IMG/VR virus record: IMGVR_UViG_3300043409_001110
Location: 1-26,868 of that record
Length of the DNA: 26,868 nucleotides
Strand: one strand, 5' to 3'
Origin: a virus
This document shows positions 1 through 26,868 of the stretch, piece by piece; position 1 is the stretch's first letter, and each line of letters begins with the position of its first letter. Both the position numbers and the translations under genes were made by a program. The notes under the pieces were generated by a model, which was given only the letters and a program-made list of their open reading frames with translations, was not told the origin of the DNA and searched no databases.

Positions 1-218
1 TCCATCTCCTTTGCGTAATCTATACGCTGGTCAATATGATGATCATAAGGCGTTTCTATATCCCCGTGACGACGCTTATATGAACGCTGAAGTGTTTTGT
101 AATACTGATACTCTTCCTGAGCATTCTTGTATTCCCAGGGCTTAGTCGTATACTTTGGCTTACGATTACGCTCAACAACCTCAACATCACAACTATCTAT
201 AATTTCAAAGTCAGACAT
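1..218 (-). CDS. Hypothetical protein, partial (C-terminus cut by window edge)
   Basis: A reading frame opens at an ATG at 218-216 and stays open for 72 codons to the left edge, so the C-terminal part is missing. The start is well supported: AAGGGGAAG lies just upstream and the previous gene stops at 221-223, leaving a two-base gap. The visible part begins MSDFEIID and is strongly charged, rich in Lys/Arg, Glu and Tyr, with a basic patch around residues 48-52. There is no signal peptide or membrane segment. I do not recognise a family. It is the last gene seen in the transcription direction and sits downstream of the terminase region, where a phage of this type would usually continue towards virion genes. 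That position is the only hint of role. Confidence 0.7.
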   Translation of the reverse strand, partial: MSDFEIIDSCDVEVVERNRKPKYTTKPWEYKNAQEEYQYYKTLQRSYKRRHGDIETPYDHHIDQRIDYAKEM

Positions 219-220
219 AA

Positions 221-544
221 TCACTTCCCCTTACTGTCACGAAAATGAGCAATATTTTTGATACTAGAACCAAATAAAGAACCGCCAGACATACCCTTAG
301 CTTTTCTATGAGCGATACGCTGACGCATAACATAATCAGTACCCTGAGGATAATGTACTTTCTTCTCAATATATTTGATCAAAGAATTAGCCTCAACCTT
401 ACGGCCACTACTAAAAATAAAGACATAATAATCCTTACCGTCTTTGTTTACAATTTCCCATCTCATAATGCGACCAAAATCATCAACATTATTGCTTACG
501 CTTAGACCTATCATTTTCTCACATTTATCAGACATATCAGACAT
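221..544 (-). CDS. Hypothetical protein (107 aa)
   Basis: A complete 107-residue frame starts at ATG 544, preceded by AAAGGGAG at good spacing; a second ATG three codons later is possible. The middle of the protein (about residues 24-63) looks like a small alpha/beta fold with alternating hydrophobic strands (YYVFIF) followed by a Lys-rich helix. The C-terminus is basic and contains a Gly/Ser-rich stretch (SGGSLFGSS). There are no cysteine motifs or membrane segments. The gene overlaps the end of the start-less frame 537..770 by eight bases and is followed after two bases by gene 1..218, so the three look like one translation-coupled group. No family recognised; being a gene is well supported, function is not. 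Confidence 0.75.
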   Translation of the reverse strand: MSDMSDKCEKMIGLSVSNNVDDFGRIMRWEIVNKDGKDYYVFIFSSGRKVEANSLIKYIEKKVHYPQGTDYVMRQRIAHRKAKGMSGGSLFGSSIKNIAHFRDSKGK

Positions 545-770
545 TTACTACTCCCTTTCTAGTGTTTAGGCAATTAATAACATTATCTATATATAAACCA
601 ATACGCGCAAATTGACCGACACAAAGGTCGGTCAATTCCTTACACAATTCCTTAGCATTTGTGTTTGATATAACTTCCACAAAGACAACACTATCATAGG
701 GGAAATCGCAAGGATAACCAAACAGATTGTTTGTTTTATTTAAGGGAAATATTCGTAGAAACGCAGGAAA
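537..770 (-). CDS. Probable small coding frame with no canonical start codon (about 77 aa); pseudogene or unusual start
   Basis: After a TAA at 771-773 the minus strand stays open for 77 codons to a TGA at 537-539, overlapping the next gene's ATG by eight bases, the spacing usual in this genome. The frame looks coding: codons show a purine-first bias (GAT AGT GTT GTC ... GAA GTT) and the protein alternates strand and helix (VVFVEVIS, then NAKELCKELTDLC). No ATG, GTG or TTG occurs in its first 30 codons; the first is GTG at 680-678, with no Shine-Dalgarno. Immediately upstream, ATG at 776-774 is followed at once by the TAA. Either it starts at a rare codon (CTG, ATA), or it is a decayed gene, or the chance openness of AT-rich DNA has misled me. 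Function unknown. Confidence 0.45.
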   Translation of the reverse strand, partial: FPAFLRIFPLNKTNNLFGYPCDFPYDSVVFVEVISNTNAKELCKELTDLCVGQFARIGLYIDNVINCLNTRKGVVNV

Positions 771-973
771 TTACATTCTAACGTTAGGAAAGCTATACAT
801 CAAGAATTAAGCTCTAACGTTAGAGCAGCTATACATTACGAATTGGGTTCTAACGTTAGGGGCTTATTAGATTACGAAATAAATCGGTATCAAATATAAA
901 GCTTTACCTAAAGGAACACCACAGAATCCTTATACTAATTTTAATCAAAATTTAGTATATATTCCGGGTCATA
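771..973. other. Non-coding stretch between the GT-A gene and the start-less frame
   Basis: About 200 bases without a supportable gene. It contains the 36-bp repeat array (778-885). At 931-960 there is an AT-rich imperfect inverted repeat with arms TATACTAA and TTAGTATA that extend inward with one bulge, ending 13 bases downstream of the GT-A stop codon on the minus strand. That hairpin has no GC core and no T tract, so it is a poor intrinsic terminator. No tRNA-like cloverleaf was found. Two nine-codon mini-frames (ATG TAT AGC ...) lie within successive repeats on the minus strand. Confidence 0.6.
778..885. repeat. Three tandem 36-bp repeats, each headed by the palindrome CTAACGTTAG
   Basis: The 10-base palindrome CTAACGTTAG occurs at 778-787, 814-823 and 850-859, exactly 36 bases apart each time. 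In the middle copy the palindrome extends to a perfect 16-mer, GCTCTAACGTTAGAGC (811-826). The rest of the unit is also shared: copies 1 and 2 agree at 28 of 36 positions (common part AGCTATACAT), copies 2 and 3 at 23 of 36 (common part ATTACGAA). The array lies in the only long non-coding stretch of the window (771-973). A protein-binding operator array or replication iterons are the natural readings. The period is too short, and the units too uniformly related, for a CRISPR array. Confidence 0.85.
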
Positions 974-1855
974 TTATTTACCCTGACTTTTTTTCGTTTT
1001 CTGAGTTGATTTCGTTTTCTTTTTTTGATTAACTGGATCAACTTTAACATCTAATGTAGCGTTATCAACTATCCAGTCAATAAGCTTACCCTTATACTCA
1101 TAGCGACCCAAATGCGTTAATTCAATAGAAGGATCGACCCAAACTTGGCCGCCAATCTTTTGCCAATACCTACCGAATCCATAATCTTCTGATAAGAATC
1201 TTCCATCCTCATCTACATAGCTATTAAACAAAGCATATGCATTATCTCTTTCTTCACCAACTAAAGTACCAGTATCATCTCTATACTTTAGTTCAGGATA
1301 GGCTTCAAACAACTTTTCAAAAGCAGACCTTTTAATCAACATGAAACCAGTTCCAGCATCATAAATTGAAATAGCACCATTATCAACATTAACTTTATCA
1401 TTAGATGATGAAGCAGCATTAATAACAAATCTTGTACTTTTTTCTGCAATCTTATCTTTTTCACAATCTTTCTTTACAAGATCAATGACTTTATCCCAAA
1501 CAATTTCTTTAATAGGATAAGCCCCTGTCATAATTTCTTTATCGTGCCATAACATCTTTAAAATATCTTCATAGTTATATCCAAGATCAACATCAATGAA
1601 AAGAAGGTGTGTAAAGTTTTTATTAGCCATAAACTTAGCAACAAGTTGATTTCTTGCCCTAGAGATTAATGAATCACTTAACGTGCTAATACCAAATTTC
1701 ATACCTATTTCCTTAAAAGCAACTGCCGACTTTATGGTAGACATAAAAAAAGGTTCAGTCACTTGCCTATCATAACAAGGAAGGCAAATCAATGGATGCC
1801 AAGATTCAATTTCTTCAGATGTAATTTCAATATTGTGAGGTGTAGTTTCAAGCAT
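974..1855 (-). CDS. GT-A fold glycosyltransferase
   Basis: A 293-residue protein with the layout of a nucleotide-sugar dependent GT-A glycosyltransferase. Residues 62-92 carry the family-like stretch ending in FIDVDLGY, where D88-V-D90 is the metal-binding DxD. FLSEDYGFGRYW at 220-231 resembles the acidic acceptor/catalytic region (SED), and H248 is a possible third metal ligand. The last 20 residues are a Lys-rich tail. There is no membrane segment, so it should act in the cytoplasm on a soluble sugar acceptor, virion protein or modified base; the substrate cannot be read. It is isolated from its upstream neighbours by a strong terminator and appears to have its own leaderless promoter (TGATATAAT six bases before the ATG, no Shine-Dalgarno). 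Confidence 0.8.
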   Translation of the reverse strand: MLETTPHNIEITSEEIESWHPLICLPCYDRQVTEPFFMSTIKSAVAFKEIGMKFGISTLSDSLISRARNQLVAKFMANKNFTHLLFIDVDLGYNYEDILKMLWHDKEIMTGAYPIKEIVWDKVIDLVKKDCEKDKIAEKSTRFVINAASSSNDKVNVDNGAISIYDAGTGFMLIKRSAFEKLFEAYPELKYRDDTGTLVGEERDNAYALFNSYVDEDGRFLSEDYGFGRYWQKIGGQVWVDPSIELTHLGRYEYKGKLIDWIVDNATLDVKVDPVNQKKKTKSTQKTKKSQGK

Positions 1856-1861
1856 CCAATA

Positions 1862-1870
1862 ATTATATCA
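1862..1870 (-). promoter_or_regulatory. Extended -10 promoter, predicted leaderless transcript of the GT-A gene
   Basis: On the minus strand TGATATAAT is a perfect extended -10 element (TGnTATAAT). TATAAT ends at 1862 and six bases (TATTGG) separate it from the ATG at 1855, so the expected start site is the A of the ATG itself. No Shine-Dalgarno precedes this gene, unlike most others here. No good -35 is visible, as is common for extended -10 promoters. Leaderless mRNAs are frequent in actinobacteria. Confidence 0.55.
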
Positions 1871-1907
1871 AAAAAAAAGACCTGCGGAGATAAATCCGCA
1901 GGTCTTT
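1870..1907 (-). terminator. Strong rho-independent terminator
   Basis: Perfect 13-bp stem (AAAGACCTGCGGA at 1876-1888 with TCCGCAGGTCTTT at 1895-1907), a six-base loop, and a run of nine Ts on the minus strand. It begins 25 bases after the stop of gene 1932..2285. It should end the terminase-side transcript. Its T tract runs directly into the next gene's -10 element. Confidence 0.93.
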
Positions 1908-1931
1908 AAAAATATTATTTTTTAATTGAAA

Positions 1932-2285
1932 TTACTTAGTGGATACTTTTCCAGCATTCGTTTTGATGGACTTTATCTCAGATGATTTTACACCCGATTC
2001 AATCACATTTGAATTAGTCATTTCATTCTTTGAAGCCTTGAAATACAACTTTTCCTCTTGTGCATCAAAACGAATAACAACTTTGAAATCCATTTTTCTA
2101 GCCTGAGCGCGAATACGCTGTTGCATTGAATTATAAGCTTTTCCTGCTGTAATTCCAGTAAGGGCAAACTTATCATCATTTTCTGCTGAGGCAATCAATG
2201 CCTCAATGATTTGATTTAGTTCATTACTAACACGACCAGAACGAGTAAGTTCGGGGAAAGTATCAACTTTTGCTAGGTTAAACAT
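1932..2285 (-). CDS. Hypothetical protein (117 aa), possible small DNA-binding or virion-associated protein
   Basis: Complete 117-residue frame with AAAAGAGAA before the ATG. The first 70 residues are predicted helical and contain a basic segment (QQRIRAQARKMDFK). Residues 72-88 form an alternating strand pair (KVVIRFDAQEEKLYFKA). The C-terminal 30 residues are Ser/Lys/Asn-rich and probably disordered. There is no recognised domain. The gene has a separate upstream region of about 110 bases and a strong terminator behind it, so it may be a one-gene transcript made in quantity, which would suit an abundant structural or nucleic-acid coating protein. That role is inference only. Confidence 0.7.
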   Translation of the reverse strand: MFNLAKVDTFPELTRSGRVSNELNQIIEALIASAENDDKFALTGITAGKAYNSMQQRIRAQARKMDFKVVIRFDAQEEKLYFKASKNEMTNSNVIESGVKSSEIKSIKTNAGKVSTK

Positions 2286-2334
2286 TCTATTCTCTTTTCT
2301 ATTGGGTATGGGCTAGTTGCCCTTGACAGAAATA

Positions 2335-2343
2335 ACAATAGCA
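2335..2343 (-). promoter_or_regulatory. Weak candidate extended -10 promoter for gene 1932..2285
   Basis: TGCTATTGT on the minus strand matches an extended -10 (TGnTATnnT), about 50 bases before the ATG at 2285, within a 115-base gap. No -35 at proper spacing was found. The leader also holds a small GGGC/GCCC hairpin. Confidence 0.3.
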
Positions 2344-2400
2344 CATCATTTCCAGCAAGGGGCGGAAAAAACAAAAATCTTATTTGTTTCAAAAAAAAGA

Positions 2401-2598
2401 TTAATTCTTGGTCTTATTTGTACTAGATACTTGAGGTTGTGAACTATTAATACTTTCACTCAATTCCTTCACAATTCCTTCAAGCTTTGCGATATACAAT
2501 TTAGCAACACTTAATTCCAAATTGTATGTAGAGACTTGCGAATTAAGAGCGTGAACAAGTTCATTAATATCTATATCAATACCTGATTTATTAGTCAT
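2401..2598 (-). CDS. Small coiled-coil protein downstream of terminase
   Basis: A 65-residue protein when started at the ATG at 2598, which overlaps the terminase stop codon as ATGA, the commonest junction in this genome. A start five codons earlier (2613) is also open, but its purine stretch touches the ATG. Residues 9-50 are a continuous amphipathic helix with hydrophobic residues at heptad spacing (ELVHALNSQVSTYNLELSV, then KLYIAKLEGIVKELS), so a coiled coil is likely. The C-terminus is Ser/Thr/Asn/Lys-rich and probably disordered. Translation is likely coupled to the large terminase, which suggests a packaging or prohead partner; this is not shown by sequence similarity. Confidence 0.65.
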   Translation of the reverse strand: MTNKSGIDIDINELVHALNSQVSTYNLELSVAKLYIAKLEGIVKELSESINSSQPQVSSTNKTKN

Positions 2599-4337
2599 AT
2601 TGTTTCTATCCATCTTTCATTAGAGGAGTAATCAATTGATGATGAATTGTCACCACTAACGAATTCTCCTAGATTTTTATTATACACCTTCACAGTACCT
2701 TTATCTGGGGTATCTTCATCATATTCCCACATTTTATCAGGCGTTAATATTTCTATTTCTATTTCCGCATCGTAAGCCATATGTTGCATACAATTGAATG
2801 CAGCCCCGGCTAAAGCGTCTGCTAAGTCTTTTGAACCACTATTAGGGTGATCAATCTTGTTATTATTAAACAATCTCAATTTAAGCAATTCCTCTTCAAC
2901 AAGAAGTTCATTCCAATAACCACGCAATCTAGTATCATAAATTGTTGTCATAAGAGTGTCATAATCAGACTTTTTAACCGAATGGAAATCGGCATTAATA
3001 TTCTGTGATCTTAACGATTGAATCATCTCAACAGATTGCCAACGGTCAAACGTAACTAGACCTACATTGAATTTCCTACATAGATCAACAATCATTTGCC
3101 TAATAGAAGAGAAATTGATTTCTGCACCTGATGACGCTTCCCAAGAGTGAACTAAATCCACATTAACTACTGGTAAGTGTTCTGTACCAATAGATGTTTT
3201 TACTTCTTTAAATCCAGCCGAATGAACCATACATAAAGCGGCCCTGTCTCTTTTCAAACCTAAGTCAATATGAATAAACCTGGTATAGCCATCTGTACTA
3301 TTAAACCAAGGCTTAAATGAGCCATCTTCTTCATCAATAGGATCTTCACCATAGTTAAATGCTTTTCTTACTAGATCAGCATCCCTAAAGTATGCGTCTT
3401 CCATATTAGGCGGTTCGCATTCAAATCTCGCCCTTGCTTCAATTGGATTTCTAATAAATTCTGATTCCAAATCGCTTCTTTTAATTGTTGGGTTAACTTC
3501 CCATGTTGCAGCTTTAATAAACCAAGTTTTAGGTTCTTTACTCTTTTCAGCACCATAATATCTTTGTTGAATAAAGTCACCTTTATATCTAGGGAATGAC
3601 AATAAAATAACTTTACCGACTTCAGGAAATCTAGACATAACAGATAACTTGCTCATATTATAAATTGCTGACGCAGATCCTTTAGATCTAGTTTCTCCAC
3701 GTAATTCGGAATCAGTTTTAAATGCTGAGATTTCGTCAAGAATTACGCTTAACACTTCGTAACCTTCCCAACCTTCACTTTCAGAGTGACCAGAGAAACA
3801 TCTAACAGGTCTAGAAAAGAAAAAGATTTCAGAAACTCTTGGCTCAAACCCTACCTCATTAAAGAACGGAGATGACAACATTAAGTTTTTTAAAGGCTCA
3901 AAAAAAACTCTTTGAGCTTGCTGTGCGTTAACAGCCAGGTTAAGTAGGTCAATATAAACACCATTAGCTTTACCATAATAGCCAAGAGGATCTCTTAAGC
4001 AATGAAGAATATATGCCGTATACGCAATAGAAATTCTTGCACAATGGTCTTTACCTGATCCTTTACCCAACATACAGATAACTTCATTATCCGTATACTT
4101 TATATACCACTCTTCACCTTCTTTTTCGCCCATCAATTTTTGCAGCGTATGCTTCTTCAAAATTTGTGTAGAATGACGTACAATTTCCAATTGAATAGGA
4201 GATAATGGTGGAAGACCAAGATATTTTTTATCTTGAACAAATACCTCAATTGATACTGGTTCTGTGCTAAGTTCTTCTTGTCTTAACAGTCTATCAAAGT
4301 CTTTGAATTCCAAATTCATACCTAGAAAATCTGACAT
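2595..4337 (-). CDS. terL: Terminase large subunit (ATPase and nuclease)
   Basis: A 580-residue packaging motor subunit with both expected domains. In the N-terminal ATPase, GKGSGKD at 91-97 is the Walker A loop and VILDE at 198-202 is Walker B with the catalytic Glu. In the C-terminal RNase H-like nuclease, D358 (HIDLG), D431 (TFDRW) and the D504/D507 region (KDLADALAG) supply the metal-binding acids. Length is normal for the family. It translocates DNA into the prohead and cuts the concatemer. The start is firm: AAAGGTGG precedes the ATG at 4337. It follows the candidate small subunit after a 100-base gap holding only a short GCTTCA/TGAAGC inverted repeat. No truncation or missing residue is seen. 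Confidence 0.95.
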   Translation of the reverse strand: MSDFLGMNLEFKDFDRLLRQEELSTEPVSIEVFVQDKKYLGLPPLSPIQLEIVRHSTQILKKHTLQKLMGEKEGEEWYIKYTDNEVICMLGKGSGKDHCARISIAYTAYILHCLRDPLGYYGKANGVYIDLLNLAVNAQQAQRVFFEPLKNLMLSSPFFNEVGFEPRVSEIFFFSRPVRCFSGHSESEGWEGYEVLSVILDEISAFKTDSELRGETRSKGSASAIYNMSKLSVMSRFPEVGKVILLSFPRYKGDFIQQRYYGAEKSKEPKTWFIKAATWEVNPTIKRSDLESEFIRNPIEARARFECEPPNMEDAYFRDADLVRKAFNYGEDPIDEEDGSFKPWFNSTDGYTRFIHIDLGLKRDRAALCMVHSAGFKEVKTSIGTEHLPVVNVDLVHSWEASSGAEINFSSIRQMIVDLCRKFNVGLVTFDRWQSVEMIQSLRSQNINADFHSVKKSDYDTLMTTIYDTRLRGYWNELLVEEELLKLRLFNNNKIDHPNSGSKDLADALAGAAFNCMQHMAYDAEIEIEILTPDKMWEYDEDTPDKGTVKVYNKNLGEFVSGDNSSSIDYSSNERWIETI

Positions 4338-4437
4338 ATTAAACCACCTTTAGGAGAATACACTTTTCCCCACCTTTATTAGAGCTTCATTTTGAAGCCT
4401 ATTCAAATGTTTTTTGAGATATTCAATATAAATAATT

Positions 4438-5052
4438 TTATTCCTCAATTACTTCTACATCATAAATATCTGGAGCAACATAAGTTTCTGGATCAGAAGC
4501 AGCAGCAACATCGCCGTTCATTATCTCAAAAGCCAAAGATAATTCACTTCTAACTTGCTCAGCAACATCGGGATATTGTGAAATAACATCTCTCAAGATT
4601 TTTGATAAAATTTGGTTGACACTCTCTGCCTTTTGCATCCGGGCAATATAGTCACTATCAGTAGAATTAGTGCCAGTCATCAACTTATGCAAGTTGGCTT
4701 TTTTGACAGCAATATCAGCAGCCAATTTCAAAGCCTGAATTCTTACAGCGACCATTCCATGATCAGTTGCGATTGAAACAGTCTCCCACGCCTCTTTGCT
4801 TAATTGATCAAATTCTTGTAAAGATTTGATCGTATTAAATTGAATTTTTTCTAGGAAATACGGGTCAGAATCTGCTTGCCTATGCAAGATGTTTTTGTAT
4901 TGCTCAACATACTCTTTCGCCTTATGAGTAGTAACACTCAGCAAAGAACCAATTTCATTATATGAATAGCCTTTGATATGTAAAACACCAGCATCTTCAA
5001 TATCCTTCAGCTCTGCTACAATATCTTTACCGACTTTTTCTATTTCAGACAT
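4438..5052 (-). CDS. terS: Probable terminase small subunit
   Basis: A 204-residue protein immediately before the large terminase. Residues 27-52 look like a helix-turn-helix (GYSYNEIGSLLSVTTHKAK), the DNA-recognition unit of many small terminases. The middle (about 68-120) is a long helical hairpin-like region, as in the oligomerisation domain, and the C-terminus is acidic, where contact with the large subunit usually lies. The order HTH, helical oligomer, acidic tail and the position directly upstream of terL make the small subunit the best reading, though the sequence itself is too diverged for me to be certain. The ATG overlaps the stop of the glycosyltransferase gene by eight bases with no clear Shine-Dalgarno, so translation is probably coupled. 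Confidence 0.65.
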   Translation of the reverse strand: MSEIEKVGKDIVAELKDIEDAGVLHIKGYSYNEIGSLLSVTTHKAKEYVEQYKNILHRQADSDPYFLEKIQFNTIKSLQEFDQLSKEAWETVSIATDHGMVAVRIQALKLAADIAVKKANLHKLMTGTNSTDSDYIARMQKAESVNQILSKILRDVISQYPDVAEQVRSELSLAFEIMNGDVAAASDPETYVAPDIYDVEVIEE

Positions 5053-6094
5053 CTTGTATCTTTAAAATCCTTTCTCTATAGCCAGAGACCACAGATTCCC
5101 ATGAATAATTATCTCTTAAGAAGATAGATGAATCCATAGTTTTATTCAAAACTTCATCATAGTTATTAACTACATACATCATTTTATCACATAAATCGTC
5201 AATTTTTGGGTCAGCCCACTCACCATTACAATAAATGCCATGCTGATTTGTATTCGTCATAGACGCTTCCAATGGCACTGAGAGGTACGCAAACTCCTTG
5301 CAGGCTGTTTCATTAGTGCAAATGGTAGGAACACCGCAGGCTATTGCTTGAAAAGGCGACATACCCCAACCTTCGCCCCTAGTCGGATATAAAAAGCAAT
5401 TAGTGGAATTAATTAATTCTGCCAATTCTGACTCTTCTAGGTAGTGATCTATAATTTGAATTTGCTCAATATCATAAAGAGAGCGACGGCTAGTGTCATC
5501 CAGTATATAACGGGCATCAGGGGGGCCATTGCTTTTAAGTATTAATTTATATTTATCATTACCTAAAAATAATCTAAAAAATGCGTCAACTACAAGTTGA
5601 GTATTTTTTCTAGTGGAGGGGCTACCGATATGCAAGAATTTAAATGCTTCATCGTGCTTCATTTTTTTAGGATAAAAAGTGTGAACATCAACACCTAAAT
5701 TAAAAGCATAAATAGGAACTTCAACACCACTGTCAATAAAACATTGTTTAGCCCAAGACGATGTAGTCCACACCTCATCACACTTATTCATACTAACAAC
5801 CCAATCAGCAGGCAGTCTTGTTGTTTCCCAATAAGTAAAACCTACAATGTAATCACCATCATAACTGTAATCACATGGCAAGCAATTGTTAATAAGGATA
5901 TTAGGAGATTTCGGTTCCAAAATGAATCTAATACCATGATACTTATCCACACATACGCTTTTAACATTACTATCAAAAGAACAAATATCCTCAAGACCTA
6001 AGACTTGTATGTCTTTCAATCTTGAGGATATATTGTCAGATGCATAGGTGTAACCGTCAGCTAGATTGCTCGCTAATTTTCTCCAGTAAATCAT
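5045..6094 (-). CDS. GT4-type (GT-B fold) glycosyltransferase
   Basis: A 349-residue protein when started at ATG 6094; an ATG 15 codons upstream adds an unlikely hydrophobic leader. The C-terminal Rossmann half has the GT4 donor-binding signature: GSPSTRKN near 157-164 and PTRGEGWGMSPFQAIACGVP at about 237-256. The first acid of the E-x7-E motif is E241, but the second position is Gln (Q249). The N-terminal half begins near WRKLASNLADGY, a start typical of phage GT4 proteins. It should transfer a sugar from a nucleotide donor, acceptor unknown. It overlaps the upstream 42-residue gene by 38 bases and the terminase small subunit gene by eight. A second glycosyltransferase (974..1855) lies past the terminase. 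Confidence 0.85.
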   Translation of the reverse strand: MIYWRKLASNLADGYTYASDNISSRLKDIQVLGLEDICSFDSNVKSVCVDKYHGIRFILEPKSPNILINNCLPCDYSYDGDYIVGFTYWETTRLPADWVVSMNKCDEVWTTSSWAKQCFIDSGVEVPIYAFNLGVDVHTFYPKKMKHDEAFKFLHIGSPSTRKNTQLVVDAFFRLFLGNDKYKLILKSNGPPDARYILDDTSRRSLYDIEQIQIIDHYLEESELAELINSTNCFLYPTRGEGWGMSPFQAIACGVPTICTNETACKEFAYLSVPLEASMTNTNQHGIYCNGEWADPKIDDLCDKMMYVVNNYDEVLNKTMDSSIFLRDNYSWESVVSGYRERILKIQDV

Positions 6095-6185
6095 CTTTAT
6101 TTTCAACAACCTTATATAGTTTAATAGAACCAAAATCATAAATTAAAATATCTGATTCTTCCACTTTTTCAATCTCTATTGACAT
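6057..6185 (-). CDS. Small acidic protein (42 aa)
   Basis: A 42-codon frame with an excellent ribosome binding site (AAAGGGGG four bases before the ATG at 6185). It encodes an acidic peptide starting MSIEIEKVEE, with a short strand pair (DILIYDFGSIKLYKVV) and a helical tail (NKDDLLEKIS). It ends inside the glycosyltransferase gene, overlapping it by 38 bases in another frame; the glycosyltransferase start has only a poor binding site, so this peptide may serve partly to load ribosomes for it. There is no known family. Its strong binding site and frame placement support it as real despite its size. Confidence 0.65.
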   Translation of the reverse strand: MSIEIEKVEESDILIYDFGSIKLYKVVENKDDLLEKISEQSS

Positions 6186-6220
6186 TATACCCCCTTTCTC
6201 AAATAATATTGTTACAAAAA

Positions 6221-6976
6221 CTATTTATCAATGGAAAAAGCAATAGGTATTTTAGATTCTTTTGACTCCTTCTTTAAAACATCCAAAGGATATCCATGAT
6301 TTTTAGTGAATTCAACTCTGTAGTTAAACCAGCCTATAATACCATTCCAAAACTTGTCATCGGTATTATCTCTTAACTCTATCAACTCTTCATCAGTAAG
6401 TAAGAAACTAAGAACACCTAAAGGCATGTACACCGTCAGATTGTAATTTTGATCCTTTTCAGAAGCATACTGTTTCAATAGTTTCTGATAATCTTCAACA
6501 ATCCTTTTTACGGCTCCACCACCATAGTGGTCAAGAGAACCATTTTCGTTTCTAATCCTTGGGCAGTAATCATCAACATTAGTTATAGTACCAAAAGATC
6601 TACAAACCAACGGCCTAAACCCATAGACAGTACAACCACCTTTATAGAAAGCACAATGTCTTTCAGTTTCACCACCAGGCTTATACGTCTCATCATACAT
6701 TGCACCTTTTAAAGACTCTATGACAGACATAATCCACGTATCTGCATCATCTTCACCAGAGCTTTCCATTTTCAAGTAGTACTCTTGGCGAATATGGAAA
6801 GCAATGTTGGCACATTCCATCATTGGAATTGTTAAACCAATTCTGCAACAACCACCAGAGCCAAGACATTTTGATTCAGTAGCATTCTGTTTCGCTTCTA
6901 AAACTCTGATCTGATTATAAATCATATCCAAGTGAGCAAAAGTTGTAATATCTTGAACTGTCACATTTCTTCTCAT
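6221..6976 (-). CDS. YkgJ-type cysteine cluster protein (putative zinc/iron-binding)
   Basis: A 251-residue protein with the YkgJ/CxxCxxCC-like arrangement: C37, C43 and C44 in CLGSGGCC, then C108, C115 and C125 in the hallmark region GCTVYGFRPLVCRSFG (114-129), and C138. Such cysteines are thought to bind zinc or an iron-sulfur cluster, and the family's reaction is not established. The C-terminal 110 residues are helical and not part of the core domain; the protein is longer than many YkgJ members. The ATG overlaps the stop of the HTH gene as ATGA. Phage copies may act on proteins, RNA or the metal pool of the host; nothing here decides. Confidence 0.75.
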   Translation of the reverse strand: MRRNVTVQDITTFAHLDMIYNQIRVLEAKQNATESKCLGSGGCCRIGLTIPMMECANIAFHIRQEYYLKMESSGEDDADTWIMSVIESLKGAMYDETYKPGGETERHCAFYKGGCTVYGFRPLVCRSFGTITNVDDYCPRIRNENGSLDHYGGGAVKRIVEDYQKLLKQYASEKDQNYNLTVYMPLGVLSFLLTDEELIELRDNTDDKFWNGIIGWFNYRVEFTKNHGYPLDVLKKESKESKIPIAFSIDK

Positions 6977-7269
6977 CGTAATTTACCTTTCTTTTTTAAA
7001 GCATTAGCTTTTTGCATTTCTCTTCTTTTCCTTTCAACTAACTCTTGCATAGGAGACTTAGGTCGACGGTTAGACGTACTCTTAAGATTACGACCTTTTC
7101 CTCTATACTTAAGTAAATCATATTTCTTAACCCAGTTATATAACGCTTGAGGGCTTAATTCAATATTATAATTTTTTTGTAATAACTTACAAATGTCCGT
7201 CAAGTTCATACGCCTTTTAACGTACATCTCATATAAAAATTGTTTATCCTTATAAGGTTCTAAAGCCAT
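6973..7269 (-). CDS. Small helix-turn-helix DNA-binding protein
   Basis: A 98-residue protein from ATG 7269, which has GGGG about nine bases upstream; a longer frame from 7317 would only read back into the RuvC-like gene. Residues 21-51 form a helix-turn-helix: MNLTDICKLLQ, then SPQALYNWVKKYDLL, resembling the N-terminal HTH of transposases and small phage regulators. The C-terminal half is very basic (RGKGRNLK, RKRREMQKANALKKKGK) and would add non-specific DNA or RNA contacts. It overlaps the RuvC-like gene by 20 bases and the YkgJ-type gene by four. It could be a regulator or a DNA-targeting partner for the nucleases next to it. Confidence 0.65.
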   Translation of the reverse strand: MALEPYKDKQFLYEMYVKRRMNLTDICKLLQKNYNIELSPQALYNWVKKYDLLKYRGKGRNLKSTSNRRPKSPMQELVERKRREMQKANALKKKGKLR

Positions 7270-7840
7270 TAGACACCCCATACCACAAACCAATGCCAAT
7301 TGCATCAGTAATATCACTATCTACAACAGTTGTATCAAAATCTGGAAATACATTATTCAATATAGTCCTAACACGCTGCTTTCTTTCTTCTGATAGTCTT
7401 TTCTGAATCCCCTTCTCACCGTGTTTTTCTTTTAATTCCTTAGTATCTTTTTTTGTAAGATTCTTGTAACCTATTCCAGACTTCCATTTCAAAGGGTTTA
7501 CATCTTGAACTATTTTACAATAGTCATCCAACTCACCCCAAGTAAAACCAATTATATAGGATAGAATACGACTAGCTTGGAAATTTTGTATAAAAATAGA
7601 TTGTTCAATAACTGCAACATCAGGCTTATATTTATTGCATATGACAGGCATTTCTTTTTTAATTTTAGAAAACTTATTAGATATTTCCGGGATAAGTGCG
7701 TAATCAATTTTACCGCAATCAACTATGGTGATGCCATGTTTGTTCATGTCAAGAACAGCCCATGCAAGTGAATGAGATGCTGGGTCTAAGGCTATAACAC
7801 GGCACGACTTCATTGCTGAAAGGACTGAAGAAACGGTCAT
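7250..7840 (-). CDS. RuvC-like resolvase (RNase H fold nuclease)
   Basis: A 196-residue protein with the RuvC-type acidic set: D19 in the first strand (VIALDPASHSLAWAVLD), E79 in VAVIEQ, and a C-terminal acid cluster D174/D176/D179 in VVDSDITDAIGIGLW. Length is close to bacterial RuvC (about 170-190). It should cut branched DNA such as Holliday junctions or packaging intermediates with two metal ions. An insertion rich in Lys and Glu (about 125-158) lies before the last acids. It forms ATGA overlaps with the zinc-finger gene upstream, and with the RecA-like, Cas4-like and PD-(D/E)XK-like genes nearby it makes a recombination block. Confidence 0.8.
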   Translation of the reverse strand: MTVSSVLSAMKSCRVIALDPASHSLAWAVLDMNKHGITIVDCGKIDYALIPEISNKFSKIKKEMPVICNKYKPDVAVIEQSIFIQNFQASRILSYIIGFTWGELDDYCKIVQDVNPLKWKSGIGYKNLTKKDTKELKEKHGEKGIQKRLSEERKQRVRTILNNVFPDFDTTVVDSDITDAIGIGLWYGVSNGFRTL

Positions 7841-8169
7841 AACATTTCTTTCCTGATTTTTTCTTCATCCCAACCCCAAGATACAAGTCTTGCAATATAC
7901 CTTTCAGTTTTACACCTTTCGCATATTTTTTCTTTATTGTATCTTGACAAGATTGTTGAACAATTCTCAGTAACACAAGTTCTTTTTTTAGTCTTATTTG
8001 ACTTGTCAGTATAGTATTTCTCTAATAATTTTCTATTAGTAACTGTTTTTCTACACTCTGATGAGCAGTAAATACCATTGTAAGTCCTAGGAATAAAACT
8101 TATTGGGCAACCATCGTTTGCACAAAAAATTTCTTTAAAAAGGCTCGCTTTCTTCTTTTTTGGTTCCAT
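7837..8169 (-). CDS. Double zinc-finger protein (110 aa)
   Basis: A 110-residue basic protein with two cysteine quartets: C16, C21, C35, C39 and C65, C70, C83, C86. The two have a similar form, a CxxxxC knuckle, about a dozen residues, then CxxxC or CxxC, so they look like repeated zinc fingers joined by a Lys-rich linker (44-64). The C-terminus is a short helix with aromatic residues (SWGWDEEKIRKEML). It lies between the Cas4-like and RuvC-like nuclease genes, overlapping both, and probably binds nucleic acid or one of those enzymes. No specific family recognised. Confidence 0.7.
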   Translation of the reverse strand: MEPKKKKASLFKEIFCANDGCPISFIPRTYNGIYCSSECRKTVTNRKLLEKYYTDKSNKTKKRTCVTENCSTILSRYNKEKICERCKTERYIARLVSWGWDEEKIRKEML

Positions 8170-8902
8170 TTACACCCGACCAGCATTGAGAATACAAATC
8201 ACATGAACCACAATTTTTAGATGTAATTTTATATGGTTGATCAGGTATTGTATCATCTGTGAAGTTTTTATAAAACTTCCTATATTTTGTAAACAACTTA
8301 TCAATAAAAGCATCATCTCTGTCAATAAGTATTGGCAGTATTTGTTGATTATTTTTATTTTCATAAATAACAAAAGCTTGTGGTAAATCTAGGCAGCGCA
8401 TATAGATTTGTGCTTGCCTAATATGATCATCTTTCGGCTTATTATAAATTCTTCTATATTCAAAACCCTCCATTGAGATTGATTTTATCTCAATAAGTTT
8501 TTTGCCATAGAAGTCAATTATACCATCAGCAGTGCCCTCAATAGGCGGATCATCATGAGTTACTGGGATTTCTTCTGCAACAAGAATACCCATATGATCT
8601 AAGTAACTATAAATACGTTCATGAACTTTATGTCCATTGTCAAAAATACGATAAGTCTGAGGATTAAACGTAGTTTCAACTTCTGCACCATTAAACAGGT
8701 AGTACCAGTATCTTGCACATTGGTTTGTGTAACTAGGATGAAACCCGCCAACTTTCTTGATTTTCTTTTCATTTCTATCAAGAAATGATGCATCAATCTT
8801 TTCAACTAACTCTTGTTCAAGATCAGTAGATGTTTTTTCTACATTATCCGCCCTAGGAGTTGGTTCTTCTTTTGGTGCTTTTAAGGCCTTAAGTGCTTTC
8901 AT
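8135..8902 (-). CDS. Cas4/RecB-like PD-(D/E)XK exonuclease with predicted 4Fe-4S cluster
   Basis: A 255-residue nuclease. C62 (NQCARYWYY) and C231, C234, C240 (CGSCDLYSQC) match the split cysteine set that holds a 4Fe-4S cluster in Cas4 and AddB-type nucleases. The catalytic core runs H91/H94 (GHKVHE), D126 (GTADG), E138-x-K140 (LIEIKSIS) and the helix with Q163/Q165 (HIRQAQIYM). Such enzymes resect DNA ends. The first 50 residues are charged and variable. No CRISPR genes lie nearby, so this is a phage Cas4-like protein of recombination or replication. It overlaps the zinc-finger gene by 35 bases and shares one base with the upstream gene. Confidence 0.85.
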   Translation of the reverse strand: MKALKALKAPKEEPTPRADNVEKTSTDLEQELVEKIDASFLDRNEKKIKKVGGFHPSYTNQCARYWYYLFNGAEVETTFNPQTYRIFDNGHKVHERIYSYLDHMGILVAEEIPVTHDDPPIEGTADGIIDFYGKKLIEIKSISMEGFEYRRIYNKPKDDHIRQAQIYMRCLDLPQAFVIYENKNNQQILPILIDRDDAFIDKLFTKYRKFYKNFTDDTIPDQPYKITSKNCGSCDLYSQCWSGVNGTKKEESEPF

Positions 8903-9219
8903 CAGTTATTTCCTTTTCCAATTATTTTAAGCACGTTGATGTTTTCAACCAATGCCTCATACATAGTTTTCCAAATATCATTGACAAACTTATCCTGCTC
9001 ACCCATCATGCTTGATTTTCTCTTATAAACTTGAGATTTAACAATCATCAATGTTCTATAACCAGCAAGAATATTTGCATACTTCAAAGCCTGCGCTCCA
9101 ACGTAAAAGTCTGGATTTTCAATAATATCCTGTACAATTCTCATACATTCTAAAAACTCTTGTGCTTTATCACCCATCTGTGCAGCAAGCCAGTCTGGGT
9201 TAACAATTATATCTGTCAT
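8902..9219 (-). CDS. Hypothetical helical protein (105 aa) preceding the Cas4-like gene
   Basis: A complete frame with a strong binding site (AAGGAG five bases before the ATG at 9219). The protein is predicted almost wholly helical, with a central amphipathic section (ECMRIVQDIIENPDFYVGAQ) followed by a basic stretch (KSQVYKRKSS) and a final helix pair. It has one cysteine and no metal motif. Its stop codon shares a base with the start of the Cas4-like exonuclease (TGATG), so the two should be made together; it may be that enzyme's partner or simply a co-transcribed gene. No family recognised. Confidence 0.7.
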   Translation of the reverse strand: MTDIIVNPDWLAAQMGDKAQEFLECMRIVQDIIENPDFYVGAQALKYANILAGYRTLMIVKSQVYKRKSSMMGEQDKFVNDIWKTMYEALVENINVLKIIGKGNN

Positions 9220-9244
9220 AATACTCCTTTATATAGTATCACTA

Positions 9245-10702
9245 TTAGTAACAATATTTCTTTAATTCATTAGCAATCCACTCAACAACTGGCACAGCAA
9301 CAGCGTTACCAATCATTTTATAACGATTAGTATTGCTAATCTCTTTACCACTATCGGCAAATCTTGTATGGTCATCGGGGAATCCCATCAATCGCTCACA
9401 TTCAACAGGCGTAAGCCTTCTTAGAATCAATTCTGGTGTGCATACAGCATGCATTGATACAGTATCTAAAGTATATGAAGGGTCATTTGGTTCACCAAAA
9501 CCTTTCCCTGCTGGTCCAGCAGAGTCTGAGCGACCAATGATCGTGCCCTGAATAGGGATAGCAGTCGCTTGCTCAGCAATTAAAGGAACTTGATTACCAC
9601 CAGTTCCCATCCTGCTCATCAATGTAGGAACAATACCATCATCATAGACACGAATATCATTAACTCTTGTACCATCAACAATTAAAACAGTTGAGCGTGA
9701 TTCACTATTGTTGTCAAAAGCATTCAAAGTAGGACTAACATCTTCTTGTCGCCAAACTTCTGGTGGTAAATTACCATCAGCATCTCTCGCGCCAGAACGA
9801 ATCACCTTGACAAAAGATTCAACAGAGTGCATCACAAAGTTCTCATCTGGTCTCTTATGACTAGTAGCCCTAAATGTTGAACCACCTTCTTGGTAATTAC
9901 CAAAACCAGTTTTGCCATACAGAACAGGTTGTGCTACAGAATTCCCACCACTTTCAACACGCATTGTTGGAAACACTTCTTCTGATGCTTGTGGATCTAT
10001 TCCGTTTTTGTGATTGAATCCGTATGTTGGTCCGCTAACTTTATCAGAGCCTGATAGAGCATGGGTGGAAGCTTGTTTCCTCTTCTTTCGGCTCTTCTTA
10101 AGATTCCCGTCGCTGTCTTGGGGGACAGGTAGTATTTGTGTTCCACATCTTCCAACGATTGTAGGACAGAAACTAACAACAAGGAACAATCTTCTCCTTC
10201 TGTGTGGGACTCCAAACCATTGTGCATCCAAGATGTGCCATTCAATTGCCAATGCCCCGATGTTAGCCATTTCGTCAATGACTGCTGAGAAGTCTTCTCC
10301 TTTATTACTTGTGAGGGCACCTGGCACATTTTCCCAGATTGCAATTTTTGGGTATTCATTTCCTGTTGCATTTCTCATCTCCTTGATGATCCTAGTTGCT
10401 TCATAAAACATTGATGATCTTTCACCATCAAGACCAGCACGCTTTCCAGCAACTGACAAGTCCTGACATGGTGAACCAAACGTAATTAAATTGACAGGCT
10501 TAATTTTTGCACCATCAACATCTTGAATATTATAATATTTATCAGTATTAGGCCAATGATTGTTTAAAACAGATTGACATGTTTTATCCCACTCAACCTG
10601 CCAACTGCTTTCCCAGCCAGCATTTGTAAAACCAAGATCAAAACCGCCGATCCCAGCAAATAAACTTCCAAATGTTAATTCCATTTCAAATCCAATCGTC
10701 AT
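9245..10702 (-). CDS. dcm: C5-cytosine DNA methyltransferase (Dcm type)
   Basis: A 485-residue enzyme carrying the C5-methyltransferase motifs in order: I, FAGIGGFDLGF (15-25); IV, GSPCQ with catalytic C79; VI, ENV (124-126); VIII, QWFGVPHRRRR (161-171); IX, TPVECERLMGFP (431-442); X, YKMIGNAVAVP (461-471). It methylates cytosine in a specific duplex sequence. Between VIII and IX lies an insert of about 260 residues with at least four degenerate units of the form (V/S/F)PT(L/M)...G(N)..VP(L/V)I, much larger than the usual target-recognition domain. No restriction partner gene is adjacent, so it is an orphan, probably protecting phage DNA. A start at ATG 10684, one base after the small membrane gene's stop, is equally likely. 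Confidence 0.93.
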   Translation of the reverse strand: MTIGFEMELTFGSLFAGIGGFDLGFTNAGWESSWQVEWDKTCQSVLNNHWPNTDKYYNIQDVDGAKIKPVNLITFGSPCQDLSVAGKRAGLDGERSSMFYEATRIIKEMRNATGNEYPKIAIWENVPGALTSNKGEDFSAVIDEMANIGALAIEWHILDAQWFGVPHRRRRLFLVVSFCPTIVGRCGTQILPVPQDSDGNLKKSRKKRKQASTHALSGSDKVSGPTYGFNHKNGIDPQASEEVFPTMRVESGGNSVAQPVLYGKTGFGNYQEGGSTFRATSHKRPDENFVMHSVESFVKVIRSGARDADGNLPPEVWRQEDVSPTLNAFDNNSESRSTVLIVDGTRVNDIRVYDDGIVPTLMSRMGTGGNQVPLIAEQATAIPIQGTIIGRSDSAGPAGKGFGEPNDPSYTLDTVSMHAVCTPELILRRLTPVECERLMGFPDDHTRFADSGKEISNTNRYKMIGNAVAVPVVEWIANELKKYCY

Positions 10703-10796
10703 CGTCTAGTTCTTCATAAATTTTATGCATTAAATATACGGATGTAAATACTGAACCAAAAAACATAACAGCAATGGCAATAAGTATCTTACTCAT
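10686..10796 (-). CDS. One-helix membrane peptide (36 aa)
   Basis: A 36-codon frame with a strong binding site (GAGGGAAC, five bases before ATG 10796). Residues 4-22 (ILIAIAVMFFGSVFTSVYL) form one clear transmembrane helix with a single Lys ahead of it; the C-terminus is strongly acidic (EELDDDDW). It should sit in the host membrane. It overlaps the end of the PD-(D/E)XK-like gene by eight bases and the start of the methyltransferase gene, so it is embedded in the operon. Small one-helix phage peptides include antiholins and membrane-active superinfection or takeover factors, but the sequence does not select one. Confidence 0.6.
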   Translation of the reverse strand: MSKILIAIAVMFFGSVFTSVYLMHKIYEELDDDDWI

Positions 10797-11088
10797 AAGT
10801 TGTTCCCTCTATGAGATCATTAAAAACATCCCAGTCAATGATAGCGACCTTGATATCTGAATCCTCGCCAAGAACAACAGAAATGCATGGATATTTGTAA
10901 TTGGATCGCCATGCATCCTTCCGCATTTTTATCCAAGATTCCCTAGACAAAGTAAATGTAGAAGCGTTATGTTTGTAGTCAAGAACAAAACTGTGATAGG
11001 TAGCATCGCCTTTTTTTAGACCTCTACCAGAATTCTTGACTGCTTTAGCCTTATCGCGCTTGATCTCTTGCTTTTCATCTCTTTTCAA
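10789..11088 (-). CDS. Small PD-(D/E)XK-like protein, candidate Holliday junction resolvase
   Basis: A 99-residue protein starting at TTG 11088, with a perfect AGGAGG six bases upstream. After a basic N-terminus it has GRGLKKGDATYHSFVLDYKH (21-40), where D37-x-K39 sits at the end of a strand, followed by FTLSRESWIKMRKDAWRSN (45-63), then a buried strand (PCISVVLG) and another (KVAIIDWD). This order fits the small archaeal-type resolvase/RecU-like nuclease core found in many phages, but an obvious upstream catalytic Glu/Asp pair is not certain. Context supports a DNA-processing role: the RecA-like recombinase lies just upstream in transcription. Confidence 0.55.
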   Translation of the reverse strand: MKRDEKQEIKRDKAKAVKNSGRGLKKGDATYHSFVLDYKHNASTFTLSRESWIKMRKDAWRSNYKYPCISVVLGEDSDIKVAIIDWDVFNDLIEGTTYE

Positions 11089-11163
11089 TAGATGCCTCCT
11101 ATAGTTGGTATCAGCAGAGTGTAGCAGAGTTTCAAAAACACATTTTGCTAACGGTGAAAAATA

Positions 11164-12081
11164 TTATGATTCCATAATTATTTTTTTAATCTGTTCTTTT
11201 TCCACTTCGCTTAGATCAATAGAACTAATCCCGTTCCATTTATTGTCACCATAAGCATACCAAGCACCACGACGCTGAATGATATTGGCTTCAATTGCCA
11301 TATCAATAAGTTCACGCTCTGTATCAATTTTACCTTGTGCTGGTAAAACATAATAATAACCAGTTGTTCCAATACTAGGGATCTGCTTAGTTTTTTCTAT
11401 TGTCCAAGTAGCACGTTGGCTGGTGATACGACTTGAATCATCTCTTTCCATTTCTTTTTGCGACATAGAAAGGAATAGTTTAACAATGTTATGCATGTTA
11501 TGGTGAACAGTGTTACCCATCTTTGCTTTAGTAATGGCAAACATTCCACTCAAATCAACAGTCTGATGAGCAACAAAGAGCATTATGTTCTTTTCTTTAT
11601 GAAGATGATTAACAAGTTTTTGCAAGAAGTAACCTTGTGATCGCGCTTGCAGCCCCAAGGCCTTACCACCATCGGGTTTGTCATAAAACTCTTCTTTAAT
11701 AATGTTAGAAAGACTATCAAATAAGAAAATATGTTTTTCATCAGGGTGATTCAAATAAGGAACAAGTGCTTTGAGGATGTCTTCAACAATAGTTGATTGA
11801 ATAATAACAACATCTTCAATATCAATTCCACACTTCTCAGCATAAACATCAGAATAAGAATATTCTGAATCAATAATAACAGGTCGATAGCCCATCTTTT
11901 GCGCTTGAGAAATGATTCTAAAACACATGGTTGTTTTACCAACTGATGGAGTACCCCAAAACAAGTGCGTTGCCCCGGAGTTAAGTCCACCACCTAAAGC
12001 TCTATTTAATGCAAGACTAGGTGTCGGAATAACTTCATGCTCAGGCATCTTGTCGCCTTTACGCTTATCTATAAATAACAT
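11164..12081 (-). CDS. RecA/UvsX-like recombinase
   Basis: A 305-residue RecA-fold ATPase. GTPSVGKTT at 43-51 is Walker A, the DSE triplet at 71-73 carries the catalytic Glu (E73) at the position of DAE in RecA, and IFLFD at 118-122 is Walker B. FVAHQT (about 169-174) matches the sensor Gln region. The C-terminal part differs from bacterial RecA and the protein is shorter (about 350 usually), as in UvsX-like or RadA-like phage recombinases. It would form filaments on single-stranded DNA for strand exchange and replication restart. AAGGAG precedes the ATG at good spacing. The gene follows polymerase III alpha after nine bases. Confidence 0.85.
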   Translation of the reverse strand: MLFIDKRKGDKMPEHEVIPTPSLALNRALGGGLNSGATHLFWGTPSVGKTTMCFRIISQAQKMGYRPVIIDSEYSYSDVYAEKCGIDIEDVVIIQSTIVEDILKALVPYLNHPDEKHIFLFDSLSNIIKEEFYDKPDGGKALGLQARSQGYFLQKLVNHLHKEKNIMLFVAHQTVDLSGMFAITKAKMGNTVHHNMHNIVKLFLSMSQKEMERDDSSRITSQRATWTIEKTKQIPSIGTTGYYYVLPAQGKIDTERELIDMAIEANIIQRRGAWYAYGDNKWNGISSIDLSEVEKEQIKKIIMES

Positions 12082-12090
12082 TTTATCTCC

Positions 12091-15000
12091 TTATTGTTGG
12101 GGGGCGTATAGCCCTTTTCTTTCTATATAATCTTCAATAGAAATAATTGAAGTATCAGTAGCAAGTTTATATGAGTCAAGACGAGTCAAGGCTTCTTTTT
12201 CAATAATCTTAGACATCTTCACGGCAAACCAGCCGTTGTCTTTAATAATATGTTTGATCTTGCCATACACGATTGGGAAAATAACGATCTTAATAATCTT
12301 GACACCATCCCAGGCGTATAGGTTAGCCATATTCTTACCCTTGGCAGTAACAAAAGATCTACTGCTAAAAACATACACAAGGCTTTTATCAGTTTCTTCA
12401 GATTCACAAATCCCCAGCTCTTCCCGATATAGCCAACTCAAGTCATGCTCAACACCTTGGTCCATGAGACTAATCAATCGCATAATTTCAGAATTATGGC
12501 ACTCATAAGCATCGCAGAACATATGGAGAGTCCTGTCACCAATTAATGCGTAAATTAACTGCCTATTTGAGATCTCAGCGTTCCTGTCGCAAAAGATCGT
12601 AGTTGAGCCAGATTGATCTTCTATTTCAACACGGAGGTATTGAGGTGTTTTCTTGGTAGAACGCACCACAGCCTTCACAATGGTCAAAGGAGAGTTAATC
12701 TCATGGAAGTCCGCTAGAGGCTTTACATACTTGTCAATCTCATTCTCATCCTGATCAAGATTGATAGCAAACCCCAAAATAGGCAGATAATACTTCTCAT
12801 TATCATAGGCAGAAGCATAGCCAAAGCTCTTGTAAGCCCCCACCTTATCCAAACTATCCCGAAGTTTAGTATTAACACGCTTCTTACTGCACTTGGCATT
12901 AAATTCCTCAATAGACGAAAAAGGTCTCAACTCAAGAATCTCAGTGATAGCACTATTACCACAACCACTTACATTGCGAAGCCCAAAGCGAATACCATCA
13001 TCATCAATAGAAAATGACTCATTAGACAAATTTACGTCAGGAGGATTAACCTTAACCCCCATACGATTAGCCTCCATCAAATAAGCAGTAATTCTATCCT
13101 GAGCATCCTCGTTATAAAGAAGTGCCCAAATAAACTCAATAGGATAATGAACCTTCAACCACATAGTCTGATACGACAACATGGAATAAGCAACAGCATG
13201 AGACTTGTTAAACATATACAATGCTGCTAACTCAAACTCAGACCACATCTTTTGTGCGGCCTTAGGAGTAATGATTGCATTCTGAATAAACTTATCACGA
13301 TACTGATCAAAGTCAGCAGCATCACGCTTCTTACCAATGATCTTACGCAACTTGTCAGCCTCAGCCCAAGTAAAGCCAGCAATACTCACAGCCATTTGCA
13401 TCAACTGCTCTTGGAAAATAACCGTACCAAAAGTTTCTTTCAAAATCCCCTCAACAGATGGGTGAGGATAAACAGGCTTCTCTTTACCTTTTTTACAGTC
13501 AATATACTTCTGCCCCTGGGATAGCAAAGCCCCGGGTCTAACAAGAGCGTTACTTACAGCAAGATCATTAAAGTTAGAAATACCCATACGTTCAATAAGA
13601 TTTCTGTAAGCCGAAGCATCAACTTGGAAGATTCCAACAGTATTAGCGTCATTGAAGTTCTTATAAACAAGATCATCATCCAAAGCCAAAGAAAGTTCAG
13701 TAACATTGATGCCATGTCTATCCTTGATCTTAGCCAAACAATCCTTGATAACCGAAACCATCTTTAACCCCAAGATGTCAACCTTGATCAAGCCAACAGC
13801 CTCAGCATCCTCCATATCAAAAGCAGTAACAATAGAACGCTTGTCATCACCACGATTCTTCCGACTTTCCACAGGGCATACTTCACTCAATGGCACAGAT
13901 GAAACAACCATGCCAGCAGCATGCACACCAGAAGTACGAATACGATTCTCTAACTTACGAGCAACAGGAATAATGTCAGGATACTTAGAATTAAAAACAC
14001 GACCCTTAGCCGAATTTTCTAACTCATCCAAAGTCTCAAAGAACGGCGTGATATTATTGATCTCCTCATACGGAACCTGATACACACGCGCAATATCTTT
14101 AATAACACTCTTGGCCTTAAACGTACCATAAATAGAAATTGCAGCAACATTGTCATTACCCCAACGATTCCTCAAATACTGCTTCACCTCTTCACGACGC
14201 TTATCCTCAAAATCTAAGTCAATGTCAGGATAGTCATTGCGCTCAGGATTCAAAAATCTAGAAAACAACAAACCATACTTGATAGGATCAACCTTGGAAA
14301 TATCCAACAAGAACGCCAGCAAACTACCGCCAACACTACCACGACCAGGACCACGACCAATATTATTGTTATCAGCCCATTTAATCAAATCCCAAACCAT
14401 CAAGAAATAATCAGAGAAACCAAGCTTAGCAATAATTCCAAGTTCCTCATCCAACCTAACTCTGTACTCATCAGATAAACTACGACGATCAATCTCAAAC
14501 ACAGAAATCTCGCGCAAGTAATCATCAGAGTCCAAAGCCTTCAAATACTTAGGCAACAACTTACGCTTAACAGCAATCTCAGCAGTACATTTCTGTGCGA
14601 CCTCCATCGTGTTTTCTAAGATATCAGTCCTATCCAAACCAACAGTATTAAACCATGATTGAATCTCTGTAGCAGAAGCAATATACGGATTGATCTCATC
14701 AAAGCGCAAAAAGCGATCTGGATACATGGCATTCATTTTTTCAATAATGCTACCCTCATGGCGACAGTTGTCCCTAGCCTTACGCAAGTCACCAGCGTTC
14801 AATGAAGGATACTGAGAAATCATCAGCAAAATCTCCTCGTCACCACGATCATGAACTGTTGGGAAATGACAGTCAGCAGTCGCTACAGGCTTCTTACCAA
14901 AAGCACTAGCCAAATCCAATATGCCTTTATTAATCTTAGGCGGATTCCAAGCCTGCACTTCATAATAGAAATCGTCACCAAATATTTTAATAAACCGTTC

Positions 15001-15474
15001 CGACAAATATTCGGCACGACTAGTGTTTCCAGCATCAATTGCTTTTGCAATTGCACCGCCAAGACAACCAGACAAAGCAACAATATCATCATCAACTAGA
15101 TCAGTTAATAGATCAAAGTCCACTCTAGGCTTATAATAGAAATTGTTTGTCCAACCAATCTGGCTGGCTTTAAATAACTTCTTCAACCCTTCATCATTCT
15201 TTGCTAAAAGAATAAGATGAAATCTTTCATGACGACCATCACCATCAGAGTTAACTGAATCAACAAAGTAAGCTTCAACACCAAACAATGGTTTTACATT
15301 AGTCTTTCTACAAGCATCTTGAAACTTTAAAACACCGCCCATAGTTCCATGATCAGTTATTGAGGCAGCATACTGACCATTACTAGAAGCAATATTAGCG
15401 ATGTCAGTTGGTGTAGACATTCCGTCTAGCAAAGAATATTCTGAATGACAATGTAAATGTACGAAATCAGTCAC
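12091..15474 (-). CDS. dnaE: DNA polymerase III alpha subunit
   Basis: A 1127-residue family C polymerase, near the normal DnaE length. The N-terminal PHP domain keeps all metal ligands expected of a proofreading PHP: H8, H10, D17, H42, E67, H86, C137, D201 and H203 (motifs HLHCH, SITDHG, GVEAY, RFHL, SGCLGG, ADCH). The palm has GPGRGS (375-380), PDIDLDF with D417 and D419, and D566 in KVDILGL. A helix-hairpin-helix/OB region follows; the C-terminus ends soon after the OB fold. It copies the phage genome and may edit its own errors, since no separate exonuclease gene is visible. The start is GTG 15474, close behind the HAD gene's stop, with GGATAG as binding site. Confidence 0.95.
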   Translation of the reverse strand: MTDFVHLHCHSEYSLLDGMSTPTDIANIASSNGQYAASITDHGTMGGVLKFQDACRKTNVKPLFGVEAYFVDSVNSDGDGRHERFHLILLAKNDEGLKKLFKASQIGWTNNFYYKPRVDFDLLTDLVDDDIVALSGCLGGAIAKAIDAGNTSRAEYLSERFIKIFGDDFYYEVQAWNPPKINKGILDLASAFGKKPVATADCHFPTVHDRGDEEILLMISQYPSLNAGDLRKARDNCRHEGSIIEKMNAMYPDRFLRFDEINPYIASATEIQSWFNTVGLDRTDILENTMEVAQKCTAEIAVKRKLLPKYLKALDSDDYLREISVFEIDRRSLSDEYRVRLDEELGIIAKLGFSDYFLMVWDLIKWADNNNIGRGPGRGSVGGSLLAFLLDISKVDPIKYGLLFSRFLNPERNDYPDIDLDFEDKRREEVKQYLRNRWGNDNVAAISIYGTFKAKSVIKDIARVYQVPYEEINNITPFFETLDELENSAKGRVFNSKYPDIIPVARKLENRIRTSGVHAAGMVVSSVPLSEVCPVESRKNRGDDKRSIVTAFDMEDAEAVGLIKVDILGLKMVSVIKDCLAKIKDRHGINVTELSLALDDDLVYKNFNDANTVGIFQVDASAYRNLIERMGISNFNDLAVSNALVRPGALLSQGQKYIDCKKGKEKPVYPHPSVEGILKETFGTVIFQEQLMQMAVSIAGFTWAEADKLRKIIGKKRDAADFDQYRDKFIQNAIITPKAAQKMWSEFELAALYMFNKSHAVAYSMLSYQTMWLKVHYPIEFIWALLYNEDAQDRITAYLMEANRMGVKVNPPDVNLSNESFSIDDDGIRFGLRNVSGCGNSAITEILELRPFSSIEEFNAKCSKKRVNTKLRDSLDKVGAYKSFGYASAYDNEKYYLPILGFAINLDQDENEIDKYVKPLADFHEINSPLTIVKAVVRSTKKTPQYLRVEIEDQSGSTTIFCDRNAEISNRQLIYALIGDRTLHMFCDAYECHNSEIMRLISLMDQGVEHDLSWLYREELGICESEETDKSLVYVFSSRSFVTAKGKNMANLYAWDGVKIIKIVIFPIVYGKIKHIIKDNGWFAVKMSKIIEKEALTRLDSYKLATDTSIISIEDYIERKGLYAPQQ

Positions 15475-15476
15475 TA

Positions 15477-16013
15477 CTATCCAATCTTTAATTCACTGAG
15501 TGAATTAATTGAGTTCAAACTCCCTATTAAGTAAGAATTGTAAAATGTTTTAAAAACATATGGCGTACACAACGTCATACCACGAACTTTATTGACTTCA
15601 TATGGATTATCATCAACATAAAAAGCAGGTTTAATTTTATTAATGAAATTAAACTTTTCATACATATCACATACAATCACATCAGAGTACATGACACTCC
15701 ATTTATCAAGCCAAGTATGTATAGCCTTGATGGAGTGATCAGATTTTCTTGCTGTAATAAAAAATATTTCATTCCCATTCATAAACCAATCGTTTATACA
15801 ATGCCATGAATCCTTAACTGGCGACAAGTCATCCCAAAAAGATTCACTTTTAAATATGTGTTCTAAAGCATCGTCACCACATGATGACAGTAATGCTCTA
15901 GTTATTGATTCAGACGTGAATTCAATATTTTCACGTTTAGCATAATCAGATAACTGCCCACCTATATCTGTTAAAACTCCATCTAGATCAAGGGCAATAA
16001 TTTTATTGCTCAC
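15477..16013 (-). CDS. HAD-family phosphatase / 5'-nucleotidase-like protein
   Basis: A 178-residue protein with the HAD core: motif I DLDGV (D9 nucleophile, D11), motif II ITARK (T87), motif III Lys near K120, and motif IV VDD at 133-135. The short cap between motifs I and II (about 20-75) and small size fit 5'(3')-deoxyribonucleotidase or related phosphatases. It would hydrolyse a phosphate monoester, perhaps a nucleotide, which suits its place between polymerase and methyltransferase genes; a sugar phosphate substrate is an alternative given the glycosyltransferases. It starts at GTG 16013, overlapping the previous stop as GTGA. Confidence 0.8.
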   Translation of the reverse strand: MSNKIIALDLDGVLTDIGGQLSDYAKRENIEFTSESITRALLSSCGDDALEHIFKSESFWDDLSPVKDSWHCINDWFMNGNEIFFITARKSDHSIKAIHTWLDKWSVMYSDVIVCDMYEKFNFINKIKPAFYVDDNPYEVNKVRGMTLCTPYVFKTFYNSYLIGSLNSINSLSELKIG

Positions 16014-16534
16014 AAATTGCCTTTCAATACGTAGACACCAATTTGATCTCCGTAATAGAACCCAATTATATTAGGGAATGACTGCATCACTTCATCATGA
16101 GACCAATCATCTTTGACATGAATCTCATAACTATTTTCATTAATAGCCTCCTGAGGCCATTTGATGATAGGAATAGAAATAATAAAATACTTGCAAATAG
16201 GTTTAAATTTTGCAAAAATATTAAGAGCTTCTTCTTTGAGCATATGCTCTAAAACATCTCCAGCGATAACCAAATCATATGAACGACCTGTAACATCAAA
16301 TGTTCTAATATCCTCATTAAATACATCGGTGTAATAATTTTTTAAATTAAATTGATCAATATAAGGTTGCCAAGCCTCAACACAAGACCAAACAGCATCA
16401 GGTATATATTTATTTAAGAAATGATAGTAAGTGCCTTGACCAGCGCCAATATCTAAAACACTCTTGACCTCTGACCTAACAGACTGAACAAAAAAACTTG
16501 ACCACTCTTTACCTTGATAAGAACTATTACCCAT
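16010..16534 (-). CDS. Class I SAM-dependent methyltransferase
   Basis: A 174-residue protein with the SAM-binding loop VLDIGAGQG (26-34), an acidic residue at the end of strand 2 (E53) and GDVLEH (92-97) in motif post-II, typical of small-molecule methyltransferases of the Methyltransf_11/23 kind. There is no DPPY-type DNA motif or PCQ, so DNA is an unlikely substrate. Residues 102-120 form a strand pair around KYFIISIPI. Sugar or lipid methylation, linked with the two glycosyltransferases, is a reasonable guess. It begins at ATG 16534 with AGGGAG and lies just behind the hairpin following the SSB-like gene. Confidence 0.8.
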   Translation of the reverse strand: MGNSSYQGKEWSSFFVQSVRSEVKSVLDIGAGQGTYYHFLNKYIPDAVWSCVEAWQPYIDQFNLKNYYTDVFNEDIRTFDVTGRSYDLVIAGDVLEHMLKEEALNIFAKFKPICKYFIISIPIIKWPQEAINENSYEIHVKDDWSHDEVMQSFPNIIGFYYGDQIGVYVLKGNL

Positions 16535-16556
16535 ACAATCTCCCTAAATAAATAGC

Positions 16557-16586
16557 AGAGGGTGACTGCTGATGCAGTCACCCTCT
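16557..16586 (-). terminator. Strong hairpin after the SSB-like gene (terminator or attenuator)
   Basis: A perfect 13-bp stem (AGAGGGTGACTGC with GCAGTCACCCTCT) and a four-base loop lie 16 bases after the SSB-like stop. On the minus strand the stem is followed by GCTATTTATTT, rich in T but not a pure run. It may end part of the transcripts, making more SSB than downstream proteins, or stabilise the 3' end of a processed message. Confidence 0.7.
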
Positions 16587-16602
16587 ACAACTTTAATAAA
16601 TA

Positions 16603-17241
16603 CTACCAGCTTTCCTTGCCAAGTTCTCCTGTTGTAAAAAACGCTTCCTGCTTTGCATAAGGCAAAGTCATATAAACAGTATTAAGATCATGCGTTGGCA
16701 AAGACTTAATGTTCTCTGGCATTGGTGACTGATCCAATGGAATCAAAGTGTAATTGGTATCTTGAGCACCTGAACCAGTGCGTGAGTACTTGTAGTAACG
16801 GTCAGTAATAGAACCGAACTCCTTTGCGTACTCAATCAAGATTAAACCAATATGACGCTGATTGTATGTTGTATCAATGATACGTGGTTCCCAAGTACCT
16901 GGCTCAGTCTCAACAGCAACGTTGATAAGTAAGTGAGGCTTTGGTCTCCAACGACCATCTTTTGTAACCTGCTCACCAGCCCAACAACGATAATTGAACT
17001 TCTCAAGCCCAGAAGTTGACGCTGCACGCCACTTCCAGTTAATTGGTGATGTAACAACTGGAACAGTAATTGCTGCACCAATTCCCTCGTCAAAGTTTTT
17101 TGAATCCTCAGTCAGTTCTTGACGAAACCGAATCTTAAAAGTTTCACCCGATGAAATCGTGAAAAACTTCTTTGTACCCGATGAACCTTGTGATGGGATA
17201 TTTTTTTCTAACTCTTTTAGTGTTTTTAATGATTGAAACAT
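16603..17241 (-). CDS. Candidate phage single-stranded DNA-binding protein
   Basis: A 212-residue protein without catalytic motifs. The middle (about 24-165) alternates short strands rich in aromatic and basic residues (KFFTISSGETFKIRFRQ, INWKWRAAS, KFNYRCW, GRWRPKPHLLINVAVET), as in OB-fold single-strand binding proteins of phages. The C-terminus is not strongly acidic, unlike bacterial SSB. Position between primase and polymerase, a very strong binding site (AGGTAGGAA before the ATG) and a strong hairpin behind the gene agree with an abundant replication protein. The family assignment rests on fold pattern and synteny, not on a decisive motif. Confidence 0.55.
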   Translation of the reverse strand: MFQSLKTLKELEKNIPSQGSSGTKKFFTISSGETFKIRFRQELTEDSKNFDEGIGAAITVPVVTSPINWKWRAASTSGLEKFNYRCWAGEQVTKDGRWRPKPHLLINVAVETEPGTWEPRIIDTTYNQRHIGLILIEYAKEFGSITDRYYKYSRTGSGAQDTNYTLIPLDQSPMPENIKSLPTHDLNTVYMTLPYAKQEAFFTTGELGKESW

Positions 17242-17244
17242 TTC

Positions 17245-18171
17245 CTACCTACCTCCAATGATTGTTTGTTTGTTTTGATATGCTTTTTGTATTTCATGCT
17301 CAGACATCTCGCAAGGGTCTTTTACGTGATTTGGAATCACCATGCGACTCAAGTCCTTGCCTTCGCAAGAGTTAATTATAGCATCACACATGGCATCTCC
17401 AGCGTCATCTCTATCAGAAAAAATAATTATTTTATCAAACCATTTTCTCAACATAGAAGATTGATTAGGTGACACTTTGGCACCAAGTGTTGCTACACAA
17501 TTTTTATAACCAGCCTGAATAACCTTTGCACAGTCCAAACTACCCTCTACGACTATGCACTCATCAAACTTTTTTGCATTCTGTATATTAAATAATATGT
17601 CTGCTCTTTTAAATCCTTTATTATAAAGATATCTTGGATCTTGCCAGTCATGAACTGCTCTACCGATTAGACCTACAACATTATACCTTGTATCCCTAAC
17701 TGGTATAACAATTCTATCTTTAACTTTTGAAAATCCAACCTCTAAATATGATAAAGTTTCCTTAGTCAACCCTCTTTCAATCAATGGTTGCAACAAGTTT
17801 AACTCGTCACTGTTATAATCAATCTTGATTGAATCAGTTGTTAACTCTTCAACTTTTACTGGATTCAAAGATATTTCTAATTGATACTGTAAATTTACAG
17901 GATCAACTATATTCTCACGGCCATATGCTTTACCAGTAACATGCTTATATAGTTGCCTAAAGTTACCTTTCCTATCGCATGATGGATTAAAACACTGCCA
18001 TAACCCAGTCTTCAAATTTATATAGAAAGCAGGACTATGCGTGTTCTTATGAAATGGGCAGTAAAGAGTCGCCTCTTTACCACTCTCTGTTTGAATATTT
18101 ATATTATTATCAGAAAATAATCTTCTTATATCTGACTCAAGGTTACTTGAGGAATACAATTTTGAATTCAA
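17245..18171 (-). CDS. DnaG-type primase (zinc-binding and TOPRIM domains)
   Basis: A 308-residue primase. The N-terminal zinc domain has C38, H41, C60 and C65 in CPFHKNTHSP and WQCFNPSC, the CHC2 type. The TOPRIM part has VEGSLD (E209, D213), LGAKVS (229-234) and the acidic motif SDRDDAG (252-258). It is about half the length of bacterial DnaG and lacks most of the C-terminal helicase-binding domain, as often in phages. It synthesises RNA primers for the polymerase. The start is TTG 18171, with AGGAG ten bases upstream inside the preceding small gene, which it overlaps by 29 bases. Confidence 0.9.
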   Translation of the reverse strand: MNSKLYSSSNLESDIRRLFSDNNINIQTESGKEATLYCPFHKNTHSPAFYINLKTGLWQCFNPSCDRKGNFRQLYKHVTGKAYGRENIVDPVNLQYQLEISLNPVKVEELTTDSIKIDYNSDELNLLQPLIERGLTKETLSYLEVGFSKVKDRIVIPVRDTRYNVVGLIGRAVHDWQDPRYLYNKGFKRADILFNIQNAKKFDECIVVEGSLDCAKVIQAGYKNCVATLGAKVSPNQSSMLRKWFDKIIIFSDRDDAGDAMCDAIINSCEGKDLSRMVIPNHVKDPCEMSEHEIQKAYQNKQTIIGGR

Positions 18172-18334
18172 AAGTCTCAGTCTCCTGCTTGTAATCTGTA
18201 TAAAGTTTAGTACTAGAAAATTTGCACTGCTCCTTTATTTCATCTTCCATCCAAGGTCTAAGTCTAATAATGGATTCAACATCACGACTTGTTCCCTTAA
18301 GAATATACACTACTGAATCATCTTTTGTTTTCAT
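18143..18334 (-). CDS. Small protein between helicase and primase (63 aa)
   Basis: A 63-residue frame from ATG 18334, which overlaps the helicase stop codon as ATGA; a GTG four codons upstream is an alternative. It begins with a strand (DSVVYILKGT), then helices (SRDVESIIRLRPWMEDEIKEQ), then a strand pair (KLYTDYKQE and ETFEFKIVFLK), a compact alpha/beta arrangement. It carries one cysteine and no known motif. It overlaps the primase start by 29 bases. Tight coupling on both sides suggests a small helicase- or primase-associated factor, but no family is recognised. Confidence 0.6.
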   Translation of the reverse strand: MKTKDDSVVYILKGTSRDVESIIRLRPWMEDEIKEQCKFSSTKLYTDYKQETETFEFKIVFLK

Positions 18335-19551
18335 CCTAGATCCCACTCTTCATTCCACTTGCCAGTTTCAAGATTCCATCTTAGATAAAAACCAAAATGG
18401 GTTGCTCGCCTAACTTTGCGTGATACGACCTGGAATAGATCAGAATTGTATTCACGATGAATAGCTAATACTAAATCGGCATCATAAGCTAACTGCTTTG
18501 ACCACGCTACTTCTTCTAGTTCTGGCGGTCTATCACCATGACCTTCTGCCATAGTAACTGCTGCTACGTCAATGATGGGGATACCGTTCTTGACAGCCAT
18601 TCTTTTAAATGCTTTTGATAGATTCTTTGCCTTCTCTGTCTCTGTCTTTGCACCACTAGAATCATCAAACAAACCATGATAGTCAAGAATAACCATATCT
18701 GGTTGATACTGGTCAATTTTTGCTTGCACCATGTTCTGGTCTGCTGTTTCAAGACCCTCTGAAGTAATCAAATAGATAGGTTGCTTACCTTCAAATGTTT
18801 CTTCAGCCCATGATGCATACCTATCAACAATGCCAGCATTGGCTTTCACCAAGTCAGTATTAGTGAAGTTACCCTCACCATTGTTCAGCAATGTATCTAG
18901 TCTTTGACCCTCTTGAAGTTTATTCATTTCTAATGAAATAATCATTGGTCTAAAACCAGCGCGCCAAGCATTAGCAGCAAACAATCTTGCAATAAATGAT
19001 TTACCAACACCTGTCCAACCTAATAGAACAATAAAGTCCCCGGATTGCCAACCGCCAAAAACTTTATCAATAACAGTTATCCCACTAGGGATGCCAACAA
19101 TATCTTTTTCAGGATTCAATGATCTTTCACGTAGTTCATCACTACGCTCACGCCATTCGCCAGCCAAGTCGGTATCCTTTAGATTGCTAGAATACTTATA
19201 TAACTTGGAGGTGTTCTCCATTAAATAAGATAAAGCTTCTTTCGGACCAAGCTCGCCCAGAAGAGAATGAGCCTGAGCGACAATTCTTCTAGTTTGTAAA
19301 GCCAACGATTCTCTTTTTGCTTGTTCAATATAGTAAGTCAAAGGCTCTGTTGCTGTAACAAACTCAAAGTCAGAGAAATGGGATTTGATAGTATCCTTTG
19401 ATGGTGGTTTACTATGCTTATCATAATGACTAAGAATAAAATTCCAAATATCCCTATACTCAGCAAATACACCGTCAACACCCTCATTAACAGCAGTAAC
19501 CATGTCACCACTCTCAACAATTGAGTTAATCAATCGCATCTCATAGTTCAT
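18331..19551 (-). CDS. dnaB: Replicative DNA helicase (DnaB family)
   Basis: A 406-residue DnaB-type hexameric helicase from ATG 19551; a TTG three codons earlier is also open. The N-terminal helical domain (about 1-110) is followed by the RecA-like motor: Walker A GWTGVGKS (178-185), SLEM (206-209), Walker B MVILD (286-290) with YHG after it, and the C-terminal segment SRKVRRATHFG of motif H4. It unwinds the fork 5'-3' on the lagging strand. Length is slightly short of bacterial DnaB (about 450-470). It overlaps the small upstream gene and the downstream 63-residue gene, and leads the helicase-primase-SSB order. Confidence 0.93.
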   Translation of the reverse strand: MNYEMRLINSIVESGDMVTAVNEGVDGVFAEYRDIWNFILSHYDKHSKPPSKDTIKSHFSDFEFVTATEPLTYYIEQAKRESLALQTRRIVAQAHSLLGELGPKEALSYLMENTSKLYKYSSNLKDTDLAGEWRERSDELRERSLNPEKDIVGIPSGITVIDKVFGGWQSGDFIVLLGWTGVGKSFIARLFAANAWRAGFRPMIISLEMNKLQEGQRLDTLLNNGEGNFTNTDLVKANAGIVDRYASWAEETFEGKQPIYLITSEGLETADQNMVQAKIDQYQPDMVILDYHGLFDDSSGAKTETEKAKNLSKAFKRMAVKNGIPIIDVAAVTMAEGHGDRPPELEEVAWSKQLAYDADLVLAIHREYNSDLFQVVSRKVRRATHFGFYLRWNLETGKWNEEWDLG

Positions 19552-19852
19552 AGTCTTCAATCAACTTTCTTGTTTCGGCAACGGTTTGTTTGAATTTATC
19601 AATTGATAGACGTTCTTTCTTTACTCTATCAACAAAGTCTCTTGACTTAATAGCAAAGTCAAAGATTAGTATTGGGCCGTATTCCGACTTCACATATAAT
19701 TTAACAGCATTCAATAAATCATCACTATCGTAATGCTTCACCATGCTATCTGCTATATCGTCTTGGCGAGGTGAATCAGGAATAAATAACCGATTCTCGG
19801 ATTCACATATCACCTTGAATGTTTCAATTAAATCATTACCAGTAATTGACAT
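19541..19852 (-). CDS. Small protein upstream of helicase, possible helicase loader
   Basis: A 103-residue protein from ATG 19852, which has AGGTGA five bases upstream; an upstream GTG (19861) overlapping the WhiB stop is less likely. It is predicted helical, with a first domain (ITGNDLIETFKVI to DLLNAVKLYVKSE) and a final helix rich in charged residues (FKQTVAETRKLIEDYE). Its size, all-helical nature and place directly before the DnaB-type helicase recall the loader/inhibitor G39P of phage SPP1, which is similarly small and next to its helicase. I see no clear sequence match, so the role is inferred from context. Confidence 0.65.
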   Translation of the reverse strand: MSITGNDLIETFKVICESENRLFIPDSPRQDDIADSMVKHYDSDDLLNAVKLYVKSEYGPILIFDFAIKSRDFVDRVKKERLSIDKFKQTVAETRKLIEDYEL

Positions 19853-19857
19853 TGATG

Positions 19858-20085
19858 TCACCTATCTTTTTGAAATTTAATAATTAATCTTTCATATTCA
19901 GATACGCCAGCAATTACGCCAACAACAACATCACTATCAGCATTAAAAGCGTTAGTTAAACATTGTTTATGCATAGTGCATTTGGCGCAACCACTCTTAG
20001 CGTATTCTATATCAAGAAGGTTATAAGATAACCATCTTTCTGAGTGCTCATCCTGTGAGCAAATGGCTTTACTAAGCCATGTCAC
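19858..20085 (-). CDS. WhiB-like transcription factor
   Basis: A 75-residue protein with the WhiB cysteine set C9, C33, C36 and C42 (C-x23-C-x2-C-x5-C), which binds a 4Fe-4S cluster. W18 and the short turn at GVIAGVSEYER (56-66) stand where WhiB proteins usually have G(V/I)WGG followed by ..ER, so the signature turn is altered (IAG for WGG). WhiB proteins are monomers that act with the housekeeping sigma factor. They are confined to actinobacteria and their phages; the WhiB of mycobacteriophage TM4 blocks host WhiB2 and septation. Here it may switch host or phage promoters. It starts at GTG 20085 overlapping the previous stop as GTGA. Confidence 0.85.
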   Translation of the reverse strand: MTWLSKAICSQDEHSERWLSYNLLDIEYAKSGCAKCTMHKQCLTNAFNADSDVVVGVIAGVSEYERLIIKFQKDR

Positions 20086-20276
20086 TTATCAAGTTCTTTA
20101 AGCTTTGCTTCAATTTGTTCGTCAAGAGCAGCCCAAAGTTTTTTCCATGATGATTCATCTTCCATTGAAGATGCCATAATTTTAGCACCAGCATCAAGGC
20201 GAAGAGATTCATAGTTACCAAGATTCTTGGTAATACCAACCGATGCCCAAATTTCTGCTTTGTCATTGTCAATCAT
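20082..20276 (-). CDS. Small conserved-looking phage protein (64 aa)
   Basis: A 64-residue protein from ATG 20276, sharing ATGA with the MerR-type gene stop. Its core ASVGITKNLGNYESLRLDAG (11-30) resembles a short strand module (S-V-G-x-T-x-N-L-G-N-Y-E-x-x-R) seen in many phage and conjugative-element proteins of unknown function; the rest is helical (WKKLWAALDEQIEAKLKEL). The competing frame 20072..20272 has low-complexity Leu/Lys composition and is a shadow. It lies between the MerR-type and WhiB-like regulators, so a role in early regulation is possible. No activity can be named. Confidence 0.65.
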   Translation of the reverse strand: MIDNDKAEIWASVGITKNLGNYESLRLDAGAKIMASSMEDESSWKKLWAALDEQIEAKLKELDK

Positions 20277-20704
20277 AATTTGTTAACCTTTTCTCGTAAA
20301 GAAACGATGCTGTTTCTTATGTTGTTGTTTTTAACGTTAGCAGGTCTTCCAGACTTCCTGCCAGAAAAGAATGCTACCACATCATAAACATCGGATTCGG
20401 TATAGAACCGCCAATTTTTATATGCTTCACTTTGCTCGGCTTCCGATATCGGTCTGGTAAGAAGCCCATTCTTTTCATATTTTCTGATTGTATCAGATCT
20501 TTTACTAGTAATTTTAGATAACTCACCAATAGTGTACAAACGACTTAAAAGTAATTCACCACCATTGAATGGGATAATTTCTTCATTCTCTTCTAATAGG
20601 AATTTTACAATCACACTATTAGAAGAGCGATGAATCTTTTTTACTTTCACAATAAGCTTTTTGTATAAATAAAACTTATTTTCTATGATTTTATTTGTTA
20701 TCAT
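20273..20704 (-). CDS. MerR-type winged-helix DNA-binding protein with an extra N-terminal domain
   Basis: A 143-residue protein. Residues 57-112 form a MerR-like winged helix: LYTIGELSKITSKRSDTIRK, then the wing after EKNGLLTRP and RFYTESDVYDVVAFF. GRPANV (119-124) follows, then a basic helical tail. About 55 residues ahead of the HTH form a strand-rich domain (LIVKVKKIH, NSVIVKFLLEENEEIIPFNG), which usual MerR proteins lack, since their HTH is at the very N-terminus. There is no C-terminal effector cysteine cluster and no long dimer coiled coil, so it may be an excisionase-like or phage-specific regulator. It sits in the first half of the unit started at the 22291 promoter. Confidence 0.75.
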   Translation of the reverse strand: MITNKIIENKFYLYKKLIVKVKKIHRSSNSVIVKFLLEENEEIIPFNGGELLLSRLYTIGELSKITSKRSDTIRKYEKNGLLTRPISEAEQSEAYKNWRFYTESDVYDVVAFFSGRKSGRPANVKNNNIRNSIVSLREKVNKL

Positions 20705-20879
20705 CTCTTATCTTTTCTAATATTTTATTTAGTTTATCAACTTGAATATCAGCAGAATGACCACACTTTATACATGTAACATCTACCCAATATTTTCCTA
20801 AACTGTAATACTCCTCCCCGACACATTTTATACCACCACATTTAACACAGCGCATATATGCATCAGAGAACTTAAACAC
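20691..20879 (-). CDS. Zinc ribbon protein (62 aa)
   Basis: A 62-residue protein with two CxxC knuckles, C11/C14 and C36/C39, 21 residues apart, plus C19; this is the zinc-ribbon pattern. A short linking strand (YYSLGKYWVDVTC) separates the knuckles and a charged helix follows (VDKLNKILEKIRDDNK). Zinc ribbons of this size often bind nucleic acid or RNA polymerase. The start is GTG 20879, one base after the holin stop, without a strong Shine-Dalgarno, so it probably relies on coupling. It overlaps the MerR-type gene by 14 bases. Confidence 0.7.
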   Translation of the reverse strand: MFKFSDAYMRCVKCGGIKCVGEEYYSLGKYWVDVTCIKCGHSADIQVDKLNKILEKIRDDNK

Positions 20880-20880
20880 T

Positions 20881-21084
20881 TTACTTCTTCAGAGTTGATG
20901 CCGAATCAGGATCCCCAACTTGGGTTGCGATAAAACCTTTAAGAACACTAATTCCAGCAGCCAAAGCAGCAGCACCAGCGCACTTAATTTCATCAACACC
21001 ACCAACAGTGTAAATAGCAATAAACGCCTGAGCAGCTGTCCACAGTGCTCTTTCAGCAATATCTTTATATAGTTTGTTATTCAT
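20881..21084 (-). CDS. Holin-like membrane protein (r1t type)
   Basis: A 67-residue protein with two hydrophobic helices, about 13-30 (ALWTAAQAFIAIYTVGG) and 35-54 (CAGAAALAAGISVLKGFIA), separated by a short acidic turn. It ends in QVGDPDSAST and two Lys. The motif R-A-x-W-T-A-A-Q-A-F near the N-terminus and the V-L-K-G-x-I-A-T-x-V-G-D-P end agree with r1t-type holins of actinophages. It should make holes in the membrane to time lysis. AAGGAG precedes the ATG. No endolysin gene is next to it in the window. Confidence 0.75.
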   Translation of the reverse strand: MNNKLYKDIAERALWTAAQAFIAIYTVGGVDEIKCAGAAALAAGISVLKGFIATQVGDPDSASTLKK

Positions 21085-21093
21085 ATTATCTCC

Positions 21094-22266
21094 TTATAGC
21101 CAGCAGTTATATTCTGCTGTTACAATACCCTTATCTGGATGAACAAACATCAACGGTTGTGATGGTTGCCCAATAGCCGCGAGGCTCTCCATAGCATAAG
21201 TGTTTGTAGATTCTGGACTACCAGAAATTCTGAACTGTACAGTATTAAACGTCATCTTAGTTGGTGTGTGAAAATGTCCACAGTAAACATCTGTAAAATC
21301 TTCCTGTACAGCCCCAACTTTCCAGCCATAGACTTTCTTTTGAAAGCCGTAGAGGGTAGAAAGACTACCAAACTGATCACCATGAATCAACATTGACTTA
21401 TAATTGCCAATTGCGTCAATAGCATACCAATTTCTTTCTCCACGCCCGTCAGGGATATGGAAACGAATTCTTTTTTCATCTTCGTACATTAACTGAACAA
21501 TACGGTAAAGCATTCTGTCAGCATTAGTCTCTGGATCGTGATCTCTTCGTGAACGACCACCAATAGCACCATGATTACCAATAACACCGACAAAAACAAC
21601 CTTCTCAAAGTTTTCCAACATTTTGTTGATAAACTTTCTCATGATTCTTGGACCGTCTACAGTTACCTGACGGTACAAACCACCATCAACTAAGAAGCTT
21701 TGCCCTGGGAAAATAAGTTCACCCTCAACAATATCTCCAAGACACCAAATATGAATTTCATTAATTGGGTGATCTGCTCTTTGAACATTTGTTACATCAA
21801 CAACTTTTTGAGCAAATCTTTCAATGCGCTCTTCACAAACAGTAGAGTTGTAATCAGGTGTAACTTTAGCAAGTTGCCAGTCGGCTAGAACTGCAACTGC
21901 TACTTCTTCATTTTTGTTATTCTTCTTAGTTTTGGTTGCAAAAAAATTCCTATCAATTTCGGTAGGCTTTTGTTTTACAATTGTATCCTTCACAGCTGAA
22001 TAAACAGCAGAAGCAATTTCATCCTGCTTACTCTTAACTTTCTCATACTCTGAAAGAAGTTTGCTGTAAGCAACACGCAAAGCAGCATCGCTCGTACTAT
22101 CACTAGAAGTTTCTAGACCAGGAATATCCACAATTCCATTTTCTTTTCTGAATTTACATAATCCAAGCACATCCATTGACTTACGACATGATGGATGTGC
22201 ATACTTTTGATTGGGTGAATTTGGTTCAAACTCAAGTTCACAATTCTTACCTTCGCATTTACTCAT
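21094..22266 (-). CDS. Calcineurin-like metallophosphoesterase with N-terminal zinc finger
   Basis: A 390-residue protein. Residues 4-37 hold C4, C9, C27 and C37 (with H24), likely a small zinc finger. A helix with coiled-coil character follows (about 60-97). The phosphoesterase domain has D129 in ADWQLAK (DxQ in place of the classical DxH), GD at 177-178, GNH at 230-232, H295 in IHGDQ, and GHFH at 330-333, the family's metal ligands. It should cleave a phosphoester, possibly in nucleic acid; the family includes nucleases. The gene is first in a unit with a candidate promoter at 22291-22299. The start at ATG 22266 has AGGAGAAA. Confidence 0.85.
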   Translation of the reverse strand: MSKCEGKNCELEFEPNSPNQKYAHPSCRKSMDVLGLCKFRKENGIVDIPGLETSSDSTSDAALRVAYSKLLSEYEKVKSKQDEIASAVYSAVKDTIVKQKPTEIDRNFFATKTKKNNKNEEVAVAVLADWQLAKVTPDYNSTVCEERIERFAQKVVDVTNVQRADHPINEIHIWCLGDIVEGELIFPGQSFLVDGGLYRQVTVDGPRIMRKFINKMLENFEKVVFVGVIGNHGAIGGRSRRDHDPETNADRMLYRIVQLMYEDEKRIRFHIPDGRGERNWYAIDAIGNYKSMLIHGDQFGSLSTLYGFQKKVYGWKVGAVQEDFTDVYCGHFHTPTKMTFNTVQFRISGSPESTNTYAMESLAAIGQPSQPLMFVHPDKGIVTAEYNCWL

Positions 22267-22290
22267 TATTTCTCCTACTCGGTTGGGTCA

Positions 22291-22299
22291 ATCGTACCA
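22291..22299 (-). promoter_or_regulatory. Candidate extended -10 promoter for the regulatory/replication unit
   Basis: TGGTACGAT on the minus strand is an extended -10 (TGnTAnnAT). The predicted start site is about 22284, giving a leader of some 17 bases that still contains the AGGAG binding site of the phosphoesterase gene. No clear -35 at 17 bases. It lies in the only gap between the tail module with its HNH gene and the regulatory block. Confidence 0.5.
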
Positions 22300-22322
22300 C
22301 AAACAGTAGGCATTATTTGTCA

Positions 22323-22760
22323 TTAGGAAAGTTTTTTTTGCATATTTACTTTTTTAGAAAAATCACGCTTTTGCGTATGAGGTTTAGTATTTTTAACATT
22401 TTCCCTCATCTTATCTCTCTGCTTCATATTAGGCTTTCTTCCTTCCATATGTAGAGCGCTATGTTCTTTATGAGTACAAACAAAAAAGTTTTCAACACGA
22501 TTGTCCACTTTAATTTCATTTATATGATGAACTGTTTCCCAAGGCTGGAGATATCGACCAAGATAGTTTTCCATCACAAGCCTATGTTCATAAACATAAC
22601 CACGAATATTCCGGGGATGATCTGGAAGCAATATTCTTATATAACCTTTGTCATCAATATATTTACCGCCAGCAAAGTTGGGGTTGTTAGAGCCAGTATT
22701 GTTTTTGGGTGACCAGTTTATATCTTGCCGTTTAGAAGCTAATTCTCTTCTAGCATGCAA
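22323..22760 (-). CDS. Free-standing HNH homing endonuclease
   Basis: A 145-residue HNH nuclease. VYEHRLVMENYLGR (56-69), TVHHINEIKVDNRVEN (77-92) and THKEHSALH (96-104) give the first His, the HH pair at 78-79, N91 and the last His residues of the HNH/beta-beta-alpha-metal motif. The N-terminal NNPNFAGGKYIDDKGYI (25-41) is common in phage homing endonucleases. The C-terminal basic tail (KQRDKMRENVKNTKP) resembles a NUMOD-type DNA-binding helix. It starts at TTG 22760, two bases after the previous stop, with no good Shine-Dalgarno, so expression is probably low. Its place between two modules and poor start fit a mobile invader. No intron is evident around it. Confidence 0.85.
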   Translation of the reverse strand: MHARRELASKRQDINWSPKNNTGSNNPNFAGGKYIDDKGYIRILLPDHPRNIRGYVYEHRLVMENYLGRYLQPWETVHHINEIKVDNRVENFFVCTHKEHSALHMEGRKPNMKQRDKMRENVKNTKPHTQKRDFSKKVNMQKKLS

Positions 22761-22762
22761 TT

Positions 22763-23470
22763 TTAGATACCGCCAGCATCTTCAACATAAATTTGTACAG
22801 GGGCAGTAGTAGTGACAAGAAGACCCCAACTGGGAAGGTTGACATTGCTAAGACCTTGCACCCTTTGCACTGTCAGAATAAAACTTTGATTAGTTAGAGC
22901 GCTACCAGTAGTCCTTAAAAGAGAATACGTTCCCGCTCCTATTTTACTTGGATAAGCAGCTGTTTTAATTGCTTCATTAGAAATATTTGCCATATTTGCG
23001 CGAAGGTTTGTAGCGTTATTACCTGTTGCTGCTGCTACATTGATATAACTAAAAGTATGAGGAGTAACCTCCCAAGAAGCAATTTTTCCAACATTACTGT
23101 TGGCTGTAATAGTAGCAGAATTAAACAAACTTATAATAAATTTAGAATCCTCATTGCCAACATCAGCGACATTAATTGAAGGAATATTAACAGTTATTTT
23201 ATAATATCTGTTTTCATCAATATTAACTCTTCTATCTTGACCGCCAGTAGCAGTGTCATCTTTCAAAGAAACCAATATATTCTCAACACCAAAATTAGTA
23301 TAAGTTAAAGTAGTATTCGTGTTTACTTGATTAAACTTAATAACACCAGAAGCTTTATCATCAACTACATCTTTAACTTGCTCAATATTAGTTGACATTT
23401 GAGCAAGTCTAAGACTGGATATAGGAGTACCATCACTCCAAGAAACAAAATTATAGTTTTCGTAAGCCAT
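22763..23470 (-). CDS. Probable virion/tail protein (235 aa)
   Basis: A 235-residue protein with GGAGAAGT before its ATG. Residues 9-34 (SWSDGTPISSLRLAQMSTNIEQVKD) resemble the N-terminal part of several phage tail-fibre and minor tail proteins, where a W-x-D-G-T-P segment precedes a short helix. The rest is strand-rich, Asn/Thr/Ala-rich and lacks cysteine, like a trimeric beta adhesin or receptor-binding head. No enzymatic motif is seen. It follows the S74 fibre and one unknown gene, so it probably decorates the tail tip or fibre. Family not certain. Confidence 0.65.
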   Translation of the reverse strand: MAYENYNFVSWSDGTPISSLRLAQMSTNIEQVKDVVDDKASGVIKFNQVNTNTTLTYTNFGVENILVSLKDDTATGGQDRRVNIDENRYYKITVNIPSINVADVGNEDSKFIISLFNSATITANSNVGKIASWEVTPHTFSYINVAAATGNNATNLRANMANISNEAIKTAAYPSKIGAGTYSLLRTTGSALTNQSFILTVQRVQGLSNVNLPSWGLLVTTTAPVQIYVEDAGGI

Positions 23471-23496
23471 ACTTCTCCATTATACTATAAAATCAA

Positions 23497-24243
23497 TTAA
23501 AAAACGATTGGCCCTCTATATTGGTAACTCAAGATCTTACTCTCAACCCATTCTTCAAATAATGGGGTTATATTAGGCACACCACTAGGTCTTTGAGTTG
23601 CATTAGGATCACCTTGTAAATATAGTGACACATGCGTATCTGGGAAATTGTCCATAATCTCTGTACGAACAGCATCTGGCATATCCAAAAATTCTAGTAT
23701 TTTAGTGGAAATAGTGGACTGAACCTCTGTGTTATTAAAAGGTGCTTTTGAAACAATATCCCATTCAATAATAAGTTTAAACAATTCACCCAAAGTTCTA
23801 GCATGCCTTTGAGGATGAAGTGCTATCAAAGAATTCTCTAAATATTCAGACAACTCCTTTTTACTTTCGGGAATCCAATCATTATCAATAGCTTTTTGTT
23901 GCCATTCTTCAAGATTGTCATAATTTCTTTTCACAATGTCCAACTGGCTTTCCTGCCATTCAGAATAAATTATATAAAAATGAGGAGCACAATCAATAAT
24001 AGGAACTAAATATTTGACATTACCCAAGGTTGAATTAAGAGGAAGACCATACGGAACACCTTCCTTCCAAGTGATACATACTGGGCCAACAGTATCAGAA
24101 TCACACCGACCTTCAGACTGGTTATCCTTATTAATTTTTGCACAAGCAGCAAAAGAAAAAACACCGTAATTATCAGTATTATCAATAATCTTATCCAAAT
24201 AACCATATTGGCTTCTAGCTGTTCCATAATCTTGTAAACTCAT
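23497..24243 (-). CDS. Hypothetical protein in tail-fibre region (248 aa)
   Basis: A 248-residue protein with GAGGAG before its ATG. Four cysteines lie in the first third (C34, C47, C56, C84). The N-terminal third has strands (GVFSFAACAKINK; GPVCITWKEGVPYG), the middle is helical and acidic (ESQLDIVKRNYDNLEEWQQ) and the C-terminus contains SLYLQGDPNATQRPSGVPN. No signal peptide, membrane helix or catalytic motif is recognised. It sits between the S74 fibre and another fibre-like protein, so a tail or fibre assembly role is likely from context only. Confidence 0.6.
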   Translation of the reverse strand: MSLQDYGTARSQYGYLDKIIDNTDNYGVFSFAACAKINKDNQSEGRCDSDTVGPVCITWKEGVPYGLPLNSTLGNVKYLVPIIDCAPHFYIIYSEWQESQLDIVKRNYDNLEEWQQKAIDNDWIPESKKELSEYLENSLIALHPQRHARTLGELFKLIIEWDIVSKAPFNNTEVQSTISTKILEFLDMPDAVRTEIMDNFPDTHVSLYLQGDPNATQRPSGVPNITPLFEEWVESKILSYQYRGPIVF

Positions 24244-24253
24244 TGTAAACTCC

Positions 24254-26155
24254 TCATCTATTCTCTAAAGCCTCTAAGCGCTCTAATACTTCTTTCAAAG
24301 CAGAGACCGTTATACTTAGTATACCATTTGCGTCATACATTGACGGTGAAAAATTCTTAGGATCTGTGTAATCCATTTCCTTACCTTCAACATAAGGTAA
24401 ATTATAATCATAATGAATTAACCCAGTATCAACCTCTTCTACATCCTCAACAATAAAACCATATTGAGTATCTAAAGCCTTAAAATATTTTTCAATATCA
24501 CTGGATAAAGGATGAGCTTTCCAAGTATATGAGACAGGGTTTAATTTCTTAACTAATCTAGAAGCAGTATCTATCGGATTAATGTTCTCTTTTAAAACCC
24601 TTCTTGAAGAAGACTGAACAATTCTTCCTGCTGTTGTTCTCACAACGGTAGTACCAGTTCCTGACCCAATACCAGTGTTAAAATAAATGTTTAAATTGGC
24701 TGAACCTGTTGGGCTAATTGCGAACTTACTAATATTTTGCATAGCAAACTGCCTAGTATCCACAACAATTGTATTACCAAAAGTAGTGTCATCAAAGCCC
24801 TCTATAGACCCGACAACGGCATTGTTATATTTTAAAGATATTGTGCTACCAGAAATAAGTGTGCCAACACCACCAGAGGAAACAAGCAACTGATTATTAA
24901 GTGTAAGAGATCCTTGTGCCAAAGAAGTAGATGAAATAGTCATACCAGCGATAGTGCCATTAATCATATCAAGAACACCACCAGCAGTTAAACTATAATT
25001 AGTACCATTAACAAAAGATGCCCTTCCATTAGCGTAAATAACAGCATTACCAGCATCAATCCTTCCGTTAGAATATAAAACAGTACTCCCGCCTTCAATA
25101 GTGGTATTAGAAAGAGTCCAACCACCAACTACCCCAGCAGCAGCTTTCAAATCTCCCTGCTCGTTAACATTAAATGGGGCACCAGAAAAAGTTGTACCGC
25201 CCAACGAAATAGAACCATCGGAATAAACTTTAAAAACATTAGCACTAGTAACATCGGCGCCAACGATCAAAGTGCCACCACGAATAGCTGCACCAGTAAT
25301 AGTACTAGCAGCACCAGCAGTAATGTTACCAGTGATCGTTGCACTAGTAGCGACCAGAGCACCAGCATTGCTAACAGTGAAAGCACCAGAACCAATATTG
25401 ATTGAAGTACCAGAAATAGTACCACCAGTAACAACGCTACCAGATATGTTACTAGCAGTACCAGCAGTAATGTTACCAGTAATTGTTGCAGAAGTAGCAA
25501 CAAGAGCACCCTGCTCTGTAACACGAAATGGGGCATTAGCAAAAGTTGTATTACTGCCCAGTGACAGAGAACCATCGGCATAAACTTTAAAAAGATTAGC
25601 AGTAGCAGTGTTGCCAATAGTGATAGTTCCACCCGTGATGGTACCGCCAGTAACATTGCCGTTAGTTAAGCTACTAGCACTACCAGCAGTGATGTTACCA
25701 GTAATAGTAACGTTATTGTTAAACTCAGCACTACCATCACTTCTAATCTGCCAACCAGTAGTGCTTGCTGAATAATTATTACTACTAATTGTGTCTCCAA
25801 CTTGAACAACATTAATAGCAAGTTCATTAGCAGTAATAGTATTAGCACGAATATTAATAGCAGTAATCTCTTCAGCCCCGATATGTTGACCCTGAACAGA
25901 ATTGGGAGCTAAAATAATGCCAGCAGGTGCAAGTATTTGACTTGATATAAAACTAGCAATATACTGATCAAAACGGATTTGATTATCGGTACGAATTATC
26001 TCTCTATCATTATTTTCACCATTAAGTGAAATATCTGTACCAAAATCAAAAATACTGTATTTACTGAAATCAATGAGAGAAGAAGAAACACCGTCATGCT
26101 TATGACCGCCAGATCTAAAGAATCTTATATTAGTTTCCGATGTACTAGCAGGCAT
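24254..26155 (-). CDS. Tail fibre with C-terminal S74 intramolecular chaperone
   Basis: A 633-residue fibre. The N-terminus contains SGGHKHDGVSSSLIDFSKY (15-33), an attachment-type segment seen in phage fibres. The shaft (about 140-340) is built of repeats: three units TITGNITAG (149-157, 224-232, 273-281), two units FKVY(A/S)DG followed by APF.V.EQG, and alternating Val/Thr/Gly/Ala, a beta-helical or triple-beta-spiral pattern. The C-terminal ~120 residues are a peptidase S74 chaperone: S517-R-R-V-L-K522-EN (Ser five residues before Lys), PVSYTWK (540-546) and GFIVEDVE (566-573), ending in a helix (LSITVSALKEVLERLEAL). It folds the trimer and cuts itself off. The ATG shares a base with the previous stop (TAATG). 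Confidence 0.9.
   Translation of the reverse strand: MPASTSETNIRFFRSGGHKHDGVSSSLIDFSKYSIFDFGTDISLNGENNDREIIRTDNQIRFDQYIASFISSQILAPAGIILAPNSVQGQHIGAEEITAINIRANTITANELAINVVQVGDTISSNNYSASTTGWQIRSDGSAEFNNNVTITGNITAGSASSLTNGNVTGGTITGGTITIGNTATANLFKVYADGSLSLGSNTTFANAPFRVTEQGALVATSATITGNITAGTASNISGSVVTGGTISGTSINIGSGAFTVSNAGALVATSATITGNITAGAASTITGAAIRGGTLIVGADVTSANVFKVYSDGSISLGGTTFSGAPFNVNEQGDLKAAAGVVGGWTLSNTTIEGGSTVLYSNGRIDAGNAVIYANGRASFVNGTNYSLTAGGVLDMINGTIAGMTISSTSLAQGSLTLNNQLLVSSGGVGTLISGSTISLKYNNAVVGSIEGFDDTTFGNTIVVDTRQFAMQNISKFAISPTGSANLNIYFNTGIGSGTGTTVVRTTAGRIVQSSSRRVLKENINPIDTASRLVKKLNPVSYTWKAHPLSSDIEKYFKALDTQYGFIVEDVEEVDTGLIHYDYNLPYVEGKEMDYTDPKNFSPSMYDANGILSITVSALKEVLERLEALENR
25314..25702. 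repeat. Imperfect DNA repeats inside the fibre shaft
   Basis: A segment starting ACCAGCAGTAATGTTACCAG recurs at 25314 (about 50 bases), 25460 (about 50 bases) and, shorter, at 25681. The first two copies continue alike through GTTGCA..AGTAGC and on to AGAGCACC. They encode the repeated TITGNITAG/GALVATSA shaft units. They offer homology for recombination that would change fibre length. Confidence 0.7.
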
Positions 26156-26868
26156 TACACCACCTTCCTTAAAGTCATAGTTTGAGAATATCCACTACCA
26201 GTAGTAGTATTTATAGATATGACCCAATAATCACTATTAATTATATCAAATTGATCAAGTGTAGATATACGAATTCTATCCCCAACTTGGATAGTAGGCA
26301 TTAAAATCGTATTTATTTCAATAATTGGGATTGGTTCAGAAAGTTTTTCAATTATAAAATCAGCAATAGCCTGAGCATGTCCTGAATCAGTAATGAATGG
26401 ACTATCTATAACAATTTCTTTTAGACCGTACTTTCTTCTATTCTCAGAATTAATAGCCTTTTGCTCAACTACTTGATTCTTGTTCTCTGACACCTGTATA
26501 GGTATACCAGCAATAGAAGTAAAAGCAACTTTCTGAGTCATAGGGTCAGTACCTTCAGCAAAAGCAATACTGTTTGCACCAACGTTTTCAGATGCCGAAA
26601 TAATAAGATTACCCTTGAAAGGAGATGCAGACCAATGAAGAATATTTATTTCATCTGGGTCTTCAAATAAGATCCCAGTAATAAAAGGATTTTTAACATT
26701 TAAAGAAGGAATCTTGTCATACTCAAAATTAAAATATCTAACCTCTCTGATCAATGAGTTAGCGTTATGAGAAACAGCAGTAGTGCCAAGAGCGCCCCTT
26801 TCGGCAGATAAAAAGTTAAGGCTGTTTTTACTTGAATATTTAATAATTTCACTATCAATAACAATATA
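26155..26868 (-). CDS. Tail hub-like/virion protein, partial (N-terminus cut by window edge)
   Basis: The frame is open from the right window edge to TAA at 26155-26157, 237 codons, so the true start lies outside; a TTG at 26754 is internal, not a start. The first visible residues include IDSEIIKYSS and LSAERGALGTTAVSH, a pattern (E-I-I-x-Y ... R-G-x-x-G-T-x-A-x-x-H) found in tail and baseplate proteins. The C-terminus has EIVIDSPFITD, a helix (AQAIADFIIEKL) and QVGDRIRIST followed by YWVISIN, like the last domain of phage tail hub or Tal-type proteins. It probably joins the tail tip to the following fibre, whose gene overlaps it by one base. Confidence 0.7.
   Translation of the reverse strand, partial: YIVIDSEIIKYSSKNSLNFLSAERGALGTTAVSHNANSLIREVRYFNFEYDKIPSLNVKNPFITGILFEDPDEINILHWSASPFKGNLIISASENVGANSIAFAEGTDPMTQKVAFTSIAGIPIQVSENKNQVVEQKAINSENRRKYGLKEIVIDSPFITDSGHAQAIADFIIEKLSEPIPIIEINTILMPTIQVGDRIRISTLDQFDIINSDYWVISINTTTGSGYSQTMTLRKVV

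What the first reader, a model, noticed from the sequence alone, without database searches (positions are those of the whole stretch)
776..885. Exact 36-bp tandem array of palindromic sites in the main non-coding gap
CTAACGTTAG recurs three times with exactly 36 bases between copies, the middle one a perfect 16-base palindrome, with partial conservation of the rest of each unit. Palindromes at fixed spacing suggest a dimeric protein binding several times, as an operator array or as replication iterons. The window's HTH, MerR-type and WhiB-like proteins are candidate binders. I know of no described element with this unit.
Basis: seen in the sequence. Interest (0 to 1): 0.62.

Follow-up and report, generated by a model that had tools for sequence, protein, structure and literature searches.

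The report
Clade-specific palindromic control sites in phages
Three copies of a short palindrome sit in front of a large gene block in this uncultured phage; in its relatives the same short "address" marks only that spot and the start of nearly every gene in a small-gene region, and each phage group uses its own spelling, which points to a phage-made switch protein that co-ordinates the genome.

Summary
The repeat is real: CTAACGTTAG at 778, 814 and 850 (36 bp start to start, 26 bases between), the middle one inside a perfect 16-bp palindrome. Dinucleotide shuffles of the whole window give 0.02 copies. The palindromes are ancestral: they are nearly the only invariant columns in the same gap of nine relatives. 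The exact 36-bp period is private to this phage (relatives: 16/27, 17/17, 20/27, 25).

In longer relatives the same site is a genome-wide code. In G001 (90.9 kb), all 32 exact copies in an 8.6-kb region of small genes are intergenic. The only three near-matches in the other 82 kb are in the gap homologous to the window's. A matrix trained on the small-gene region alone ranked this gap first outside that region in four genomes and second in a fifth; it failed in one.

Related phages keep both locations but spell the site differently: GTAATATTAC, CTAACCTAAC, probably TTAACGTTAA and TTRARTAYAYATT.

Best explanation: binding sites of a phage-encoded regulator, upstream of the promoter of a 20-kb leftward gene block and of each small gene's promoter. 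Activation or repression is unshown. The binder is unknown; a small paralogous protein family is the best candidate. Nearest analogues are stoperators and ESAS; membership in either fails.

The parts
778..787 (.). palindromic site 3 (nearest the promoter), CTAACGTTAG
   Evidence: aligned and invariant in relatives
814..823 (.). palindromic site 2, CTAACGTTAG, core of a 16-bp perfect palindrome at 811-826
850..859 (.). palindromic site 1, CTAACGTTAG
   Evidence: aligned in relatives
769..876 (.). three 36-bp tandem units; the 36-bp period arises from insertions private to this phage
716..721 (-). putative -35 hexamer TTGGTT (17-bp spacer to the -10)
   Evidence: consensus match only; kept in the closest relatives
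693..698 (-). putative -10 hexamer TATGAT, 79 nt from site 3; 78-80 nt in most close relatives, 91 in G001 and L041
   Evidence: prediction, no transcript data
607..638 (-). hairpin in the presumed 5' leader of ORF 221-544
   Evidence: RNA fold -20.5 kcal/mol, z -4.2; kept in close relatives
948..963 (-). AATATATACTAAATTT element just after the 974-1855 stop codon, recurring in gaps of relatives of several site classes
974..1855 (-). upstream flanking gene, weakly glycosyltransferase-like (phrog_1574, unknown function; weak phrog_34859)
   Evidence: synteny marker in 68 viral loci
221..544 (-). first gene downstream of the array (107 aa, unknown), start of a leftward gene block of about 20 kb in relatives

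Best explanation
The array is a set of binding sites for a sequence-specific regulator encoded by the phage. It lies just upstream of the promoter that drives a leftward block of about 20 kb of mostly small genes. The same site is repeated several times (about four to ten) upstream of the promoter of each small gene in an 8-kb region about 20 kb away. Binding at both places would let one protein co-ordinate the separately transcribed small genes with the leftward block. Shown here: the site, its conservation, its restriction to these two places, and its replacement by another spelling at both places together in related phages. Inferred: that a protein binds it, that the protein is phage-encoded, and that the effect is on transcription. 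I lean to activation (about 55:45 over repression or insulation), because sites lie upstream of, not over, the predicted -35/-10.
For: (1) TAACGTTAGA columns are invariant or nearly so in 10 homologous gaps whose mean column identity is 59%. (2) G001: 32 of 32 exact sites in the dense region are intergenic although genes fill half of it; the only sites with at most 1 mismatch in the other 82 kb are the three in the homologous gap. (3) Blind test: a matrix trained only on the dense region ranks this gap top outside it in G003, G007, G020 and, once leftover dense-region sites are set aside, G001; second in G008. (4) Site spelling changes between phages at both places together: GTAATATTAC class in G007, G020, G008; CTAACCTAAC in G022 (20 copies, 3 in this gap, 17 in 62.2-66.8 kb); TTRARTAYAYATT in G009 (13 dense, 1 in this gap, 1 elsewhere). 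(5) Dense-region cassettes have a fixed order: terminator, sites, hairpin, sites, promoter, ATG. (6) Site-to--10 distance is 78-80 or 91 nt in the window's clade and 42-43 or 53-54 nt in six of nine G001 cassettes.
Against: No binding, transcript or deletion data exist. The binder is not identified. Promoters are consensus matches; three of nine cassette promoters are uncertain. In the GTAATATTAC and CTAACCTAAC classes the distance from the last site to the promoter-like motif is longer and variable (142-278 nt), so no rigid promoter geometry is shared. The blind test failed in G006 and ranked second in G008. The window itself is a 26.9-kb fragment without the dense region, so the genome-wide part is shown only in relatives. 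Several of the genomes compared are close to each other (G002/G003, G006/G008).
Confidence: 0.72

Rival explanations
1. Repressor or roadblock sites (stoperator-like): a phage protein bound at the sites stops transcription running from the upstream gene into the next unit, or silences these genes later in infection.
For: Sites lie between the end of one gene and the promoter of the next, both in the gap and in the cassettes. Many sites per genome and clade-specific spelling are also found in L5-type stoperators (PMC6550527).
Against: Most classes are palindromic, not asymmetric and oriented. All exact G001 dense-region sites are intergenic. No integrase, resolvase or CI-like HTH_3 match in 12 records, though several are fragments. 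Cassettes already have intrinsic-terminator-like hairpins.
Confidence: 0.3
2. Replication origin or partition (centromere-like) site: the palindromes are iterons or parS-like sites.
For: Tandem repeats in the largest non-coding gap; many clustered sites in one genome region.
Against: Sites recur before many separate genes with a fixed promoter-oriented order. GC skew does not switch at the gap in the window or in G001. No Rep or ParAB family was seen among the proteins scanned, but ParA/ParB models were not searched as such.
Confidence: 0.08
3. The sites are bound by a host protein (a host regulon operator captured by the phage).
For: Not excluded by any test here; hosts are unknown.
Against: Site spelling differs between related phages with a conserved gene order and changes at both locations together; a host protein would require a matching host change each time.
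Confidence: 0.1
4. RNA elements: the palindromes act as hairpins in the transcript (terminator, attenuator or processing signal).
For: The middle site can form a 6-bp hairpin; the 107-nt array strand folds better than shuffles (z -3.4).
Against: The hairpin of the middle unit alone is not exceptional (z -1.1). Sites lie upstream of the predicted promoter. The CTAACCTAAC class is not palindromic yet has the same distribution.
Confidence: 0.05

Closest known systems
Stoperators of cluster A mycobacteriophages (L5/Bxb1 immunity repressor sites)
   Same: 20-30 short sites per genome, similar sequence within a genome, with consensus that shifts between related phages (PMC6550527)
   Different: Stoperators are asymmetric, oriented with transcription, mostly not promoter-associated and belong to a temperate phage's immunity system. 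Here most classes are palindromes, sites are intergenic and upstream of predicted promoters, they fall in two places only, and no lysogeny gene was found.
SAS/ESAS repeats of cluster K mycobacteriophages (TM4, Anaya, Pixie)
   Same: Inverted repeats in front of many small genes, with a consensus that differs between subclusters (PMC3203893)
   Different: ESAS are 17-bp imperfect inverted repeats tied to a start-codon element (SAS) with a suggested role near translation starts. Here the core is a 10-bp palindrome repeated several times, 59 bp or more upstream of the ATG and upstream of predicted promoters, plus one remote locus before a 20-kb block.
Stanwilliamsviridae (Streptomyces phage Annadreamy)
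   Same: Nearest cultured relatives by terminase (42% identity) with a similar gene order
   Different: No comparable palindrome arrays found in the 112 kb examined.

Membership tests
Stoperators (L5-type) | asymmetric site, oriented with transcription | tested here: not met
   CTAACGTTAG, TTAACGTTAA and GTAATATTAC are palindromes; CTAACCTAAC is asymmetric but occurs on both strands
Stoperators (L5-type) | temperate phage with immunity repressor and integration or partition genes | tested here: inconclusive
   no PF00589, PF00239 or PF01381 match in 12 records, several of them fragments; L5-type repressor family not searched
Stoperators (L5-type) | many sites per genome with group-specific consensus | tested here: met
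Stoperators (L5-type) | bound repressor blocks transcription elongation | not testable with these tools
   needs binding and transcription assays
ESAS (cluster K) | 17-bp inverted repeats next to a start-associated sequence at the start codon | tested here: not met
   in G001 the sites lie 59 bp or more upstream of the ATG and upstream of predicted promoters; the SAS sequence itself was not searched
ESAS (cluster K) | repeats precede many small genes, consensus differs between subclusters | tested here: met
   definition from PMC3203893
Replication iterons | direct repeats at one origin next to an initiator gene | tested here: not met
   sites precede many genes at two distant places; no skew switch at the gap
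Operator array of a regulator | repeated conserved site upstream of a promoter, shared by a set of genes | tested here: met
   (promoters predicted only)
Operator array of a regulator | a protein binds the site and changes transcription | not testable with these tools
   needs gel shift and transcript data

The most novel reading that the evidence does not exclude
The site is read by the small 'RGR' paralogues encoded in the site-dense region itself (FVKRGRKS...IRTAC...W.P.G.PQ; no Pfam, PHROG or confident PDB match). They would be a new kind of sequence-specific phage regulator whose DNA code is rewritten from lineage to lineage, at two genome locations at once, in phages without any sign of lysogeny, perhaps giving each lineage private control of its genes during co-infection.
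Probability: 0.3. Interest if true: 0.8.

Novelty: new variant of a known kind. Interest (0 to 1): 0.62.

Why it matters
If the sites are read by one phage protein, related phages have rewritten a whole regulon's DNA address several times (three spellings well supported, two more likely) while keeping its layout. That is a natural experiment on how a regulator and dozens of sites change specificity together, in uncultured phages. It also gives a simple computational handle (find the repeated site, find the gap) for locating the control regions of phages nobody has grown.

Tried and rejected
Direct DNA search of the gap in cultured phages gave only short chance matches. The exact 10-mer pair occurs in about 20 further viral stretches without homologous genes, some operator-like, so the 10-mer alone is not diagnostic. 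Rfam had no match in the window. The site with one mismatch at 20331, inside the MerR-type gene, is within chance (0.55 expected). MerR, HTH and WhiB alignments across site classes: the recognition helices of MerR and HTH do not change with the site. Pfam scans of 20 leftward-block proteins found another WhiB but no obvious dimeric HTH regulator. The RGR family was folded (pLDDT 82): no significant Foldseek match in PDB, one close uncultured-phage relative and weak DUF7609 hits among viral models, VIA-align best Z 5.5, uninformative; no match in cultured phages by tblastn. Burkholderia phage AH2, looked at because of the weak DUF7609 link, has no such arrays. Helical phasing of site-to-promoter distance is suggestive but not established (resultant 0.65-0.71 at 10.5 bp, similar at 11-12) and is not claimed. 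Terminase search in GTDB genomes gave two hits in MAGs of an archaeon and a Flavobacteriales bacterium, probably mis-binned, so the host stays open; WhiB genes suggest an actinobacterium. Literature search for the 10-mer found only unrelated papers.

Full report
Observation. CTAACGTTAG is present exactly three times in the window, at 778, 814 and 850, 36 bp start to start with 26 bases between. The middle copy is the core of the window's longest perfect palindrome, GCTCTAACGTTAGAGC at 811-826. The gap 545-973 is the largest non-coding stretch; all main genes run leftward. No copy appeared in 1000 dinucleotide shuffles of the gap, and the mean was 0.02 for shuffles of the whole window.

Conservation. 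A pattern scan of viral contigs found 32 stretches with two copies close together. Seven of them carry homologues of the two genes flanking the gap, with the sites in the same gap. Using the upstream gene (974-1855) as a query gave 68 loci. In ten aligned gaps of the nearest clade the TAACGTTAGA columns are invariant or nearly so while mean column identity is 59%. Spacing is not kept: 16/27, 17/28, 20/27, 17/17 or 25 bp. The alignment shows two insertions between sites in the window, so the regular 36-bp period is local to this phage.

A genome-wide code. The window is a 26.9-kb fragment. Longer relatives show what it lacks. G001 (90.9 kb) has 33 exact copies: 32 in the first 8.6 kb and one in the gap. 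All 32 are intergenic, though genes fill half of that region; with one mismatch allowed, the only sites in the other 82 kb are the three in the gap. In the dense region most small genes are preceded by a cassette of fixed order: a terminator-like hairpin of the previous gene, a site, a long hairpin often holding two sites, further sites, an AT-rich stretch, a sigma-70-like promoter and the ATG. G002 and G003 also combine a dense region with sites in the gap about 21 kb away.

Different spellings, same places. G007 has no CTAACGTTAG but 22 GTAATATTAC, all in 82.4-90.4 kb. A matrix trained only on the dense region was then used to scan the rest of each genome. The gap gave the best hits in G003, G007 and G020 and, leaving aside dense-region sites just outside the trained span, in G001; second best in G008; none in the top seven in G006. 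In G021 the best hits are at the contig end, about where the gap should lie, but the marker gene is missing there, so this is not counted. G022 uses CTAACCTAAC: 20 copies over both strands, three in the gap and 17 in 62.2-66.8 kb. G009 uses TTRARTAYAYATT: 13 in the dense region, one in the gap, one elsewhere; with a single gap copy this class is the weakest. TTAACGTTAA fills a dense region (L151) and TTAACGTTAA-like sites fill the gaps of G019 and L065, but in different contigs.

Promoter. Downstream of the array the sequence TTGGTT-N17-TATGAT is kept in the closest relatives, and the -10 is 78-80 nt from the last site in most of the clade, 91 nt in G001 and L041. In other site classes a similar promoter-like motif is farther away. 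These are consensus matches, not mapped starts. A stable hairpin follows in the presumed leader.

Binder. The MerR-type and HTH proteins keep their recognition helices across phages with different sites, so they are poor candidates. The dense regions encode two or three paralogues of a small basic protein with an RGR motif. Of ten loci found with this family, nine carry dense palindromes of one class each, and the tenth carries CTAACCTAAC. The predicted fold matches nothing informative. Residues in its long helix differ between classes, but the classes are also clades, so this is not evidence of specificity. I rate RGR as the binder at about one in three.

Mechanism. The simplest account is a phage-encoded regulator that reads one site at the small-gene promoters and at the promoter of the leftward block. 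Activation is slightly favoured because sites sit upstream of the predicted promoters; repression, roadblocking or insulation remain open. No integrase, resolvase or CI-like HTH was found in 12 records, which argues against, but with fragments cannot exclude, a lysogeny repressor. Origin and partition readings are disfavoured by the distribution and by unbroken GC skew at the gap.

Comparison with known systems was made last. Stoperators (PMC6550527) and ESAS (PMC3203893) share the principle of many repeated sites with group-specific consensus. Each fails at least one defining feature here. The result is filed as a new variant of a known kind.

Noticed in passing
L104 (G001) 1800-8500 and L113 (G007) 2300-10500: Many small-gene cassettes hold a long hairpin whose stem sequence differs between cassettes and phages (for example GCCGGTGTT...AACACCGGC, GCGGGTGT...ACACCCG). 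Its role is unknown.
   Followed up: partly
window 607-638: Stable hairpin in the presumed leader of ORF 221-544 (z -4.2); a more distant relative (L045) has a different hairpin-forming sequence at the corresponding place.
   Followed up: partly
window 948-963: AATATATACTAAATTT directly after the upstream gene's stop codon recurs in the gaps of relatives of several site classes, and resembles the repeated site of G009.
   Followed up: partly
L104:6192-6467, 7306-7599, 7921-8211 and homologues: A small 'RGR' protein family without a confident Pfam, PHROG or NCBIfam match, in two to three copies in every site-dense region seen.
   Followed up: yes
L158, L159: Terminase relatives (75% identity) in MAGs labelled archaeon and Flavobacteriales, probably mis-binned phage contigs.
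   Followed up: no
L154 (Burkholderia phage AH2): GACAC-N9-GTGTC occurs five times in the first 15 kb, in two cases seen overlapping a promoter-like sequence; looks like a separate operator set.
   Followed up: no
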